From IMG/VR virus record IMGVR_UViG_3300044825_002669, positions 1 to 64,000 of that record: a DNA stretch of 64,000 nt. One strand, written 5' to 3'. The notes beneath the pieces are model-generated. The model made no database searches, had not been told where the DNA came from, and saw only the letters and a list, made by a program, of their open reading frames with translations. The DNA comes from a virus. Positions 1 to 64,000 of this stretch are shown here, piece after piece (position 1 is the stretch's first letter; the number at the start of each line of letters is the position of its first letter). Position numbers and translations under genes: made by a program.

Positions 1-1
1 T

Positions 2-232
2 GCCTCAAATTGGGGAAACAAAAGTGAAGAAACACTGAAAACATTTAAGCAGTTTCTAGAGCAAGTTGGTCATACACACCAAACGCCATCACAACAAACT
101 ATTGCAATGAGATTAGATATGTCAAAGAGAAGAAGACATTCTAATATCGTATCAAAAGGAGTTACAGGTTCAAGTTCTTATGATAAAGAAAAAGAGCATA
201 ACATCAAAGACATCGAAGATCGCAGATCATGA
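2..232 (+). CDS. Partial hypothetical protein (C-terminal end)
   Basis: An open frame enters from the left edge and stops with TGA at 230-232. The stop overlaps the next start in an ATGA junction, so the two are probably translationally coupled. About 76 residues are visible and they are hydrophilic and basic. They contain LKTFKQFLEQV (about residues 12-22), which resembles the capsid-targeting peptide at the N terminus of the next protein, but here it is internal and preceded by Leu rather than Met. There is no in-frame ATG before that motif in the window, so the true start lies upstream. The family is not recognised. Confidence 0.6.
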   Translation, partial: ASNWGNKSEETLKTFKQFLEQVGHTHQTPSQQTIAMRLDMSKRRRHSNIVSKGVTGSSSYDKEKEHNIKDIEDRRS

Positions 233-642
233 AAACATTCAATCAATTTTTGGATGAAGCAAAAAGAATTCGAATGACGAGATATTATCATGGAACACCA
301 GAATCTTCTGCTGATGAGATACACAAATCAGGTTTTAAGGGATCTGAGGTTCATGCATCGACTTCTGCTCGAACTGCAAATGCATTTGGCAAAAGATATG
401 GAAAAGATACGAGAACAGTTTCAATTCGTGTTCCTTCCAATTCAAAGAATGTAGAGAAAACTGAAGGTCAAAGAGGTGTTGATGCCTGGGGAAGAAAACA
501 TCATTCTGTTGTGATGCGACCAGAATATGCAACCAAACACATTACAAAATCACCAACAATACCTGCACCAAAAGTACCAAAGAAATATCAAAATCTTTCT
601 CCATTTAAGAGAAGAACAAAGACACAACCAAAATCTAAATAA
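229..642 (+). CDS. Putative capsid-packaged ADP-ribosyltransferase-like protein
   Basis: This 137 aa protein has two parts. Residues 1-11, MKTFNQFLDEA, closely resemble the capsid-targeting sequence of T4 internal proteins (MKTYQEFIAEA). LDE followed by A fits the gp21 protease rule [L/I]-x-E, so cleavage after Glu10 is predicted. Residues 19-60 have an ADP-ribosyltransferase-like layout: YYHGT with His21, an amphipathic segment ending KSGFKG, then ASTSARTANAFG (43-54). The C terminus is basic and Pro/Lys rich. T4 packages the ADP-ribosyltransferase Alt in its head and injects it to modify host RNA polymerase; this would be a much smaller analogue. The fold is inferred from motif pattern only and the catalytic Glu was not identified. 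The ATG lies in an ATGA overlap with the upstream stop. Confidence 0.6.
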   Translation: MKTFNQFLDEAKRIRMTRYYHGTPESSADEIHKSGFKGSEVHASTSARTANAFGKRYGKDTRTVSIRVPSNSKNVEKTEGQRGVDAWGRKHHSVVMRPEYATKHITKSPTIPAPKVPKKYQNLSPFKRRTKTQPKSK

Positions 643-663
643 CTCTAAATCAATTTAATTCTT

Positions 664-1263
664 ATGGATCACTTACAAGAAGCGTATTTGTCAGTTTATG
701 AAGAAAGTGAAGTTGCAAAGCGAGCAAAAGATGCAGTTGAACATCAGAGAGCAGGATATCATGGTGATGATGATGCAATGGAAAAAGAATCAGAGGCATC
801 CACCAAATCTGTAAAGAAAGCAACGAAATACAAAGGTCCAAAGGTAATGCCAAGTATGGCAGAAGCAGTAGATAGTGAAGGTAGAGCATATCGTAATCCA
901 TCTGATCGCAAACCAAGTACATCTTCTTCTGGATCTAGACCTACACCAACTGGATCTAGACCTGTAATAACCACTCCATATAGAGATGCAAGGGCAAAAA
1001 GACAAGAATTAGAAAGAACAAATCCAAAAGAAGCACAAAGACAAGATGATGAAGCAGCAGCAAGAAGAAGAAGACTAGCAGGAAGTATATTAAGTCAATC
1101 AAATGAAGAAGTAGATCTTTATGATGTAATTCTTTCACATTTACTCGATGAAGGTTTTGCCGATACTGAAAAGAATGCAATCACCATTATGGCAAATATG
1201 AGTGAAGAGTGGAAAGAGAAGATTATGCACAAGAAGAATAAAAAGGAAAAGAATTCTGATTGA
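664..1263 (+). CDS. Hypothetical protein with LDEGFA...NMSEEW C-terminal motif
   Basis: A 199 aa hydrophilic protein. It starts MDHLQEAYLSVYEE, an N-terminal pattern (LxEAYxxVY) I associate with several cyanophage proteins. LQE followed by A also fits the gp21 cleavage rule. The middle (about 85-145) is low complexity, rich in Ser, Pro, Arg and Gln, and probably disordered. The C terminus has YDVILSHLLDEGFADT followed by ANMSEEWKEKI, a short helical module recurring in cyanophage hypothetical proteins. The start follows TTTAATTCTTATG, the start context shared with the gene at 2752. A strong terminator lies 28 nt after the stop. Function is unknown; a virion or head-internal role is an inference. 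Confidence 0.6.
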   Translation: MDHLQEAYLSVYEESEVAKRAKDAVEHQRAGYHGDDDAMEKESEASTKSVKKATKYKGPKVMPSMAEAVDSEGRAYRNPSDRKPSTSSSGSRPTPTGSRPVITTPYRDARAKRQELERTNPKEAQRQDDEAAARRRRLAGSILSQSNEEVDLYDVILSHLLDEGFADTEKNAITIMANMSEEWKEKIMHKKNKKEKNSD

Positions 1264-1291
1264 TTGGATAATTCAAAAGTAATAAATTAAC

Positions 1292-1322
1292 AAAAACCCC
1301 CCTAAATAAAGGGGGGTTTTTT
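1292..1322 (+). terminator. Intrinsic terminator with a CTAAATA box in the loop
   Basis: AAAAACCCCCC, an 8 nt loop (TAAATAAA), then GGGGGGTTTTTT: a G/C stem ending in a T run. It closes the unit of the preceding gene. The junction of the left arm and loop reads CTAAATA (1302-1308), which matches the late-promoter box used by T4-like cyanophages, so it may also drive the gene at 1334. Confidence 0.85.
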
Positions 1323-1333
1323 AGTAGCATAAA

Positions 1334-1684
1334 ATGGTAGCAAAGTTCGAAAACTCATCTTATTCCGACATTGAGAAATATAAGGAATATAAAAGAAAAT
1401 CAAAACAAAATGAGTTAAAAAGATTAAAAGAAATCAGGAGCGATTTATTAGTAGAATGTTTATTTTGTGGAACAGAAGATAAGTTGACTTTCCATCATGT
1501 TAATTCAAATGAGAAATCTTTTGATGTTACGGAAAGAAGGGGAATTAAATCTACTTTATTAGAAGCACAAAAATGTTGGTGCCTTTGCGAAGAATGTCAC
1601 ATAAAATTACATCAAAGATTAGTTGATCCTTTGCCGTCAACTTGGGACATTAGAATAACTGTCCCTGAAATGCTTTTTAGTTGA
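1334..1684 (+). CDS. HNH-family nuclease-like protein
   Basis: A 116 aa protein with an HNH zinc-finger arrangement: CLFC (Cys42, Cys45), then TFHHV (His54/55), then CWCLCEECHIKLH with Cys85/Cys88 and His93. The two CxxC pairs would bind structural zinc and the HH plus the late His would form the beta-beta-alpha metal active site. Such small HNH proteins are common in T-even-like phages as free-standing homing endonucleases. The N-terminal 40 residues are Lys/Glu rich and may bind DNA. It follows the terminator by 12 nt. Nuclease activity is inferred from the motif. Confidence 0.7.
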   Translation: MVAKFENSSYSDIEKYKEYKRKSKQNELKRLKEIRSDLLVECLFCGTEDKLTFHHVNSNEKSFDVTERRGIKSTLLEAQKCWCLCEECHIKLHQRLVDPLPSTWDIRITVPEMLFS

Positions 1685-1723
1685 AATTGGTGAGTTATAA
1701 TATTTTCAGTAATTCTTTACACT

Positions 1724-1879
1724 ATGGACTCACACGAACAAGTTCGATTACTAAAACAACAAATTAGAAACCTGAAAGAGGAACGCGACCAAGAAACAAA
1801 ACAAAACATTATTGATTCGATCAATGATGATATTAAGTATTATGAGAATCAAATTCGAGCAATGGTGGACAGTGAGTAA
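1724..1879 (+). CDS. Small coiled-coil-like hypothetical protein
   Basis: A 51 aa ORF, MDSHEQVRLLKQQIRNLKEE..., with heptad-like spacing of hydrophobic residues through most of its length, so a short coiled coil is likely. It lies in the gap after the HNH gene and has a TATAAT sequence at 1696-1701, about 22 nt before the start, though without a clear -35. The family is not recognised. Its reality rests on its position in a compact, one-strand gene array and on a clean stop before the promoter at 1896. Confidence 0.5.
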   Translation: MDSHEQVRLLKQQIRNLKEERDQETKQNIIDSINDDIKYYENQIRAMVDSE

Positions 1880-1895
1880 AGTGTCTATTCAAATC

Positions 1896-1923
1896 TTACA
1901 CATAAGGTTTCTTGTGTTATGAT
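1896..1923 (+). promoter_or_regulatory. Sigma70-type promoter
   Basis: TTACAC (1896-1901), a 16 nt spacer and TATGAT (1918-1923), immediately before the gene at 1938. This resembles a host-type early promoter. Confidence 0.45.
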
Positions 1924-1937
1924 CATTGTGTAAATAA

Positions 1938-2300
1938 ATGGCAGCACTTATGTCATCTCAGAATACTACTTTGATCAATGCTGCGAATCGACTTGAACAT
2001 TCAGATAGTGATGTAATTACACTTGTTCGTAGACAAGTTGTTTATAGTGAGGTTGTCATTCCAAAGAATCGACTCAAACATATTCAAGAGACTTATCACA
2101 ATTATGATGACGATTCTGATTATTATGATCTAGTTAATCAATTAAAGACTGAAATGATAACTGATGATGTGATGGAATATTTTGGCGATCAAGAAGAAAC
2201 ATGGATATTCTTTCATGGTGATGTACAAAACTATACTGATGATATTATTTCATGGACCAATCGAGAATGGGATGAACTGGCATATCTTAAAATTTCTTGA
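1938..2300 (+). CDS. Hypothetical acidic protein
   Basis: A 120 aa protein that I do not recognise. It is acidic, with a run of Asp and Tyr around YHNYDDDSDYYDL (about 53-65), and ends in an aromatic-rich segment (ETWIFFHG ... WTNREWDEL). No signal peptide or membrane segment is seen. It lies 14 nt after a host-type promoter and 9 nt before the deaminase gene, so the two are probably co-transcribed. Confidence 0.55.
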   Translation: MAALMSSQNTTLINAANRLEHSDSDVITLVRRQVVYSEVVIPKNRLKHIQETYHNYDDDSDYYDLVNQLKTEMITDDVMEYFGDQEETWIFFHGDVQNYTDDIISWTNREWDELAYLKIS

Positions 2301-2309
2301 TGTTTAATT

Positions 2310-2720
2310 ATGGCAACTAGATCTCCACTAAAGAAACACATTCTACAACAGGCAATTGCTGTTGCATTATCATCTCCATCAAAGAAACTTGTAGGTGCAA
2401 TTCTATTAAAAAGAAATCGTTTAATTGCATCTGCAGTGAATATGGAGAATAAAAGTCATCCAGTACAAAAGAAGTTTGCCTGTCTTATGGAGGATGAAAA
2501 CTATCATCATAAAATCTATCTTCATGCAGAAATAAACTGTTTAATTCGTGCAAGAGAAGATGCTGATACTATCGTTGTTGCAAGAGTAGGTGGACATCAA
2601 CATAATGAATTGAGGAATGCAAAGCCTTGTGTAATCTGTTCTGCTGCTATTCGTTCACAAGGTATTCGTCATGTTCATTATTCTACTGATGAAGGGTTTA
2701 TGTATGAGTATTGGGATTAA
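2310..2720 (+). CDS. Zinc-dependent nucleoside/nucleotide deaminase-like protein
   Basis: A 136 aa protein with the cytidine/deoxycytidylate deaminase signature: HAE (His72, Glu74) in the sequence LHAEINCLIRA and PCVIC (Cys107, Cys110). His and the two Cys would bind zinc, and Glu74 would shuttle protons. T4-like phages use dCMP deaminase (gene cd) to feed dTMP synthesis, but this protein is shorter than T4 Cd and aligns in motif only, so the substrate is undetermined. An RNA or free-base target is equally possible. It forms a probable pair with the gene at 1938. Confidence 0.7.
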   Translation: MATRSPLKKHILQQAIAVALSSPSKKLVGAILLKRNRLIASAVNMENKSHPVQKKFACLMEDENYHHKIYLHAEINCLIRAREDADTIVVARVGGHQHNELRNAKPCVICSAAIRSQGIRHVHYSTDEGFMYEYWD

Positions 2721-2751
2721 ATTAAATAATCTTAATTCAGTTTAATTCCTT

Positions 2752-3105
2752 ATGAAAACATACCAACAGTTCATGGAAGATGTATCACAGGCTATTACAA
2801 CGATTGAAACAAATTGGAAAAGAAAACATCCAGATGTAAAATTATCGTTTTCTCATTCACCTAAAACAAATACGATTCGTGTAGACAATATCCGTATTCC
2901 TAAAGAGAAGCAAGGTAAAGGTATTGGATCAAGAATTATAAAGGGTATTAGTTCTTATGCAAAGAAACAGAATGTACCTGTAACACTTACACCAGAAGCA
3001 GATAAAGGTAAGAGTAAGTCATTGAATCGTTTCTATAAGAAACATGGATTTAATAAGAATAAAGATCATTCAGTGTCTGATAGTATGATTAAGTATCCAG
3101 GATAA
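2752..3105 (+). CDS. Putative capsid-packaged GNAT acetyltransferase
   Basis: A 117 aa protein. Residues 1-10, MKTYQQFMED, match the T4 internal-protein capsid-targeting peptide MKTYQEFIAE closely, although the cleavage position is Asp rather than Glu. The rest is a compact GNAT fold: the acetyl-CoA pyrophosphate-binding loop QGKGIGS (Gln54-Ser60) after RIPKEK, then the C-terminal LNRFYKKHGF (91-100) that usually contacts CoA. The start uses the TTTAATTCCTTATG context seen at 664. Together with the protein at 229 it suggests a set of head-packaged enzymes that modify host targets. The acetyltransferase call is strong; packaging is inferred from the N terminus. Confidence 0.72.
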   Translation: MKTYQQFMEDVSQAITTIETNWKRKHPDVKLSFSHSPKTNTIRVDNIRIPKEKQGKGIGSRIIKGISSYAKKQNVPVTLTPEADKGKSKSLNRFYKKHGFNKNKDHSVSDSMIKYPG

Positions 3106-3617
3106 CAGTATCACCAGCTTTCACAGAAAATGATTCAAATGTTGTGTTTTTGTTAAAAAATATCGTATTTTTGTTTAAATTTTAATTAAAAATGTATTTT
3201 TAATTGTTTTTTATTGTTTTGTTAGCGTTGATACTTATTTTTATTATTTGATTTAATGATATGAATTCGTATCATTATTGTCTTCTTATGTCTTATGTTA
3301 TTCTCTTCTTATGATCATTTAATCCTTATGTAATGTGATTTAATCCCATTTAATCCTTATGTTTATTGGTTCTTATGGTCATTTAATCCTTATGAGTCCT
3401 TGTCATTTTGGCCGTCCAATTATAACACGCGCTCACGATTTTGTCAAGGGGGCGCGGACGGAAAAAATACTGGCACAAGGCGCATAAAACTCATAAGACC
3501 CACACCGACTCATAAGGATCACAAATATCACAAAATCCAATCACGCCCACCCCCAACCATAAGAAGATCAAATATATCAGATTCTTATGAGTGACACATT
3601 GTAACAATTATTTCAGA
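3106..3617. other. Gene-free stretch with many CTTATG/CATAAG motifs
   Basis: No convincing gene is seen. From 3118 to 3280 it is very AT-rich. From 3285 to 3394 CTTATG occurs seven times, three of them within TTTAATCCTTATG, which is almost the start context of the genes at 664 and 2752. From 3420 to 3570 composition becomes GC-rich. An isolated CTGGCACAAGG lies at 3470-3480, and CATAAG occurs at 3492, 3511 and 3558. A short ORF at 3400-3594 has no recognisable features and is not accepted. Confidence 0.6.
3285..3394 (+). repeat. CTTATG / TTTAATCCTTATG short direct repeats
   Basis: CTTATG occurs at 3285, 3292, 3308, 3325, 3356, 3372 and 3389. The copies at 3325, 3356 and 3389 sit in TTTAATCCTTATG. 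None opens a sustained reading frame. They look like duplicated gene-start signals or a regulatory array. Confidence 0.6.
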
Positions 3618-3755
3618 GCAGGGTTAGCGTGGCTCACTGATCGTCATAGAGCTTCTTGCTCTCCTCTTCTCTTATGACATAAGAATAGCAGGACATGAGA
3701 CGGTATGTCAGTATGGTGTGCCACTTGTTTAACTGGCTGACAGGTGATTTTTCTG
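3618..3755 (+). repeat. Leader repeat copy R1
   Basis: First copy of the dispersed leader family. Core GCAGGGTTAGCGTGGCTCAC begins at 3618. A hairpin AGAGC-TTCTT-GCTCT lies at 3648-3662. The CTGGC box at 3733 is 69 nt before the start codon of the gene at 3802. It also contains CTTATGACATAAG at 3671-3683. Confidence 0.75.
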
Positions 3756-3801
3756 GGATTTTTTCCTGTATATTTTTCATGTTGAGATTTCGTTTTTTCT
3801 C

Positions 3802-4191
3802 ATGCAGGTTCTCACTTACACTCGTTCACTCTGTGAAGCACTTGAAGTGGACTTTCGTTTGTATTCAACGAAGCAACATAGAGCATCTGTGAATAAGGAA
3901 GTAAATATGGATTATCATAACAAATGTCTGCAACAAATTGCAGATGGTACTTATGATTTTGGTTATGAGTTTGTGATTGAAGAAGGTAAGAAATACTATA
4001 AGGTGATTATGATTGCAAATGGTTCACGGAGTGTTCATTGCTTTGTTGATAAGAATACTGGTGATGTTTACAAGTCTGCATCATGGAAATCGCCTGCCAA
4101 AGGTATTCGTTACAATTTGTTAGATGCAGTTTCACGCGAGAAGTGCTATCGTAGTCTAGACTGGGCTGGAAGGTATCTTTACATGAAATAA
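3802..4191 (+). CDS. Conserved phage hypothetical protein
   Basis: A 129 aa protein. The region from about residue 60 onward (KKYYKVIMI, then SVHCFVDKNTGDVYKSASWK, then KGIRYNLL) resembles a conserved phage protein of unknown function with a small beta-rich domain. The start ATG at 3802 is favoured because it lies 69 nt after the CTGGC box of leader R1 and in the TTCTCATG context used by other genes of the island. MDYHNK at 3907 is an alternative. It is a single-gene unit: leader upstream, GAAA-loop terminator 8 nt downstream. Confidence 0.7.
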   Translation: MQVLTYTRSLCEALEVDFRLYSTKQHRASVNKEVNMDYHNKCLQQIADGTYDFGYEFVIEEGKKYYKVIMIANGSRSVHCFVDKNTGDVYKSASWKSPAKGIRYNLLDAVSREKCYRSLDWAGRYLYMK

Positions 4192-4198
4192 TAAACAT

Positions 4199-4220
4199 AA
4201 GGATCGAAAGATCCTTTTTA
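4199..4220 (+). terminator. Intrinsic terminator
   Basis: AAGGATC, GAAA tetraloop, GATCC and T run. It ends the gene at 3802 and lies 24 nt before leader R2. Confidence 0.8.
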
Positions 4221-4244
4221 TTGTTTATACTTTATTATTTTGTG

Positions 4245-4380
4245 ACAGGGTTAGCGTGGCTCACTGATCGTCATAGAGCTTCTTGCTCTCCCCTTGTTGT
4301 TGATACAACTATAGGGCATCCAGGGTCTCATGGGGTGATGAGTGGACAGTTGTTTAACTGGCTGACATGTGGTTTTTCTG
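4245..4380 (+). repeat. Leader repeat copy R2
   Basis: Core ACAGGGTTAGCGTGGCTCAC at 4245, hairpin AGAGC-TTCTT-GCTCT at 4275-4289, CTGGC box at 4358. It is nearly identical to R1 for the first 50 nt and again over GTTTAACTGGCTGACA. TATACT occurs 20 nt before the core. Confidence 0.75.
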
Positions 4381-4427
4381 AGTGATTTTGGTTTAATATG
4401 AACAAGTCGGAAATCCGTTTTCTTCTC

Positions 4428-4793
4428 ATGACTGAACAGTATCATGGTCTCGGTGGTATCGAACTGATCGGAACTGATACCTTTAGGTATAAGGATCAAA
4501 CGGCATTTCGTTATTGTTTCCAAACCTGGAAAGTCTTTAACATTGAGGAGAATGTGATTGATACTGATCGATTCTATGTGTGGGCTGATGCAGTAGATAC
4601 AGCCTACAAGATTGCAGTGGAACATGTTTATCGTCCACTGAATGCACCTTATCATGAGGCAGTAGATTCAGGTGAAGGTGGTGGTCGTTATGAAGTGAAT
4701 CTCAATGAACAACATCGTGAAGTAGAGGTTGAAACTGATGAACAGTGGCACACTCTAATGTACGGTCATCGTGATGATTTTTACCTAGGTTAA
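4428..4793 (+). CDS. Hypothetical protein
   Basis: A 121 aa acidic protein (MTEQYHGLGGIELIGTD...) that I do not recognise. The reading frame could start at 4398, but the ATG at 4428 is preferred: it lies 70 nt after the CTGGC box of leader R2, as in the other copies, and has the TTCTCATG context shared by neighbouring starts. The protein is rich in Tyr, Glu and His and has no membrane segment. It is a single-gene unit followed by a hairpin with a T-rich tail. Confidence 0.55.
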   Translation: MTEQYHGLGGIELIGTDTFRYKDQTAFRYCFQTWKVFNIEENVIDTDRFYVWADAVDTAYKIAVEHVYRPLNAPYHEAVDSGEGGGRYEVNLNEQHREVEVETDEQWHTLMYGHRDDFYLG

Positions 4794-4802
4794 TAGTATT
4801 GC

Positions 4803-4850
4803 TGGGAGTCTGACAGTATCACAGGCTCCCACAAGATTTTTATATTTTTT
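4803..4850 (+). terminator. Terminator-like hairpin
   Basis: TGGGAG-t-CTG pairs with CAG-g-CTCCCA (4803-4831) around a 9 nt loop, with T-rich sequence from 4837. It is weaker than the others in the island. Confidence 0.55.
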
Positions 4851-4890
4851 TCGTATTTTTTCGTTTTAATTTAGTATTTCGTATTTTTTG

Positions 4891-5040
4891 GCAGGGTGAT
4901 TGTGGCTTACTGATCGTCATCGAGCTTCTTGCTCTCCCTTGGTTGTTGAATACAGTCTACCATGCCATGAGACGCACAGACCACCTGATGACCATAAGGT
5001 GTGCCACTTTTTTTCTGGCACAAGACGCTTGACCAGTTCC
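4891..5040 (+). repeat. Leader repeat copy R3
   Basis: Core GCAGGGTGATTGTGGCTTAC at 4891, hairpin GAGC-TTCTT-GCTC at 4922-4934, CTGGCACAAG box at 5015, 69 nt before the start at 5084. Confidence 0.7.
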
Positions 5041-5083
5041 ACAGGGGGATGAGAGACTATAGAAGTCGAAAGGGATTCCACCC

Positions 5084-5251
5084 ATGGCAGTCGATTCGCT
5101 CTCCAAGACCATCTACCGTCAGCTGTTCACTGAAGAGCAATGGCTGATGATCTACATGATGATCGAAAATGCCTACGATGATGATGTGTGGAGTCATGGC
5201 GATGCTGATGTCATTCGCAGAAAGATTCGCCTCTTATGTGATTTCATTTGA
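5084..5251 (+). CDS. Small hypothetical protein
   Basis: A 55 aa ORF, MAVDSLSKTIYRQLFTEEQW..., predicted mostly helical and slightly acidic; not recognised. It is supported by its place in the leader-gene-terminator pattern: the ATG lies 69 nt after the CTGGCACAAG box of R3, and a terminator starts 24 nt after the TGA. Its codon use is GC-rich at third positions, unlike the AT-rich genes nearby. Confidence 0.6.
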   Translation: MAVDSLSKTIYRQLFTEEQWLMIYMMIENAYDDDVWSHGDADVIRRKIRLLCDFI

Positions 5252-5274
5252 TAATTATTAATAATAATTATCAT

Positions 5275-5297
5275 AAGGATCTTATGATCCTTTTTTT
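5275..5297 (+). terminator. Intrinsic terminator
   Basis: AAGGATC, loop TTAT, GATCCTT and T run. An overlapping perfect inverted repeat ATCATAAG/CTTATGAT is possible on the same bases. Confidence 0.8.
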
Positions 5298-5322
5298 ATT
5301 CTTTATACTTAACTATTTCATG

Positions 5323-5470
5323 GCAGGGTTAGCGTGGCTTACTTATCGTCAACGAGCTTCGTGCTCTCCTCTTCTCTTGTTGCTAACAGTCTAGCAGGTC
5401 GTGGGGTCGTTTCAACCGATTCTGGTCAAATTGGGACAGTTCGACCACTGGCACAAGCTGGTTGGATCTG
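5323..5470 (+). repeat. Leader repeat copy R4
   Basis: Core GCAGGGTTAGCGTGGCTTAC at 5323, hairpin GAGC-TTCGT-GCTC at 5354-5366, CTGGCACAAG box at 5448, 69 nt before the start at 5517. TATACT lies upstream of the core. The repeat happens to be open (GTG GCT TAC...) in the frame of the gene, but other copies have stops there. Confidence 0.75.
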
Positions 5471-5516
5471 GTCGGCATCTGGACCCATACTAGGTGAGTC
5501 CCAAGCAATCCGAGCC

Positions 5517-5996
5517 ATGCTCACCGGATCCGAACTCATCTCCAAGGTCACCGAGCTGCAGCAGCAGAACGCCACACGTACTGACATTGTGCTTGGCTGC
5601 GGCTATGTCAAGCCTGACGGCAAGGCTGCCTATGTGGCCTTCTACGAAGCTCTGATCGAGGCTAAGACGCCACAATGGCAAAAGCAAAAGGAAGAGATCG
5701 AGACAGAGATCGAGTTCGATGATGAGGAGCAAGAGGAGCAATTCCTGGAGCTTTGTGTCAATTATCCCCAGAAAGCTCTGGAGATTTACTATGAAAACAT
5801 CGGCAACTTCGATGAGTTCGAAGAAGCTTACCAAGGAGAATACGATAGCGAGGCGCACTTTACTGAGGAAATTATCGCTGACATCTCTGAGCGTCAACTT
5901 CCCAGCTGGATTGTTGTAGATTATCAGGCAACATGGGATAGTTCAATGCGCTTTGATTACTGGGAGGAGGATAACTACTTCTTCCAGAACATGTGA
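5517..5996 (+). CDS. ArdA-like antirestriction protein (putative)
   Basis: A 159 aa, strongly acidic protein. Residues 90-130 read YYENIGNFDEFEEAYQGEYD then FTEEIIADI, the pattern of ArdA-type antirestriction domains, followed by IVVDYQATWDSSMRFDYW near the C terminus. ArdA proteins mimic the charge of B-form DNA and block type I restriction enzymes. The acidic run EEIETEIEFDDEEQEEQ (about 62-78) fits DNA mimicry. An upstream GTG at 5334 is in frame but lies inside leader R4, so the ATG at 5517 is used. The gene is GC-rich and followed by a strong terminator. It could be another small acidic protein sharing this module. Confidence 0.6.
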   Translation: MLTGSELISKVTELQQQNATRTDIVLGCGYVKPDGKAAYVAFYEALIEAKTPQWQKQKEEIETEIEFDDEEQEEQFLELCVNYPQKALEIYYENIGNFDEFEEAYQGEYDSEAHFTEEIIADISERQLPSWIVVDYQATWDSSMRFDYWEEDNYFFQNM

Positions 5997-6003
5997 TAGA
6001 TTT

Positions 6004-6030
6004 AGAGGGGAATCTTTCCCCTCTTTTTTT
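6004..6030 (+). terminator. Intrinsic terminator
   Basis: AGAGGGGAA pairs with TTCCCCTCT around a 3 nt loop, followed by a T run. Confidence 0.85.
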
Positions 6031-6055
6031 ATACTTTTCTTTTTTATATTTCATG

Positions 6056-6195
6056 GCAGGGTGACTGTGGCTTACTTTTCGTCATCGGCCTTCTTAGCCT
6101 CGGTTCGCTTGTGAGTTAATTCTAGCAGGCAGCCTCCCCAGCTATGGCCGCGGCAACCAGTTCGATCACTGGCACAAGGCGGCTAGACCGCTGGT
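6056..6195 (+). repeat. Leader repeat copy R5
   Basis: Core GCAGGGTGACTGTGGCTTAC at 6056, hairpin GGCC-TTCTT-AGCC at 6087-6099 with one C-A mismatch, CTGGCACAAG box at 6169, 70 nt before the start at 6239. Confidence 0.72.
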
Positions 6196-6238
6196 TTTGG
6201 TGGCTGGTATCTTTAAGGAGTCGAGGCAATCAAGCCCA

Positions 6239-6700
6239 ATGAACACCGACCTCCAGGCCATCACTGCTCAACTCGCCACTGTAGCAGCATCGCTGAACAC
6301 TCTACAAGAGGCTTTGGCATTGCTCCAGGAGCAGCAGGCATCCATCCCCACCAACAACGCTCTGGCGCCTTTCTCGGCTTTCCTGATGGTGGAGCTGACG
6401 CCTTACTTCGGTGGCACAATGGCCAAGGCAATTGTTGATAGTCTGAACCGCTGCAATCAACGCGGAGACTATCGCTACTTCATCCCAATGTATGAAATCG
6501 CAGCTGATGATCTGCAAAAGCGTCAACTGCTGAAACTCGTTTCTGCTATTCATCGTTACAAATTCGTCTACAGTAAGCAACACAATCACCCCCAAAAGTA
6601 TAGCCTCAAGTCTGACATTAAATACGCAAAAGCTTGTTCCCATTGTGGTGCACTTGCTTCTGTTCTTTATGATCGTCTCGTGAAAGAAGGTCTGTTCTGA
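6239..6700 (+). CDS. Hypothetical protein with N-terminal helix and CxxC
   Basis: A 153 aa protein. The N terminus (MNTDLQAITAQLATVAASLN then LQEALALLQEQQ) looks like an amphipathic or coiled-coil helix. The C terminus has CSHC, a possible half zinc site. The family is not recognised. The ATG at 6239 is preferred over upstream in-frame TTG/GTG codons because of its 70 nt spacing from the leader box and the GCAATC(N)AGCC context before the ATG, shared with the genes at 5517 and 8733. AAGGAG at 6215-6220 is a possible but distant ribosome site. First gene of a four-gene unit. Confidence 0.6.
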   Translation: MNTDLQAITAQLATVAASLNTLQEALALLQEQQASIPTNNALAPFSAFLMVELTPYFGGTMAKAIVDSLNRCNQRGDYRYFIPMYEIAADDLQKRQLLKLVSAIHRYKFVYSKQHNHPQKYSLKSDIKYAKACSHCGALASVLYDRLVKEGLF

Positions 6701-6828
6701 TGAAGATCTTTGTCTTTGCACTGGTTGCTGTTACTTTCAGCAACACACTGGTTGCATCTTTCAAGGCAGCCAAAACCTTAGATGCTAAGGTTGCAGATCT
6801 CACTTGTCAAGTTACCGAACGATGCTGA
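6700..6828 (+). CDS. Small secreted or membrane-type peptide
   Basis: A 42 aa ORF overlapping the upstream stop (TGATG). MKIFVFALVAVTFSNTLVAS is a charged start followed by a hydrophobic stretch, like a signal peptide or single membrane segment. The remainder is short and polar with two Cys. A role at the host membrane is possible but not shown. Confidence 0.5.
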   Translation: MKIFVFALVAVTFSNTLVASFKAAKTLDAKVADLTCQVTERC

Positions 6829-6878
6829 TCTTTCTTTCGATTGTTGTTCGCTTTCACTTTCACCATATAGGCTAACCT

Positions 6879-7013
6879 ATGGAAATCATGCAAACTTATG
6901 ACATCCACACCAAAGAATTGATGTGGGCATATAATGACGGAAAAACCATTTGGTATTTTCAGTCTCATGAAGTACAACAGTTTCTTGATGTTCGCCACAG
7001 GATTCTTCGATGA
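6879..7013 (+). CDS. Small hypothetical protein
   Basis: A 44 aa ORF, MEIMQTYDIHTKELMWAYND..., rich in aromatic residues; not recognised. The stop overlaps the next start (ATGATGA-type junction at 7010-7013), which suggests coupled translation. It belongs to the unit started by leader R5. Confidence 0.5.
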   Translation: MEIMQTYDIHTKELMWAYNDGKTIWYFQSHEVQQFLDVRHRILR

Positions 7014-7132
7014 TTGAACTACTCGCTGCTGCATTTATCATCGGTCAAGTAGAGATCGCTCCAGGTATTATCCGCACAGAGTATCTCAATGAGGATCGTA
7101 AAGTTATCGTAGTGGAGGAAGATAGAGACTAG
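7010..7132 (+). CDS. Small hypothetical protein with hydrophobic N terminus
   Basis: A 40 aa ORF, MIELLAAAFIIGQVEIAPGI..., with a short hydrophobic N terminus and an acidic C terminus (VVEEDRD). It overlaps the preceding stop codon and is followed 25 nt later by a strong terminator, making it the last gene of the R5 unit. Not recognised. Confidence 0.5.
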   Translation: MIELLAAAFIIGQVEIAPGIIRTEYLNEDRKVIVVEEDRD

Positions 7133-7157
7133 GTTTCACGGTGCAATAGGCTCACAC

Positions 7158-7185
7158 AGGGAGAGAGAAATCTCTCCCTTTTTTT
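7158..7185 (+). terminator. Intrinsic terminator
   Basis: AGGGAGAGA, GAAA tetraloop, TCTCTCCCT, then a T run. Confidence 0.88.
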
Positions 7186-7306
7186 ATATTTTTTTTCGTT
7201 TTTTCGTATTCTTGTGCCAGCTGGCGAACCGGTACAGGATCTCGTGAGATGCCTCCAGAAGCCCCCACAAGGCGCTACAATTACAGGGTCAACACAAAGA
7301 CACCCC

Positions 7307-7525
7307 ATGGCCGCCATTATCCCCGATCCCTGCCGCAAGTGGGTCAAAGGCACTCCCTACCGTACCGTGTGCAATGAGGTCTCAAAGGATGGTACAGTGA
7401 TCGGTATCGGCACTATTGAGATCTGGGACTACGCTCGCGCAGTCGGTGTGTGCTATGCTTCACCACTACCTAAGCGTAAAGAACCGGACATTGGTGATCT
7501 TTTTCTCGAAATGTTCGGTGCCTGA
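7307..7525 (+). CDS. Small hypothetical protein
   Basis: A 72 aa protein, MAAIIPDPCRKWVKGTPYRT..., not recognised. The ATG at 7307 is preferred over a GTG at 7214. Its leader is unusual: it lacks the GCAGGG core, but CTTGTGCCAG at 7211-7220 is the exact reverse complement of the CTGGCACAAG box of the other leaders. An 8 bp hairpin lies after the gene. Confidence 0.55.
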   Translation: MAAIIPDPCRKWVKGTPYRTVCNEVSKDGTVIGIGTIEIWDYARAVGVCYASPLPKRKEPDIGDLFLEMFGA

Positions 7526-7536
7526 TTGAGTCTTAT

Positions 7537-7564
7537 GGGGATGATACCTTATGATATCATCCTC
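7537..7564 (+). terminator. Hairpin, possible 3' end
   Basis: GGATGATA pairs with TATCATCC around CCTTATGA, extended by two further pairs. There is no T run, so termination is uncertain. Confidence 0.4.
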
Positions 7565-7636
7565 ACATAAAAAACAAATTATAATTAAACAAATCTTATT
7601 ATTCTTTTTTTATTCTTTATATCTTATTATTTTTTC

Positions 7637-7780
7637 GCAGGGTTAGCGTGGCTTACTTATCGTCAACGGCCTTCGTGGCCTCCTTTGCTTGTGAGATAAT
7701 TCTACAGCATCGGGAGCCGATCCGCGAGACAATCCGCCAAATTAAGCCAGTTTGGCCACTGGCACAATGCGGCCATGGCA
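7637..7780 (+). repeat. Leader repeat copy R6
   Basis: Core GCAGGGTTAGCGTGGCTTAC at 7637, identical to R4. The hairpin at 7668-7680 is GGCC-TTCGT-GGCC, with two base pairs changed compensatorily relative to R4. Box CTGGCACAA at 7759. Confidence 0.75.
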
Positions 7781-7832
7781 GCTGGCGATCTGGGTTCAGA
7801 ATGGCGGAGCAACCGCAACCAAGGGCGAAGCT

Positions 7833-8078
7833 GTGACCTACAACCCCACACGCGATGCCGCAACCGCCGAGCACTTCAGCCGCTGGGCTGCCGAGGCTAA
7901 AACTCTCGACGCCTATTCTCTCCAGTATGTAATTAAAGACTGCAGAGAGGCTGCAGAAGCTATGGCTGGCTGGAATCCTGTCCGTGAGGGTTTCTACATC
8001 GATCAGATGCTAACCTATGCTGCAGAGCTTAACTTGCGCAACTCTAAGTTACCTTTCGGCTTGCGCCATCGCATCTGA
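7833..8078 (+). CDS. Conserved hypothetical phage protein
   Basis: An 81 aa protein reading MTYNPTRDAATAEHF, then LDAYSLQYVIKDCREAAEAM and GFYIDQMLTYAAEL. This resembles a conserved small phage protein of unknown function that is mainly helical. The GTG at 7833 is chosen because it lies 74 nt after the CTGGCACAA box, matching the other leaders, and AAGGG precedes it. An ATG at 7767 (103 aa) is the alternative, but it falls inside the repeat. Confidence 0.6.
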   Translation: MTYNPTRDAATAEHFSRWAAEAKTLDAYSLQYVIKDCREAAEAMAGWNPVREGFYIDQMLTYAAELNLRNSKLPFGLRHRI

Positions 8079-8119
8079 ATGTAGCTAACTCTCAGGGGGC
8101 AGAGTATAAAGTCCCCATG

Positions 8120-8145
8120 CAATCCCACCGCTATTCTTTATCATG
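8120..8145 (+). repeat. Second-type leader, copy a
   Basis: CAATCCCACCGCTATTCTTT then ATCATG. It shares C-x-ATCCCA-[CT]-CGCT-ATT-TCATG with copies at 8341 and 9476. A weak GGGG...CCCC hairpin lies just upstream (8094-8116). Confidence 0.5.
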
Positions 8146-8322
8146 AGAATCCAAACTCCCTACAAATTCAGCAAATTAGCTTACTTCGGACTTGACACAA
8201 AAGCTCGCGTGGGTGATGAGTATTTGGCAGCAGGAATCGGTAGGTTTTATGTCGGAATCTATCCGACATCTAGCGGCTTTGATCTATCCTGCGGCATCCT
8301 AGATCAAAACGGTTCACTGTAA
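8143..8322 (+). CDS. Small hypothetical protein
   Basis: A 59 aa ORF, MRIQTPYKFSKLAYFGLDTK..., rich in Tyr, Phe and Gly; predicted beta-rich and not recognised. It starts at the ATG that ends second-type leader copy a. Codon use is GC-rich like its neighbours. Confidence 0.55.
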   Translation: MRIQTPYKFSKLAYFGLDTKARVGDEYLAAGIGRFYVGIYPTSSGFDLSCGILDQNGSL

Positions 8323-8340
8323 CTTTAAGCCTACATTCTC

Positions 8341-8364
8341 ACCCCATCGCTTTAGATTCTCATG
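8341..8364 (+). repeat. Second-type leader, copy b
   Basis: ACCCCATCGCTTTAGATTCT then CATG, aligned with the copies at 8120 and 9476. Confidence 0.5.
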
Positions 8365-8523
8365 ACAATCCGCATCTCTTTCTTTGCACCTTACCCTCGC
8401 TTCAATGGCGAGAGAAGAACACAAGAATTCAAAACTATTTCAGAGGCTAGAAGTATGGTGAGCTTCTACAACTCTCTGGGGTTTTATGATGCAAAAGTCG
8501 AAACTTTTGCCGATAAAGTATAA
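8362..8523 (+). CDS. Small hypothetical protein
   Basis: A 53 aa ORF, MTIRISFFAPYPRFNGERRT..., with a likely beta-strand start and an amphipathic middle (TISEARSMVSFYNSL). Not recognised. It starts at the ATG of second-type leader copy b and is followed by the inverted leader copy R7. Confidence 0.55.
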   Translation: MTIRISFFAPYPRFNGERRTQEFKTISEARSMVSFYNSLGFYDAKVETFADKV

Positions 8524-8540
8524 TTAAAGTTTTATGTCAG

Positions 8541-8634
8541 GGGCGGCTGGCCTGGCCCCCCTGGCATGGTAGGATTGGTGAAACCGGTAGAGGGTCCGAA
8601 GCCCAGCGACGAAAGTGAGCCACGCTTACCCTGC
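8541..8634 (-). repeat. Inverted, orphan leader repeat copy R7
   Basis: Read on the minus strand from 8634: GCAGGGTAAGCGTGGCTCAC, then a hairpin GGGC-TTCGG-ACCC at 8592-8604. The core-to-hairpin distance is 30 nt, against 31 in copies R1-R6. There is no CTGGCACAAG box and no minus-strand gene follows. A GC-rich inverted repeat (CAGGGG...CCCCTG) lies at about 8538-8562. It may be a small RNA or a recombination relic. Confidence 0.65.
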
Positions 8635-8705
8635 CATGAAATAGTAGTGTGACGGATTGTTACGGTTTGGCGATTCGAGCCACGGTGCCGCCTTCCTAGG
8701 TCCTA

Positions 8706-8722
8706 CATTGGCGGAGCCAATG
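8706..8722 (+). promoter_or_regulatory. Hairpin before the start at 8733
   Basis: CATTGGC, loop GGA, GCCAATG: a perfect 7 bp stem ending 10 nt before the ATG. GGAG overlaps the loop, so the structure could control ribosome access. Confidence 0.45.
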
Positions 8723-8732
8723 CAATCGAGCC

Positions 8733-9434
8733 ATGCAAACCCTCACCGTCACCGCAACCAACCTTGGCAGCGTCAGCCGCGCCGATGACATTGCACGCGC
8801 CGCGCGTCACGCCGCATTGAGCGATCCTCGCGTGATGACCGTCACCGCTCGTGGGGAGGTTGTAACCTTTGAAAGCCGCCTGAGCGATGACGCTGCGCAG
8901 GATCTCCTGCAGTGGTGTTCTGGCCGCTTTGCAAAGTCGCTATGGCAGCAGTCTCACGAGCGTGGCCTGTCGCCAGCTCAGATGGCCTGGGCTCACAAGC
9001 TCTCCACTGATCTTCTGCAGGCAGAATCTGCGGAGGATGATAACAACGAGCCCCAGTTTGAGCGGCTCTTCAGTGTATTTCAGGCTGCAAAGTCTCGCGG
9101 ATTGAAGCGACTCACACTGCGTTTAAGCGGTGTAAATGTAAAGCCAAACCGTGACAATACGGCATTATGGGTCACTTCTCAGACTGAGACTGAGGAAGGT
9201 AATTATGGTCCTCAGCCAAAGTATCTCGGTAAAATTACACCTAACCGTTTAGATTCTCGCCTCTCTGATGATATCAAGGCGGTGCTTTTAGAGGCCGCCA
9301 GTGATCCTCTCACCGCCGCAGTTCGCTACGGTAAAGAGACTGGCAGCTGTTCATGTTGCGGTCGTGATCTAACCAATCCCCAATCAATCGAGCTGGGAAT
9401 CGGTCCTATCTGCCGTGAAAAGTTCGGCCTCTAG
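8733..9434 (+). CDS. DUF6011-like zinc-ribbon protein
   Basis: A 233 aa protein. The C terminus (about 205-233) reads YGKETGSCSCCGRDLTNPQS then LGIGPICREKFGL, the Cys-x2-Cys...Cys pattern of the DUF6011 domain found in many phage and actinobacterial proteins, probably a zinc site. The N-terminal 80 residues are Ala/Arg rich with a beta-alpha pattern; the middle resembles nothing I recognise. Function is unknown and nucleic-acid binding is plausible. It is one of the most GC-rich genes here. The start follows GCAATCGAGCCATG, the context seen at 5517. Confidence 0.65.
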   Translation: MQTLTVTATNLGSVSRADDIARAARHAALSDPRVMTVTARGEVVTFESRLSDDAAQDLLQWCSGRFAKSLWQQSHERGLSPAQMAWAHKLSTDLLQAESAEDDNNEPQFERLFSVFQAAKSRGLKRLTLRLSGVNVKPNRDNTALWVTSQTETEEGNYGPQPKYLGKITPNRLDSRLSDDIKAVLLEAASDPLTAAVRYGKETGSCSCCGRDLTNPQSIELGIGPICREKFGL

Positions 9435-9475
9435 GTATAACTAACCGACCTGGGCATGTCGTTAAACTGCCCCCA

Positions 9476-9502
9476 CAATCCCATCGCTATTTGATTCTCA
9501 TG
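9476..9502 (+). repeat. Second-type leader, copy c
   Basis: CAATCCCATCGCTATTTGAT then TCTCATG. A GGGC...GCCC hairpin (about 9452-9472) precedes it. Confidence 0.5.
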
Positions 9503-9826
9503 ATCAACAATCGCGGCACCATTGTTTACACTCCCAACAGTGCAGATCTGGTGAAAATTTACATCGAAGTGTGCGAGATTATCGTATGCTTTGCAGTCGC
9601 AATCGTGAAAGAATTGTTTACTCTAACTGTTCGCGCAGTTAGCTTCTGTGAGAAGTGGCAAGAATGGCGTGGTTTCTATCGCATTGGACCTGTAGAAGTC
9701 GGCTTTGATCTACAGCAACAGTGGGACGATTTAGAGGTAGTTTGGTTCACTTGGGATCTTAAAGAGGTTGGTTTCAGTATCTACTGGTGCCGTCAGGATG
9801 GCTGGCAGAAGGTAAGCTGGCACTAA
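9500..9826 (+). CDS. Hypothetical protein with possible membrane segment
   Basis: A 108 aa protein. Residues 18-45 (IYIEVCEIIVCFAVAIVKEL...) form a long hydrophobic helix that may be a membrane segment. The C-terminal half is rich in Trp (WQEWRGFYRIG, then WDDLEVVWFTWDL). Not recognised. The ATG at 9500 ends second-type leader copy c. A 12 bp hairpin lies just after the stop. Confidence 0.6.
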   Translation: MINNRGTIVYTPNSADLVKIYIEVCEIIVCFAVAIVKELFTLTVRAVSFCEKWQEWRGFYRIGPVEVGFDLQQQWDDLEVVWFTWDLKEVGFSIYWCRQDGWQKVSWH

Positions 9827-9833
9827 GATCTTA

Positions 9834-9864
9834 TGGGGTGACAGTGTAATTAACTGTTACCCCA
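9834..9864 (+). terminator. Stable hairpin after the gene at 9500
   Basis: TGGGGTGACAGT pairs with ACTGTTACCCCA (one G-T pair) around a 7 nt loop. There is no T run; probably an RNA 3' end or stabiliser. Confidence 0.5.
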
Positions 9865-10090
9865 CTAAGTATACCTAACTGTGGCGTATAATAGGTATAA
9901 AAGACAGTCGAAAAAGTGTCACAGGGACAGTTGACGGATCGTCCATGCCGTGGTAGGGTTGGGCCATGCGGGTAAAAAAGAATGGGACCCCATAAGCTAT
10001 AAAGCTATCCACTCGCCTCATAAGTATCAAATACATAAAAAAATCAAAAAAACCCCATTCCAAATAAAATCCGCCGCCCATAAGAATCTT
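9865..10090. other. Intergenic stretch with CATAAG motifs
   Basis: It contains a TATAAT at 9887-9892 (no clear -35), CATAAG at 9990 and 10019, and a CATAAG-AAT-CTTATG palindrome ending at the ATG at 10091. The same hexamer crowds the other edge of the island (3285-3683). Confidence 0.45.
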
Positions 10091-10303
10091 ATGAATAGTT
10101 CGAATCTGAAATTAAATCGAAAAACCATTAGACCCCAAAAAATCGCCGCCAGAAAAAATTCCCCAAAACCCCCCACGCCATATTGGAATTTCTGGAAGGT
10201 TGTATTTGCTGGATGGTTAATTAGGTATCCAAAAACTTTTATGAAATTAATTGGATTACCGATTGGGTTTATTTTAGTGATGATATATAATGCGTCCAGA
10301 TAA
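10091..10303 (+). CDS. Small basic protein with C-terminal membrane segment (putative)
   Basis: A 70 aa ORF: a basic N terminus (MNSSNLKLNRKTIRPQKIAA) and a hydrophobic C terminus (FMKLIGLPIGFILVMIY) that would span a membrane. Not recognised. The frame is open further upstream to 9950, but composition there is poor for coding, so the ATG at 10091 is used. The gene overlaps the following one slightly if that starts at 10290. Confidence 0.4.
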   Translation: MNSSNLKLNRKTIRPQKIAARKNSPKPPTPYWNFWKVVFAGWLIRYPKTFMKLIGLPIGFILVMIYNASR

Positions 10304-10313
10304 AAAAATAAGG

Positions 10314-10499
10314 ATGAATAAATCATATCACATATATGTAAAAAGTGAATGCATATATCATTCCCTATCAGAAGAAGAATTCAATAGATTATGGGACTTC
10401 GTGCAAAAGCTGTCATGGCTTACTGATATCAATATGAATGATATACAGTATGAAGAAGTGACAACAAACAAAGAATTAGTATTAAATTCATCACATTGA
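10314..10499 (+). CDS. Conserved small cyanophage protein
   Basis: A 61 aa protein, MNKSYHIYVKSECIYHSLSE then EEFNRLWDFVQKL and YEEV near the end. The pattern IYVK-x-CIYHSLSEEEF is one I associate with a small conserved cyanophage protein of unknown function. A start at 10290 adds eight residues, but homology favours 10314. A strong promoter overlaps the stop and drives the next gene. Confidence 0.65.
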   Translation: MNKSYHIYVKSECIYHSLSEEEFNRLWDFVQKLSWLTDINMNDIQYEEVTTNKELVLNSSH

Positions 10500-10524
10500 C
10501 AAATCATAAATAGAACGCTAAAAT
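10496..10524 (+). promoter_or_regulatory. Sigma70-type promoter with a late box in the spacer
   Basis: TTGACA (10496-10501), a 17 nt spacer and TAAAAT (10519-10524): close to consensus. The spacer holds ATAAATA (10506-10512), the phage late-promoter box. It drives the glycosyltransferase at 10548. Confidence 0.75.
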
Positions 10525-10547
10525 TGAATTGGAGTGTATTTTAATCC

Positions 10548-11318
10548 ATGGCAAAAGGTTTTACAGTAAAGGCAAAAGCGCCCATTCGTAACGAAGAACA
10601 AGAATGGGATTATGAAAAAATTAAAGAAAGAATGAAGGGCAAGAGCATTGTCTTTTGTCTACCAGGTAGAGGATGTTCATTTGCATTTCTAAAAGCATTT
10701 GTACAATTATGTTTTGATCTTGTACAAAATGGTATGAGTATTCAAATCTCACAAGACTATTCGAGTATGGTAAACTTTGCTCGTTGTAAGTGTCTTGGGG
10801 CAAATGTACTTCGTGGACCAAAGCAGATTCCCTGGGATGGAAAACTAAATTATGATTATCAACTTTGGATTGATAGTGATATTGTTTTCAATAGTGAGAA
10901 GTTTTGGCAACTTTGTGATCTTGCATTAAATGAAGAAGGTGAAGAAAAAGAAGTTGTTGCTGGTTGGTATGCAACCGAAGATGGTCGCACTACATCAGTT
11001 GCTCACTGGCTCGAAGAAGAAGAATTCCGTCAGAATGGTGGAGTCATGAATCATGAGACAGTAGAGAGCATCAGTAAGCGTCGTAAGCCATTTACAGTTG
11101 ATTATACTGGATTTGGTTGGGTTCTGATTAAGAATGGTGTATTCGAAAATCTAGAGTATCCTTGGTTTGCACCTAAGATGCAAGTATTTGAATCTGGTGC
11201 TGTACAAGATATGTGTGGAGAAGATGTCTCATTCTGTCTCGATGCAAAAGAAGCAGGATTTGAGATTTGGTGTGATCCTCGCATTCGCGTTGGTCACGAA
11301 AAGACTCGTGTGATCTGA
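10548..11318 (+). CDS. Putative glycosyltransferase
   Basis: A 256 aa protein with a GT-A-like layout: an N-terminal SIVFCLPGRGCS strand-loop, the metal-binding D-x-D in YQLWIDSDIVF (about 104-114), then VDYTGFGWVLIKNGVF and GEDVSFCLDAKEAGFEIWCDP (about 224-244), where the ED pair is a typical catalytic-base region. Similar proteins occur in cyanophages beside structural genes. The substrate may be a host surface glycan, phage DNA or a virion protein; the sequence does not say which. It is preceded by a near-consensus promoter. Confidence 0.7.
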   Translation: MAKGFTVKAKAPIRNEEQEWDYEKIKERMKGKSIVFCLPGRGCSFAFLKAFVQLCFDLVQNGMSIQISQDYSSMVNFARCKCLGANVLRGPKQIPWDGKLNYDYQLWIDSDIVFNSEKFWQLCDLALNEEGEEKEVVAGWYATEDGRTTSVAHWLEEEEFRQNGGVMNHETVESISKRRKPFTVDYTGFGWVLIKNGVFENLEYPWFAPKMQVFESGAVQDMCGEDVSFCLDAKEAGFEIWCDPRIRVGHEKTRVI

Positions 11319-11324
11319 TGATTT

Positions 11325-11465
11325 ATGCTTAATATTTTGTATAAAGGAAGAAAAATTTATACAAACTTAACTGAAGAAGAGTCTACAGAGATTCTTCTTG
11401 AGTTAGCAGAAAAGTCTTACAATGGCGAAATTGATGCAAATGAAATTGAATTGGAGGAAATCTAA
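11325..11465 (+). CDS. Conserved small cyanophage protein
   Basis: A 46 aa ORF: MLNILYKGRKIYTNLTEEES then TEILLELAEKSYNGEID and an acidic tail. It matches a pattern (YTNLTEEE...EIL) I recall from small cyanophage proteins near the tail cluster. GGAGGA just before the end is the ribosome site of the next gene, and the stop overlaps that start (TAATG). Confidence 0.6.
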   Translation: MLNILYKGRKIYTNLTEEESTEILLELAEKSYNGEIDANEIELEEI

Positions 11466-11608
11466 TGGCTAAAATCAAAAGTCTGAATGGATCAGATAAA
11501 ATTGAATCCAAACCCAAGTCTACCCGTCAGGGTGATGGGAAACATACAAAATATTCTGCAACGAGCAGGAATAAGGCACGGAAACCATACCGAGGTCAAG
11601 GTAATTAA
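11465..11608 (+). CDS. Conserved small basic cyanophage protein
   Basis: A 47 aa, strongly basic ORF: MAKIKSLNGSDKIESKPKST ... TSRNKARKPYRGQGN. The ending RNKAR(K)xYRGQG recurs in small cyanophage proteins. Nucleic-acid binding is likely from charge alone. TTGGAGGAAATCTAATG supplies a good ribosome site. Followed by a terminator. Confidence 0.62.
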   Translation: MAKIKSLNGSDKIESKPKSTRQGDGKHTKYSATSRNKARKPYRGQGN

Positions 11609-11624
11609 ATAAAATATACACATA

Positions 11625-11647
11625 AGAGCCATAAGGCTCTTTTTTTA
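11625..11647 (+). terminator. Intrinsic terminator touching the next start codon
   Basis: AGAGCC, loop ATAA, GGCTCT and a T run that runs straight into the ATG at 11647, so the downstream gene must be read through or have a start site inside. Confidence 0.8.
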
Positions 11648-12099
11648 TGTCTAAAAAAGAATATATTTTACAGTGGATAGAGAGAATATCTGAGTTAAGA
11701 CCTGAATTATCTGGGTTTTCTGTGTGTCCTTATGCTAAATTGGCCCTTTATGATGTAATTGAGGTAAATATAGAAAAAATTGAACCCGTCTTAGGTTATG
11801 ATGCGATCATTTATGTTGTAGGAGATGATCTAAGTCCTTCTGAATTGGATAAATGGGTGGAATATTATGACAAAAAGTATGAAAATTGGACATTTTTCAA
11901 GGATTGTGCCGCATATTCCACTTTTATAGGTGAAATTCAGACAAATAATGGTAAGTATAACCTGATTTTAGCTCAAGAAAAGGAAAAATTAAGGAAGATT
12001 AGAGAAAAATTGAGTAAAACCGGTTATTATGACCATTGGAGCGAAGAATATTTGAAAGAAATTTTAAAAAACGATCTTGATCTTATAGATAATAAGTGA
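11647..12099 (+). CDS. Conserved cyanophage hypothetical protein
   Basis: A 150 aa protein. SGFSVCPYAKLALYDVIEV (about 22-41), DAIIYVVGDDLS, WTFFKDCAAYSTFIGEIQTN and NGKYNLILAQEKEKLRKIRE match a cyanophage family I recognise by pattern but whose function is unknown. The CPYAK segment and later Cys are conserved-looking. It lies directly downstream of a terminator, just before the baseplate cluster. Confidence 0.65.
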   Translation: MSKKEYILQWIERISELRPELSGFSVCPYAKLALYDVIEVNIEKIEPVLGYDAIIYVVGDDLSPSELDKWVEYYDKKYENWTFFKDCAAYSTFIGEIQTNNGKYNLILAQEKEKLRKIREKLSKTGYYDHWSEEYLKEILKNDLDLIDNK

Positions 12100-12115
12100 A
12101 ATATTACAAATTTTT

Positions 12116-12292
12116 ATGTCAGAAGATAAAAATTTAATTCGTGAAATCATAACAGATGATTATAAGCCCAAAAAGCACAATTTTGATATGCAAAACGAGT
12201 TACATGAGAAGATAAGGAATGAAGATGACTATGATGATTGGGAATATGGTACAGAACCAGTCCCTTTAACCGAGTGGAAGACCAATAAATAG
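12116..12292 (+). CDS. Small acidic hypothetical protein
   Basis: A 58 aa ORF: MSEDKNLIREIITDDYKPKK ... DDYDDWEYGTEPVPLTEWKT. It is acidic and rich in Asp, Tyr and Trp; not recognised. It ends at the late-promoter box in front of gene 25, leaving a 20 nt gap. Confidence 0.55.
   Translation: MSEDKNLIREIITDDYKPKKHNFDMQNELHEKIRNEDDYDDWEYGTEPVPLTEWKTNK
12285..12291 (+). promoter_or_regulatory. Late-promoter box
   Basis: ATAAATA 22 nt before gene 25; T4-like late promoters read TATAAATA, recognised by gp55. Confidence 0.55.
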
Positions 12293-12312
12293 GAAAAGAA
12301 TCATCCAATGAG

Positions 12313-12714
12313 ATGCCACTAGAACGAGTAAGTAAGGGTTTTAAAGATATTAGCATGTCTTTTAAGGTAAATCCTTTTAATTATGATTTAATTGACATCA
12401 AAAATGAAACTGCAATTGCTCGTTCAATTCGAAATTTAGTATTAACTTCAAATGGTGAAAGATTTTTCAATCAAAATCTTGGCTCAAGAGTAAATAAACT
12501 GTTATTCGAAAATATAGACTCAATAACTGGATCTATAATTGAAGATGAAATAAGAACTACGATTAGTAACTATGAGCCAAGGGTATCTTTAATCTCTGTC
12601 AATGCAACCCCAAATTATGATCAAAATGAATTTGAAGTAACAATAAAATATCAAATTATAGGAATTGATGTATTACCGCAGCAATTAACATTTGCACTAT
12701 TGCCAACAAGATAA
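12313..12714 (+). CDS. 25: gp25 baseplate wedge subunit
   Basis: A 133 aa protein of the GPW/gp25 family (T4 gp25 is about 132 aa). AIARSIRNLVLTSNGERFFN then QNLGSRVNKLLFE is the family signature. In T4, gp25 sits at the inner baseplate and nucleates sheath polymerisation with gp6, gp7 and gp53. The gene runs directly into gene 6 (stop at 12712-12714, start at 12715), as in other T4-like phages. Confidence 0.93.
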   Translation: MPLERVSKGFKDISMSFKVNPFNYDLIDIKNETAIARSIRNLVLTSNGERFFNQNLGSRVNKLLFENIDSITGSIIEDEIRTTISNYEPRVSLISVNATPNYDQNEFEVTIKYQIIGIDVLPQQLTFALLPTR

Positions 12715-14640
12715 ATGTCGCTAGTAAATTTTACTAATTTAGATTTCGATCAAATAAAGACTTCAATTAGAGATTATTTAAGGTCAAACTCTAATTTTAG
12801 TGATTATGATTTTGAGGGATCTAATTTATCTACAATTATTGATATTTTGGCATATAATACTTACATTACTTCATATAATGCTAATATGATTAGTAATGAA
12901 GTTTTTATTGATTCCGCTACATTAAGAGAAAATGTGGTTTCGTTGGCAAAAAATATAGGATATTTACCGAAATCAACAACTTCAGCAAGAGCTAGAATTA
13001 GTTTTTTTGTTAATACTATAAATGCATCTACACAATCGAACGCTTTAACATTAAAAAAAGGTGTAATTTGTACCTCTCCTAGTTCTACATCTTCTGGTTC
13101 CATTTCAAGCTATACTTTTTGTACCTTAGATGATATTACTGTACCAGTAATTGACAATATTGCACTATTTGAAGATATTGAAATTTATGAAGGTACATTT
13201 ATTTCTACAAATTTTTTAGTAGATCCTTTAAATAAAAATCAAAAATTTATTTTAGATAATGCCAACATAGATACATCAACAATTAAAGTTAGTGTTAAAG
13301 ATACCCAACAAAGCTCAGTAAAAAGAAATTTTGCTTTTACTGACGATTTGGGTAGTGCAAAATCAACATCTAGAGTATATTTTCTTCAAGAAATAGAAGA
13401 CGAAAGATATGAAATACTTTTTGGTGATGGAATATTTGGAAGAAAATTAGAAGCTGGGAATTATATTGAAGTCTCATATTTAATTTCCAATGGATCTAGT
13501 GCAAATAGAATTAGTAATTTTAGCTTTTTAGGTAGAATATTAGATGATAGTAATAGAATTATTCAAGGAGATTTTTCTTTAATCACTACAAATCAAATTT
13601 CAGATGGTGGTCAAGAAAAAGAATCAATAAGTTCAATTAAAAAATATGCCCCCAGAGTATATTCGGCTCAAAATAGAGCAGTAACAAATCTAGATTATGA
13701 ATCAATTATAAGAAAAATTTACCCAGAAACTGATTCAGTAACTGCATATGGTGGAGAGGAGTTGGATCCACCACAGTATGGAAAAGTTTTCATTGCTATA
13801 AAGCCAAAATATGGAGAAACATTTTTATCAAATACCGTGAAAAATAATATTTTAAACGATCTAAAAAAATATAGTGTTGCTGGAATATTACCTCAAATTA
13901 TAGATTTGAAATATCTTTATATTGAAACTGATTCAGATGTCTACTATGATAAAAATTTAACTCTAAATGTAAATGACTTATCTACAACTATAAAACAAAA
14001 TATTTCAAATTATTCCAAATCTAATGAATTAAATCAGTATGGTGCAAGATTTAAGTATAGTAAGTATCAAAAAATAATCGATGATAGTAACGAGGCAATT
14101 ACGTCTAATATTACAAGAATTTCAATTAGAAGAGATTTATTGATATCTATTAACCAACCAGCTACATATGAGATATGTTTTGGTAATTCATTTTTTGTCA
14201 GAGATTGTGATGGATTTAATATTAGAAGTTCTGGCTTCAAAATAAATGACTTATCTGATACGGTTTATTTTACTGACATCCCAAATCAAAGTGATAAATC
14301 AATTGGTGAATTAGTTTTATTTAAATTGACTGCTTCATCTGAACCAAAAATTTTAAGAAGAAATGTTGGCACAGTAAACTATGATAAAGGAGAAATTAAC
14401 ACATTTATATTAAACGTTGTATCAACTGATGCAACTTCTGGTGGAAATCCAATTATAGAATTGTCGGCAACACCAAAATCTAATGATGTAGTTGGACTAC
14501 AAGATCTATATTTGCAACTAGATATTAATAGAGTATCAGTAAATATGGTGTCTGATGCAATCTCTTCTGGTGAATCAACATCTGGATCATCTTATACTTT
14601 TTCATCTAGCTATAAAGAAAACAACATCGTAAGAAAGTAA
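12715..14640 (+). CDS. 6: gp6 baseplate wedge subunit
   Basis: A 641 aa protein, close to T4 gp6 (660 aa). The N-terminal region (FDQIKTSIRDYLRSNSNFSD, then YEGSNLSTI-type segment and ITSYNANMISNEVFIDSATL) and VVSLAKNIGYLPKSTTSARA are typical of gp6/J-like wedge proteins. gp6 forms the inner iris ring of the baseplate with gp25, gp53 and gp7. The gene is AT-rich like the rest of the tail block, and there is no spacer to the genes on either side, so this is one late operon. Confidence 0.93.
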   Translation: MSLVNFTNLDFDQIKTSIRDYLRSNSNFSDYDFEGSNLSTIIDILAYNTYITSYNANMISNEVFIDSATLRENVVSLAKNIGYLPKSTTSARARISFFVNTINASTQSNALTLKKGVICTSPSSTSSGSISSYTFCTLDDITVPVIDNIALFEDIEIYEGTFISTNFLVDPLNKNQKFILDNANIDTSTIKVSVKDTQQSSVKRNFAFTDDLGSAKSTSRVYFLQEIEDERYEILFGDGIFGRKLEAGNYIEVSYLISNGSSANRISNFSFLGRILDDSNRIIQGDFSLITTNQISDGGQEKESISSIKKYAPRVYSAQNRAVTNLDYESIIRKIYPETDSVTAYGGEELDPPQYGKVFIAIKPKYGETFLSNTVKNNILNDLKKYSVAGILPQIIDLKYLYIETDSDVYYDKNLTLNVNDLSTTIKQNISNYSKSNELNQYGARFKYSKYQKIIDDSNEAITSNITRISIRRDLLISINQPATYEICFGNSFFVRDCDGFNIRSSGFKINDLSDTVYFTDIPNQSDKSIGELVLFKLTASSEPKILRRNVGTVNYDKGEINTFILNVVSTDATSGGNPIIELSATPKSNDVVGLQDLYLQLDINRVSVNMVSDAISSGESTSGSSYTFSSSYKENNIVRK

Positions 14641-17600
14641 ATGATTAAGAAAAGAGTAAAAATATCATCTATTGTAGAAAATCAACTTCCTATTTTTGTT
14701 AGGGAAGAATTTCCACTGATTTCTGAATTTCTTAGTCAATATTATAAATCTTTAGATGGACAAGGATCAACTTATGATATACTTCAAAATATAGATCAAT
14801 ATATTAAATTAGAAAATGTTACTAATTTAATAGAATCAACTCGTTTATCATCAGCTGTTGATTTATTTGATGCGAATATAAATGTAGAATCTACTAGTGG
14901 ATTCCCAGATAATAATGGGATAATTAGAATTGACGATGAAATTATTTTATATGAAAGTAAAACGGAATCACAATTTTTAAATTGTATTAGGGGATTCAGC
15001 GGAGTAACATCATATACTACCAGTAACAAACCAGAAGAGTTAACATTTTCCACATCTACAACTTCTAATCATTCAAATGAATCAATTGTAGAAAATTTAA
15101 GTATTTTATTCTTAAAAGAATTTTTTGCCAAACTAAAAAAACAAATTATTCCTGGATTTGAAAATGTAAAATTTTATTCTGATGGCGAATTAAAATTAAA
15201 TGAAAACAATTTTATTATAAATTCAAAAAATTTCTATTCTACCAAAGGAACAGATACTTCATTTGAATTATTGTTTAAAGCACTATATGGCGACCCAGCA
15301 ACAGTCATTAAACCTAGAGATTTTGTAATTAGACCATCAGACTCAAATTACAAAATAACAAAAAATTTAGTAGTAGAATCAATTGAAGGTGATGCAAATC
15401 AACTTTATAATAGGACTTTGTTCCAAAAACAATCTCAAGGATTGAAAGAAACTTTTGGGACTGTTACTAAAGTAGAGGAAATAATAAAAGATAATAATAC
15501 TTATTATGTGTTAAGTTTAGACTTTGATTATGATAAAGACATTAGTGTTAGAGGATCAATATTTGGGGATTTTTCTATTCACCCAAAAACTAAAGTCATA
15601 AGAAATACTAGAAGAAATTTACCTTCAATTGTAGTAGATTCGACCATAAATTTCCCTGAATCTGGCGAACTTATAGTAGAAACTGAATTTAGTACGAGTG
15701 TAGTTAAGTACAATTCAAAAAATATAAATCAATTCTTAGAATGTACGGGTGAAATAGACGATATAGATGTTGGCTCAAATGTATATCTAAATGTTTATGC
15801 ATATTCTTTAGTAAATGATGCAGAAATAAAAGTCAGAATATTAGGTATTTTACAGGATATTGAAATTCCAAACAATTCTAGATATTTTTCTAACGAACAA
15901 TTTATAAAATTTAATACTTTAGGAAAATTACAAGATAATTTTAAATATAATGATTGGATAACAAATATTCCAGTCGAACATAAAGTTTCAAAATTTGAAT
16001 ACCTCGATAATTCAAAAATTAAAATTTATACAATAGATACAAACTTTGTTACTGTTTCTGATCAAATTTATATTGTATTTTTTGATATTGATATTGATGA
16101 TATCAATGAACAACCTTTTGAAGTTGAATCGGTTTCACAAGATAAAAAATCAATAATTGTAACAAATCCATATAGAATTTCAAAAATATATTCAATAACA
16201 AAGTCAGTAAAAACGTATGTTAATAATTTTGGTGACGAAATTATTAGTGATGTACAAAATGTATACTCCGATAATTTAGATAATGTTTATGTGACCTCAC
16301 AAGGGATTCCAGGATATGTAGATTATTCAATTGCAAAAAAGAATTTTTCAATAAATTTATTTGGCTTATTGAATTCAATAGAAGATGAAAAAATTGGAAT
16401 AACAACTCAAATTAATAATTCCATTGTAGATATTGATATATCTGTAAATTCATCTCAAATACATGATTATAAAACTGGAGATTCCGTAGTTTACTTACAA
16501 AATCCAGTTACATATACTCTTGATGACGGCAGAACGATAGAGTTGAATGTATATAATCAACTTAATCACAATCAAACTTACTATGTTGAAAGAATATCTG
16601 ATAGTAAATTAAGACTATACAAAAGTAGATCCAACATATATTTTAATAGATATACTAATATTGAGTATAATAGGTTATATTCACCAATAAACTTAAAGCA
16701 GGAATCATTTACTAATAATCAAAAAATTCAATTATTAAGTAATAATTATTTTTTACAAGATAACGACTTTGTATTATTATTTGATGATGATAACAATATC
16801 GAAATTTGGTATTATACATACAGTCTAAATCAATGGGAACAGATAAAAGTAAATATTTCTGGCCAATTATTTAAGAGCGAGTATATAACTAATGAACAAA
16901 ATAAAAAATTAAGTGGTTCAAATTTAATTAAAAAATTATCTGAGCCTAAAATTCCAGAAAAATTAGAAGAAACTAATTTTGGTGCGACCGGAATATTAGC
17001 GAATGGTGTAGAAATATTAAATTACAAATCAAATGATTTCATTTATTATGGAGAGATTGAAAAAATAAATGTCATATCACCAGGATCAGAATATGACGTG
17101 ATCAATCTACCTTCACTTCAAATATCACCAGAAATTACTACTACGGATCCTTGTATTCCTTACCTGGAAGTAACCGGAGAATTGGTAAAAATTAATGTTT
17201 TAGATGGCGGATTTGACTTTTTAGATGAACCAAAAATAAAAATTTCTGGAGGAAATGGATCAGGAGCCGAAGTAAAAGCAAATTTAATTTCATTTAAACA
17301 TGAGGTCAATTTAAATCCAACCGTAAAATTTGTAAATTTAGCAGAAAACACAATTTCATTCTCAACATATCATAAATTTAGAGCCTATGAAGAAGTAATA
17401 TATCAAACAAATAATCAGAAGGCTATAGGCGGTATATCTACTAATTCAGTATATTATGTTTCAGTTCAGGATGATCTAAAAATAAAGTTACACAATACTA
17501 AAGAAGATGCACTGGCTGGAATTGCAATTAGTTTAACTTCATATGGAGACGGATCACAAAAACTAATATCAAAAGAAGAAAAGAAAAAAATATCATCTGT

Positions 17601-20600
17601 TACGGTATTAAATTCAGGTAAAAATTATAAAAATAATACTGTTATAATAGCTTCATCTGGAATTAATACCTATGATAGTACAATAACAGCGAATAATCAT
17701 GGTTATGTTACTGGTGATATAGTTAAATATCAGTGCACCGAAACATATCCAGTAGGCTTAGGCGAAGAAAATTATTATGTCACAAGAATAGATTACAATA
17801 ATTTTAAATTATCTAATGTTGGTGTAGGAACTACAGCTAAAGATTTTTACTTTAAAACTAACCAATACGTAACTATTTCTACATCTGGTATAGGAACACA
17901 TACATTTAAACATGAACCAATAAGCTTAGAAGTATTAGGAAAAACTGGAATTTCTTCTTATTCCAGTAATTTATTTTTACCCAAATTAACTCCAGTTTTT
18001 AGAGGCTCAATCTCTAATGTTTACATTCAAAATGGTGGAATAGGGTATGGAAGTTCTGAAATATTAAACTATGAAAAACAACCATTTTTTACAATAAATT
18101 CTGGTAAAAATGCTCAATTTTTACCTAATGTTGTGGATGGAGTCATTAAAGATGTTTATGTCATAAATGGTGGAAGTGGCTACACTACCCCAGAATTAGT
18201 TATAACCGGCTCTGGTATTGGTTGCATCTTAAATCCAGTTGTGGATAATGGGGTGATTAAAAATGTAGTTGTAGTTAATGGAGGATCTGGATATCAAAAA
18301 AATAATACTTTAGTTGAGGCTATAACTTTTGGTAAGAATTCTTCATTTCAAGCGAAAATAAAATCTTGGAATGTTAATTCTACGTTTAGAATAATTAATT
18401 CTAATAATTTGTTGTCTCCTGATGATGGAGTACTATCACCAGGGGAAAATAATAACTTAAAATATTCACATTTATATTACCCAACCGAGCTTAGAAAAAA
18501 AGTATTTTCTAAATTTTTAGATGAAAATGGTAATCTTATATTCAGGTCTGATTATGAAAACAGTACTTCAAATATAAAATATCATTCTCCTATTGTAGGA
18601 TGGGCTTATGATGGAAATCCAATATATGGACCATATGGATACTCAAATCCAATTAAGAAAAGTTCAATTAAAAAAATAATATCTGGATATGAATTATTGC
18701 CATCTAGTAAAAGACCCCCACAAAAAAAAGGAGATAATATAATATTTCCAAATGGTTTTTTTGTAGATGATTATGTTTTTACTGGAAATGGAGATTTAGA
18801 TGAAAATAATGGAAGGTATTGTGTAACACCAGAGTATCCGAATGGAACATATGCTTATTTCTGCACTGTATCTGAAAATGACGATTTTAAACCAGAATTT
18901 CCTTATATTATAGGAAAATATTTTAGATCCAAAAAAATAATAGAAAATTTCGACCCCAAGAGTAATCAAAATTCTTTTGATTACAACAATGTTCTTAGAA
19001 ACACATATTTTTATTCATTAAAGGATTTAAATTCAAATTATAAATTTTTAAGCACTCCTAACCAAGATTTAAATCAAACCATAAAGATTAAATCTACATC
19101 ATATGGAAAATTAAATTCAATCGGAATAATTACTGGTGGACAGAATTATTCCGTAGGAGATTATGTTAAATTTGATAATTCATCCACTAATGGTTATGGG
19201 GCAAATGCTTCAGTAGACTATGTATTGGGTAAACCAGTAACCACATTACAAAATAATAAGTATACATTAAACAATATAGAAATTTATTCGCAGTCAAATT
19301 ATTATATTGGAATATCTACTGAAACTCATCAATTAAATGATTTGGATTTTGTCAATATTGTTGGCAAATTAAATCTTCCCGAATCTAAAAATATAAATGA
19401 TTTTGTAAATGTTGGAGTAAGATCTCAATTTTTAACCCTAACAGAATCAGTTAATAGCACCAGTTCGACTGGAATTGTTACTATTTTTTCAGTTGAAGGC
19501 AATTTACAATTTCCCTTTTTACTAGAAAATGATTTTTATAAAATTGACGATGAAGTAATAAAAATACTTAAAATTGATCAAAATGAGTCAAAAATAAAAG
19601 TTCTTAGGAATCCAACCGGATCCTCTCACACTGCAAAATCCAAATTAGTAGAACTAACTAGAAAATTCAACTTTAATTTAAATAAACCATTCAATTCACA
19701 AACTTTAAATAGACAATATTATTTCAATCCAACCGAAAACGTTGGTTTTGGGACAACAACTGGATCAACAGTTTCAATTAATTATACTGGAATTGGAACT
19801 ACAAGCTTAAATATCCCTGCTGGTAGTTTTTATATTCCAAATAATGATTTAGATACTAATACGCCTTTAATTTATTCGCCAAATGGCGGTAATTCAATTA
19901 AAGTATCTAATGGTTCTAGTATATTTGATTTATCTAATTCAAAACAAATATATTCAATAAAATTATCTAATGATTTTATTGGTATATCTAGTAACAAGGT
20001 TTCAATTGGAACTGAAGGAAAGTATGTTGGAATTGGAACAACAACTACGTTTTTATACGTCACTGATTATGGTACAGGCAATTACCACAGTTTTAAAACT
20101 GATTATCCTAATGTAATTAAAGTTGATTTACAAAGAAATAATATTAGGGTTTCTACATCATCTACTCATGGATTAAGAGTGGGGGATTTGATATCAATTA
20201 ATGTAAAATCTGGAATAACAACAACACTAAAACTAGAATATAATGAAGCAAACAGAAGATTAACCACAAATAAAAAATATTTTTCCTCAATTAATACTGT
20301 TGATTCTACAATTGAAATAGTTGATCACAATTATTACAATGGACAACCAATAATTTATACTTCAAGTTCTCCATCAATTGGGTTGGAAAATAATAGAATA
20401 TATTATGTCATAGTTATAGACAAAGATAATTTAAATTTAGCTAGTAGCGAGTACAACTCTATCACATCAAATCAAAAAATTAATATTACATCGTCATCTT
20501 CTGGTTATCTATATGAAATAAATCCAAATATTAATATACTAAGAAATCAAAAAATTATATTTGATCTATCTGATAGTTCACTTTCCTTTAATGATGGGGT

Positions 20601-22512
20601 ACAAAATTTATCTGCATTTGAATTTGATTTATATGAAGACATAAATTTCAACAAAAAATATTTTAACACTGTTAAATTTGGTAATATTGGAATTGATGCT
20701 AATGCTAGATTGGAGTTGCAAGTAACTGATGAAACTCCACAAAAATTATATTATAATTTAAAACCAAAAACAAATATAAATTTACCAAAAAATAAAGAAC
20801 AAATTTACATTGATGAGTCAATATTTGATTACAATACGATTAATATTGTTTCTAGTGATTATTCTGGAGAGTATCCAATAGTTGGAATATCAAGCACTTC
20901 TTTTGATTATTGTTTGAGGAATACTTCAGAAACTAATTTGTATTCTTCCTTTAGTTCTGACATATCTTATTATACCAATTCAAAAACAGCTTATGGTGAA
21001 ATAAAATCATTAAAAATCAATTCTCCTGGTCAATATTATGATAAGTTACCAGGAATAACATCAATAACAAGTAAAACTGGAACTGATGCAGTTTTATATT
21101 CTATAAGTGATAGTATAGGCAAAATAAAATCCACAGATATTTTAGATTTTGGATATCAATATTCAATAGATCCGACAGTCAAACCCACTTTAAGTCTACC
21201 TAGGATTTTAAGAATAGAACCATTTTCATCAATTGATCGAGTAGTAACCACATTTAAAGGTAGATTTTATAATTATTCACCAAATTTAATTGTTATCGAT
21301 TCTGTTACCAATCAAATTCAAGATACAGTTTTAAATTTCAACCATTTAAATGGAAAAGTTACAATAATTAAAAATTCTACTGGATTTAATAACGTCAAAC
21401 CTCGTATTATACCAGTAAATAATTCAAATGGGATTGGAATAAATTCTATAACTTATGATGTTCCATTAAAAAGAGCAACTGCAACTCTTAATTATGATTT
21501 CACGGACCCAAATACTTTTCCAGTCGAAATTAATGATAAAATCATAGTAGAAAATACTTCCATATTACAACTGGATCCAGATTTTGTACCAGATGGCACA
21601 ACATATAAAGGATATAATTCTAGTGAATATAATTATTCTGAATTTAATGTTGTTGCTTTTTCTACTGCAATAAATGATGATAGAGCATATATAACATTTT
21701 CTTTGGAGAATGTGGCAAATTCTAGTTTTGAATTAGGTACTTTCGATCCAGAAAAATCTAGAGGAAATATTGTTCCAGTAAAAAATATTCCAATTTTTGA
21801 CCCAATAATAAAGAAAAATTCATATGTAATTGGAGAAAAAGTTGAATCTGATGGAAAACAAGGAGTAGTTAGTAATTGGGATCCAAAAACAAATTATATC
21901 GAAATTGAAAGTGTAGACTCATTTAAATTAAATTCATTTTTAGTTGGAAAAACTAGTGGTTCAGTTGGAAAAATAGAAGAAACTATACAATTAGATTCTG
22001 TAGGTAAAGTCAATTATTATACAATTAAAAATGATGGATGGAAAAACCAAGTAGGATTTCTGAATGTCAATAGCCAAAGAATTCATGATAGTGATTATTA
22101 TCAATATTTTTCATATTCAGTTAAATCTAGGACTCCTTTTGATCGGTGGGAAAGTGTTGTTTCATCTTTAAATCATACTTCTGGATTTAAAAAGTTTAGC
22201 GATTTATCTATCGAATCAGAAACTATTGGTGGAACTGGAATATCAACAGATCAAAATAATGGAAATATAGTTGCTGTAGCTGATCTAAATACCATTATAG
22301 ATTTAGAAACTACCTATGATTTCGATCTTGGGTCAGAGGAAAATACATTTACTCTAAATTCCGAATTAATATCAGATGAGATCACATTTAATTCAACTAC
22401 GTTACAAGATTACTCACAATCAATTGGGAATAGAGTCTTGGTAATCGATGATATAAGTGGAGAATTTAATACAAATAGAAAATCAACTTTTGTAACAGCA
22501 ATAGACATTTAA
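14641..22512 (+). CDS. 7: gp7-like baseplate wedge protein with YHYH domain (giant)
   Basis: A 2623 aa protein; T4 gp7 is about 1032 aa. The position after gp6 and an N-terminal wedge-like region (KISSIVENQLPIFVREEFPL) support gp7. Residues about 1310-1410 form a YHYH domain: SPIVGWAYDGNPIYGPYGY, then FVDDYVFTGNGDLDENNGRY and PNGTYAYFCT. Two kinds of beta module recur: NGGxGYxxPxxVxI segments (about 808, 852, 1127, 1172, 1209), and H-x3-G-D-x-V-x-Y ... YYV-x-x-I-D segments (about 604, 890, 1018, 1890). These probably form peripheral spikes or host-contact arms. It is uncertain whether the whole length is gp7 proper or gp7 fused to fibre modules. Confidence 0.78.
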   Translation: MIKKRVKISSIVENQLPIFVREEFPLISEFLSQYYKSLDGQGSTYDILQNIDQYIKLENVTNLIESTRLSSAVDLFDANINVESTSGFPDNNGIIRIDDEIILYESKTESQFLNCIRGFSGVTSYTTSNKPEELTFSTSTTSNHSNESIVENLSILFLKEFFAKLKKQIIPGFENVKFYSDGELKLNENNFIINSKNFYSTKGTDTSFELLFKALYGDPATVIKPRDFVIRPSDSNYKITKNLVVESIEGDANQLYNRTLFQKQSQGLKETFGTVTKVEEIIKDNNTYYVLSLDFDYDKDISVRGSIFGDFSIHPKTKVIRNTRRNLPSIVVDSTINFPESGELIVETEFSTSVVKYNSKNINQFLECTGEIDDIDVGSNVYLNVYAYSLVNDAEIKVRILGILQDIEIPNNSRYFSNEQFIKFNTLGKLQDNFKYNDWITNIPVEHKVSKFEYLDNSKIKIYTIDTNFVTVSDQIYIVFFDIDIDDINEQPFEVESVSQDKKSIIVTNPYRISKIYSITKSVKTYVNNFGDEIISDVQNVYSDNLDNVYVTSQGIPGYVDYSIAKKNFSINLFGLLNSIEDEKIGITTQINNSIVDIDISVNSSQIHDYKTGDSVVYLQNPVTYTLDDGRTIELNVYNQLNHNQTYYVERISDSKLRLYKSRSNIYFNRYTNIEYNRLYSPINLKQESFTNNQKIQLLSNNYFLQDNDFVLLFDDDNNIEIWYYTYSLNQWEQIKVNISGQLFKSEYITNEQNKKLSGSNLIKKLSEPKIPEKLEETNFGATGILANGVEILNYKSNDFIYYGEIEKINVISPGSEYDVINLPSLQISPEITTTDPCIPYLEVTGELVKINVLDGGFDFLDEPKIKISGGNGSGAEVKANLISFKHEVNLNPTVKFVNLAENTISFSTYHKFRAYEEVIYQTNNQKAIGGISTNSVYYVSVQDDLKIKLHNTKEDALAGIAISLTSYGDGSQKLISKEEKKKISSVTVLNSGKNYKNNTVIIASSGINTYDSTITANNHGYVTGDIVKYQCTETYPVGLGEENYYVTRIDYNNFKLSNVGVGTTAKDFYFKTNQYVTISTSGIGTHTFKHEPISLEVLGKTGISSYSSNLFLPKLTPVFRGSISNVYIQNGGIGYGSSEILNYEKQPFFTINSGKNAQFLPNVVDGVIKDVYVINGGSGYTTPELVITGSGIGCILNPVVDNGVIKNVVVVNGGSGYQKNNTLVEAITFGKNSSFQAKIKSWNVNSTFRIINSNNLLSPDDGVLSPGENNNLKYSHLYYPTELRKKVFSKFLDENGNLIFRSDYENSTSNIKYHSPIVGWAYDGNPIYGPYGYSNPIKKSSIKKIISGYELLPSSKRPPQKKGDNIIFPNGFFVDDYVFTGNGDLDENNGRYCVTPEYPNGTYAYFCTVSENDDFKPEFPYIIGKYFRSKKIIENFDPKSNQNSFDYNNVLRNTYFYSLKDLNSNYKFLSTPNQDLNQTIKIKSTSYGKLNSIGIITGGQNYSVGDYVKFDNSSTNGYGANASVDYVLGKPVTTLQNNKYTLNNIEIYSQSNYYIGISTETHQLNDLDFVNIVGKLNLPESKNINDFVNVGVRSQFLTLTESVNSTSSTGIVTIFSVEGNLQFPFLLENDFYKIDDEVIKILKIDQNESKIKVLRNPTGSSHTAKSKLVELTRKFNFNLNKPFNSQTLNRQYYFNPTENVGFGTTTGSTVSINYTGIGTTSLNIPAGSFYIPNNDLDTNTPLIYSPNGGNSIKVSNGSSIFDLSNSKQIYSIKLSNDFIGISSNKVSIGTEGKYVGIGTTTTFLYVTDYGTGNYHSFKTDYPNVIKVDLQRNNIRVSTSSTHGLRVGDLISINVKSGITTTLKLEYNEANRRLTTNKKYFSSINTVDSTIEIVDHNYYNGQPIIYTSSSPSIGLENNRIYYVIVIDKDNLNLASSEYNSITSNQKINITSSSSGYLYEINPNINILRNQKIIFDLSDSSLSFNDGVQNLSAFEFDLYEDINFNKKYFNTVKFGNIGIDANARLELQVTDETPQKLYYNLKPKTNINLPKNKEQIYIDESIFDYNTINIVSSDYSGEYPIVGISSTSFDYCLRNTSETNLYSSFSSDISYYTNSKTAYGEIKSLKINSPGQYYDKLPGITSITSKTGTDAVLYSISDSIGKIKSTDILDFGYQYSIDPTVKPTLSLPRILRIEPFSSIDRVVTTFKGRFYNYSPNLIVIDSVTNQIQDTVLNFNHLNGKVTIIKNSTGFNNVKPRIIPVNNSNGIGINSITYDVPLKRATATLNYDFTDPNTFPVEINDKIIVENTSILQLDPDFVPDGTTYKGYNSSEYNYSEFNVVAFSTAINDDRAYITFSLENVANSSFELGTFDPEKSRGNIVPVKNIPIFDPIIKKNSYVIGEKVESDGKQGVVSNWDPKTNYIEIESVDSFKLNSFLVGKTSGSVGKIEETIQLDSVGKVNYYTIKNDGWKNQVGFLNVNSQRIHDSDYYQYFSYSVKSRTPFDRWESVVSSLNHTSGFKKFSDLSIESETIGGTGISTDQNNGNIVAVADLNTIIDLETTYDFDLGSEENTFTLNSELISDEITFNSTTLQDYSQSIGNRVLVIDDISGEFNTNRKSTFVTAIDI

Positions 22513-22518
22513 TACAAA

Positions 22519-25500
22519 ATGGCAAAAACGAGAGCCCTAAAATTCTTTCTAACAGTTCAAAGTGACATAGACGATTCTAATGTACAATCTTCTATAGTAA
22601 CTTTAATAAACAATGGCTCACAACTTACTACAAATGACTATGCTAAGCTTTATAGCAAAGAGGACTTAGGGAATTATTCTATATCTATAGTTGGAGATCA
22701 AGCAATTTTAGAATTTTTTCCAGTAGATGGAAAAATCAATGATTATTCTTATGGTTATGTCTACTACGACACAAAAAAATTTATAACTGAATCTTCTAGT
22801 TTTGATGTTAGTGACAGTGTAAGTATAGCATCATCAAATACTGTTGTATCAGCTGGTACAACAGGAACTATTGTAATTTTGCCAGAAAAGTTTAGTTCTT
22901 CGAAAGTAGTATTGGAAATTTCTGGAGATGATGAGTCATTTGAGTTTAATGAAATAAATTTAACTGAAGATAAAGATGGAAATTTATTTTTTGCAGAGTA
23001 TGGAAGATTAAACATAAATTCCAATTCATTGACCGGTATTGGAACTTATTATACTTACAAAGAAGGAAATAATATTAAAATAGATTTTTCTCCTTTTGAC
23101 ACTAGCCAAAATTATACTTGTAATGCTGTATCTGTTTCATTGGCAAAAACTGAGTATTCCGCATCTGGACAAAAACAATTAAAATTTGCCAATTTATCTA
23201 GTAACAAAGTTTCTTTTGCTTCTACTGATTCTCCTGTTATAACAAAAATAATAGAGCATACATTAGAGTATCAGTCTGCATACTATTTGATACAAGTTAA
23301 TGATTTAACTAATAATAGAATAGATTTCTCGGAATTGTTTACTGCAAACAATTTAACTCAATCTTTAGGGGTACAGTATGGTAGAATAGTTAGTGATATA
23401 AATTTGGGAGAGTTTGAAATTAACACTTCTGGAACATTTGAAGTATTTTTTACCCCTATACCAAATGCAGATCTTGAAGTTTTAATATTTCAACAAACAT
23501 TAGGGTTTACGCCATTTTCAAATGCACCAAAAGTAATCAATTTAAAAAATTCTCAAATAGTAACTTCTGTCAGTAAAGTTGGAATAAATGATGAAAACAA
23601 TAATAGAACTAATTTTAATTTAGAACATAAAAATTTACCTATATTTGAAAGGGCATTTGATGGTAGTGATCCATTTAATGTTAGATTACAAGAAAATTCA
23701 ATATATTTACCAAATCACTTTTTTGTTACTGGAGAAAAGGTTCTATACAGATCAGAAGAGTTTAATAGAACATCAAATGTAAACTCAATAGGAATAGCTG
23801 CAACATTTGTTTCTGGGATTGGAATAACAAACAAATTACCACCTGAGGCATACATTTATAAATTTGACAATTCTAGGGTAGGATTATGTTCAAGTCCAGA
23901 ATATGCTCTATTGACTCCACCAATATTGTTTGACTTTGTTAGTTTGGGGACAGGAGTAGATCATTATATTACAGCTACAAATCAAAATTCTAAATGTTTA
24001 ATAGCGATTGATAATGTAATTCAATCTCCAATAGTAGGATTATCCGTGACATCGAATATTATCAGTGACATTAAAGTAACTGATAATATTTTAGTTTTCT
24101 CTGGGATATCTTCTTTCTTTGGTGGGGATCTAATTAAGATTAATGACGAAATAATGTCAATTGAATCAGTTGGAGTTGGTAGCACTGGATATGTCGGTGT
24201 AAGACGATCTTTACTTGGAACTGGGATATCATCTCATTTTTCTGGAGATCTGGTTAGAAAAATGAAAGGAAATTACAATATCGTGGATAATGTAATTCAT
24301 TTTTCTGAAGCCCCATATGGTCCATTCCCAGCGGAAGATGAATTCAAAGATTCTGAATCAATTTCGTTAGAAACCCTATCAAAATCTAAATTTCAGGGTA
24401 GAACTTTTATTAGATCGGCTGATCCCTTTGTATTAGAGGATACGTATAATCGAAATTATGTTTTTGATGATATATCAGAAGATTTTAATTCATTGCAAAA
24501 AACATTTGAATTAAAACAATCATTTTCATCTTTAGTGGGTGTGTCAAATAATATTCCCTTAGTTTTAATAAATAATATATTACAAATCCCAACCGAAGAT
24601 TTTAATGTAGAGGAAGTGGGACCTAAAACTGAAATAGAATTTACAGGAACTGCAACTTCTATTTCATATGATCCAAATAATGCAAGTATTCCAAGAGGAG
24701 GAATTATATTATCAATAGGATCTAGTTCTGGATTTGGATATCAACCTTTAATTTCAGCTGGAGGTACGGTCACTGTATCATCAGCTGGGACTATACAAAG
24801 TATAAGTATTGGAAATAGTGGATCTGGTTATAGAAGAGATTATCAGCTTGTAAGGGTTGGAGTACAAACTTTTGATTCATTTTTAGCAAATATTCAATTT
24901 ATAGGAACAGCAACCGTCCAAAATGGAAGTATTGTTGGAGTTTCAATTACAAACCCTGGGATTGGATACACATCATATCCAAAAATTTATACAACAAAAA
25001 CCAATAATTTAGTTTCATCTGGATCTACAATAATATTTTTAGAAGATTTATCCAAGATTCCAATTTCAAATGGAATTATTGAAATAAATTCAATATTAAA
25101 TAATGTCCCAATAGTAGGAATAGGTAGTACATTTGTTTTAGTTTCTACCGCAAATTCTCCATCGTCTACAATTTCTGCAAATACTTTAGTGGAAATAAAA
25201 GAATATGATCCACCAAAAGTTATTTTTGATGAACCTCTTTCTTATTCTGACATACCTCTAGTGTATTCTGGGGCAACTGGAGTTGGAACTGAAGCCACCA
25301 TAGATGTGATAGTTGGACAAGGATCTAGTGTAATAGATTTTAAGATTAAAAATTTTGGATATAATTATAAATTAAACGACAGTTTGACATTACCAATATC
25401 TGGTCCTATTGGAATCCCAACTACATCATCATATCAAAAATTTATTTTAAATGTAGTAAAGACTTATAATGATGCATTTTCATCTTGGTCAGTAGGAAGT

Positions 25501-27021
25501 TTAAGATTATTAGATGACATTTCATATTTAATTAATAACAAAAAAAGAACTTTCCCTTTAATGTATCAAGGAAATAGATTTTCTATAACATCAAAACCAG
25601 GCTCCAACATTGATATACAATCAACATTATTGGTTTTTATTAATGAAGTTTTACAGGAACCTGGAGTTGGTTATATTTTTAATGGTGGTAGTACTATAAC
25701 GTTTTCTGAACCACTAAAAAGATATGTAAATGGAGATTCAGATAAAGTAAAATTAATATTTTACAGGGGCACTGAGGGAATAGACGTATTGGATGTAGAT
25801 ATATTAGAAACGGTAAAGCCGGGTGATGTTATTAAACTAGATAGTGAAACTTACTCAAACCAACAAGATGAAAGGCAAGTTGAAGATATTTTAAGCGTTG
25901 ATATAGCCAGAACAAATGTATACAAAGGCAGAGGAATATCGGAAGACAGTCAATTATTGAGACCAATAAATTGGACTAGACAAAAAAATGATCTTTTTAT
26001 AGATGGAACAAAAGTAACAAAGGATAGGACAATATATGAACCTCTAGTATTCCCAACAACAGGCATAATAAAAACGGTCGGTATTGGATCAACTCAGATT
26101 TTTGTACAAAATGTGAAAACTTTTTTTGATAATAAGAAAGAAAATAATAACACGCCTTTAAAAAACACAATACAAATTATATCATTGGATAACTTGGTGT
26201 CAGCTTCTGCAACTGCAACCATCAATTCAAATGGTGAAGTTTCATCTATAAACATAGTGAACTCTGGTAACGGTTATTTACAAGCGCCAAAAGTAGTAAT
26301 TCAAAACCCTATAGGTATAGGATCGACCGCTATTGTAACTTCAAACATATCAAATAAAAAAGTTACTTCTTTCAATATTACTGGAATTGGCTCTGGATAT
26401 TCGACTACTAAACCTCCATTAGTTTTAATAGAACCGCCTACACCCCAAACTGAAATTATATCCGCTGTTACATATAAAGGAGATTTTGGCATAATTACTG
26501 GAATTGCCACTACATCTATAACTGGAGTGGCTCAAACTGGACTAATATTTGATTTATTAATAGAAAAAGATTCATTTTTAAGAGATTCTACTTTTGTTGA
26601 TGTCCCAATTTTAACTAGTAATATAAAACAAAATTATTATTTTGAAGTAAATAATAGTAATATTGGAAATGGGTTGGAATCTTTGTCGTCGAATGGATCA
26701 ACAATTGGAATAGGGACAACTGCACTTGATAATGTATATGAAGTCATGTCAGTGTCAATTGCCCAAACTAGCGCATATGGAATAGGTATAACCGATGTGG
26801 CTAAAGTTGTAGTTAGTGTAAAAGATTATAACGGCATATCTGGACTTGGCTTCAGTGGGTATTATGGAAATTATAATTGGGGCTTAATAGAATTTACGTC
26901 AAATAGGAGAGTTGCTCCAAAACAATTTGATGTAGGGTCAAATTATGGAGTAACTGGACTAAATACCAGTCCAACAGTAAGAAGAAGAGCACCATTAAAA
27001 TATTTTAATTACTTAACATAA
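22519..27021 (+). CDS. Large baseplate/tail structural protein
   Basis: A 1500 aa protein between gp7 and gp8. The start MAKTRALKFFLTVQSDIDDS matches large cyanophage virion proteins of unassigned role. It is beta-rich and carries the same repeat seen in gp7 and gp14: SIGNSGSGYRRDYQLVRVG (about 760), SITNPGIGYTSYPKIYT (808), NIVNSGNGYLQAPKVVI (1242) and NITGIGSGYSTTKPPLVLI (1285). It also has GxGSTGYVGVRRSLLGTGIS-type segments. No enzyme motif is seen. By position it would be a peripheral baseplate or fibre-connector protein; there is no obvious T4 counterpart. Confidence 0.72.
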   Translation: MAKTRALKFFLTVQSDIDDSNVQSSIVTLINNGSQLTTNDYAKLYSKEDLGNYSISIVGDQAILEFFPVDGKINDYSYGYVYYDTKKFITESSSFDVSDSVSIASSNTVVSAGTTGTIVILPEKFSSSKVVLEISGDDESFEFNEINLTEDKDGNLFFAEYGRLNINSNSLTGIGTYYTYKEGNNIKIDFSPFDTSQNYTCNAVSVSLAKTEYSASGQKQLKFANLSSNKVSFASTDSPVITKIIEHTLEYQSAYYLIQVNDLTNNRIDFSELFTANNLTQSLGVQYGRIVSDINLGEFEINTSGTFEVFFTPIPNADLEVLIFQQTLGFTPFSNAPKVINLKNSQIVTSVSKVGINDENNNRTNFNLEHKNLPIFERAFDGSDPFNVRLQENSIYLPNHFFVTGEKVLYRSEEFNRTSNVNSIGIAATFVSGIGITNKLPPEAYIYKFDNSRVGLCSSPEYALLTPPILFDFVSLGTGVDHYITATNQNSKCLIAIDNVIQSPIVGLSVTSNIISDIKVTDNILVFSGISSFFGGDLIKINDEIMSIESVGVGSTGYVGVRRSLLGTGISSHFSGDLVRKMKGNYNIVDNVIHFSEAPYGPFPAEDEFKDSESISLETLSKSKFQGRTFIRSADPFVLEDTYNRNYVFDDISEDFNSLQKTFELKQSFSSLVGVSNNIPLVLINNILQIPTEDFNVEEVGPKTEIEFTGTATSISYDPNNASIPRGGIILSIGSSSGFGYQPLISAGGTVTVSSAGTIQSISIGNSGSGYRRDYQLVRVGVQTFDSFLANIQFIGTATVQNGSIVGVSITNPGIGYTSYPKIYTTKTNNLVSSGSTIIFLEDLSKIPISNGIIEINSILNNVPIVGIGSTFVLVSTANSPSSTISANTLVEIKEYDPPKVIFDEPLSYSDIPLVYSGATGVGTEATIDVIVGQGSSVIDFKIKNFGYNYKLNDSLTLPISGPIGIPTTSSYQKFILNVVKTYNDAFSSWSVGSLRLLDDISYLINNKKRTFPLMYQGNRFSITSKPGSNIDIQSTLLVFINEVLQEPGVGYIFNGGSTITFSEPLKRYVNGDSDKVKLIFYRGTEGIDVLDVDILETVKPGDVIKLDSETYSNQQDERQVEDILSVDIARTNVYKGRGISEDSQLLRPINWTRQKNDLFIDGTKVTKDRTIYEPLVFPTTGIIKTVGIGSTQIFVQNVKTFFDNKKENNNTPLKNTIQIISLDNLVSASATATINSNGEVSSINIVNSGNGYLQAPKVVIQNPIGIGSTAIVTSNISNKKVTSFNITGIGSGYSTTKPPLVLIEPPTPQTEIISAVTYKGDFGIITGIATTSITGVAQTGLIFDLLIEKDSFLRDSTFVDVPILTSNIKQNYYFEVNNSNIGNGLESLSSNGSTIGIGTTALDNVYEVMSVSIAQTSAYGIGITDVAKVVVSVKDYNGISGLGFSGYYGNYNWGLIEFTSNRRVAPKQFDVGSNYGVTGLNTSPTVRRRAPLKYFNYLT

Positions 27022-27024
27022 ATA
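27018..27024 (+). promoter_or_regulatory. Late-promoter box
   Basis: ATAAATA 19 nt before gene 8, overlapping the previous stop. Confidence 0.5.
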
Positions 27025-27042
27025 ATATTAAAAAATAGATAA

Positions 27043-28623
27043 ATGTCAGCAATTATAACTGATCAAATTAGAATCTTAAACTCAAAAAGTTTTATAGATT
27101 CCGCAAAATCTGGTAAAAATAATCTATATGCGTTTGTTGGGTTACCAAACGCTTCTGAATATAATCAATTTTGGGATAGTTCTCCACCACCACCAAAAGA
27201 TTCATTTGATGATGAAAATGACTATTGGGATAGTATGATTTCATTAAAAAGAATAAATCCAGATCGTGATATCAGAAGTGTAATTAATAAAGTAGTTTGG
27301 GAGTCTGGTACTACTTATGATATGTACAGACACAATATAACAAGAAACAATTTATCAAAGCCATCACAAAAAACGAGTTTATATCAATCAAATTATTATG
27401 TTTTAACTAAAGATTATAGAGTGTATATTTGTCTGAATAACGGTTCATCCCCAGACAATCCAGAGGGAATTCCATCTCTATCTGAACCTAATTTTATAGA
27501 CTTGGAGCCAAAAATTACAGAAGATGGATATACTTGGAAATATTTGTACACTTTAAATATAGAAGATGTAATAAAATTTGATTCTATAAATTTCATGCCG
27601 GTTCCTAGTGATTGGGAAACCTCTATAAATTATGAACAAATACGATTAAATGCGACAAATGGTGGTCAAATTAAAGTTGCAACCATTACCAATTTCGGTC
27701 AAAATTTGGGGTCTCCAAACGTCTATTCGGATTTACCAATTCTTGGCGATGGAAATGGGGCAAAAGTTAGTATAGTAGTAGGAAATGAAGAAAAAATTAC
27801 TTCTATATTCGTAACAGATGGAGGAAATGGATATACTTATGGTAAAGTTGATTTATCTTCAATTTCATTTCCTTCTAATGCAGTCCTACCAAGATTTGAC
27901 GTAATCATACCGCCAAAAGGAGGACATGGTTATGACATATATAATGAACTTGGTGCCTACAATTTGTTAATTTATTCTAGATTTGAAAATGATTCGACGA
28001 ATCCAGATTTTATAACTGGAAATCAAATTGCTAGAATAGGAATAATTAATAATCCATTGAGCTTTAATTCTGATACTATTTTGGATAAAGAAAGAGCAAG
28101 TTCGGTATATGCTTTAAAATTAATAGGAAAAAATTCAGTACAAGACTACGAAGAAGCTACAATAATACCAGATTCTATAATAACTCAAACCGTAGGAACA
28201 GGAATTACAGCTGTAGGTAGAGTCATATCTTATGATAATAAAACTGGCGTTTTAAAATACTGGCAAGACAGGTCTTTATATGGATTTAATTTAGGAGGTG
28301 AATATAATGAAAATAGAACTAGAAAATCAGATGTAGTCTCTCTATATGGAGACGATAAAGTAGAATTTACATCTACTATTTTATCTGGCGGTTCATTAGA
28401 TATTAGTGGATTTAATTTAAGTTTAAAAATAGACAACTCTTACACTGGTATAACAACGGTAATAAATAATGTTACTTATAATTTGGGGCAAAATTTTATT
28501 TCAGGTACATCAAATCCAGAAGTAAAGCCACATTCTGGGGATATCATTTATGTTGATAATAGACCATCAATAACTAGGTCTCCAAATCAAAAAGAAGATA
28601 TAAAAGTAATCTTGCAGTTCTAA
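27043..28623 (+). CDS. 8: gp8 baseplate wedge subunit
   Basis: A 526 aa protein; T4 gp8 is 334 aa, so it is enlarged. NNLYAFVGLPNASEYNQFWD, VINKVVWESGTTYDMYRHNI, YVLTKDYRVYICLNNG and EDGYTWKYLYTLNIED are the gp8 signature seen in cyanophages. gp8 dimers join baseplate wedges to gp6/gp7 and gp10. One NGG-type repeat (FVTDGGNGYTYGKVDL) sits near residue 256, linking it to the repeat-bearing neighbours. Confidence 0.9.
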   Translation: MSAIITDQIRILNSKSFIDSAKSGKNNLYAFVGLPNASEYNQFWDSSPPPPKDSFDDENDYWDSMISLKRINPDRDIRSVINKVVWESGTTYDMYRHNITRNNLSKPSQKTSLYQSNYYVLTKDYRVYICLNNGSSPDNPEGIPSLSEPNFIDLEPKITEDGYTWKYLYTLNIEDVIKFDSINFMPVPSDWETSINYEQIRLNATNGGQIKVATITNFGQNLGSPNVYSDLPILGDGNGAKVSIVVGNEEKITSIFVTDGGNGYTYGKVDLSSISFPSNAVLPRFDVIIPPKGGHGYDIYNELGAYNLLIYSRFENDSTNPDFITGNQIARIGIINNPLSFNSDTILDKERASSVYALKLIGKNSVQDYEEATIIPDSIITQTVGTGITAVGRVISYDNKTGVLKYWQDRSLYGFNLGGEYNENRTRKSDVVSLYGDDKVEFTSTILSGGSLDISGFNLSLKIDNSYTGITTVINNVTYNLGQNFISGTSNPEVKPHSGDIIYVDNRPSITRSPNQKEDIKVILQF

Positions 28624-28638
28624 TAAATTAGGATAATC

Positions 28639-31600
28639 ATGCCACAAAAAACCAATTTAAATGTATTCCCATATTTTGATGACTACAATCAAGATAATAT
28701 CTACCATAAGGTACTATTTAAACCTGGTTATCCAATACAGGCAAGAGAGTTAACCACTCTACAAAGCATACTTCAAACTCAAATTGAAAGATTTGGAAAT
28801 TGGGCATTCCAAGAGGGAAGTCCAGTAATACCTGGAAAAATAGTATACAATGATAGATATTATGCTGTAGAATTAAAAAATTCTTTTAATGGCATTAATA
28901 TTAATCAATATTTGTCCTCTATTATTGGAACGACTATTAGAGGAGAAAAAAGCGGAGTTAGAGCTAAAGTAATATCTGCTATAAGTGATAAAATATCTGT
29001 AAGAAATAATACTACAATTTATGTCAATTTTATTGACTCCGATTTTGAAACCTCAGAATACATGGGATTTTCAGATGGTGAAAATCTACTACTAGAACAA
29101 AATGTAACTGCTTATATTACAATAGATCCAGATTCAATTATAAACTTACAGGCAAATGAAGCATTCGCTTCCACGATTGATGTATCATGTAATTCAGTTG
29201 GATCTACTTTATTAGTTGAGTCTGGTGTATATTTTATAAGAGGATATTTTGTAAAAAATGATAGTCAATTTATATTATTGGATCAGTATGGAAATTTTCC
29301 TTCATATAAGGTGGGATTTTTAGTAACAGAAGACATAATTACATCTGAAGATGACAATTCATTGAATGATAATGCCAAAGGATTTTTAAATTATGCTGCT
29401 CCAGGCGCAGATAGGTTTGCAATTTCATTAGTTCTTACTAAAATAGCACCAGACGAAGAAATACCAGAAAACTTTATACAACTTGTAGAAATAATAGATG
29501 GTATTGTAAGATCTATACAAAGAGACCCCAGATTAAATGAATTAGGTAAAGAATTAGCAAGAAGAACTTATGATGAATCTGGAGATTATTACGTAAAACC
29601 TCCAACTATAACAGTAGAAGAATCATTAAATAATTTACTTGGAAATGATGGAATTTATAGTGGAAATCAACTAACATTTAATGGAAATGTACCATCTGAA
29701 GATCTTGGTGTTTATAGCATTTCTCCACTAAAGGCATATGTTAAGGGTTATGAAGTTGAAACTGTTTCATCTACTCTTTTGGATTTTAAAAAAGCCAGAA
29801 CTACAAAAAGATTAGAGAATCAAAGTATATTATACAACACTGGATCAACCATAAGCTTAAACAGAGTATATGGATCTCCAGTTATAGGGATTTCTACCAC
29901 TTACACAATTAGTTTAAGAGATGAGAGAAAAGGAACCAATTCTGGTATATCTGTTGGAAAAGAAATAGGAGTAGCTAGAGTATACGATTTTGCATTAGAG
30001 TCTGGATCATATAATTCTAGTCTACCAGACGTAAATCAATGGGAAATAAACGTTTATGATGTACAAACATTTACAGAAATATCTGTAAATGAAACAATAA
30101 CATTAAATGAATCTACTTATGTAAAAGGAAAGTCTAGTGGAGCAGTAGGATACTTAAAATATGGAGTTTCAAATTCTGGCATATTGACTGCATACAATAC
30201 AAGTGGATTTTTTATAAGTGGGGAGAAAATAATTTTTAATGGTGTAGAAGACGAAAAAACAAGAGTAACAACTTCAGTTAAAAGTTACACGTTAGATCAA
30301 GTAAAATCTTTATATGGAATTGTTGGAGTCGCAAATACATTTTCTGCCGACATTGTTCAAATTAAAAAAAGACCTTTTGGAATAGCAGATATATCACCGT
30401 TAAGTTCAGGCATATCGACTATAAGTGTAACAAGTGCTCAATTTCCTGGAGTCGTAAAAATCAATGATTTGGTTTCATATACAATACCAGGAAAATCTGA
30501 TGTAACTTATTCTAAAGTTCAAACTGTAAATCCAACATCACTAGTTGTAGTAGGAGTAACCACTGTAAATGGAATTTGCGATGGAGCACTGCCAAATTCC
30601 AGTACTACAGTAACCGATCTTTCTTTATTGGGATCAAATTCGCTATCTGTTTTGGACGAAAAGCTATACACAATTTTACCAAAGTCAAATATTAGTAATG
30701 TAGATTTGAGCAATTCTTCTTTAACAATAAGAAAACAATTTGACGTAACTATCACATCAAATTCTACCGGTAATGTAGTTGCATCAGATAACGAAAAGTT
30801 TTTACCTTTTGATGAAGAAAGATATGTTTTAATTACAAGTAATGGAACAATAGAAAGACTTAGTAGTGATAAATTTGATTCCACTAGTTACAGTTCTTCT
30901 GGTGGTTCTATCATAAAATTTAATGGCTTAGAAACTACGTCAGGAAATGCGAGGTTGATTGCCACATTAACTAAATCTAAATTAAGTCAAAAAATAAAAA
31001 ATAAATCTATTGTTAAATCAATAATAATCGATAAATCTAAATTAGTTGGCTCTGGAATTGGAGAAACAACTTTAAACAATGGGCTAGTATATGGAAATTA
31101 TCCATATGGGACAAGAGTTGAAGATGAAGAATTATGTTTGTTGAGGCCAGATGTAGTTGGAATTTATGGAATATTTGAACTGAATGACACCTCTAATTTG
31201 TCATCGGATCCAAAAGCCCCCAGATTAACACTATCAAATATAAGCGGAAATTCAGCTAGTACTAATGATTTTAATGTTGGTGAAACTTTAATAGGTGAGA
31301 TTAGTAGTGCGGTTGCAGTTTGTGTTGGAAAGATAAATTCAAGCACAATAGAATTTACTTATCTTAATTCTGAAACATTTATAATTGGAGAAAGTATAAA
31401 ATTCAAAAATTCTTTAGTATCTGCTTCGGTGAATTCTATAGAAATTGGTGATAAAAATATAACTTCAAATTATGTTTTAGATGATGGCCAAAGAAATAAC
31501 ATGTATGACTATTCTAGAATAATTAGAAAAAGTCAATATAAAGAACCAATAAGAAAAATAAAAATATATTTTGAATCATCAGAATATAGTTCATCGGACA

Positions 31601-34245
31601 CTGGAGATATAACCACTGTAAATTCATATCAAAATTTTGATTACTCTCAAATTCCAAGTGTAAATCAAAACAGAAATAGTGATATTATTGACATAAGACC
31701 AAAAGTATCCCCATATGTCGTTGCTGAAAATCAAAAATCTCCTTTTGAATTTTCTTCTAGAAATTTTTCAGTAGAATATAACAATTCATCAAAATACATA
31801 CTTGCATCCGATGAATCTATAATTTGTTCTTATTCATATTATTTGCCTAGAATTGACAGTATTTACTTATCTAAAGATGGGATATTTCAAGTAAGAGTTG
31901 GAGATCCATCAGATGATCCACAATTACCAATTCCATTGGATGAATCAATTGAAATTGCAAGGGCATTTATACCAGCATATACTTTTAATACCACTGACAT
32001 TAGTATAACAAGAAATGAATATAAACGCTATACAATGTCAGATATTGGATCTCTCGAACAAAGAATAAAAAATTTAGAATATTATACATCTTTGTCTCTA
32101 TTAGAAAAAGATACAGCTAGTTTAGTAATATTAGATCAAAATGGAAATACTAGATTTAAATCTGGATTTTTTGTTGATAATTTTACTACGACAATATATC
32201 AACAAAAAGATACGATTGTAAAAAATAGTATCAATGTAAATTTATCAGAACTTAGACCTACTCATTATACTACGAATTGTGATTTGGTTATAGGTGAAAC
32301 TTCTTTGATTCTGGATAAAAATAATTCTGTTGACATAGAATATTCTGAAGATTTCATATCCACAAATATAAAAAAAACTGGAAATGTTGTAACTTTAGAT
32401 TATGATGAAGTGGTAGAAAATACGCAACAATTTTCTACAAGAGTAGTTGATGTATTTCCATATGAAACTTCTGAATATAATGGGAGTATAATACTTAATC
32501 CATCATCAGATGTGTGGATTAGTCAAAATAAAGTAAAACCAAATTCAATTCAATTAAATGGAGATTTGACTGAAAATGACGCTCAAATTGAGGTGACTCA
32601 AGATAATCAAGAGACGGGATTTAACCCAGTTGAGTGGAACTCTAGTTCAAAGTATTGGAAATACAACCAAAAACCACAAAAATCACAAACATTTAATCCA
32701 AAATCTAGTAAAAATAATACAAATAAAGGAAAATATTTTGTAGATAATGATATAAAAACATCTACAAAAAAACAAAATATTAATGCAATAAAAACATCAT
32801 CTTCATTTAATTCTTTGCCTAAAATTGGCAATTCTGAACAAATATCATCGACGACTTCTGTTATCTCTAATGAATTAATTCCATACATGAGAAGTAGAAA
32901 CATTGAATTTAAAGCCGAAAGATTAAAACCATTCACTAGAATGTATCCATTTTTTGATTCAAAAAATGTCAATGAATACATAATTCCAAAATTAATAGAA
33001 ATTAGCATGGTGAATGGTAAATTTGTAGCTGGAGAAGTTGTAATTTGTAGAATTCAACCTAAATCTGGAGCATGGATTGGTGATGGATCTAAAAAATCAG
33101 GTAGATTTAAACAAATATTTTCGAGAGATGGGAATCCAATTAATAATTTATCGGATGTTAAAAACGTAATCCCATACCAATTAATATCTTCTGGGATATC
33201 AACTAATTCTTCATCGTATTTTAAACAATCCCAATTAATTAATAATTTTTCTAATACGATGCGTTTTTCTGGACCTTTATCTAGATTTAGGATATGTGCC
33301 CCAAATCATAAAATAGGACCATATAATAGTCCAACTAAGAAATATTATGCAAATCCGTATGATAGATCACAGGTAATATCAGATTCATATTCAACTACTT
33401 CAACTATTTTAAATATTGATACATTTAGTTTATCTTATTCTGGACAGTCTAATTTGTATGGTTATATTAGAATTGGAATGCAGTTAGTTGGAGAAACGAG
33501 TGGTGCGATAGCAACCGTTACTGACATTAAATTAGTTACAGATGAAGTTGGTTCATTGATTGGATCTTTTAAAATACCAAATAATGAAAAAAATAGATTT
33601 ACCGCTGGAGAAAAAGTTTTTAGATTATCTAATAGTAGTGTAAATGATTTTACTCCAGGCGTAGTATTCAGTTCCGCAGAAGAAAAGTTTTATGCTCAAG
33701 GTACATTAAATTCTATACAAGAAACTGTTTTGTCAGTTAGTAAACCAAGAATTGCTCCAGAAATACCAACACCTCCACCGCCTTCTGTTGGTCCTTCCGT
33801 ATATGCACCACCACCATCAACTCCATCTCAGCCATCATCTCCTTCTGCGCCAAAACCTGTCAATGTTGCTCCAACAGCTAATCCAGTACCTTCTAGTCCA
33901 CCACCTACAAAAATAAATTTTGGATCACCAGTATATGCAAATGCCGCTCAAAATAGACTGGTAAATGCAGCAAATGATGTTCTTCCAGGAAATTATAAAA
34001 ACATAGAACAAGTTGCAAAAGAATTGGGGATTAAGGTGAATTATAGTGATGGTGGAAATGTTACTCAAAAAAGTGGAGATAAAATAACTGCTGCGTTGCA
34101 ATCTCAGGGTGCTAACATAGTTCCTGGACCTGGATCTAAGCCAGATAAAAATTCTAATACTGGCAGCAACGATAAGAAATCAGAAGGTAAATCAGAAAGT
34201 AAATCTGATAGTAAAGGATCCGATGGTAAACCAAGAGCACGATAG
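28639..34245 (+). CDS. DUF4815-type virion structural protein (long)
   Basis: An 1868 aa protein. The N terminus, NLNVFPYFDDYNQDNIYHKV then LFKPGYPIQARELTTLQSIL and QIERFGNWAF, is the DUF4815 signature found in many T4-like marine phages. The centre is beta-rich. Residues about 1704-1765 are a proline-rich linker (PTPPPPSVGPSVYAPPP...), followed by a small domain with KNIEQVAKELGIKVNY and a Lys/Ser/Asp-rich tail ending GKPRAR. A role in the baseplate or tail periphery (gp10-like position) is inferred. The gene at 34284 looks like the part that follows DUF4815 in related proteins. Confidence 0.75.
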   Translation: MPQKTNLNVFPYFDDYNQDNIYHKVLFKPGYPIQARELTTLQSILQTQIERFGNWAFQEGSPVIPGKIVYNDRYYAVELKNSFNGININQYLSSIIGTTIRGEKSGVRAKVISAISDKISVRNNTTIYVNFIDSDFETSEYMGFSDGENLLLEQNVTAYITIDPDSIINLQANEAFASTIDVSCNSVGSTLLVESGVYFIRGYFVKNDSQFILLDQYGNFPSYKVGFLVTEDIITSEDDNSLNDNAKGFLNYAAPGADRFAISLVLTKIAPDEEIPENFIQLVEIIDGIVRSIQRDPRLNELGKELARRTYDESGDYYVKPPTITVEESLNNLLGNDGIYSGNQLTFNGNVPSEDLGVYSISPLKAYVKGYEVETVSSTLLDFKKARTTKRLENQSILYNTGSTISLNRVYGSPVIGISTTYTISLRDERKGTNSGISVGKEIGVARVYDFALESGSYNSSLPDVNQWEINVYDVQTFTEISVNETITLNESTYVKGKSSGAVGYLKYGVSNSGILTAYNTSGFFISGEKIIFNGVEDEKTRVTTSVKSYTLDQVKSLYGIVGVANTFSADIVQIKKRPFGIADISPLSSGISTISVTSAQFPGVVKINDLVSYTIPGKSDVTYSKVQTVNPTSLVVVGVTTVNGICDGALPNSSTTVTDLSLLGSNSLSVLDEKLYTILPKSNISNVDLSNSSLTIRKQFDVTITSNSTGNVVASDNEKFLPFDEERYVLITSNGTIERLSSDKFDSTSYSSSGGSIIKFNGLETTSGNARLIATLTKSKLSQKIKNKSIVKSIIIDKSKLVGSGIGETTLNNGLVYGNYPYGTRVEDEELCLLRPDVVGIYGIFELNDTSNLSSDPKAPRLTLSNISGNSASTNDFNVGETLIGEISSAVAVCVGKINSSTIEFTYLNSETFIIGESIKFKNSLVSASVNSIEIGDKNITSNYVLDDGQRNNMYDYSRIIRKSQYKEPIRKIKIYFESSEYSSSDTGDITTVNSYQNFDYSQIPSVNQNRNSDIIDIRPKVSPYVVAENQKSPFEFSSRNFSVEYNNSSKYILASDESIICSYSYYLPRIDSIYLSKDGIFQVRVGDPSDDPQLPIPLDESIEIARAFIPAYTFNTTDISITRNEYKRYTMSDIGSLEQRIKNLEYYTSLSLLEKDTASLVILDQNGNTRFKSGFFVDNFTTTIYQQKDTIVKNSINVNLSELRPTHYTTNCDLVIGETSLILDKNNSVDIEYSEDFISTNIKKTGNVVTLDYDEVVENTQQFSTRVVDVFPYETSEYNGSIILNPSSDVWISQNKVKPNSIQLNGDLTENDAQIEVTQDNQETGFNPVEWNSSSKYWKYNQKPQKSQTFNPKSSKNNTNKGKYFVDNDIKTSTKKQNINAIKTSSSFNSLPKIGNSEQISSTTSVISNELIPYMRSRNIEFKAERLKPFTRMYPFFDSKNVNEYIIPKLIEISMVNGKFVAGEVVICRIQPKSGAWIGDGSKKSGRFKQIFSRDGNPINNLSDVKNVIPYQLISSGISTNSSSYFKQSQLINNFSNTMRFSGPLSRFRICAPNHKIGPYNSPTKKYYANPYDRSQVISDSYSTTSTILNIDTFSLSYSGQSNLYGYIRIGMQLVGETSGAIATVTDIKLVTDEVGSLIGSFKIPNNEKNRFTAGEKVFRLSNSSVNDFTPGVVFSSAEEKFYAQGTLNSIQETVLSVSKPRIAPEIPTPPPPSVGPSVYAPPPSTPSQPSSPSAPKPVNVAPTANPVPSSPPPTKINFGSPVYANAAQNRLVNAANDVLPGNYKNIEQVAKELGIKVNYSDGGNVTQKSGDKITAALQSQGANIVPGPGSKPDKNSNTGSNDKKSEGKSESKSDSKGSDGKPRAR

Positions 34246-34259
34246 ATTCTAAAACAGAA

Positions 34260-34266
34260 ATAAATA
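34260..34266 (+). promoter_or_regulatory. Late-promoter box
   Basis: ATAAATA 17 nt before the start at 34284. Confidence 0.5.
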
Positions 34267-34283
34267 AAAAAAAGATCACATCA

Positions 34284-36743
34284 ATGGAAATAAAAAGTCC
34301 TTTAGCACAATCATTTTATATAGTTCCAAGTTCGGGGATATTTGCAACATCAATTGATTTATATTTTTATTCTAAAGCAGTAACTTCACAACCAGTTACT
34401 GTGCAGTTGAGACCCATGAAGTTGGGAGTGCCTGATAATATAATATACCCATATAGTGAGGTAACTTTATATCCAGATGATGTTTCGACATCAGAGGATG
34501 CAAGTGTTGCTACTAATTTTAAATTTCCATCTCCCGTATACCTCTCCGGAGAAACTTATCATGCAGTAGTGATCATATCAAACTCCTCTGATTATAAAGT
34601 GTGGGCATCCAGACTTGGAGAAATAGATGTAACAAATTTAAACTCAGATAACTCTAAGGAAATTTTAACTACAAAACAAGTTGATTTTGGATCATTATTT
34701 TTATCGCAAAGTGGATCAACTTGGACTGCAAGCCAATATGACGATTTGAAATATACTTTAAAAAGAGCACAATTTAAAATAGATAATATAGGAAATATAA
34801 ATTTCTACAATTCTGATTTGGATTCTGATCAATCTGCCGCATCCTTATTAAAAGATTCGTTAGAATTCAATGCTAAAAAAATTAGAGTAGGATTATCAAA
34901 AACTGTATCTGATTTAAATTTAACTTTTGGTAATACTATAACGCAATCCATTACTAATGCGAGTGGAAATTTTGTTGGATATGGTGGTTCTTCTTTTGGC
35001 AATTTGAGTATAATAGACGACGGTGAATCATATGAAAATGGTTCATATTCTAATGTCCCATTAATTAGTTTAACTGGGAGTGGAAAAAATGCAACTGTAA
35101 ATTTAACTATTTCTGGTGGATCAGTTGTTTCTTCTGGGGCAACTATTTCTTCTGGTGGAGTAGGATATAAAGTTGGGGATTTATTGACGGTCAATCCACC
35201 TGGAACCAATAAATTAGGAAGAAATATAAGATTATCAGTATCTCAAATTTCAGCCTACAATGAATTAATAATAGACCAAGTTCAAGGTAATTTTGAAACT
35301 GGAATTGGAAAAACAATAAGATATACTAATAATTCTGGGACAACATTAGATTTGAATGGAAATGGATCAAATGTTTTATTGGATTCTGCTCCAATAGAAC
35401 TAAATGATGGTAGACACATTAAAGTAAATCATTTTAATCATGGTATGCATTCCGGCAGCGATGTAGTGAAAATTTCAAATGCTATGTCTGATATAAATCC
35501 AACTACATTATCAATAGATTATGGTGCTGCTGCAACTTCAGTAATTACTTTGGAAGATGTCACTAACTTTTCTTCTTTTGAAAGTTTACCAGTTTCTGTT
35601 GATAATCCTGGATACATTTTAATTGGACAAGAAATAATTTCTTATACTTCATTATCTGGAAATAATTTATCTGGAATAACAAGGGGAATAGATGGAACTA
35701 AATCAGAATCATATGAAGTCGGAGATTCCGTATACAAATATGAATTGAATGGGATATCATTAAGAAGAATTAATAAAATTCATCAACTTTCTGATGCTAC
35801 AGTTTCTGATCCAATAGGTTTAGACTATTACACAGTAAAGTTATTGATGAATTCAAATGGAAAAGATAGAACTACTACAAGTCCTCTTTATATAAAAGAG
35901 AGCAAATCAACTGGAGGACTAAATGTAATCGCCACAAAAAATATACAGTATAGTATAATTACTCCAAATATGGAGGTATTTTCTCCCGCTAATACTGAGG
36001 TATCCTCTACTATACGAACAATATCTGGAAAAAGTATAGATGGAAATGAGACTCCTTTTGTAGACCAAGGCTTTGAAGAAGCCTCTTTAAATGTCGCAAA
36101 TTATTTGCCTTCCAACAGAATTATATGTTCGACATTAAATGAAAACTCTAAATTAACTACATTACCTGGCAATAAGTCATTTTGTTTAAATGTAACATTA
36201 TCCTCTAATAATTCATATTTGTCTCCGGTTTTATCGGCAATAGAAAGATCATCTGTGATATTAACTTCAAATAGAGTAGATAACAAAATAAAAGATTTCA
36301 CTACAGACGATAGAGTTGCATCCTTAACTGATGATCCATCATCATTTGTGTATGCGACGAAACCTATACTTTTAGAAAATCCTGCTCAAACTTTAAAGGT
36401 CATTTTATCTGCATATGTCAATGTAAATAGTGACATAAGATTATTATACTCAGTTTCAAATGATACAAATTTAAATTTAAATTATTTCCCGTTTCCTGGA
36501 TATTCAAATTTAAATAATGGAGTGACAATTGACGTATCGAAGAATGATGGCACACCAGATAAAAAGCCAATAAAAACAGATATATTAATTCAAGATGGGA
36601 CCGAAACTCCTTTTGTTGATTATGAATTTACTGCTGAATCAATAGGACCGTTTAAATCATTTAGTATAAAAATAATTGGAACTTCAACTAATCAAACATA
36701 TCCACCTAGAATAAGAGATCTTCGTATAATTGCAGTAGATTAA
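34284..36743 (+). CDS. Virion structural protein, tail periphery
   Basis: An 819 aa protein. SPLAQSFYIVPSSGIFATSI then DLYFYSKAVTSQPVTVQLRP and ETYHAVVIISNSSDYKVWAS recall the C-terminal portion of DUF4815-type proteins, so this may be the separated second half of the preceding gene. A GG-VGY repeat (TISSGGVGYKVGDLLTV, about 290) and a surface-type segment ISYTSLSGNNLSGITRGIDG (about 450) are also present. The C terminus (SFSIKIIGTSTNQTYPPRIR) is beta-rich. No enzyme motifs. Confidence 0.7.
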   Translation: MEIKSPLAQSFYIVPSSGIFATSIDLYFYSKAVTSQPVTVQLRPMKLGVPDNIIYPYSEVTLYPDDVSTSEDASVATNFKFPSPVYLSGETYHAVVIISNSSDYKVWASRLGEIDVTNLNSDNSKEILTTKQVDFGSLFLSQSGSTWTASQYDDLKYTLKRAQFKIDNIGNINFYNSDLDSDQSAASLLKDSLEFNAKKIRVGLSKTVSDLNLTFGNTITQSITNASGNFVGYGGSSFGNLSIIDDGESYENGSYSNVPLISLTGSGKNATVNLTISGGSVVSSGATISSGGVGYKVGDLLTVNPPGTNKLGRNIRLSVSQISAYNELIIDQVQGNFETGIGKTIRYTNNSGTTLDLNGNGSNVLLDSAPIELNDGRHIKVNHFNHGMHSGSDVVKISNAMSDINPTTLSIDYGAAATSVITLEDVTNFSSFESLPVSVDNPGYILIGQEIISYTSLSGNNLSGITRGIDGTKSESYEVGDSVYKYELNGISLRRINKIHQLSDATVSDPIGLDYYTVKLLMNSNGKDRTTTSPLYIKESKSTGGLNVIATKNIQYSIITPNMEVFSPANTEVSSTIRTISGKSIDGNETPFVDQGFEEASLNVANYLPSNRIICSTLNENSKLTTLPGNKSFCLNVTLSSNNSYLSPVLSAIERSSVILTSNRVDNKIKDFTTDDRVASLTDDPSSFVYATKPILLENPAQTLKVILSAYVNVNSDIRLLYSVSNDTNLNLNYFPFPGYSNLNNGVTIDVSKNDGTPDKKPIKTDILIQDGTETPFVDYEFTAESIGPFKSFSIKIIGTSTNQTYPPRIRDLRIIAVD

Positions 36744-36744
36744 T

Positions 36745-36966
36745 ATGTATTATAAAGTCAGGGGCAATTCCAACTTAGTGAGAGATCCAAATACAAATGC
36801 CATATTGAATATAAATTCTACTGAATATGACAACTACAAAAAAATAAAGGAAAATAAAGATAAAGAGCAAAAAAAACTACATCAGTTAGAATCAGATGTC
36901 AATCAAATAAAAAGCGATATTGATCTCATAAAAAAATTATTACTGGAGATTAAAAATGAATCCTGA
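36745..36966 (+). CDS. Small coiled-coil cyanophage protein
   Basis: A 73 aa protein, MYYKVRGNSNLVRDPNTNAI then INSTEYDNYKK followed by a clear heptad region (LHQLESDVNQIKSDIDLIKK). This arrangement occurs in a conserved small cyanophage protein located just before the neck genes. Function is unknown. It overlaps the next small ORF by 11 nt. Confidence 0.7.
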   Translation: MYYKVRGNSNLVRDPNTNAILNINSTEYDNYKKIKENKDKEQKKLHQLESDVNQIKSDIDLIKKLLLEIKNES

Positions 36967-37120
36967 AAAAATTATATTAGAGGATTTCAATAAAATGTTT
37001 GAATACGAAAAAGTATCTAGAGATATAGATAGTATAGAAGATCTTGAAACTTTGAAAATCTTTGCTAAATCATACGTTAAATTATATCTAAAACAACAAG
37101 AAATAGTATCTAAATTTTAA
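36956..37120 (+). CDS. Small conserved cyanophage protein
   Basis: A 54 aa ORF: MNPEKIILEDFNKMFEYEKV then SRDIDSIEDLETLKIFAKSY and YLKQQEIVSKF. It matches a small helical cyanophage protein of unknown function that precedes gene 13. It overlaps its upstream neighbour and stops one base before gene 13. Confidence 0.68.
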   Translation: MNPEKIILEDFNKMFEYEKVSRDIDSIEDLETLKIFAKSYVKLYLKQQEIVSKF

Positions 37121-37121
37121 A

Positions 37122-37937
37122 ATGGCACAACCATCTACTAGACAAGAATTAATTGATTATTGTTTGAGAAAATTGGGTGCACCAGTATTAGAAATTAATG
37201 TCGCACAGGAACAAGTTGAAGATTTAGTAGATGATGCAGTTCAATTTTTCCAAGAACGTCATTTTGATGGTGTATCTCCAGTGTTGTTAAAGTATGAGAT
37301 AACTCAAGAAGATATAGACAGAGGCAGAGGAAAGTCTGGAGTAGGGATAACAACAGTAACAGGAAATAAGACGTATGAATATGAAGAAACTGCAAATTAC
37401 CTTCAGATACCTTCTTATGTGATTGGAGTAAATAAAATATTTCAATTTGAAGGATCAAATAGCATTTCCAGTGGAATGTTTAGTATAAAATATCAATTAT
37501 TTTTGAATGATATCTATTATTGGGGATCTACTGAACTTCTTACATATTCAATGGTAAAAACTTATCTTGAAGATTTAAATTGGTTATTAACTACACAAAA
37601 ACAAGTAAGATTTAATAAAAGAGAAGATAAATTATATCTAGATATTGATTGGTCGAGTTTGACAGTTGGACAAACAATAATAATTGATTGCTATAGAGCA
37701 CTAAACCCAGCAGAATCCACTAAAGTATGGAATGATTCATTTTTAAAGCAATATTTGACCGCTTTAATTAAAAGACAATGGGGACAAAATTTAATTAAAT
37801 TTAGAGGAGTCAAATTGCCTGGTGGAATTGAATTAGATGGTAGACCAATATATGACGATGCGCAAAGAGAAATAGATATATTAATGGAAAGAATGTCTAG
37901 TACATATGAACTTCCACCACTAGACATGATAGGATAA
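37122..37937 (+). CDS. 13: gp13 neck protein
   Basis: A 271 aa protein (T4 gp13 is 309 aa). QPSTRQELIDYCLRKLGAPV, then LEINVAQEQVEDLVDDAVQF and FFQERHFDGV is the gp13 signature. The C terminus (KLPGGIELDGRPIYDDAQRE) is also characteristic. gp13 pairs with gp14 to complete the head neck and connect it to the tail. It is immediately followed by gene 14. Confidence 0.92.
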   Translation: MAQPSTRQELIDYCLRKLGAPVLEINVAQEQVEDLVDDAVQFFQERHFDGVSPVLLKYEITQEDIDRGRGKSGVGITTVTGNKTYEYEETANYLQIPSYVIGVNKIFQFEGSNSISSGMFSIKYQLFLNDIYYWGSTELLTYSMVKTYLEDLNWLLTTQKQVRFNKREDKLYLDIDWSSLTVGQTIIIDCYRALNPAESTKVWNDSFLKQYLTALIKRQWGQNLIKFRGVKLPGGIELDGRPIYDDAQREIDILMERMSSTYELPPLDMIG

Positions 37938-37940
37938 TAT

Positions 37941-39314
37941 ATGTTAAATCCATTTTTTCTACAAGGCTCAAAAGCTGAGCAAGGTCTCATTCAAGATCTT
38001 ATAAATGAACAATTAAAAATGTATGGAGTAGATGTTTATTATTTACCTAGAAAATATTTAACTAAAAATACTGTTATTAAAGAAGTAATAGAGTCTGAAT
38101 TTAATGGTGCGTATCCTATTGAAGCTTATGTTGATACTTATGATGGATATGAAGGGGCTGGAACATTATTAACTAAGTTTGGTGTTCAACCATATACTGA
38201 TCTAACTTTAATAATATCAAAAGAACGCTATGAAAATTATATTTTACCTTTAATTCAAGATCAATCAAATATAGAATTGGCAACTAGACCAAAAGAAGGA
38301 GATTTAATATATTTTCCACTTGGAGACAGATTATTTGAAATTAAATTTGTTGAACACGAAATTCCATTTTACCAACTACAAAAAACATATGTTTACACGC
38401 TTAGATGCGAATTATTCCGATATGAAGATGAATTAATAAACACTGGAATATCTTTTATTGATGATAATGTAGAAAACCAAGGGTATATTCAAACATTTGA
38501 TATGGTTGGTACTGGAGTATCTGCGACTGCTATAGCATCAATAGTAAATGGTGGGGTTACATTTATACAAGTAACAAATAGAGGAGATGGATACAAAACA
38601 GCACCTCAGGTCAAAATAGCTCCTCCAATTTTAGGTCAAACTGCAATTGGTATTGCATCTATGATTGGTGGTATAGTAGATTTATGTGAACCAGATGCAA
38701 CTTTATTGAGAGTCCAAGCAGTAGAAATATCAAATCCTGGATTTGGGTACACTAGTCCGCCTAGTGTTGGATTCTACGGTGGTGGTGGTGATGGAGCAAC
38801 AGCTGTTGCAACAATCGGTGATGGTATCGTTGGAGTGGTAACAATAACAAATGGTGGATCTGGATATTCGGATCCACCAAATGTTCAGTTTATTGGTGCA
38901 TGTACCGTACCAGCTCAAGCTAGAGCAATAATACAAGATGGAGTTGTGACAAGAATTGGAGTTACAACTTCCGGAATTGGTTATATAGAACCACCATTGA
39001 TACAAATTTCAAGTCCATATATGGTAGGTATTGGTACATATGTATACAATGAAACAGTGGTTGGTTCTATTAGTGGAAATACCGCTAGGGTGAAATCTTG
39101 GTCATCTTCTACCAATAAACTGGAGTTGTCAAATATAACTGGAGATTTTAAGCCAGGGGAAACATTAGTTGGAGCAGCATCTAGTGCAGCATATCAGATA
39201 AGAAAAATTACTGATGATAATGTATTTGATAAGTTTTCTGAAAACAAAGAAATTCAAATAGAATCAGAGCAAATTATTGACTTTAGTGAATCAAATCCAT
39301 TTGGTACACCTTAA
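37941..39314 (+). CDS. 14: gp14 neck protein with inserted NGG-GY repeats
   Basis: A 457 aa protein; T4 gp14 is 256 aa. The N-terminal 190 residues match gp14: LINEQLKMYGVDVYYLPRKY, then FNGAYPIEAYVDTYDGYEGA and KFGVQPYTDLTLIISKERYE. Residues about 200-357 carry four tandem repeats (VTNRGDGYKTAPQVKI, EISNPGFGYTSPPSVGF, TITNGGSGYSDPPNVQFIG, VTTSGIGYIEPPLIQI), the motif also found in gp7, gp8 and the 1500 aa protein. The insertion probably forms a beta appendage on the neck. The C terminus (NKEIQIESEQIIDFSESNPF) is typical for cyanophage gp14. Confidence 0.88.
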   Translation: MLNPFFLQGSKAEQGLIQDLINEQLKMYGVDVYYLPRKYLTKNTVIKEVIESEFNGAYPIEAYVDTYDGYEGAGTLLTKFGVQPYTDLTLIISKERYENYILPLIQDQSNIELATRPKEGDLIYFPLGDRLFEIKFVEHEIPFYQLQKTYVYTLRCELFRYEDELINTGISFIDDNVENQGYIQTFDMVGTGVSATAIASIVNGGVTFIQVTNRGDGYKTAPQVKIAPPILGQTAIGIASMIGGIVDLCEPDATLLRVQAVEISNPGFGYTSPPSVGFYGGGGDGATAVATIGDGIVGVVTITNGGSGYSDPPNVQFIGACTVPAQARAIIQDGVVTRIGVTTSGIGYIEPPLIQISSPYMVGIGTYVYNETVVGSISGNTARVKSWSSSTNKLELSNITGDFKPGETLVGAASSAAYQIRKITDDNVFDKFSENKEIQIESEQIIDFSESNPFGTP

Positions 39315-39320
39315 TAAATA
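39314..39320 (+). promoter_or_regulatory. Late-promoter box
   Basis: ATAAATA 40 nt before gene 15, overlapping the end of gene 14. Confidence 0.45.
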
Positions 39321-39360
39321 TATAAATCGTTAAATAGTATATTATAAGGGTTTACTGACA

Positions 39361-40365
39361 ATGTTTGAATATTTTTATCACGAAATCATAAGAAAAACTG
39401 TAGTTGCATTTGGTACACTTTTTAATGGAATAACAGTAAAGCATAAAAATAACAATGATGATGTCGTCTCAGTATTAAAAGTTCCTTTGGCATATTCGCC
39501 AACTCAAAAGTTTCTAGCTAGACTGGAACAAGTTCCAGATTTAAATAAACCAGTTCAAATTACATTACCTAGAATGTCATTTGAACTTATAGGAATGTCA
39601 TATGACACTACAAGAAAATTAACAACAACTCAAACATTTTTAACAAAAGATGTAAATAACAATGAAATAAGAAAGGCATATATGCCTGTTCCATATAATT
39701 TAAATTTTGAATTGAGTATTTTTACAAAATTAAATGAAGATATGCTTCAAATTATTGAGCAAATTGTTCCATATTTTCAACCAAATTACAACTTAACTGT
39801 GGATTTAGTAAAAGAAATAGGAGAAAAAAGAGATGTTCAGATTGTTTTAGATAACATTTCGATGACAGATAATTACGAAGGAGATTACACAGAAAGAAGA
39901 GCATTAATATATACCTTGAAATTTACTGCTAAAACTTTCCTATTTGGTCCAGTATCTTCCAATTCTGTATCTTCCGAAATTATCAAAAAGGTGTCTATTG
40001 GGTTTGCTGCTGGGGATTCATCTGGTTTGGCAAGAAGAGAAGTCGTATATAGTGTGGAACCTAAAGCGATTCAAAGTTATTCTGGAACTGTAACAACCAC
40101 ATTAACTAAAGACATAAGTAAAATTGATACATTAATTGAGGTTGCAAATTCAACGGGAATAACTGTTGGATCCTTCTTAGATATAAACAAAGAGGAAATT
40201 TATGTCGAATCTATTAGTGGAAATACATTGAGTGTAAGGAGAGGTCAGGATTCTACAGTAGTGTTGGATCACATTTCTGGCTCAGATGTTAAACTGATTA
40301 CTTCTGCAGATGATTTACTAATAAAGCCTGGTGACGATTTTGGATTTTCCGGTTCTTTAGATTAA
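39361..40365 (+). CDS. 15: gp15 proximal tail sheath stabiliser
   Basis: A 334 aa protein (T4 gp15 is 272 aa). MFEYFYHEIIRKTVVAFGTL, FNGITVKH, QVPDLNKPVQITLPRMSFEL and IGMSYDTTRKLTTTQ are strong gp15 signatures. gp15 forms the tail terminator hexamer that locks sheath and tube and docks to the neck. The C-terminal extension (about 250-334) includes LSVRRGQDSTVVLDHISGSD, a virion beta module also seen in tail proteins here. Confidence 0.93.
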   Translation: MFEYFYHEIIRKTVVAFGTLFNGITVKHKNNNDDVVSVLKVPLAYSPTQKFLARLEQVPDLNKPVQITLPRMSFELIGMSYDTTRKLTTTQTFLTKDVNNNEIRKAYMPVPYNLNFELSIFTKLNEDMLQIIEQIVPYFQPNYNLTVDLVKEIGEKRDVQIVLDNISMTDNYEGDYTERRALIYTLKFTAKTFLFGPVSSNSVSSEIIKKVSIGFAAGDSSGLARREVVYSVEPKAIQSYSGTVTTTLTKDISKIDTLIEVANSTGITVGSFLDINKEEIYVESISGNTLSVRRGQDSTVVLDHISGSDVKLITSADDLLIKPGDDFGFSGSLD

Positions 40366-40374
40366 GGAGTTATC

Positions 40375-40830
40375 ATGAGAATGACTAAAAAATTCGATAA
40401 ATTAAATGAAGCATTTAATATCGAAAATGGACCTTCTGAAATTAAGGCAGAAGTAGTAGAAACCGCTATTGTAGAATCTCCAGCTAAAAATATAAATTCT
40501 GCAATGGACGATATAAAAAAAGATTATGAATATACTCGTGGGAATTTATATTCTATTATAGAAAAAGGACAAGAAGCAATTAATAATGTCCTAGAATTGG
40601 CACAGGAGACTGATGCTCCTAGAGCATATGAAGTTGTTGGACAACTAATAAAAAATGTTTCTGATGCAACTGACAAACTCATTGATCTTCAGAAAAAAAT
40701 AAAAGATCTAGATGAAGTTAAGCAACAGAAAGGTCCAACAAATGTTACTAATGCTTTATTTGTTGGATCCACTGCAGAGTTGTCAAAAATGTTGAAAAGT
40801 CAGTTAAAAGACATCGACGAAGATAAATAA
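40375..40830 (+). CDS. 16: gp16 small terminase subunit
   Basis: A 151 aa, largely helical, charged protein (T4 gp16 is 164 aa). DDIKKDYEYTRGNLYSIIEK then GQEAINNVLELAQETDAPRA and YEVVGQLIKNVSDATDKLID form the central coiled-coil of gp16. It recognises DNA and regulates the large terminase during packaging. A ribosome site AAGGAG lies 9 nt before the ATG. Unlike in T4, an extra 532 aa gene separates it from gene 17. Confidence 0.9.
   Translation: MRMTKKFDKLNEAFNIENGPSEIKAEVVETAIVESPAKNINSAMDDIKKDYEYTRGNLYSIIEKGQEAINNVLELAQETDAPRAYEVVGQLIKNVSDATDKLIDLQKKIKDLDEVKQQKGPTNVTNALFVGSTAELSKMLKSQLKDIDEDK
40823..40829 (+). promoter_or_regulatory. Late-promoter box
   Basis: ATAAATA at the end of gene 16, 27 nt before the 532 aa gene. 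Confidence 0.45.
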
Positions 40831-40856
40831 AAATAAATGCTTAAACTGCAGTAGAA

Positions 40857-42455
40857 ATGAAAAAGATACAAGAAGATCACAAAGAAATTGCTAGTGGCAA
40901 AAAGAAAGATGATGAAGGCTATATGGCAGGGATTGAATTGGATTCAATCGAAAGAGCTGTAAAGAATTTAAGAAAAGCAATCAAGAGTAGTGATACTCAA
41001 TTACCTGCTTGGGTACAATCTAAAATTACCAGAGCAGCTGATTATATTGATACTGCAGCAGAATATCTTCAAAGTGATGAACAATTAAATGAAATCTCAT
41101 TTGAAGTCAACAGAGATACACATAAAAAAGAGACAAAAAAAACTAAAGCAACTGGCATAATAGATAAACCAGGAACTCCTGGAGAAGAAGCAGCAGCAAA
41201 AAATATAGTAAGAAAAATGGGAGGAACTGGTGCTAAAGCAGTTCCTCAATATAATCTCTTGCCACCAAGAAATGAAGAGATTTCTTTAGTAGATAAAATA
41301 TTATCTGAAATGGGTTGTGGATGCAATAAAACAAAAAAGGGAAAAAAGTGCCCTGAGCATGGATATAAAGATTGTTCATCCATGCACGAAGAAAAGGACC
41401 CAAAAGGTCCAGTTCAGGCATATAAGTCTCCTGAAGAAATTGCAAAAAAGCATGGGGTTTCATTAGATGAGATAAATACCCAATTAAAGATGGGAATTAA
41501 AGTAGAAGGAGAACATACTTCAGACAAGACTGCTGCAAGAATTACTGCACTTCAACATTTAGATGAAGTACCAGATTACTATACAAAGTTAAAAAAAGTA
41601 GAGACTCAAAAAGAAAGTAAGATAGTAAGAGACATGTTTGGTAATGCTTCTTATGAATTTATTGATCTGATTACTGCAGATCCATTAATCAAAGAAGCAA
41701 AAAAATCTAAGAGTGATCCTTGTTGGGATGGATACAAAAGAAAAAAGGGAACAAAAAAGTATGAAGAGGGATCATGTGTTGAAGTAGAAGAAAATGTATC
41801 CCCTCAAGTGTTAGAGGCACAAAAAAAACTAAATAACGCTCAAATTCAATTAGCTAATGCAAAAAAGAAGGAGCTATCTAAAACTGGAACTTCTACTGAA
41901 TTGTCAGAAACGACAATTCCTACTCAATATGGACACAACTTTTCTGTTACTTTAATGTGGAGAGCAAAATATTACAATATTCAAATGTTCTTCCCACAAA
42001 TAAGAATGCCTAATAGAAGAGAAATAACAGACGAAGCAAATAAAGTTTATCCAAATTGTAAAGTTATTACATATGCTCCAAGTAGAATACAACAAAATCT
42101 TCCTATAATCCAAGTACCAGATAAAAGATCAAAAAATTATCTTATGAATAACGGTACAATAGGAGAGGGGGTTGAAATAGTAGAATCAAAAAAGTCTGAA
42201 ATGGCTTGCAATAAGCCAAAGTCTGAACCACATGGATCAGGAGAAACTGGAAAATCACATGTGGTAAAGGCATGTGAAGATGGAGAAGAAAAATTGATTC
42301 GTTTTGGACAACTGGGAGTCAAAGGTTCTCCTAAGAAAAAAGGAGAGTCTAAACAATACGCAATGCGTCGTCATATGTTCCAAACCAGACACGCCAAGAA
42401 TATTGCTCAAGGAAAAATGTCTGCTGCTTATTGGGCAAATAAAGTTAAGTGGTAA
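40857..42455 (+). CDS. Mosaic cyanophage protein between terminase genes (DUF5661-like)
   Basis: A 532 aa modular protein. Residues 1-100 are helical and charged. About 150-185 has a Cys-rich cluster, MGCGCNKTKKGKKCPEHGYK. About 197-250 is a DUF5661-like module: KHGVSLDEINTQLKMGIKVE then HTSDKTAARITALQHLDEVP and DYYTKL. About 280-310 has DPCWDGYKRKKGTKKYEEGS. The C terminus, RFGQLGVKGSPKKKGESKQY ... RHAKNIAQGKMSAAYWANKV, is a module recurring at the ends of cyanophage proteins. Function is unknown; a DNA-packaging accessory or head-internal role is possible from position. The N terminus lacks the capsid-targeting motif. Confidence 0.7.
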   Translation: MKKIQEDHKEIASGKKKDDEGYMAGIELDSIERAVKNLRKAIKSSDTQLPAWVQSKITRAADYIDTAAEYLQSDEQLNEISFEVNRDTHKKETKKTKATGIIDKPGTPGEEAAAKNIVRKMGGTGAKAVPQYNLLPPRNEEISLVDKILSEMGCGCNKTKKGKKCPEHGYKDCSSMHEEKDPKGPVQAYKSPEEIAKKHGVSLDEINTQLKMGIKVEGEHTSDKTAARITALQHLDEVPDYYTKLKKVETQKESKIVRDMFGNASYEFIDLITADPLIKEAKKSKSDPCWDGYKRKKGTKKYEEGSCVEVEENVSPQVLEAQKKLNNAQIQLANAKKKELSKTGTSTELSETTIPTQYGHNFSVTLMWRAKYYNIQMFFPQIRMPNRREITDEANKVYPNCKVITYAPSRIQQNLPIIQVPDKRSKNYLMNNGTIGEGVEIVESKKSEMACNKPKSEPHGSGETGKSHVVKACEDGEEKLIRFGQLGVKGSPKKKGESKQYAMRRHMFQTRHAKNIAQGKMSAAYWANKVKW

Positions 42456-42472
42456 ATTTATATTAATTTTTT

Positions 42473-44122
42473 ATGGCTGAAGAACATTATCTTGGTAATC
42501 CGCTCCTAAAAAAAGCAAATACCCAAATTGAATTTACAGAAGAACAAATCGTTGAATTTGCAAGATGTGCTCAAGATCCAGTATATTTTGCTAACAATTA
42601 TATACAAATTGTGACTCTTGATCATGGTTTACAACCGTTTGAAATGTATCCATTTCAGGAAAGGATGTTAAATTCTTTCCATAAAAATAGATTTAACATT
42701 TGTAAACTTCCTAGGCAGTCCGGTAAATCAACTACCGTAGTATCGTATCTTCTACATTATGCAATTTTTAATGACAATGTAAATATTGCTATTCTTGCCA
42801 ACAAGGCACAGACAGCAAGAGATCTACTTGGTCGTTTACAAACTGGATATGAAAATTTACCTAGATGGCTACAGCAAGGAATCTGTTCTTGGAATAAAGG
42901 TTCATTAGAACTGGAAAATGGTTCTAAAATATTTGCTGCCTCAACTTCAGCATCATCTGTCCGAGGTAGCACATACAATATTATCTTCTTGGACGAATTT
43001 GCTTTCGTTCCAAATCAAGTTGCAGATTCTTTCTTTAGTTCAGTATATCCTACGATTACTTCTGGTAAATCATCAAAAGTTATTGTTGTTTCTACTCCTA
43101 AAGGACTTAATCACTTTTATAAATTATGGGATGATGCGAAGAAAACTAAGAATGAGTATGTCCCAATTGAAGTATTTTGGACTGATGTTCCAGGAAGAGA
43201 CGAAGAATTTAAGAAAACAACAATTGCTAACACAAGCGAGAGTCAGTGGAGACAAGAATTTGAATGTGAATTCCTTGGCTCAGTTGATACACTAATATCT
43301 GGCGCAAAATTAGCAACTCTAGTTCAAGATAGACCGAAGACATCAAATGCTGGTCTTGATGTGTATGAAGATCCAATAGAAGATCATCAATATGTAATTA
43401 CTGTCGATGTAGCAAGAGGAGTTGAAATCGATTACTCAGCATTTATAGTATTTGATATAACTACTTTTCCATATAAAGTCGTGGCAAAGTATAGAAATAA
43501 TGAAATAAAGCCTATGATGTTCCCATATGTCATAAAAGACGCCGGAAAGGCTTACAACAGCTCCTATGTGCTGTGTGAAGTGAATGATGTGGGGGATCAG
43601 GTAGCTGCTGCATTACATTACGATTTAGAGTATCCTAATGTATTGATGTGTTCTATGCGTGGTAGAGCTGGGCAGATTGTTGGACAAGGTTTTTCTGGTA
43701 AGAAAACCCAGATGGGAGTCAAGATGTCAAAAACAGTCAAGAAAGTTGGCTGTTTAAATTTGAAGGCAATTATAGAAGAAGAAAAGTTATTAGTCAGTGA
43801 CTATGATATTATATCAGAATTAACTACATTTGTCCAGAAATATAATTCATTTGAAGCTGAAGAAGGATGCAATGATGACTTAGCCATGTGTCTTGTTATA
43901 TTTGCATGGTTAATAGTACAAGACTATTTTAAAGAGATGACGGACAATGATGTCCGTAAAAAATTATACGAAGAACAACAGAATCAACTAGAACAAGATA
44001 TGGCACCTTTTGGATTCATAGTGGATGGTACAGAATCTGAAAATTTTGTTGATAATGAAGGAACGAGATGGTTTACGGATGAATATGGAGATATGTCTTA
44101 TATGTGGGAATACAATTTTTAA
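42473..44122 (+). CDS. 17: gp17 large terminase subunit
   Basis: A 549 aa packaging motor (T4 gp17 is 610 aa). The ATPase part has Walker A PRQSGKSTTV (about 80-90), Walker B YNIIFLDEFAF (about 166-176) and the coupling motif VVSTPKG. The C-terminal RNase H-like nuclease has VITVDVARGVEIDYSAF (metal Asp), CEVNDVGDQVAAAL and EGCNDDLAMCLVI. It pumps DNA through portal gp20 and cuts headfuls with gp16. Start at ATG 42473 after a T-rich gap. Confidence 0.95.
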   Translation: MAEEHYLGNPLLKKANTQIEFTEEQIVEFARCAQDPVYFANNYIQIVTLDHGLQPFEMYPFQERMLNSFHKNRFNICKLPRQSGKSTTVVSYLLHYAIFNDNVNIAILANKAQTARDLLGRLQTGYENLPRWLQQGICSWNKGSLELENGSKIFAASTSASSVRGSTYNIIFLDEFAFVPNQVADSFFSSVYPTITSGKSSKVIVVSTPKGLNHFYKLWDDAKKTKNEYVPIEVFWTDVPGRDEEFKKTTIANTSESQWRQEFECEFLGSVDTLISGAKLATLVQDRPKTSNAGLDVYEDPIEDHQYVITVDVARGVEIDYSAFIVFDITTFPYKVVAKYRNNEIKPMMFPYVIKDAGKAYNSSYVLCEVNDVGDQVAAALHYDLEYPNVLMCSMRGRAGQIVGQGFSGKKTQMGVKMSKTVKKVGCLNLKAIIEEEKLLVSDYDIISELTTFVQKYNSFEAEEGCNDDLAMCLVIFAWLIVQDYFKEMTDNDVRKKLYEEQQNQLEQDMAPFGFIVDGTESENFVDNEGTRWFTDEYGDMSYMWEYNF

Positions 44123-44149
44123 TTCAATGTCATGTAAATAAAGTTTTTC

Positions 44150-44156
44150 ATAAATA
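44150..44156 (+). promoter_or_regulatory. Late-promoter box
   Basis: ATAAATA 35 nt before gene 18. Confidence 0.55.
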
Positions 44157-44191
44157 TTTTTTAGAGAAACTGATTTTTTAGGGAGAAAAAT

Positions 44192-46375
44192 ATGGCGACT
44201 CCTCAATTATCTCCAGGCGTACTTGTCAGAGAGGTTGATTTAACTGTAGGAAGAGCTGACAATGTACTCGATAATATTGGAGCAATTGCAGGGCCATTTG
44301 CAATAGGACCTGTTGATGATCCAGTTGATATTACTACAGAGCAAGAGTTAATTAATGTATTTGGTAAGCCAAGTTCAACAGATGCTCAATATGAATATTG
44401 GATGAGCGCATCTTCATTCTTGTCTTACGGTGGAGTTCTTAAAGTAGTAAGAACTTCAGGAAGCAATCTAGTAAATGCAAATGCTGCGAGATTAGCAAGC
44501 GGTATTTCAACAGTTGGTGTACCTAGTCTGCTCATTAAAAACTTTGACGAGTATGAATCACTGTATTCTACAACAGACAATGTGGAGTTTGTTTTTGCCG
44601 CAAAAACACCAGGAACATGGTCAAACAATCTTAAAGTTTGCGTAATTGATGATAAAGCAGACCAAATTCTCAAAGTGGGTTCAGCAGTTACAACGGCTCA
44701 AGTTGGATATGCTGTAACTACAAATTTAAGTAATATTACTGTTGCTGGCGTTGGCTCTACTTCTCAATTCACAGGTTATTTGAAGTCTATTATAACTGGA
44801 ATAAACACAATAAGTCAAACTGTAGATGTAAAAATTACATCAATAGTATCAAATGGTGGGGTTGAAACTCCAGTAGACTATGCAGAGAAAAACCAGTTAA
44901 GGTCATTCTTACTTGGAAATACAGTAGCAATTAGCAGTACTTCTTCTAGTGGTTTAGGTTCAACTACTCTTTCTGGCGCAGATGCGATTTTAGATTGGTA
45001 TGACCAACAAACTTTAGGACTAACAAATAGCACAATCTATTGGAGTTCTTTGGCACCAAAGCCAACAACAAACCAATATGTTGCTGAAAGAAAAGGAAGA
45101 AATGATGCAATTCATATTGCAATAGTGGACGATACTGGTAGTGTAACCGGAATTCAAGGTAACTTAGTAGAAAAGCATTTATTCTTATCTAAGGCAACTG
45201 ATACAATTTCTGCAGTAAATTCACCCCAAAAGCTCTGGTGGAAGGAATATCTTGCTCAAAATTCAAACTATGTTTATGTTGGAGATAATCCTTCAGATGG
45301 CGATAACAATGAAACTACATATCAAACAGGATTTTCTAGCGGCTTTGTTGGATTAACTACAGCAAGAGGACAATGGAATTCTCCTGCTCAAGATAAAGTT
45401 TACGGCGCTATTGGTAATGTAACTTATACATTATCTGGAGGGAAGGATTATGGTCAAAATAATGGAATGGCAGCCACTTTAGGCGATTTATCAACTTCAT
45501 ATAGACTTTTCTCCAATAAAGATGAAGTTGCTGTTGATTATTTGATAATGGGACCAGGTTTACTTGATAAGTCATTATCACAAGCAAAAGCCCAAGAATT
45601 GATTTCAATTGCTTCAGCTAGAAAAGATTGTATTGCAGTAATTTCTCCACATAGAGAAGATGTTGTCAATAGAACAAATACTGAAGATCAAACAAATGAA
45701 ATTATAGAGTTCTTTAGTCCTCTATCTTCTTCTTCTTATGCTGTATTTGATACTGGTTACAAGTACACATATGATAGATTCAACAATAAATTCCGTTGGA
45801 TTCCATGTAACCCAGACATTGCTGGATTGATGGTTAGAACTTCTTTAAATTCTTATCCATGGTATTCACCAGCTGGACAACAGAGAGGAGTTCTTAATAA
45901 TGCAATTAAATTAGCATACAATCCCTCTAAAGCACAAAGAGATAGACTATATCCAATTAGAGTAAATTCCATTGTAAATCAACCTGGAATTGGCATAATT
46001 CTATTTGGTGATAAAACTGCTCTTGGTTATGCTTCTGCATTTGATCGAATTAATGTTCGTAGATTGTTCTTGACTGTCGAACAAGCACTAGAAAGAACTG
46101 CTCAAGCTCAGTTGTTTGAATTGAATGATTCTTTAACTCGTGCAAACTTTGTGAATATTGTGGAACCATATTTACGAGATGTACAAGCAAAAAGAGGAGT
46201 ATATGATTTCAGAGTAATATGTGATGAGACTAATAACACTCCTGATGTAATTGACAACAATGAATTTAGAGCTGATATTTTCTTAAAACCAACCAAGTCA
46301 ATTAATTATGTCACACTTACATTTGTGGCTACTCGAACTGGAGTTAGCTTCGAAGAAGTTACTGGTAGGGTTTAA
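44192..46375 (+). CDS. 18: gp18 tail sheath
   Basis: A 727 aa contractile sheath subunit (T4 gp18 is 659 aa). The N-terminal PQLSPGVLVREVDLTVGRAD then DNVLDNIGAIAGPFAIGPVD, the central CIAVISPHREDVVNRTN, and the C-terminal GIILFGDKTALGYASAFDRI and NVRRLFLTVEQALERTAQAQ are classic sheath motifs. A GGGAGA ribosome site precedes the ATG. Codons are more balanced than in the baseplate block, in keeping with high expression. Confidence 0.96.
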   Translation: MATPQLSPGVLVREVDLTVGRADNVLDNIGAIAGPFAIGPVDDPVDITTEQELINVFGKPSSTDAQYEYWMSASSFLSYGGVLKVVRTSGSNLVNANAARLASGISTVGVPSLLIKNFDEYESLYSTTDNVEFVFAAKTPGTWSNNLKVCVIDDKADQILKVGSAVTTAQVGYAVTTNLSNITVAGVGSTSQFTGYLKSIITGINTISQTVDVKITSIVSNGGVETPVDYAEKNQLRSFLLGNTVAISSTSSSGLGSTTLSGADAILDWYDQQTLGLTNSTIYWSSLAPKPTTNQYVAERKGRNDAIHIAIVDDTGSVTGIQGNLVEKHLFLSKATDTISAVNSPQKLWWKEYLAQNSNYVYVGDNPSDGDNNETTYQTGFSSGFVGLTTARGQWNSPAQDKVYGAIGNVTYTLSGGKDYGQNNGMAATLGDLSTSYRLFSNKDEVAVDYLIMGPGLLDKSLSQAKAQELISIASARKDCIAVISPHREDVVNRTNTEDQTNEIIEFFSPLSSSSYAVFDTGYKYTYDRFNNKFRWIPCNPDIAGLMVRTSLNSYPWYSPAGQQRGVLNNAIKLAYNPSKAQRDRLYPIRVNSIVNQPGIGIILFGDKTALGYASAFDRINVRRLFLTVEQALERTAQAQLFELNDSLTRANFVNIVEPYLRDVQAKRGVYDFRVICDETNNTPDVIDNNEFRADIFLKPTKSINYVTLTFVATRTGVSFEEVTGRV

Positions 46376-46412
46376 TTTAGATATAAATTAATTACAAAAG
46401 GAGGAATTAAAA

Positions 46413-47051
46413 ATGTCACAGTTAAGAACAATCACTCAGTTTAAAGAAAGACTAGCTGGTGGTGGCGCTCGTCCTAATCTATTTGAAGTAAGTATTCCAT
46501 CATTCCCTGCGCCAATTCAAAATTTTTGGTCTAGTGGAGCTGGTGGAGAAGCTGAAACATTTAGCTTTTTATGTAAGTCAGCAGCATTACCAGCTTCTAA
46601 TGTAAATCCAATCGATGTGCCATTTAGAGGTCGTATTTTAAAAGTTGCTGGAGACAGAACTTTTGATCCATGGACAGTTACTATCATAAATGATGAGGAC
46701 TTCAAATTGAGAACCGGATTTGAAAAATGGATGAATCACATCAATAAATTGGAAAATGCAACTGGCGCAACTAGCCCAGAATCTTATATGACTGATGCTT
46801 ATGTATATCAACTTGGAAGAGGAAAAACTAAAAACTCTGAATCAAATTATGGAGATAGAACTGGTGGAGCACTTACTCCACTAAGAACATATAAATTCTA
46901 TAGTATTTTCCCAACTAACGTAAGTCAGATTGATTTATCATATGATACAAGTGATGACATAGAAACTTATACAGTTGAATTCCAAATTCTTTACTGGACT
47001 GCCGGTGAAGGTACTACAGATCAATCTGGATCTAGTAATATTGTTAAGTAA
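46413..47051 (+). CDS. 19: gp19 tail tube
   Basis: A 212 aa tube subunit (T4 gp19 is 163 aa). TITQFKERLAGGGARPNLFE then CKSAALPASNVNPIDVPFRG and GDRTFDPWTVTIINDEDFKL are the tail-tube signature. The perfect AAAGGAGG at 46397-46404 is the strongest ribosome site in the window, fitting an abundant product. It follows gene 18 directly and is co-transcribed. Confidence 0.95.
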   Translation: MSQLRTITQFKERLAGGGARPNLFEVSIPSFPAPIQNFWSSGAGGEAETFSFLCKSAALPASNVNPIDVPFRGRILKVAGDRTFDPWTVTIINDEDFKLRTGFEKWMNHINKLENATGATSPESYMTDAYVYQLGRGKTKNSESNYGDRTGGALTPLRTYKFYSIFPTNVSQIDLSYDTSDDIETYTVEFQILYWTAGEGTTDQSGSSNIVK

Positions 47052-47057
47052 TAAATA
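47051..47057 (+). promoter_or_regulatory. Late-promoter box
   Basis: ATAAATA 23 nt before gene 20. Confidence 0.5.
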
Positions 47058-47080
47058 AAGGATAACTAAAAAAATAAATT

Positions 47081-48760
47081 ATGGCAAGACTATTTGGTTT
47101 TTCTATTGAAGATTCGGAAAAACTATCACCTTCTGTGGTATCCCCCGTCCCACCTAATGATGAGGATGGGGTTGACCATTATTTAACTAGTGGTTTTTTC
47201 GGATCATATGTAGACATTGAAGGTGTATATAGAACAGAATTTGATTTAATAAAAAGATATAGAGAAATGGCACTACATCCAGAAGTGGACAGTGCCATTG
47301 AAGATATTGTAAACGAAGCTATTGTATCAGATACTAACGACTCACCTATTCAAATTGAATTGTCAAATTTGAATGCTAGTGATGGAATAAAGCAAAGAAT
47401 AAGAGAAGAATTTAAATATATACTTGAACTATTAGATTTCAATAAAAAAGCACACGAAATTTATAGAAATTGGTATGTTGATGGGAGACTTTATTACCAT
47501 AAAGTAATAGATCTAAAAAAACCCCAGGATGGAATTCAGGAGTTGAGATATATTGACTCCATGAAAATGAGATATGTAAGGCAAGAAAAAAAATCAAAAA
47601 AAGATCAAAATCAACCTAGAACTAGTGGGTTAGTTGGCGACGAAAACCCAATGAACTTTAAGTTCCCAGAGATAGAAGAATATTTTATATATGACCCTAA
47701 AAGTTCATATCCCATTGGAGCAAGTGCCGCTAATATGGGAATGGCATCTTCTGATAAAGGAGTTAAAATTGCAAAAGATGCTATAACTTATTGTACTTCT
47801 GGGCTAGTAGATAGAAATAAAGGAACTACACTTTCTTATTTAAATAAGGCAATAAAAGCTCTCAATCAATTGAGAATGATTGAAGATTCATTGGTAATCT
47901 ATAGATTATCTCGTGCACCGGAGCGTCGTATTTTTTACATTGATGTTGGCAATCTACCAAAAATAAAGGCAGAACAATATCTTCGTGATGTCATGATGCG
48001 CTATAGGAATAAACTAGTGTACGATGCATCAACTGGCGAAATCAGAGATGATAAAAAGTTCATGAGTATGTTGGAAGATTTTTGGTTACCTCGTCGTGAA
48101 GGTGGCAGAGGAACTCAAATTGATACTTTACCTGGTGGACAAAATCTTGGAGAGATTACTGATATAAATTACTTCCAATCTAAATTATACAAAGCATTAA
48201 ATGTTCCTTCATCTAGAATTGATGGTGAAGGTGGGTTCAATCTAGGTAGATCATCAGAAATCTTAAGAGACGAATTAAAATTTAGTAAATTTGTAGGAAG
48301 ATTGAGAAAAAGATTTTCTAACATGTTCAGTGATATGTTAAGGACTCAACTAATTCTAAAAAATATAATTACTCCAGAAGATTGGGATTTAATGAGTGAG
48401 CACATACAATATGATTTCTTATATGACAATCATTTTGCGGAGCTAAAAGAGTCAGAATTAATGACAGATAGATTGAATATGCTATCAATGGCTGAGCCAT
48501 ATATTGGAAAGTATTATTCTCAAGACTATGTGAGAAGAAATATATTGAGACAAACTGACCAAGAAATAGTAGAGCAGGATCAAATAATAAAGAAAGAAAT
48601 AGAAGACGGAATTATTCCTGATCCAAATCAACCTGTTGATCCAGCTACTGGAATGCCTTTAGATGGAGGAGACAATATACAAGGAGAAATGGGAAAAGTT
48701 CCAATTGAACCACAAGCAAATGAAAAAGCAGTCGAACCACCAACTGGTGGTGAAATTTAA
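47081..48760 (+). CDS. 20: gp20 portal vertex protein
   Basis: A 559 aa portal (T4 gp20 is 524 aa). The core YREMALHPEVDSAIEDIVNE, then IYRNWYVDGRLYYHKVID, IYRLSRAPERRIFYIDVGNL and FNLGRSSEILRDELKFSKFV matches gp20. It forms the dodecameric channel that initiates capsid assembly and docks the terminase. The C-terminal tail is Pro/Asp/Glu rich and likely disordered. Gene 20 is the standard diversity marker of cyanomyoviruses. Confidence 0.96.
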   Translation: MARLFGFSIEDSEKLSPSVVSPVPPNDEDGVDHYLTSGFFGSYVDIEGVYRTEFDLIKRYREMALHPEVDSAIEDIVNEAIVSDTNDSPIQIELSNLNASDGIKQRIREEFKYILELLDFNKKAHEIYRNWYVDGRLYYHKVIDLKKPQDGIQELRYIDSMKMRYVRQEKKSKKDQNQPRTSGLVGDENPMNFKFPEIEEYFIYDPKSSYPIGASAANMGMASSDKGVKIAKDAITYCTSGLVDRNKGTTLSYLNKAIKALNQLRMIEDSLVIYRLSRAPERRIFYIDVGNLPKIKAEQYLRDVMMRYRNKLVYDASTGEIRDDKKFMSMLEDFWLPRREGGRGTQIDTLPGGQNLGEITDINYFQSKLYKALNVPSSRIDGEGGFNLGRSSEILRDELKFSKFVGRLRKRFSNMFSDMLRTQLILKNIITPEDWDLMSEHIQYDFLYDNHFAELKESELMTDRLNMLSMAEPYIGKYYSQDYVRRNILRQTDQEIVEQDQIIKKEIEDGIIPDPNQPVDPATGMPLDGGDNIQGEMGKVPIEPQANEKAVEPPTGGEI

Positions 48761-48763
48761 TCT

Positions 48764-48770
48764 CTAAATA
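48764..48770 (+). promoter_or_regulatory. Late-promoter box
   Basis: CTAAATA, the common cyanophage form, 28 nt before the small ORF at 48799. Confidence 0.5.
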
Positions 48771-48798
48771 ATTAAAAATATATTAAAATTTTAAAATT

Positions 48799-48948
48799 AT
48801 GGATGAACTAATGGACATGGTTGCTTCTGATGAATCACCTTCTCAGATCAGCGACAAAATAAAGGAATTACTATTTGCAAAATCAGCAGAAAAAATAGAT
48901 TCATATAGACCACAAGTAGCTGCTTCTTTATTCGGAGAAAACGAATAA
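48799..48948 (+). CDS. Small prohead-core-like protein
   Basis: A 49 aa acidic ORF: MDELMDMVASDESPSQISDK then IKELLFAKSAEKIDSYRPQV and AASLFGENE. T4 has gp67 and gp68 between portal and protease genes, and cyanophages have a short protein of this pattern at the same place. A role in prohead core assembly is inferred from position and acidity. It is helical and has its own late box upstream. Confidence 0.65.
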   Translation: MDELMDMVASDESPSQISDKIKELLFAKSAEKIDSYRPQVAASLFGENE

Positions 48949-48950
48949 TA

Positions 48951-48957
48951 ATAAATA
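48951..48957 (+). promoter_or_regulatory. Late-promoter box
   Basis: ATAAATA 25 nt before the ORF at 48983. Confidence 0.5.
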
Positions 48958-48982
48958 ACTAAATCGAATCAAAAACAAAATA

Positions 48983-49249
48983 ATGCAAAGAACTAAAATT
49001 CTTTCTGATATAGTAACAATTCCAACTACTGCTGGTACAGCATCTAGTATTTCTTCTGCAACTTGCGTTAGATTGCACAATAATACTAGTGGAATAGTTA
49101 CAGTAAGTATATCAACATCTGTTGGTGCTGGAACAACATATAGTTTTAGTATTCCTGGTAATTCCGTTGAATTCCTAGAGAAACTACCAACTGATGTAAT
49201 TTATGCAACCTCTGGAATAAAAGTAAACAAAGTAGCATTTACAAACTAA
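48983..49249 (+). CDS. Small beta-rich virion-type protein
   Basis: An 88 aa protein dominated by Ser, Thr, Val and Ile with alternating hydrophobic residues (TSSGIVTVSISTSVGAGTTY-like strands), suggesting a small beta-sandwich. It is located in the head assembly cluster between the 49 aa ORF and gene 21. It could be a head decoration protein or fibre module; I do not recognise a named family. Confidence 0.6.
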   Translation: MQRTKILSDIVTIPTTAGTASSISSATCVRLHNNTSGIVTVSISTSVGAGTTYSFSIPGNSVEFLEKLPTDVIYATSGIKVNKVAFTN

Positions 49250-49253
49250 AGCT

Positions 49254-49898
49254 ATGAAACTAATCACGGAAGAAATTTCTAAAGTAAAATTTATTACTGA
49301 GGAAAAAAATGGTAAAAAATCTCTCTACATAGAGGGAATTTTTTTACAAGCAGATATAAAAAATCGTAATGGTAGATGTTACCCAATGGAAACTCTTTCC
49401 AGGGAAGTAACAAGATATAGTGACAATTATATCCAAAAAGGTAGAGCTTTAGGTGAATTAGGACACCCAGATGGACCAACAGTAAATCTGGATAGAGTTT
49501 CACATATGATTACCTCTCTAAGAGAAGATGGTAATAATTTTATAGGAAAAGCTAAAATCTTAGATACCCCAATGGGTAAAATTGCTTCTTCACTTATATC
49601 GGAAGGAGTAAAATTGGGAGTTTCTTCTCGTGGAATTGGATCACTAGTTGAAAGAAATGGAGTTCGTTATGTTTCAGATGACTTTATGTTAGCAACTGCT
49701 GCTGATATAGTTGCTGATCCATCTGCTCCAGATGCATTTGTAAACGGAATTATGGAAGGCGTTGAATGGATATACGATGTATCAAGGAATTCTTGGTTAT
49801 TAGAAAACACTAAGAAAAAGATAAATCATCTAGTTGACACTAGACAACTAGATGAAAGAAAAATTGAATTATTTGATCAATTTTTAAATTCTTTGTAA
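49254..49898 (+). CDS. 21: gp21 prohead core protease
   Basis: A 214 aa serine protease of the T4 gp21 family (T4 212 aa). GRALGELGHPDGPTVNLDRV contains the catalytic His71, LGVSSRGIGS the catalytic Ser (124 or 125), and ADIVADPSAPDAFVNGIMEG completes the family signature. It cleaves after [L/I]-x-E in scaffold gp22, major capsid gp23 and internal proteins, which bears on the capsid-targeting peptides at 229 and 2752. Confidence 0.95.
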   Translation: MKLITEEISKVKFITEEKNGKKSLYIEGIFLQADIKNRNGRCYPMETLSREVTRYSDNYIQKGRALGELGHPDGPTVNLDRVSHMITSLREDGNNFIGKAKILDTPMGKIASSLISEGVKLGVSSRGIGSLVERNGVRYVSDDFMLATAADIVADPSAPDAFVNGIMEGVEWIYDVSRNSWLLENTKKKINHLVDTRQLDERKIELFDQFLNSL

Positions 49899-49909
49899 TT
49901 TCATAAATT

Positions 49910-49916
49910 ATAAATA
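49910..49916 (+). promoter_or_regulatory. Late-promoter box
   Basis: ATAAATA 38 nt before gene 22; a second overlapping copy follows. Confidence 0.5.
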
Positions 49917-49954
49917 AATATAGATTTAATAAAAAGGTAAATCGGAGAGTTCAA

Positions 49955-51139
49955 ATGTCTCGTGGAAAAAACTTACAAGAAATGGAAGTAGGCACAAAGC
50001 AATCCAAATCTGCTGTAAATGCAAGTGCTAAACCAGCAGAGCCAATGCCACATCTAACCACAGGTATTCCTGATGGCCAAAGTGCAACTGGATGGGAAGA
50101 CCTTGGTGGTCCTACACCAGAAAACTATAAATCAGATGATGACTCAGCTAAGATCAAAGACCCAGCTGCTACACTCAAGAGTGTAAGTGATGTAGTAAAT
50201 GCAAAGGCACATGCAGCTGATGCCATGCAAAAAATGGCTATGAAAGAAGAAGCTGATGAGGAAGATGAAGATATTCTAGATGAATCAGAAGATCTAGAAG
50301 AAGTAGAAGAAATTAATGAAGAAGATGAATCTGACGAAGAAGAGTCAGATGAAGGTGAGGACGAAGAAGAGGAAGAAGAGGAAGAAGAGCTAGAAGAAGA
50401 ATTTGATGTAGAGGAAGACGTTCAAGCTCTCGTTGAGGGCGAAGAACTCTCAGAAGAATTTAAAGATAAAGCAAAGCTAATTTTTGAATCTGCACTTCGT
50501 TCTAAAGTAAATGAAATTCGTGTTGCTCTAGAAGAGCAATATGAGGAAGCATATGAGCAAAGACTCTGCGAAGAAGTAGAGTTGATGAAGGAAACTCTAG
50601 AGGATCGTATTGATTCATATCTAGAGTATGTTGCTGATGAGTGGATGCAAGAGAATACTCTTGCAATTGAATATGGAATTAAAGAGCAACTAAGTGAATC
50701 ATTCTTGACTAACCTCAAGAATCTTTTTGAAGATCATTATGTACAACTCCCTGAAGAAAAATATGATGTACTTGAGAATATGGTAGAAAAACTTGATGAA
50801 ATGGAGACAAAACTCAACGAGCAGATTGAAAGAAATATTCAACTCAACAAGCGTCTCTCAGAGTCGGTTGCTGATAGAATCTTTGATGAAGTATCTGGTG
50901 GTCTAGCTACTACTCAGAAAGAAAAGCTCGCTTCACTTGCCGAAAGTGTTGAGTTTGAAAGTGAAGTAAAATATCGTGAAAAATTGGAGACTTTAAAGGA
51001 ATCATATTTTCCAACAAAATCAACATCTCCAGTAGCTCAACCTGAAACTCTTTCAGAAGGAGTAGTTTCATTGACTGAAGATTATTCTCCTTCAATGAAC
51101 ACTTATATGAAAGCCCTTTCTATGTTGGCCAAAAACTGA
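49955..51139 (+). CDS. 22: gp22 prohead core scaffold
   Basis: A 394 aa scaffold protein, longer than T4 gp22 (269 aa). It starts with a Gly/Pro-containing region, then has a highly acidic stretch of Asp and Glu (about 95-155), followed by a long helical domain (FKDKAKLIFESALRSKVNEI, EEQYEEAYEQRLCEEVELMK) as in other cyanophage gp22 proteins. It guides capsid assembly and is degraded by gp21. Ribosome site GGAGAG before the ATG. Confidence 0.92.
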   Translation: MSRGKNLQEMEVGTKQSKSAVNASAKPAEPMPHLTTGIPDGQSATGWEDLGGPTPENYKSDDDSAKIKDPAATLKSVSDVVNAKAHAADAMQKMAMKEEADEEDEDILDESEDLEEVEEINEEDESDEEESDEGEDEEEEEEEEELEEEFDVEEDVQALVEGEELSEEFKDKAKLIFESALRSKVNEIRVALEEQYEEAYEQRLCEEVELMKETLEDRIDSYLEYVADEWMQENTLAIEYGIKEQLSESFLTNLKNLFEDHYVQLPEEKYDVLENMVEKLDEMETKLNEQIERNIQLNKRLSESVADRIFDEVSGGLATTQKEKLASLAESVEFESEVKYREKLETLKESYFPTKSTSPVAQPETLSEGVVSLTEDYSPSMNTYMKALSMLAKN

Positions 51140-51192
51140 TTTTAATATTAAATCAAACAAAAACAAACACATTTTTTAAGAGGTAAACGCAA

Positions 51193-52626
51193 ATGTTCCA
51201 ATCCGAGCATCTGCAAGAAAAGTGGGCACCGCTTCTCAACTATGATGGTCTTGATCCAATCAAAGATTCTCATCGTAAAGCAGTAACCGCTGTCTTGCTC
51301 GAAAACCAAGAAAAATTCCTTAGAGAAGAACAAGCTTTCTCTAGTGGTGTACTAATGGAGTCACCAACCAACTCAGGCAATGCTCCTGGTGGTTATGGCG
51401 CTTACAGTAGTGTCGGTAGTGGCGCTGCTGCTGGTGGTCCTGTTGCTGGTTTCGATCCAGTTCTAATCAGCTTGATTCGTCGTTCAATGCCCAACTTGGT
51501 GGCATACGATCTCGCTGGTGTTCAACCAATGACCGGTCCTACCGGACTTATCTTCGCAATGCGCTCTCGTTATAATTCCCAAACTGGTGATGAAGCATTC
51601 TACAACGAAGTAAATACAGCCTTCTCTGGAACCAACGCAAATAGAAGTGCTACCAATGCTACCGATGCCGTTGCTGGTATGGGTACTACTGGTGGAACAC
51701 AAACTGGTAGCAATCCTGGCATTCTAAATCCAGTTGGTACTGCTTCTTCACTTGGCTACAATGTAGGTCAAGGTATGAAGACTGGTGACGCAGAAGGTCT
51801 AGGTTCAGGCGATTCTGGAACAGGTCAGTTCAACGAAATGGCCTTCTCAATTGAGAAGATTCTTGTTGAAGCAAAGTCAAGAGCACTAAAGGCCGAGTAT
51901 AGCTTAGAGCTAGCACAAGACCTCAAGGCAATCCACGGTCTGAATGCTGAAGCGGAATTAGCAAATATTCTCTCAACCGAGATTCTTGCTGAAATCAACC
52001 GCGAAGTAATCAGAACCATCTATAAGGTTGCTGAGCAAGGTGCTGCCACTAATACAGCAACTGCTGGTGTATTCGACCTAGACATCGACTCCAATGGCCG
52101 TTGGTCAGTTGAGAAGTTCAAGGGTCTACTATTCCAAATCGAGCGTGATGCAAACGCAATTGCAATCAGAACTCGTAGAGGAAAGGGTAATGTAATCATG
52201 TGTTCATCTGATGTTGCATCAGCTCTAACCATGGCTGGCGTACTCGATTACACTCCTGCCCTAAATGCTAACCTAAACGTAGATGACACCGGCAACACTT
52301 TTGCTGGCGTTCTAATGGGTAAGTATCGCGTATATATCGATCCTTATTCTGGTGGAACCAATCCTGGTGCTGATGGTGGTCAGTACTATGTTGTTGGTTA
52401 TAAGGGAACCTCACCTTATGATGCAGGTCTCTTCTATTGTCCTTATGTTCCTCTCCAAATGGTTCGTGCCGTTGGTGAGAACACCTTCCAGCCTAAGATC
52501 GGCTTTAAGACTCGCTACGGAATGGTAGCAAATCCATTTGCCGAAGGTGCAGAAAAGGGTCTCGGTGCGCTAACCATCAACGCAAACCGCTACTACAGAA
52601 GAGTACAGGTCAAAAACCTAATGTGA
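51193..52626 (+). CDS. 23: gp23 major capsid protein
   Basis: A 477 aa HK97-fold capsid protein (T4 gp23 is 521 aa). Strong family segments: SLIRRSMPNLVAYDLAGVQP then MTGPTGLIFAMRSRY, KALKAEYSLELAQDLKAIHG-type region, and the C-terminal FQPKIGFKTRYGMVANPFAE. The predicted gp21 cleavage is after Glu56 in VLME-SPTN, which fits [L/I]-x-E and removes the delta domain. The gene is clearly GC-richer than its neighbours, as expected for the most abundant virion protein. AAGAGG ribosome site upstream; terminator downstream. Confidence 0.97.
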   Translation: MFQSEHLQEKWAPLLNYDGLDPIKDSHRKAVTAVLLENQEKFLREEQAFSSGVLMESPTNSGNAPGGYGAYSSVGSGAAAGGPVAGFDPVLISLIRRSMPNLVAYDLAGVQPMTGPTGLIFAMRSRYNSQTGDEAFYNEVNTAFSGTNANRSATNATDAVAGMGTTGGTQTGSNPGILNPVGTASSLGYNVGQGMKTGDAEGLGSGDSGTGQFNEMAFSIEKILVEAKSRALKAEYSLELAQDLKAIHGLNAEAELANILSTEILAEINREVIRTIYKVAEQGAATNTATAGVFDLDIDSNGRWSVEKFKGLLFQIERDANAIAIRTRRGKGNVIMCSSDVASALTMAGVLDYTPALNANLNVDDTGNTFAGVLMGKYRVYIDPYSGGTNPGADGGQYYVVGYKGTSPYDAGLFYCPYVPLQMVRAVGENTFQPKIGFKTRYGMVANPFAEGAEKGLGALTINANRYYRRVQVKNLM

Positions 52627-52650
52627 TTTAGATATAAAAAATATCTCCAA

Positions 52651-52676
52651 AGGGGACCGAAAGGTCCTCTTTTTTT
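52651..52676 (+). terminator. Intrinsic terminator after gene 23
   Basis: AGGGGACC, GAAA tetraloop, GGTCCTCT and a T run. Confidence 0.9.
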
Positions 52677-52682
52677 ATGTCT

Positions 52683-52689
52683 ATAAATA
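52683..52689 (+). promoter_or_regulatory. Late-promoter box
   Basis: ATAAATA between the gene 23 terminator and gene 3. Confidence 0.55.
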
Positions 52690-52698
52690 GTTCAAAAA

Positions 52699-53271
52699 AT
52701 GACCGGAAACGCATACAGTAACCAAATACAAAATAGAAATTTTTTACTGCCAACGCAGTTTAAATTTACTATAACTAGATCTCCAAAAGTTGCATTTTTT
52801 TCCAATACAGCAAATATACCGGCATTAAGTCTGGGTATAGCAAATCAACCAAGTTATTTGAGAGACATTCCACAACCAGGAGATAAAATAAAATTTGAAG
52901 ACTTTAATCTTCGTTTTATGGTCGATGAAAGTTTAGAAAATTATATGGAAATACAAAATTGGATTAGAGGTTTAGGTTATCCGGAGTCTTTGGATCAAAT
53001 ATATATATTACAAAGACAAAATCAAAAAGTAGAAACAAATATAAATTCAGAACTAAATTTGTATTCAGATGGAACGTTACAAGTTTTAACTAGCAATCAA
53101 AGACCAAACTTCCAAGTAAAATTTTATGATTTATTTCCATATGATTTGACTACACTATTATTTGATGCCACCGATAATGATGCAGAATTCTTTACGGCAG
53201 AAGTAAAATTTAAGTATACTTACTATGAAATAACTGATAACAAAGGAAATCCTCTTTATGAATATCAATGA
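52699..53271 (+). CDS. 3: gp3 tail completion and sheath stabiliser
   Basis: A 190 aa protein (T4 gp3 is 176 aa) of the tail-tube-like fold. FLLPTQFKFTITRSPKVAFF then ANIPALSLGIANQPSYLRDI, PQPGDKIKFEDFNLRFMVDE and YMEIQNWIRGLGYPES match the gp3 proteins that follow gene 23 in cyanophages. gp3 caps the tail tube beneath gp15. The end overlaps uvsY by 14 nt. Confidence 0.85.
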   Translation: MTGNAYSNQIQNRNFLLPTQFKFTITRSPKVAFFSNTANIPALSLGIANQPSYLRDIPQPGDKIKFEDFNLRFMVDESLENYMEIQNWIRGLGYPESLDQIYILQRQNQKVETNINSELNLYSDGTLQVLTSNQRPNFQVKFYDLFPYDLTTLLFDATDNDAEFFTAEVKFKYTYYEITDNKGNPLYEYQ

Positions 53272-53686
53272 AATACAAAGCATGTGGGATCAAGATTCTA
53301 AAATAGATATAGACAATTTACATGTAGAATCTTTAAATATACCAAAATTGCACTCAAAATATTACGAGCTCTTTAATAATATACTTCTATTAAAGAAAAA
53401 AGCGCAAGAAGAAAAGAATAAAATAAAGCACAAAAAATACGAGTATTATACCGGCAAAGCAAATCCAGAGGAATACCAAGAGTCATATCAAAAAAGAATA
53501 AGAGACAAAGAACATTTAAATAGCTGCCTAAGTGCAGATGAAGATATTTCAAAAGTATCTTTAAAGATAGAATACTATGATGCAATGTTGAATTATCTTA
53601 GTGATATTTTAAAAATGATTCATAGTAGAACATATCAAATAAAAAATTCAATTGAGTACCAAAAATATATTTCTGGATATGGCTGA
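53258..53686 (+). CDS. uvsY: UvsY recombination mediator
   Basis: A 142 aa helical protein (T4 UvsY is 137 aa). It starts MNINEIQSMWDQDSKIDIDN then LHVESLNIPKLHSKYYELFN, the typical UvsY N terminus. UvsY loads UvsX recombinase on single-stranded DNA covered by gp32. The start lies inside gene 3 and the end overlaps uvsW, so the three genes are translationally coupled. UvsX is not in this window. Confidence 0.92.
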   Translation: MNINEIQSMWDQDSKIDIDNLHVESLNIPKLHSKYYELFNNILLLKKKAQEEKNKIKHKKYEYYTGKANPEEYQESYQKRIRDKEHLNSCLSADEDISKVSLKIEYYDAMLNYLSDILKMIHSRTYQIKNSIEYQKYISGYG

Positions 53687-55154
53687 TGTTACTATTTTAA
53701 AAAAAAATGAAGTTTTTATAAAATTACAGTGTGAACCACATGTTTTATATGAACTTCAACCATATTTCACTTTTGAAGTTGAAAGCGCAAAATTTATGCC
53801 ACAGTTTAGAAAAACTGGTTGGGACGGAACTATACACTTATTATCAATATCAACTGGTGAAATATATGCTGGATTATTAGACAAAGTAATATCTAAAATA
53901 AAATCTCTAGGATATACATATGAATTCCAAGAAAATAAGTATTATGGACTTCCATTTGAAATAAATGATGAAATAACTTTAGATGGTGTAAAAGGATACA
54001 TGTCTGCAATATGTTTTTTTACACCATATGATTATCAAATAAATGCTGTATATGAATGTCTAAGATTCAATAGAAAAACAATTATATCTCCAACTGCATC
54101 TGGAAAATCATTGATAATATATTCGATTTCTAGATACTATGCTAGCAAAGGGCTAAAAATATTAATAATATTTCCAACTACATCATTAATTCACCAAATG
54201 TCAAAAGACTTCAATGAATATGGTTGGGAATCAGAAAAATATTGTCATATGATATATTCTGGAAAAGAAAAAAATAATAACTTGCCAATTACATTATCTA
54301 CATGGCAATCCATATACAAAATGGAAAAATCTTTTTTCGAAAAGTTTGATTGTGTGATAGTTGATGAAGGTCATCAGGCAAAATCTAAGTCCTTAATTGA
54401 TATCATGAAAAAATGCCATCATGCAAAATATAGATTTGCCTTTACTGGTACATTATCTAATGGGGGAAAGGATTCCCAAACGCATGAATGGGTGATTTCT
54501 GGATTATTTGGACCAACATATAAAACAATCAATACTAAAGAGATGATAGATAAAGGTAGAGCATCTCAGTTGGATATACATTGTTTGGTTTTAAAACATT
54601 CTCCACAAAAATTTGATCAGTATGAAGATGAAATTCAATTTATAATTGGCAACGAAAAAAGAAATAATTTTATTAAAAATTTAGCATTAGATTTAAAAGG
54701 AAATAGTTTAATTTTATTTGCCAGGGTCGAATCACATGGAGAACCTTTATATCAATTGATAAATAATCACAGTGAAAAAAATAGAAAAGTATTTTTTGTT
54801 CATGGCGGTGTCGATGTGAATGACAGAGAAGAAGTAAGAGAAATTACTGAAAGAGAAAATAATGCGATTATAGTTGCAAGTTATGGAGTTTTTAGTACTG
54901 GAATTTCTATTAGAAATTTACACAATATAATATTTGCATCTCCAAGTAAATCTAGAATTAGAAATCTACAAAGTATTGGAAGAGTATTAAGAAAAGGGAA
55001 CAATAAAGACAGAGCTACATTATATGATATATCAGATGATTGTACTTTTAATGGAAAGAAAAACTACACTCTAAATCATTTTATAGAGAGAGTCAAGCTA
55101 TATAACCAAGAAGAATTTAATTATGAAATTATACCCATAAATTTAAAAGAATAA
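53679..55154 (+). CDS. uvsW: UvsW helicase
   Basis: A 491 aa superfamily 2 helicase (T4 UvsW is about 503 aa). An N-terminal DNA-binding part (FRKTGWDGTIHLLSISTGEI) is followed by the Q-like TPYDYQINAVYECLRFNRKT, Walker A SPTASGKSL (about 138-146), DEGH box (about 229-232), motif III FTGTLS and motif VI QSIGRVLRKG. UvsW remodels recombination and replication forks and helps switch off origin replication. The ATG at 53679 overlaps the uvsY end; an upstream TTG at 53652 is less likely. Confidence 0.95.
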   Translation: MADVTILKKNEVFIKLQCEPHVLYELQPYFTFEVESAKFMPQFRKTGWDGTIHLLSISTGEIYAGLLDKVISKIKSLGYTYEFQENKYYGLPFEINDEITLDGVKGYMSAICFFTPYDYQINAVYECLRFNRKTIISPTASGKSLIIYSISRYYASKGLKILIIFPTTSLIHQMSKDFNEYGWESEKYCHMIYSGKEKNNNLPITLSTWQSIYKMEKSFFEKFDCVIVDEGHQAKSKSLIDIMKKCHHAKYRFAFTGTLSNGGKDSQTHEWVISGLFGPTYKTINTKEMIDKGRASQLDIHCLVLKHSPQKFDQYEDEIQFIIGNEKRNNFIKNLALDLKGNSLILFARVESHGEPLYQLINNHSEKNRKVFFVHGGVDVNDREEVREITERENNAIIVASYGVFSTGISIRNLHNIIFASPSKSRIRNLQSIGRVLRKGNNKDRATLYDISDDCTFNGKKNYTLNHFIERVKLYNQEEFNYEIIPINLKE

Positions 55155-55558
55155 TGGAAGAGGATTTTTATGCTAGTATAAAATTAATCAGTGGAGAAGA
55201 GTTATTTGCGAAAGTAATTCCATCCCAAGAAAATAAAAAATCTATTTTGATAGTTTCTGATCCTGTAATTTTAACAGAAGTAAAGACGAGAGGCGGAATC
55301 GCGTATAAGATAGAACAATGGATGAAAACCTCAGATGATGATATATTTGTAATTGATATGAAAAATATAATTACAATTAGTGAAACCTTTGATATCGATA
55401 TGATTACAATGCATCAAAAATTTGTTAGACATAAACAATATGAAAAACAAAATTCAGAATTTGGTATTAATTATTTTAAAATAACAAAAGAAATGGGATA
55501 TATTTCTAATGTAGATGAAGCTAAAAAGATATTAGAAAAAATATTTAATAATTTATAA
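55154..55558 (+). CDS. Conserved cyanophage hypothetical protein
   Basis: A 134 aa protein. The first 70 residues, ASIKLISGEELFAKVIPSQE then ILIVSDPVILTEV, have a small beta-barrel pattern that recalls Sm-like folds. The rest is helical. It is known to me only as the short ORF following uvsW in cyanophages. The start overlaps the uvsW stop by one base, so it belongs to that unit. The fold guess is tentative. Confidence 0.65.
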   Translation: MEEDFYASIKLISGEELFAKVIPSQENKKSILIVSDPVILTEVKTRGGIAYKIEQWMKTSDDDIFVIDMKNIITISETFDIDMITMHQKFVRHKQYEKQNSEFGINYFKITKEMGYISNVDEAKKILEKIFNNL

Positions 55559-55561
55559 ATT

Positions 55562-55628
55562 GTTTTTCCTTCGGAAAAACATTCTCTAAAGAGAATATAT
55601 TCTTTATTGTTATTAATAATTAATAAAG
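55562..55628. other. Three tandem hairpins before gene 55
   Basis: GTTTTTCC/GGAAAAAC (55562-55580, loop TTC), ATTCTCT/AGAGAAT (55581-55596) and CTTTATT/AATAAAG (55602-55628). They may act as RNA 3' end or processing sites for the uvsW unit. The rest of the gap holds the promoter at 55704. Confidence 0.5.
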
Positions 55629-55703
55629 ACTAATTATTCATCAAAGCCGACAAAGCAGATCCTACTCACTTTTTCTTACTTTGTCAAGTCCCCTATTTAG
55701 GTA

Positions 55704-55732
55704 TTGCCTTTTATATGATCGTATGTTATAAT
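55704..55732 (+). promoter_or_regulatory. Sigma70-type promoter for gene 55
   Basis: TTGCCT (55704-55709), a 17 nt spacer and TATAAT (55727-55732), 27 nt before the ORF. The late sigma factor would be made early by host polymerase. Confidence 0.7.
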
Positions 55733-55759
55733 TTCTATACATATTATTTGTAAGTATCC

Positions 55760-56257
55760 ATGATAACAACAGCCGTCATGACAAAACGAAAGCGTAGTGT
55801 TCACTATGTTAATAATAAGGAATTCTTGGCTGCTTTAGTGGAATATCGCATTTTAGTAAAATTAGCGAAAGAAAAAGACCAACCGCAGCCAAGAATTCCA
55901 AATTATATAGGAGAATGCTTTTTAAAGATTGCCACTCACTTGTCATTTAAACCAAATTTTGTCAATTATATGTTTAAAGATGATATGATTTGTGATGGAA
56001 TTGAAAATTGTATTCAGTATGTTCTAAATTTTGATCCGGAAAAATCACAGAACCCATTTGCATATTTCACTCAAGTTATACATTATGCTTTTTTAAGACG
56101 AATACAAAAAGAAAAAAGACAATTAGAAATAAAGGGTAAAATATTAGAAAGATCTGGATTTGATCAGGTTTTTGTGGACGATAATACTTTGGATGTGTGT
56201 AATTATAGTGATTATAATTCAATAAAAGATAATGTTCATTCAAAATTAAGGTATTGA
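55760..56257 (+). CDS. 55: gp55 late-transcription sigma factor
   Basis: A 165 aa protein (T4 gp55 is 185 aa). SVHYVNNKEFLAALVEYRIL and NPFAYFTQVIHYAFLRRIQK form the reduced sigma region 2 that binds core polymerase and the -10-like late box. With gp33 and the clamp gp45 it directs transcription from ATAAATA-type promoters, many of which lie in this window. A start at 55778 (MTKRKRSVHYVNN) is equally possible. It precedes gene 47. Confidence 0.92.
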   Translation: MITTAVMTKRKRSVHYVNNKEFLAALVEYRILVKLAKEKDQPQPRIPNYIGECFLKIATHLSFKPNFVNYMFKDDMICDGIENCIQYVLNFDPEKSQNPFAYFTQVIHYAFLRRIQKEKRQLEIKGKILERSGFDQVFVDDNTLDVCNYSDYNSIKDNVHSKLRY

Positions 56258-56268
56258 TTTAATATACT

Positions 56269-57306
56269 ATGTTAGTTGCATTAATTACTGATACTCATTG
56301 GGGAGCAAGAAAGTCTTCTAAGTTGTTTCAAGACTATTTTGAGCAATTCTATAAAAATATTTTTTTTCCTAAATTAGAAGAACTTAATATTGAGACTGTA
56401 GTTCATCTTGGTGATGCATTTGATAACAGAAAATCAATTGATTTATTTGGTTTGGAATGGACTAAAAGAGTGGTGTTAGATCCACTTAGCAAATATAATG
56501 TACATTTAATCAGTGGAAATCATGATGTATATTTTAAATCTACTAATCGTATAAATTCACCAGATTTGCTTCTTTCGGAGTATCCAAATATAAAGGTTTA
56601 TTCAAATCCAACTGAAATTGATATTCATGGACTTAATACAGTTCTCGTGCCTTGGATAAATCAAGAAAATGAGATTGAGGTTATAAATTTAATCAATCAA
56701 ACTAAATCGAACATTCTTATGGGTCATTTGGAATTGAACGGTTTTGTTGCACATAAAGGACATACAATGGAAGATGGTAGAGACCCATCTATGTTCAATA
56801 AATTTAAAAAAGTTTTTTCTGGACATTACCATACTAGATCCGATAACGGAAAAATATATTATATGGGAAATCCATACGAAATATATTTTAATGATGTTGA
56901 CGAAGTTAGAGGATTTGTTATTTTAGATACAGAAACTTTAGAGCATTATTATATTGATAATCCATATAAAATGCACTACAATTTATATTATGAAGATACA
57001 CCACATCAAACTCTAAATTCTAAAAATTTTGAGAACAAAATAATTAAAGTAATAGTTAGAAAAAAAACAAAAGTAAAATTATTTGAAAGCTATATCGATA
57101 AAATTCTTAAATCTAATGTTGCTGAATTAAAAATAGTAGAAAATCATATTTCAGTAGATACGGAAGAATTTGACGTTTCATTAGAAAATGAAGACACACT
57201 ATCTTTACTACAAAGATTCATTGATGAAAGTGAAATGGAATTAAATAAAGATATGATAAAAAATATCTTAAAAGATGTTTACAGAGAGGCTTGCGAGATG
57301 GTATAA
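56269..57306 (+). CDS. 47: gp47 recombination nuclease subunit
   Basis: A 345 aa Mre11/SbcD-type phosphoesterase (T4 gp47 is 339 aa). Metal motifs are in order: DTHWG (8-12), HLGDAFDNR, SGNHD, GHLEL and GHYHTR. It forms the Mre11-Rad50-like nuclease with gp46, which resects DNA ends for recombination-dependent replication and helps degrade host DNA. The stop overlaps the next start region. Confidence 0.95.
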   Translation: MLVALITDTHWGARKSSKLFQDYFEQFYKNIFFPKLEELNIETVVHLGDAFDNRKSIDLFGLEWTKRVVLDPLSKYNVHLISGNHDVYFKSTNRINSPDLLLSEYPNIKVYSNPTEIDIHGLNTVLVPWINQENEIEVINLINQTKSNILMGHLELNGFVAHKGHTMEDGRDPSMFNKFKKVFSGHYHTRSDNGKIYYMGNPYEIYFNDVDEVRGFVILDTETLEHYYIDNPYKMHYNLYYEDTPHQTLNSKNFENKIIKVIVRKKTKVKLFESYIDKILKSNVAELKIVENHISVDTEEFDVSLENEDTLSLLQRFIDESEMELNKDMIKNILKDVYREACEMV

Positions 57307-57566
57307 TGTTTTTGATAACACTAGACGGAAGAGAAACTGATGGAGCATATTCCGTGATGAATGAAGACGGAAAAAAAGTAGTCTTCTTTTTCCAAGAAGA
57401 AGACGATGCTGTTCGTTATGCTTTAATGCTAGAAGAGTCCGGTATGCCAGAAACTCATGTTATAGAATATGATGATCAAATTTTAATAAAAACATGTGAG
57501 GTTACTGGAAATCTCTATACCGTTATTACACCCAATGATATTGTTATTCCACCCAAAGGTATATGA
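57306..57566 (+). CDS. DUF3110-family protein
   Basis: An 86 aa protein: MFLITLDGRETDGAYSVMNE then DGKKVVFFFQEEDDAVRYAL and LMLEESGMPETHVIEYDDQI, a DUF3110 pattern typical of cyanobacteria and their phages. It sits between genes 47 and 46, overlapping both, which is the usual cyanophage arrangement. Role unknown; a partner of the gp46/47 complex is suggested by tight coupling. The ATG at 57306 is preferred to an upstream in-frame start at 57291. Confidence 0.8.
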   Translation: MFLITLDGRETDGAYSVMNEDGKKVVFFFQEEDDAVRYALMLEESGMPETHVIEYDDQILIKTCEVTGNLYTVITPNDIVIPPKGI

Positions 57567-59287
57567 TCATATTTAAAAAAGTAAAATTTAAAAATTTTCT
57601 TTCTTTTGGTAATACTTTTACTGAAATTAATCTGGATAAAAATGGCAACACTTGCATTCTAGGTAAAAATGGAAGTGGCAAAAGTTCATTTATGGATGCA
57701 ATTACTTATGGGTTATTTGGGAAATCTTATCGTTTAGTAAATAAGCCACAATTAATCAATTCAATTAACGAAAAGGAGTGTTTGGTTGAAATTGAATTTA
57801 GAATTGGCACAGTAAATTGGAAAGTAAGAAGAGGACAGAAGCCAAATATATTTGAAATATATAAAGAACAAACTTTGTTGGATCAAAACGCATCTTCAGT
57901 AGATCAACAAAAATGGTTCGAGCAAAATATATTAAAAATAAATTATAAGTCATTTACTCAAATTGTAATCTTGGGTAATAGTAACTTTACTCCGTTTATG
58001 CAACTACCAGCAGCAAGTAGGAGAGAAGTCATTGAAGAATTGTTAGATATTAAAATATTTTCTTCGATGAATTCTGTTGTTAAAGATAAAATAAAATCAT
58101 TAAAAGAAGAAGTAAAGGTACTAGAAATAAAAAAAGATTTACTAGAAGATAAAGTTAAAATGCAAATCAATTTTATTGATGATGTAGAAAAAACTGGGAA
58201 AGATGAAATTTTAAATAAATTAGACAAAATTAAAAAATTAGAATCTTATATCAACGACGTAGACTCAGAAAATAGTAATTTAATTTCACAGGTAGAAGAT
58301 TTAAATTTAAAATTAAAAGATTATACTGGAGCATCAGATAAACTTAAAAAATTAGGAACAATTAAGGGAAAATTAGCACAAAAAGTTTCTACTGTAACTA
58401 GTAATCACAAATTTTTTCTTGATACTTCTACTTGTCCAACTTGTACTCAGTCTATAAATGATGATTTGAAGCAAGAAAAAATTGGAGAATGTCAAACTTC
58501 CATAGATGAATTAAAATTAGCATATGAACATATTAAACAATCTATGGAAGAAGAAGAAGTAAGAGAAAAAAATTTCTCACAAATATCCAATAATATAATT
58601 AGTTTAAATCATAGAATTTCTCAAAATAATTTAAAACAATCTCAAAGTAAAACTCAAATCAAAGATATTAGTACAGAAATTAAAGAAATAAAAGAAAGAT
58701 TACAAAATAAAAATGCCGAACACCAAAAACTAAATCAACTTGAATCGGAATTAAAGCAAATAAAAAAAGAATACTTAGATAAGAAACAAAATATACATTA
58801 TACTGAATATGTTTCTATTATGCTAAAAGATGGAGGAGTCAAATCTAAAATAATTAAAAAATACTTACCATTAATCAATCAACAAGTTAACAAATATTTG
58901 AAAATGATGGATTTTTACATCAATTTCAATTTAGATGAAGAATTTAATGAATCAATTTGTACTCCAATATATGAAGATTTTAGTTACTCTTCATTCTCTG
59001 AAGGCCAAAGACAAAGAATTAATTTAGCGTTACTTTTTACTTGGAGGGATCTAGCAAAAATTAAAAATTCAACTAATGTTAATATTTTAGTGTTGGATGA
59101 AGTATTCGATTCTTCTTTGGATTCAGCTGGAACTGATGATTTTTTAAGAATCATTAAAACAGTCATAAAAGATTCTACGATTTTTGTTATTTCACATAAA
59201 GACGGAATACAAGATAAATTTAATAATGTGATAGAATTTGAAAAGAAAGGAAATTTTTCTACTATGAAATTGGATTGTGCCAGTTAA
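57563..59287 (+). CDS. 46: gp46 recombination nuclease ATPase subunit
   Basis: A 574 aa Rad50/SbcC-type ATPase (T4 gp46 is 560 aa). Walker A GKNGSGKSS (34-42), long coiled-coil arms with a zinc hook CPTC (about 291-294), ABC signature FSEGQRQR (about 477) and Walker B NILVLDEVFD (about 506-515). With gp47 it processes DNA ends. The start overlaps the DUF3110 stop (ATGA), and a terminator follows. Confidence 0.96.
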   Translation: MIIFKKVKFKNFLSFGNTFTEINLDKNGNTCILGKNGSGKSSFMDAITYGLFGKSYRLVNKPQLINSINEKECLVEIEFRIGTVNWKVRRGQKPNIFEIYKEQTLLDQNASSVDQQKWFEQNILKINYKSFTQIVILGNSNFTPFMQLPAASRREVIEELLDIKIFSSMNSVVKDKIKSLKEEVKVLEIKKDLLEDKVKMQINFIDDVEKTGKDEILNKLDKIKKLESYINDVDSENSNLISQVEDLNLKLKDYTGASDKLKKLGTIKGKLAQKVSTVTSNHKFFLDTSTCPTCTQSINDDLKQEKIGECQTSIDELKLAYEHIKQSMEEEEVREKNFSQISNNIISLNHRISQNNLKQSQSKTQIKDISTEIKEIKERLQNKNAEHQKLNQLESELKQIKKEYLDKKQNIHYTEYVSIMLKDGGVKSKIIKKYLPLINQQVNKYLKMMDFYINFNLDEEFNESICTPIYEDFSYSSFSEGQRQRINLALLFTWRDLAKIKNSTNVNILVLDEVFDSSLDSAGTDDFLRIIKTVIKDSTIFVISHKDGIQDKFNNVIEFEKKGNFSTMKLDCAS

Positions 59288-59300
59288 ATTTGTGTCTTTC

Positions 59301-59325
59301 AAACCACCATTTGGTGGTTTTTTTG
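59301..59325 (+). terminator. Intrinsic terminator after gene 46
   Basis: AAACCACCA pairs with TGGTGGTTT, then TTTT. A TATAAT at 59328-59333 immediately follows and may be the -10 of the next unit. Confidence 0.85.
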
Positions 59326-59327
59326 TG

Positions 59328-59333
59328 TATAAT
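59328..59333 (+). promoter_or_regulatory. -10 element before the CobT-like gene
   Basis: TATAAT 23 nt before the ATG at 59356. No clear -35, so it would resemble a cyanobacterial promoter lacking one. Confidence 0.4.
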
Positions 59334-59355
59334 AATTCCACATTAAATTAATTTC

Positions 59356-61467
59356 ATGAAACCAAAGCACGAAATCTACGGTAATCTCGCTCGTCTTCTT
59401 GCTACTGAGAATCTTGACATTGTACACAAAAATGTAGAAACTGCATCATTTAATGTAGATAGCAGAACCCTGACTCTTCCGATTTGGGATAAAGCTTCTG
59501 ATACTGTATATCAGCTTTTGCTTAGTCATGAAGCTGGTCATGCAATCTATACTTCTACAGAAGATTGGTCAAAATTGACTGATGTTCCAATGCAATTTTT
59601 GAATGTAACAGAAGATGTTAGGATTGAAAAGTTGATGAAGCGTAGATATCCTGGACTCAAAAAGACATTTTTTAATGGATATAAAGAATTGAATGATGAA
59701 GATTTTTTTGGAATTGCAGATGATGATATTACAGAATATAATTTTGCAGATAAAGTAAATCTATATTTTAAAATTGGAAACTTCATAAATTTACAATTTA
59801 CCGAAATTGAAACAAAAATTTTGGATCAAATCCAAGAGGCTGAAACTTTTACTGATGCAATTAAAGCAGCAGAAGTTCTTTACGAGTATTGCAAAAAGGA
59901 AGAAAGTAAAATTGATAATATTACAAAGGATCTAACGCAATCTGGTTCACTTTCATCTGATTATAGTGAAAATCAACAACAAAATCAAAACGAAGAAATC
60001 AATTCAGAATCTTCATCTTCAGATGATAGTAAAAAGAGCAGTAGTAATAATGATATTCCCAACTCAAGTAAAGAAGACTCTAACACGAATGAAAAGAAAA
60101 ATAATGACTACGATTCTTCTTTGGGCTCAAACTACATTAAAACTGCCAATTCCTTCTCGAAGGCAGTGAATAATTTGCGTGATACTGATAATAAGGATAT
60201 TGCATATTTGGAAGTACCAAAGTTAAATCTCGATCAAGTAGTAGTCAAGACAAAAAAAATTCATTCTTTGTGCCAAAGGTATTGGGATGAACATTCAGAC
60301 TCGTGTGATTTTTCAGCTGTGGATGCTGATTATATCAAATTTAAAAATTCTGCAAAGAAAGAAGTAAATTATTTGGTAAAAGAATTTGAATGTAAAAAAG
60401 CTGCAGATGCCTACTCCAAATCATCTGAATCTAAAACCGGAGTTTTGGATTGTAGTTCTCTTTATTCCTACAAATACAATGAAGATATTTTCAAAAAAAT
60501 CATCACGGTACCAGAAGGTAAAAATCATGGATTGATTTTTATTTTAGATTGGTCTGGATCAATGGACACGGTAATCTTAGAGACATGCCGTCAACTTTTT
60601 AATTTGATTTGGTTCTGTAAGAGATCTTCAATTCCTTTTGAAGTATATGCATTTACAAATTCCTGGTCATATTCTTATGGTAAATGTCTAGGAGCAGAGA
60701 ACGATACAATTTTAGTTGATGGCAATTTTAATTTACTGAATTTTATTTCTAGTTCTGTAAATTCTACTACTTTAGAGCAACATATGAAAAATATGTATAG
60801 ACTTGCTTACTACTTTAGTCATGCAACAAATTACAACATACCTTCACAATTATCTTTATCTGGGACTCCACTGAATGAAACTATGATCGCTTTACATCAA
60901 ATCATTCCAGAATTCCAGAAAAAAACCAAAGTACAAAAAGTACAATGTGTAGTTTTAACTGATGGAGAAGCTAGTGCACTTAATCGTGTCAATTTTTATG
61001 AAGGCAAAAAATGTAGCTCAATAATTGGAAATAATTGTTTTCTTCGAGATAGGAATTTAAAAACAACTTATAACTTTCCTCGTTATTCTTATTATGCAAG
61101 TCACAAATTTACTGATGTCCTCCTGAAACATTTGAAAGATGTGTTCCCTTCAGTTAACTTCATTGGAATTCGACTTCTAACCAATGGAGAAATTGTAAGT
61201 TTTGTGAAACAACATATGGAAGATTGCACACTTGAACAGCATGGTAAAATTATGTCAGATTGGAAAAAATACAAGTCATGTTCTTTGGCTTTATCTGGTT
61301 ATGATTGTTACTTTGGAATTCATTCCAGTTCTTTGGGGAACAATTCTGAGTTTGAAGTGAGCGAATCTCCATCTATCGTTGACATTAGAAATGCATTCAA
61401 AAAATCACTGCAATCCAAAAAAATGAATAAAAAGATTCTTTCTCAATTCGTAGATTTGATCGCCTAA
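59356..61467 (+). CDS. CobT-like VWA protein with zincin motif
   Basis: A 703 aa protein. Residues 58-62, HEAGH, in LLSHEAGHAIYTS, form an HExxH zinc-protease motif, and LNVTEDVRIEKLMKRRYPGL follows, a pattern known from CobT/NorD-like proteins. About 195-255 is a Ser/Asn/Asp-rich linker. The C-terminal half is a von Willebrand A domain whose MIDAS motif is FILDWSGSMD (about 394-403), with VLTDGEAS further on. It is paired with the AAA+ ATPase at 61546, like MoxR-VWA or CobS-CobT chelatase systems. Cyanophages commonly encode both. Whether it is a protease, chelatase part or chaperone is unresolved. Confidence 0.78.
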   Translation: MKPKHEIYGNLARLLATENLDIVHKNVETASFNVDSRTLTLPIWDKASDTVYQLLLSHEAGHAIYTSTEDWSKLTDVPMQFLNVTEDVRIEKLMKRRYPGLKKTFFNGYKELNDEDFFGIADDDITEYNFADKVNLYFKIGNFINLQFTEIETKILDQIQEAETFTDAIKAAEVLYEYCKKEESKIDNITKDLTQSGSLSSDYSENQQQNQNEEINSESSSSDDSKKSSSNNDIPNSSKEDSNTNEKKNNDYDSSLGSNYIKTANSFSKAVNNLRDTDNKDIAYLEVPKLNLDQVVVKTKKIHSLCQRYWDEHSDSCDFSAVDADYIKFKNSAKKEVNYLVKEFECKKAADAYSKSSESKTGVLDCSSLYSYKYNEDIFKKIITVPEGKNHGLIFILDWSGSMDTVILETCRQLFNLIWFCKRSSIPFEVYAFTNSWSYSYGKCLGAENDTILVDGNFNLLNFISSSVNSTTLEQHMKNMYRLAYYFSHATNYNIPSQLSLSGTPLNETMIALHQIIPEFQKKTKVQKVQCVVLTDGEASALNRVNFYEGKKCSSIIGNNCFLRDRNLKTTYNFPRYSYYASHKFTDVLLKHLKDVFPSVNFIGIRLLTNGEIVSFVKQHMEDCTLEQHGKIMSDWKKYKSCSLALSGYDCYFGIHSSSLGNNSEFEVSESPSIVDIRNAFKKSLQSKKMNKKILSQFVDLIA

Positions 61468-61482
61468 TCCAATTTTTAAACC

Positions 61483-61513
61483 GTCCATGGGCTTACCTCT
61501 TTTTCCCATGGAC
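61483..61513 (+). terminator. Hairpin between the CobT-like and CobS-like genes
   Basis: GTCCATGGG pairs with CCCATGGAC around a T-rich loop. A TATAAT follows at 61518-61523, so the site probably separates two transcription units. Confidence 0.5.
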
Positions 61514-61517
61514 TTGC

Positions 61518-61523
61518 TATAAT
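61518..61523 (+). promoter_or_regulatory. -10 element before the CobS-like gene
   Basis: TATAAT 22 nt before the ATG; TTACCT at 61493, 19 nt upstream of it, is a weak -35 candidate. Confidence 0.4.
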
Positions 61524-61545
61524 TAAAAAGTTCCAAATCCAAACC

Positions 61546-62658
61546 ATGAAATTGAAAATGACTGAGAACAACATTATTTCAGATCTCCTTGATATGTTCG
61601 GTAGTAATATTACTTCTGCAGAAATTAAAGCTTATTGTGCAATGAAAGATGTTTCATATCCTACTGTAACTCGTCGATTGGAAAAGTATAAGTCTGGTCA
61701 TGGTAAATGGAATTTAGAAGTCACATTAGAAGCTATTGATTCAATCGAAAAATCATATTCTGCTCCAGCGGTTGAACCAGAAGTAGAAAAAAATCTTATT
61801 CCAGAACGAGATCCTAATTTTGTTTCTTTTGGTAATTTTTCTGATATTAAGAAAGTAATTTCATCTGGCATCTTTTACCCAGTGTTTATTACTGGTCTAT
61901 CTGGTAATGGTAAAACTATGGCAGTTGAGCAAGCATGTGCTCAACTTAAACGAGAATTGATTCGATTCAATGTAACTGTAGAAACAGATTCTGATGATTT
62001 GATTGGAGGGTTTCGTCTTCAAAATGGAGATACAGTTTGGCACAATGGTCCTGTAGTTGAAGCAATGGAACGAGGTGCAATTCTACTTCTTGATGAATGT
62101 GATCTAGCCTCCAATAAGATCATGGTTCTACAGTCTGTGCTAGAAGGCAAACCACTGTTTCTTAAAAAGATTGGTAAAGTCATTCATCCTAAGCAAGGTT
62201 TTAATATTATTGCCACCGCTAACACAAAAGGTAAAGGTTCAGATGACGGAAGATTCATTGGAACTAATGTACTTAATGAAGCGTTTCTAGAAAGGTTTAG
62301 TGTTACTTTTGAACAACAATACCCAACAACCTCAGTAGAAATTAAGATTCTCACAAAACTAGCAAAATCTATTGGTCTTGATGATCAGGATGATTTTATT
62401 CGTAAACTTGTTAATTGGAGTGATACAATCCGTAAAACATTTTTTGATGGTGGAATCGATGAAGTTATTTCCACTCGTCGTTTAATCCATCTTCTGAAAG
62501 CTTATGTGATCTTTAATAATAAAGTAAAAGCAATCAAATATAGTATTGCTCGATTTGACGAAGAAACTAAATCTTCTTTCATGGAGCTTTATGAAAAGAT
62601 TGATGAAGACTTTGTGATTAATCAAACTGAAGAGGTTGACTCAGAGGAAACTATCTGA
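61546..62658 (+). CDS. cobS: CobS-like AAA+ ATPase
   Basis: A 370 aa MoxR/CobS-type ATPase. Walker A GLSGNGKTM (about 117-125), then DSDDLIGGFRLQNGDTVWHN, Walker B AILLLDECD (about 177-185), sensor FNIIATANTKG and LNEAFLERFSVTFEQ. The N-terminal 90 residues are a helical extension. CobS is widespread in cyanophages and is usually read as a cobaltochelatase subunit that could help B12-dependent ribonucleotide reductase. Here the adjacent VWA partner supports a two-component AAA+/VWA machine whose substrate need not be cobalt. Confidence 0.85.
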   Translation: MKLKMTENNIISDLLDMFGSNITSAEIKAYCAMKDVSYPTVTRRLEKYKSGHGKWNLEVTLEAIDSIEKSYSAPAVEPEVEKNLIPERDPNFVSFGNFSDIKKVISSGIFYPVFITGLSGNGKTMAVEQACAQLKRELIRFNVTVETDSDDLIGGFRLQNGDTVWHNGPVVEAMERGAILLLDECDLASNKIMVLQSVLEGKPLFLKKIGKVIHPKQGFNIIATANTKGKGSDDGRFIGTNVLNEAFLERFSVTFEQQYPTTSVEIKILTKLAKSIGLDDQDDFIRKLVNWSDTIRKTFFDGGIDEVISTRRLIHLLKAYVIFNNKVKAIKYSIARFDEETKSSFMELYEKIDEDFVINQTEEVDSEETI

Positions 62659-62664
62659 TATAAT
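62636..62664 (+). promoter_or_regulatory. Sigma70-type promoter for the DUF3310-gp45 unit
   Basis: TTGACT (62636-62641), a 17 nt spacer and TATAAT (62659-62664), lying in the last codons of the CobS-like gene. Confidence 0.75.
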
Positions 62665-62666
62665 TG

Positions 62667-62691
62667 AGGGAGGTAATATTCCTCCCTTTTT
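62667..62691 (+). terminator. Intrinsic terminator overlapping the new transcript start
   Basis: AGGGAGG pairs with CCTCCCT, then a T run. It begins only 3 nt after the TATAAT above, so a transcript from that promoter would start inside it and lack the full stem. Confidence 0.75.
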
Positions 62692-62694
62692 AAC

Positions 62695-63111
62695 ATGAAA
62701 CAAAATGATTTTTCATTAATCCCAGCCATTAATGATCCAAATGAAAAAAGTATATTGTTTAATGTAGACGACAAAATTATTTTTGATTTTAATGCACTAG
62801 AGGACAATAAAATGTATACATCTGAATCCACTAACAACTTTTGGAAATATAATGAAGACAAAATACTGAAACAACTAGAGGAGTATATTAAAGGTACATA
62901 TCGTCAACATTATGTTGATCGAACTGGAGGTGGAACCGAACAAACCTTAGATAAGATTAAACATAATCGTCGTGAAGGATTTTGCGCAGGTAATGTCACA
63001 AAATATATTGATAGGTATGATACTAAAGGAACACCTAGAGCAGACTTATTCAAGGTACTCCACTATACTATTCTCCTAATTAATCATCTTAATCTAATTG
63101 AAAACAAATGA
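62695..63111 (+). CDS. DUF3310-family protein
   Basis: A 138 aa protein. The C-terminal half has HYVDRTGGGTEQTLDKIKHN then EGFCAGNVTKYIDRYDTKGT and DLFKVLHYTILL, the DUF3310 (SaV-like) signature, sometimes annotated as nucleotide kinase without proof. The N-terminal half is unrecognised. It is transcribed from a strong host-type promoter and overlaps gene 45 by an ATGA junction, implying an early replication-linked role. Confidence 0.75.
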   Translation: MKQNDFSLIPAINDPNEKSILFNVDDKIIFDFNALEDNKMYTSESTNNFWKYNEDKILKQLEEYIKGTYRQHYVDRTGGGTEQTLDKIKHNRREGFCAGNVTKYIDRYDTKGTPRADLFKVLHYTILLINHLNLIENK

Positions 63112-63776
63112 AACTTTCTAGTGACACTCTTATTATTCTAAAGAACTTTGCTTCCATTAATCAATCGATTTTTGTTAGAAAAGGAAATAACCTTCGCACA
63201 ATGTCAGTGATGAAAAATGTCTTGGCAGAGGCAGTTGTAGAGGAAGAATTTCCCAAAAATTTTGCTATTTACGATTTAAATCAATTCCTGAATGGGATTA
63301 GTCTACATGACAACCCAGAATTAGACTTCTCAAATGATTCTTATTTGAATATTTTAGAAGGAAAAAGGAAAGTGAAATATTTCTTTGCTGATCCTTCTGT
63401 GATTGTGTCTCCACCAGAAAAGGAGATCAAATTACCAACAGATGATGTAAAATTCGAATTGGAGCATTCTCAACTAGAAAAACTACTTAAAGCATCTGCA
63501 GTATATCAACTTCCAGATCTTGCAGCAGTTGGAGAAAATGGGACAATTAGTTTAGTAGTTAGGGATAAGAAGAATGATACTTCTAATGAGTTTTCTATTG
63601 TAGTTGGTGAGACCGAGAACGTATTTACATTCAACTTTAAAGTTGAAAATATTAAGATTCTCCCAGGTGCATATAATGTTTGTATCTCCAATAAACTTTT
63701 ATCTAGATTTGAGAGTAAATCAAGAAATGTTAAGTACCACATTGCTCTAGAGCCAGATTCGACCTACATGGATTAA
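63108..63776 (+). CDS. 45: gp45 sliding clamp
   Basis: A 222 aa DNA polymerase clamp (T4 gp45 is 228 aa). It starts KLSSDTLIILKNFASINQSI then VRKGNNLRTMSVMKNVLAEA, and ends FNFKVENIKILPGAYNVCIS then SRFESKSRNVKYHIALEPDS. The trimeric ring tethers the replicative polymerase and, with gp55 and gp33, activates late promoters. Coupled to the DUF3310 gene. Confidence 0.94.
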   Translation: MKLSSDTLIILKNFASINQSIFVRKGNNLRTMSVMKNVLAEAVVEEEFPKNFAIYDLNQFLNGISLHDNPELDFSNDSYLNILEGKRKVKYFFADPSVIVSPPEKEIKLPTDDVKFELEHSQLEKLLKASAVYQLPDLAAVGENGTISLVVRDKKNDTSNEFSIVVGETENVFTFNFKVENIKILPGAYNVCISNKLLSRFESKSRNVKYHIALEPDSTYMD

Positions 63777-63793
63777 GAATAAGATATTACATC

Positions 63794-64000
63794 ATGAACA
63801 TCTTTGTGACTTCTCCTTGGCCTGCCGAAAGTGCCATTTGTCTCCCAGACAAGCACATCGTCAAGATGCCCCTAGAGTGCTGCCAAATGCTCTCTATTGT
63901 TGCATCAGAAAAATGGGGACACGGGTACGGCACTCTTCCTAAGGCAGATGGAACGCCTTACAAAACCGAGAAAGGAGCATTCCGCAATCATCCCTGTACC
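63794..64000 (+). CDS. Conserved phage protein, DNA glycosylase-like (partial)
   Basis: The first 69 codons of a gene cut by the window edge. MNIFVTSPWPAESAICLPDK then HIVKMPLECCQMLSIVASE and FRNHPCT match a conserved T4-like cyanophage protein related by pattern to pyrimidine-dimer DNA glycosylases (T4 DenV family). DNA repair is the likely role but the catalytic region is incomplete here. Base composition is clearly GC-richer than gp45. Confidence 0.65.
   Translation, partial: MNIFVTSPWPAESAICLPDKHIVKMPLECCQMLSIVASEKWGHGYGTLPKADGTPYKTEKGAFRNHPCT

Follow-up and report, generated by a model that had tools for sequence, protein, structure and literature searches.

Cyanophages, the viruses of photosynthetic bacteria, carry a leader not previously listed, consisting of a predicted promoter and an RNA hairpin, in front of small, mostly unknown genes, and in some of these viruses up to a dozen copies look like interchangeable joints along which the genes have been swapped. 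The leader was analysed in the first 64,000 nt (the window) of IMG/VR virus record IMGVR_UViG_3300044825_002669, which is 100,590 bp long. Seven copies are present in the whole record, six in the forward orientation and one inverted. The units, numbered by window position, are as follows.

3606..3801 (+), leader copy 1, comprising a -10-like box, the GCAGG core, hairpin 2 and a CTGGC box, up to the ATG of the DUF7717 gene 3802-4191
3648..3662 (+), hairpin 2 of copy 1 (AGAGC-TTCTT-GCTCT); the corresponding stretch is aligned in the other copies
4199..4216 (+), predicted intrinsic terminator between unit 1 and copy 2
4233..4397 (+), leader copy 2 (the GACAGGGT variant), up to the ATG of gene 4398-4793 (131 aa, no match in PHROGs or Pfam)
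4879..5083 (+), leader copy 3, up to the ATG of gene 5084-5251 (55 aa)
5275..5292 (+), predicted intrinsic terminator between unit 3 and copy 4
5311..5516 (+), leader copy 4, up to the ATG of gene 5517-5996 (159 aa, matching an anti-restriction phrog, E 1e-7)
5447..5457 (+), CTGGC box (ACTGGCACAAG) of copy 4, the second half of a CAGT-N6-ACTG dyad
6004..6024 (+), predicted intrinsic terminator between unit 4 and copy 5
6044..6238 (+), leader copy 5, up to the ATG of gene 6239-6700 (153 aa); predicted promoter P2: TAGACC, 18 nt, TATCTT
6168..6178 (+), CTGGC box of copy 5
7625..7766 (+), leader copy 6, up to ORF 7767-8078 (start codon uncertain)
8562..8646 (-), copy 7, an inverted copy facing the array, with its own second hairpin and only a 36-aa TTG ORF behind it

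The initial annotation, which described a dispersed leader repeat of about 190 nt with six forward copies and a seventh inverted one, was correct in its observation. The exact core pattern GCAGGGTNANNGTGGCTNAC was found at 3618, 4891, 5323, 6056 and 7637 on the forward strand and at 8634 on the reverse strand, while the backwards control pattern gave no match. The copy at 4245 reads GACAGGGT and therefore fails the literal GCAGGGT given for it, but is otherwise a full copy. The TCGTC said to follow the core lies 3 nt after it in the six forward copies and 2 nt after it in the inverted copy. A covariance model (R1) finds exactly these seven in the whole record, but it was trained on them. A second model (R2), built from 21 sequences with no window-type member, finds six of the seven at E 5e-8 to 4e-4 in 208 kb, five of them over 52-61 nt and the inverted copy over 22 nt only, while the copy at 4245 is missed at E 0.01. 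Terminators were predicted directly upstream of the copies at 4245, 5323 and 6056, but none was found by the same criterion at 3618, 4891 and 7637. A CTGGC box is present in all six forward copies, although the regular expression used for counting missed that of 4891, and the ATG of an ORF of at least 45 aa lies 153-194 nt after the core in five of the six. However, not all of the approximately 190 nt are conserved: the strict block is about 75 nt, from the -10 box to CTAGCA, and the rest is a set of spaced boxes.

The leader is not confined to this virus. Sixteen further IMG/VR records, one of them near-identical, carry the window type, with up to 12 copies each. Divergent homologues occur in other IMG/VR contigs and in the isolated phages B23 (7 copies), S-SRM01 (2), P-SSM2 (1) and S-SSM7 (1); an annotated S-SSM7 gene lies inside a leader and is a probable misannotation. 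The islands of the window, B23 and S-SRM01 occupy the same genomic place, before gp25/gp6. In the collection of copies, 13 of 33 stretches were dropped as chance pattern matches, and the near-identical record (L017) was kept out of the copy set. A Syn9 hit was set aside because it overlaps annotated coding DNA, as were the hits in P-TIM68 (E 1.6), in S-SM2 and at a second P-SSM2 position (E above 0.1), and a hit of 19 nt in S-CBWM1 (E 7e-4). No exact match to a stricter pattern was found in GTDB genome contigs. No Rfam 15 family scored at or above its gathering threshold: the best below-threshold hit in window positions 3000-9000 had E 0.39, six island loci gave only a tRNA, and the best hit in P-SSM2-type loci had E 1.4. 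A separate tRNA search found none.

A unit typically begins after a terminator. A terminator-like hairpin lies within 75 nt upstream of 49 of 69 copies, against 23 of 690 shuffled sequences; several of the 20 copies lacking one by this criterion are first copies with no unit before them. A -10-like box is located just before GCAGG (predicted promoter P1), with a peak of z 3.9 along the profile, although its -35 is poor and the region AT-rich. For the second predicted promoter (P2), which is sigma-70-like, the best -35/-10 pair places the -10 at -34..-26 from the ATG, typically about 31 nt before it, in 33 of 64 leaders, where 7 are expected if uniform; orthologous leaders are not independent. 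P2 scores exceed the 95th percentile of shuffles in only 16% of leaders, so that the position is convincing but the strength is not. The CTGGC box was found by the regular expression in 36 of 67 leaders, at a median of 70 nt from the ATG (IQR 69-71, range 41 to 113), and 31 leaders lack it by this expression.

Hairpin 2 is supported by covariation. In an alignment of 21 divergent copies (A4), all 5 pairs have changes on both sides (31 cells, 8.9 when shuffled), and the covariation score is 0.741 against 0.190 +/- 0.042 shuffled and at most 0.174 when slid. In 58 window-type copies (A1) A-U/G-C exchange was 30/28 and G-C/C-G 38/20, while in 20 B23-type copies (A2) C-G/G-C was 11/9 and G-C/A-U 9/6. 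However, the numbers of pairs and pair types do not exceed shuffles in these counts, the outermost A4 pair is broken in 11 of 21 copies, and the rows of A2 and A4 were chosen by loop length after the hairpins had been seen. L009 was removed from A1, and 13 of 33 B23-type copies with other loop lengths or of ambiguous form were left out of A2. A4 left out two L105 copies identical to L098, 26 of 33 B23-type copies, one of two S-SRM01 copies and, following a preceding alignment (A3), two window rows and a wrongly oriented L060 row.

Other structures received less support. Helix 1 (GUGGC/GUCAU), proposed by RNAalifold, pairs in 96.9% of window-type cells but has no double change in A1, and in the B23 type only 67% of cells are paired; it was not upheld. 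A third hairpin before CTAGCA and a stem closing the 5' and 3' ends looked plausible by eye, but the hairpin did not beat shuffles in the B23 type (1.49 against 1.77, 25 of 34 copies usable) and did so only slightly in the window type (2.03 against 1.61, 30 of 58); neither is claimed. A longest-stem test for hairpin 2 beat shuffles (3.75 against 2.52; 3.97 against 2.52), but a control window at the 5' end of the same leaders scored equally (3.74, 3.93), and the hairpin therefore rests on covariation. An unanchored APC mutual-information scan was confounded by misalignment between types. A Pho-box-like sequence in the inverted copies was seen by eye only and is not claimed.

The genes behind the leaders are rearranged between relatives. 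For gene families that head a cassette in two of 9 genomes, the preceding cassette shares no family in 32 of 44 comparisons, with 12 more skipped because the cassette is first. Similarity switches inside the leader: 47 leader pairs that share the upstream but not the downstream gene have a mean identity of 0.69 upstream, 0.85 in the core and 0.59 in the distal part, 51 pairs of the converse kind have 0.65, 0.82 and 0.66, and 1723 pairs sharing neither gene have 0.54, 0.79 and 0.51. The effect is moderate, as the medians differ little (upstream 0.66 against 0.58; distal 0.67 against 0.59). A further 125 leader pairs without an assigned gene were dropped, and because orthologues recur and the pairs are not independent, means and medians rather than P values are given.

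The most likely explanation, to which we assign a probability of about 0.6, is a PeSL-like promoter/terminator cassette system carrying a new structured 5' leader RNA. In this view each copy would be the joint of a self-contained gene cassette, comprising, from 5' to 3', the terminator of the previous unit, promoter P1 (a TAT-rich -10 just before GCAGG, with a weak -35 or none), a transcribed leader of about 75 nt with the covarying hairpin, a variable operator-like dyad (most often CAGT-N6-ACTGGCACAA), promoter P2, and the start codon of a small, mostly unknown gene. Because the joints are alike and the genes are not, homologous recombination between joints would swap, insert and remove genes, and any gene landing behind a joint would inherit the same expression signals. 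The 5' hairpin RNA most likely acts in cis on the P1 transcript (stability, pausing or factor binding), marking it as part of one regulon. The sequences themselves demonstrate the anatomy, the copy number, covariation of one hairpin, the fixed positions of the dyad and of the P2 -10, the reshuffling of cassettes and the switching of similarity inside leaders, whereas use of P1 and P2, early timing, recombination as the cause of the switches, and every function of the RNA are inferred without transcript data. An inverted copy without a clear gene behind it closes 10 of 13 multi-copy arrays and is not explained by this model. The interpretation of the initial annotation, a mobile or duplicated regulatory leader co-controlling an accessory-gene island, with no described family of this kind known to it in T4-like phages, is partly supported: a duplicated leader tied to such an island, with genes shuffled around it, is supported, while co-control is inferred from the shared signals alone, and the absence of a described family holds for Rfam, but a related kind is known.

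That related kind is the PeSLs (promoter early stem-loops), 'mobile regulatory cassettes' of T4-like phages (Arbiol 2010, Comeau 2014, as cited in PMC4503421). Both are composites of a terminator hairpin directly upstream of a promoter (here predicted) between small variable genes, occur in many copies per genome and are linked with gene shuffling. The present leader differs in having about 75 nt of predicted transcribed leader with a covarying hairpin, a second predicted promoter further down and operator-like dyads. The genome of RB49, in which PeSLs were reportedly described, has no match to R1 or R2, a comparison that rests on these two models rather than on published PeSL sequences. PeSLs were judged an unlikely cause of the S-PM2 ORFan region (PMC4503421). 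The antitermination RNAs HK022 put and B. subtilis EAR are likewise structured RNAs at the start of transcripts (here predicted) in terminator-rich surroundings; here only one hairpin is supported, and Rfam gave no match. The motifs manA, wcaG and PhotoRC-II are structured RNAs reported in T4-like cyanophages, often in possible 5' UTRs (PMC2864571), but they are tied to particular metabolic or photosynthesis genes, while the present leader precedes unrelated unknown genes, is repeated in arrays and did not match them. The SPO1 host-takeover module is also an array of small early genes, each with its own strong promoter; a shared structured leader is not known from it.

Alternative explanations are less likely. 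In a put- or EAR-like processive antitermination, the hairpin RNA made from P1 would modify RNA polymerase to read through the terminators between cassettes, P1 giving long polycistronic and P2 monocistronic RNA, with the inverted copy meeting the polymerase head-on. The position of a structured element at the predicted 5' end of many transcripts, mostly after a terminator, and the inverted copy facing the array in 10 of 13 multi-copy records agree with this. However, the put form with two adjacent hairpins needs helix 1, which is not supported outside the window type, one leader would suffice for readthrough, so that 6-12 copies are not needed, and no factor was identified; we regard this reading as unlikely. 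Also unlikely, to a similar degree, is an element acting only as DNA, namely promoter DNA plus a palindromic protein site with an incidental RNA hairpin. GCAGG at the predicted start site is among the strictest positions, and the CTGGC box lies at +110-115 or +121-124 from the core, about one helical turn apart. Nevertheless, the stem changes in sequence while staying complementary, with short loops and in one type a recurring six-base loop, whereas a DNA site for one protein would keep its sequence rather than its complementarity.

A non-autonomous mobile element, MITE-like or driven by a homing endonuclease, which inserts before genes is considered very unlikely. Copies are dispersed in both orientations, an HNH/NUMOD4 gene lies inside one island, and HNH genes are annotated near the B23 and S-SRM01 islands, but most copies sit at a similar distance from the ATG and after terminators, no transposase was found among the roughly 25 proteins searched, and the S-SM2 homologue of the DUF7717 gene has no leader. 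A conserved leader peptide (ATG GCA GGG ...) was rejected: 39 of 58 window-type copies have an ATG in that frame, but 12 of 58 stop at codon 4, 19 of 58 have no ATG there, and length changes of 1-4 nt before the hairpin break the frame. A more speculative possibility, which is considered unlikely on present evidence, is that the leader is an RNA 'passport', whereby a phage-specific regulator (a protein, or modified RNA polymerase) would recognise the 5' hairpin RNA, so that any gene recombined behind a leader joins one phage regulon, and the inverted copy would make a small RNA that tunes or insulates the array. If so, cyanophages would build anti-host gene arsenals by an RNA-tagged cassette system.

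Variable genes of unknown function make up much of cyanophage genomes, and how they are gained and switched on is an open question. The leader, which is present in isolated phages as well as in IMG/VR records, provides a concrete, searchable joint that marks such genes and predicts their promoters, start codons and likely co-regulation.

The window comprises bases 1-64000 of a 100,590-bp virus record of a T4-like cyanophage. A gp6-like gene at position 12715 matches Synechococcus and Prochlorococcus phages with 65-67% DNA identity in the 12 records listed, and the ORF preceding it, at 12313, is gp25-like by position. The core sequence described in the initial annotation is present at all seven reported places and nowhere else in the record, confirming the observation, although the copy at 4245 differs by one letter from the consensus given there.

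A search of IMG/VR with the exact core pattern found 33 stretches, of which 20, located in 16 records, are real copies. A covariance model (R1) built from 58 copies has matches in 16 of 16 of these records, up to 12 in each, all at E below 1e-12. However, the records were chosen by the pattern, which means that this result is not independent, and several of them are near-duplicates (G005 of the window, G015 of G003, and G007 of G002, where G numbers denote individual records). One further match, cut off by a contig end, has an E value of 0.013. Blast of the window leader found no named cyanophage and only three Tenacibaculum records, matched by chance, while R1 found seven divergent copies in the isolate B23, and a motif shared by B23 and the third window copy added five IMG/VR records. 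The gene located behind the fifth window copy led to S-SRM01, an isolate from Serangoon Reservoir. Genomes included as controls unexpectedly yielded one complete copy in P-SSM2, which is also present in P-SSM5 and in further IMG/VR contigs. A stricter exact pattern has no match in GTDB genome contigs.

As an independent check, a second model (R2), trained on 21 non-window copies, finds six of the seven window copies at E values of 5e-8 to 4e-4, with the inverted one matched over only 22 nt. Among 20 named phages searched with strict filters, R2 reports six with E values up to 0.5, of which four were accepted, namely, B23 (seven copies, two of them in the training set), S-SRM01 (two copies, one in the training set), P-SSM2 (one copy, in the training set) and S-SSM7 (one copy, E 4e-9, not in the training set). 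The hits in S-SM2 (E 0.18) and S-CBWM1 (a 19-nt span, E 7e-4), as well as a second hit in P-SSM2 (E 0.4), were not considered credible. Fourteen of the 20 phages, among them S-PM2, Syn9, P-SSM4, S-CRM01 and the coliphage RB49, have no hit. In S-SSM7 (locus L130, positions 50922-51125) the annotated gene SSSM7_085 lies inside a leader copy and is probably spurious; the true unit would be SSSM7_086.

The elements of a unit are given here from 5' to 3'. A terminator-like hairpin is found within 75 nt upstream in 49 of 69 plus-strand copies, compared with 23 of 690 shuffles. It is followed by a -10-like box ending about 3 nt before GCAGG, which reads TATAAT in two B23 copies and mostly TATTTT or TATTTC in window-type copies; its mean score peaks at -12 and -9. 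GCAGG and a conserved stretch of about 28 nt precede hairpin 2. In the P-SSM2 type and part of the B23 type this hairpin has a six-base loop (UACCCC, UACAUC, GACCCU and similar) on stems of changing sequence, whereas in the window type the loop is mostly UUCG- or UUCU-like. All five pairs of hairpin 2 vary on both sides in 21 sequences, and the covariation score far exceeds the shuffled and slid controls, although the mere number of pairs and of pair types does not exceed shuffles, and the outermost pair is broken in 11 of 21 sequences.

The hairpin is followed by a pyrimidine-rich linker and, in most copies, by nnCTAGCA. Further downstream lies a dyad, most often CAGT-N6-ACTGGCACAA. The CTGGC box of this dyad occurs in 36 of 67 leaders, 69-71 nt (interquartile range; full range 41-113) before ATG, while GTATC-N4-GATAC occurs in 8 of 67. 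In leaders of loci L055-L074 the CTGGC box sits at either +110-115 or +121-124 from the core, about one DNA helical turn apart, while mostly staying 69-71 nt before ATG. The second predicted promoter, P2, has its -10 at -34..-26 from ATG in 33 of 64 leaders, where 7 would be expected if positions were uniform. The ATG itself is located 179-206 nt after the core in 35 of 45 leaders, leaving out the chance locus L009. Boxes of the type CTGGCACA also occur without the structured leader, in locus L080 (S-SRM01), at window positions 3469-3479 and in locus L096, as if the box plus P2 were a separate module.

The genes behind the leaders are small and mostly unknown. Their products include DUF7717, Kyano_Gp96, GP88, DUF2786 and DUF6011 proteins, as well as an anti-restriction-like protein. 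The latter, encoded behind the fourth window copy (5517-5996), matches phrog_36653 (E 1e-7) and shows 26-27% identity over its length to proteins of 42-47-kb Synechococcus phages, two of which are annotated as antirestriction; however, searches of PDB sequences and NCBIfam gave no match, and Pfam gave only a sub-threshold one. The DUF7717 gene has a homologue in S-SM2, which has no leader by R1.

Maps of 15 islands, near-duplicates included, show the same cassettes in different order and company. Among 9 genomes, families heading a cassette in two genomes have a preceding cassette that shares no family in 32 of 44 comparisons. Similarity switches inside the leader: the copy at 4245 and its counterparts in records G002 and G016 share the preceding DUF7717 gene (identity 0.88-0.94 upstream and 0.88-0.93 in the core) but not the gene that follows at once (0.59-0.69 in the distal part). 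Over all pairs the effect is in the expected direction both ways, but it is moderate in the means and small in the medians. An HNH/NUMOD4 homing-type endonuclease gene lies inside a cassette island in locus L061 (3966-4466, in coordinates of the reversed locus) and could help to mobilise cassettes.

Of 13 records with two or more window-type copies (the window record, G000, and 12 of the 16 records searched with R1), 10 have exactly one inverted copy, located at the downstream end and facing the array, while G001, G009 and G011 have none; after the removal of near-duplicates about six distinct cases remain. The inverted copy has its own second hairpin, whose stem appears by eye to differ between copies. 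No recurring gene was found behind it: there is a 36-aa TTG ORF in the window and ORFs of 44-132 aa in loci L022, L023, L025 and L039. The window ORF is antisense to gene 8362-8523, and the similar ORF of L022 probably is too. In loci L098, L102 and L105 (L105 repeats L098) a copy without an ATG ORF also lies in the opposite orientation, but inside the array, back to back with a forward copy.

The surroundings of the island contain other sequence features. A perfect sigma-70 promoter sequence (TTGACA-17-TATAAT) at 3419-3447 on the minus strand points away from the island, 160-193 bp upstream of the first copy. The same is found in 5 of 8 islands examined, two of them near-duplicates, with a near-perfect one (GATAAT) further upstream in another island. 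The words CATAAG/CTTATG are dense in the gene-poor DNA before the island, with 11 occurrences in the 620 bp from 3001 to 3620 against 7 in the preceding 3000 bp. Three places at 35, 229 and 2752 share a similar DNA repeat (family D5), and two of them start ORFs with MKTFNQFLDEA and MKTYQQFMEDV, possibly a shared targeting or cleavage sequence.

No Rfam family corresponds to the leader. Literature searches, which included PMC4503421, PMC2864571, PMC8557907, PMC2984593 and PMC4177764, showed no paper recognisable as describing this element, although subscription journals were poorly covered and it is not claimed that the element is absent from print. The closest kind are the PeSLs, composite promoter-terminator cassettes of T4-like phages (PMC4503421). 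The anatomy of the leader and the mosaicism around it are demonstrated by sequence comparison, while the use of the promoters, their timing, recombination and any action of the RNA are inferred. The favoured interpretation, with a confidence of 0.6, is that the element represents a PeSL-like cassette joint with a structured leader.
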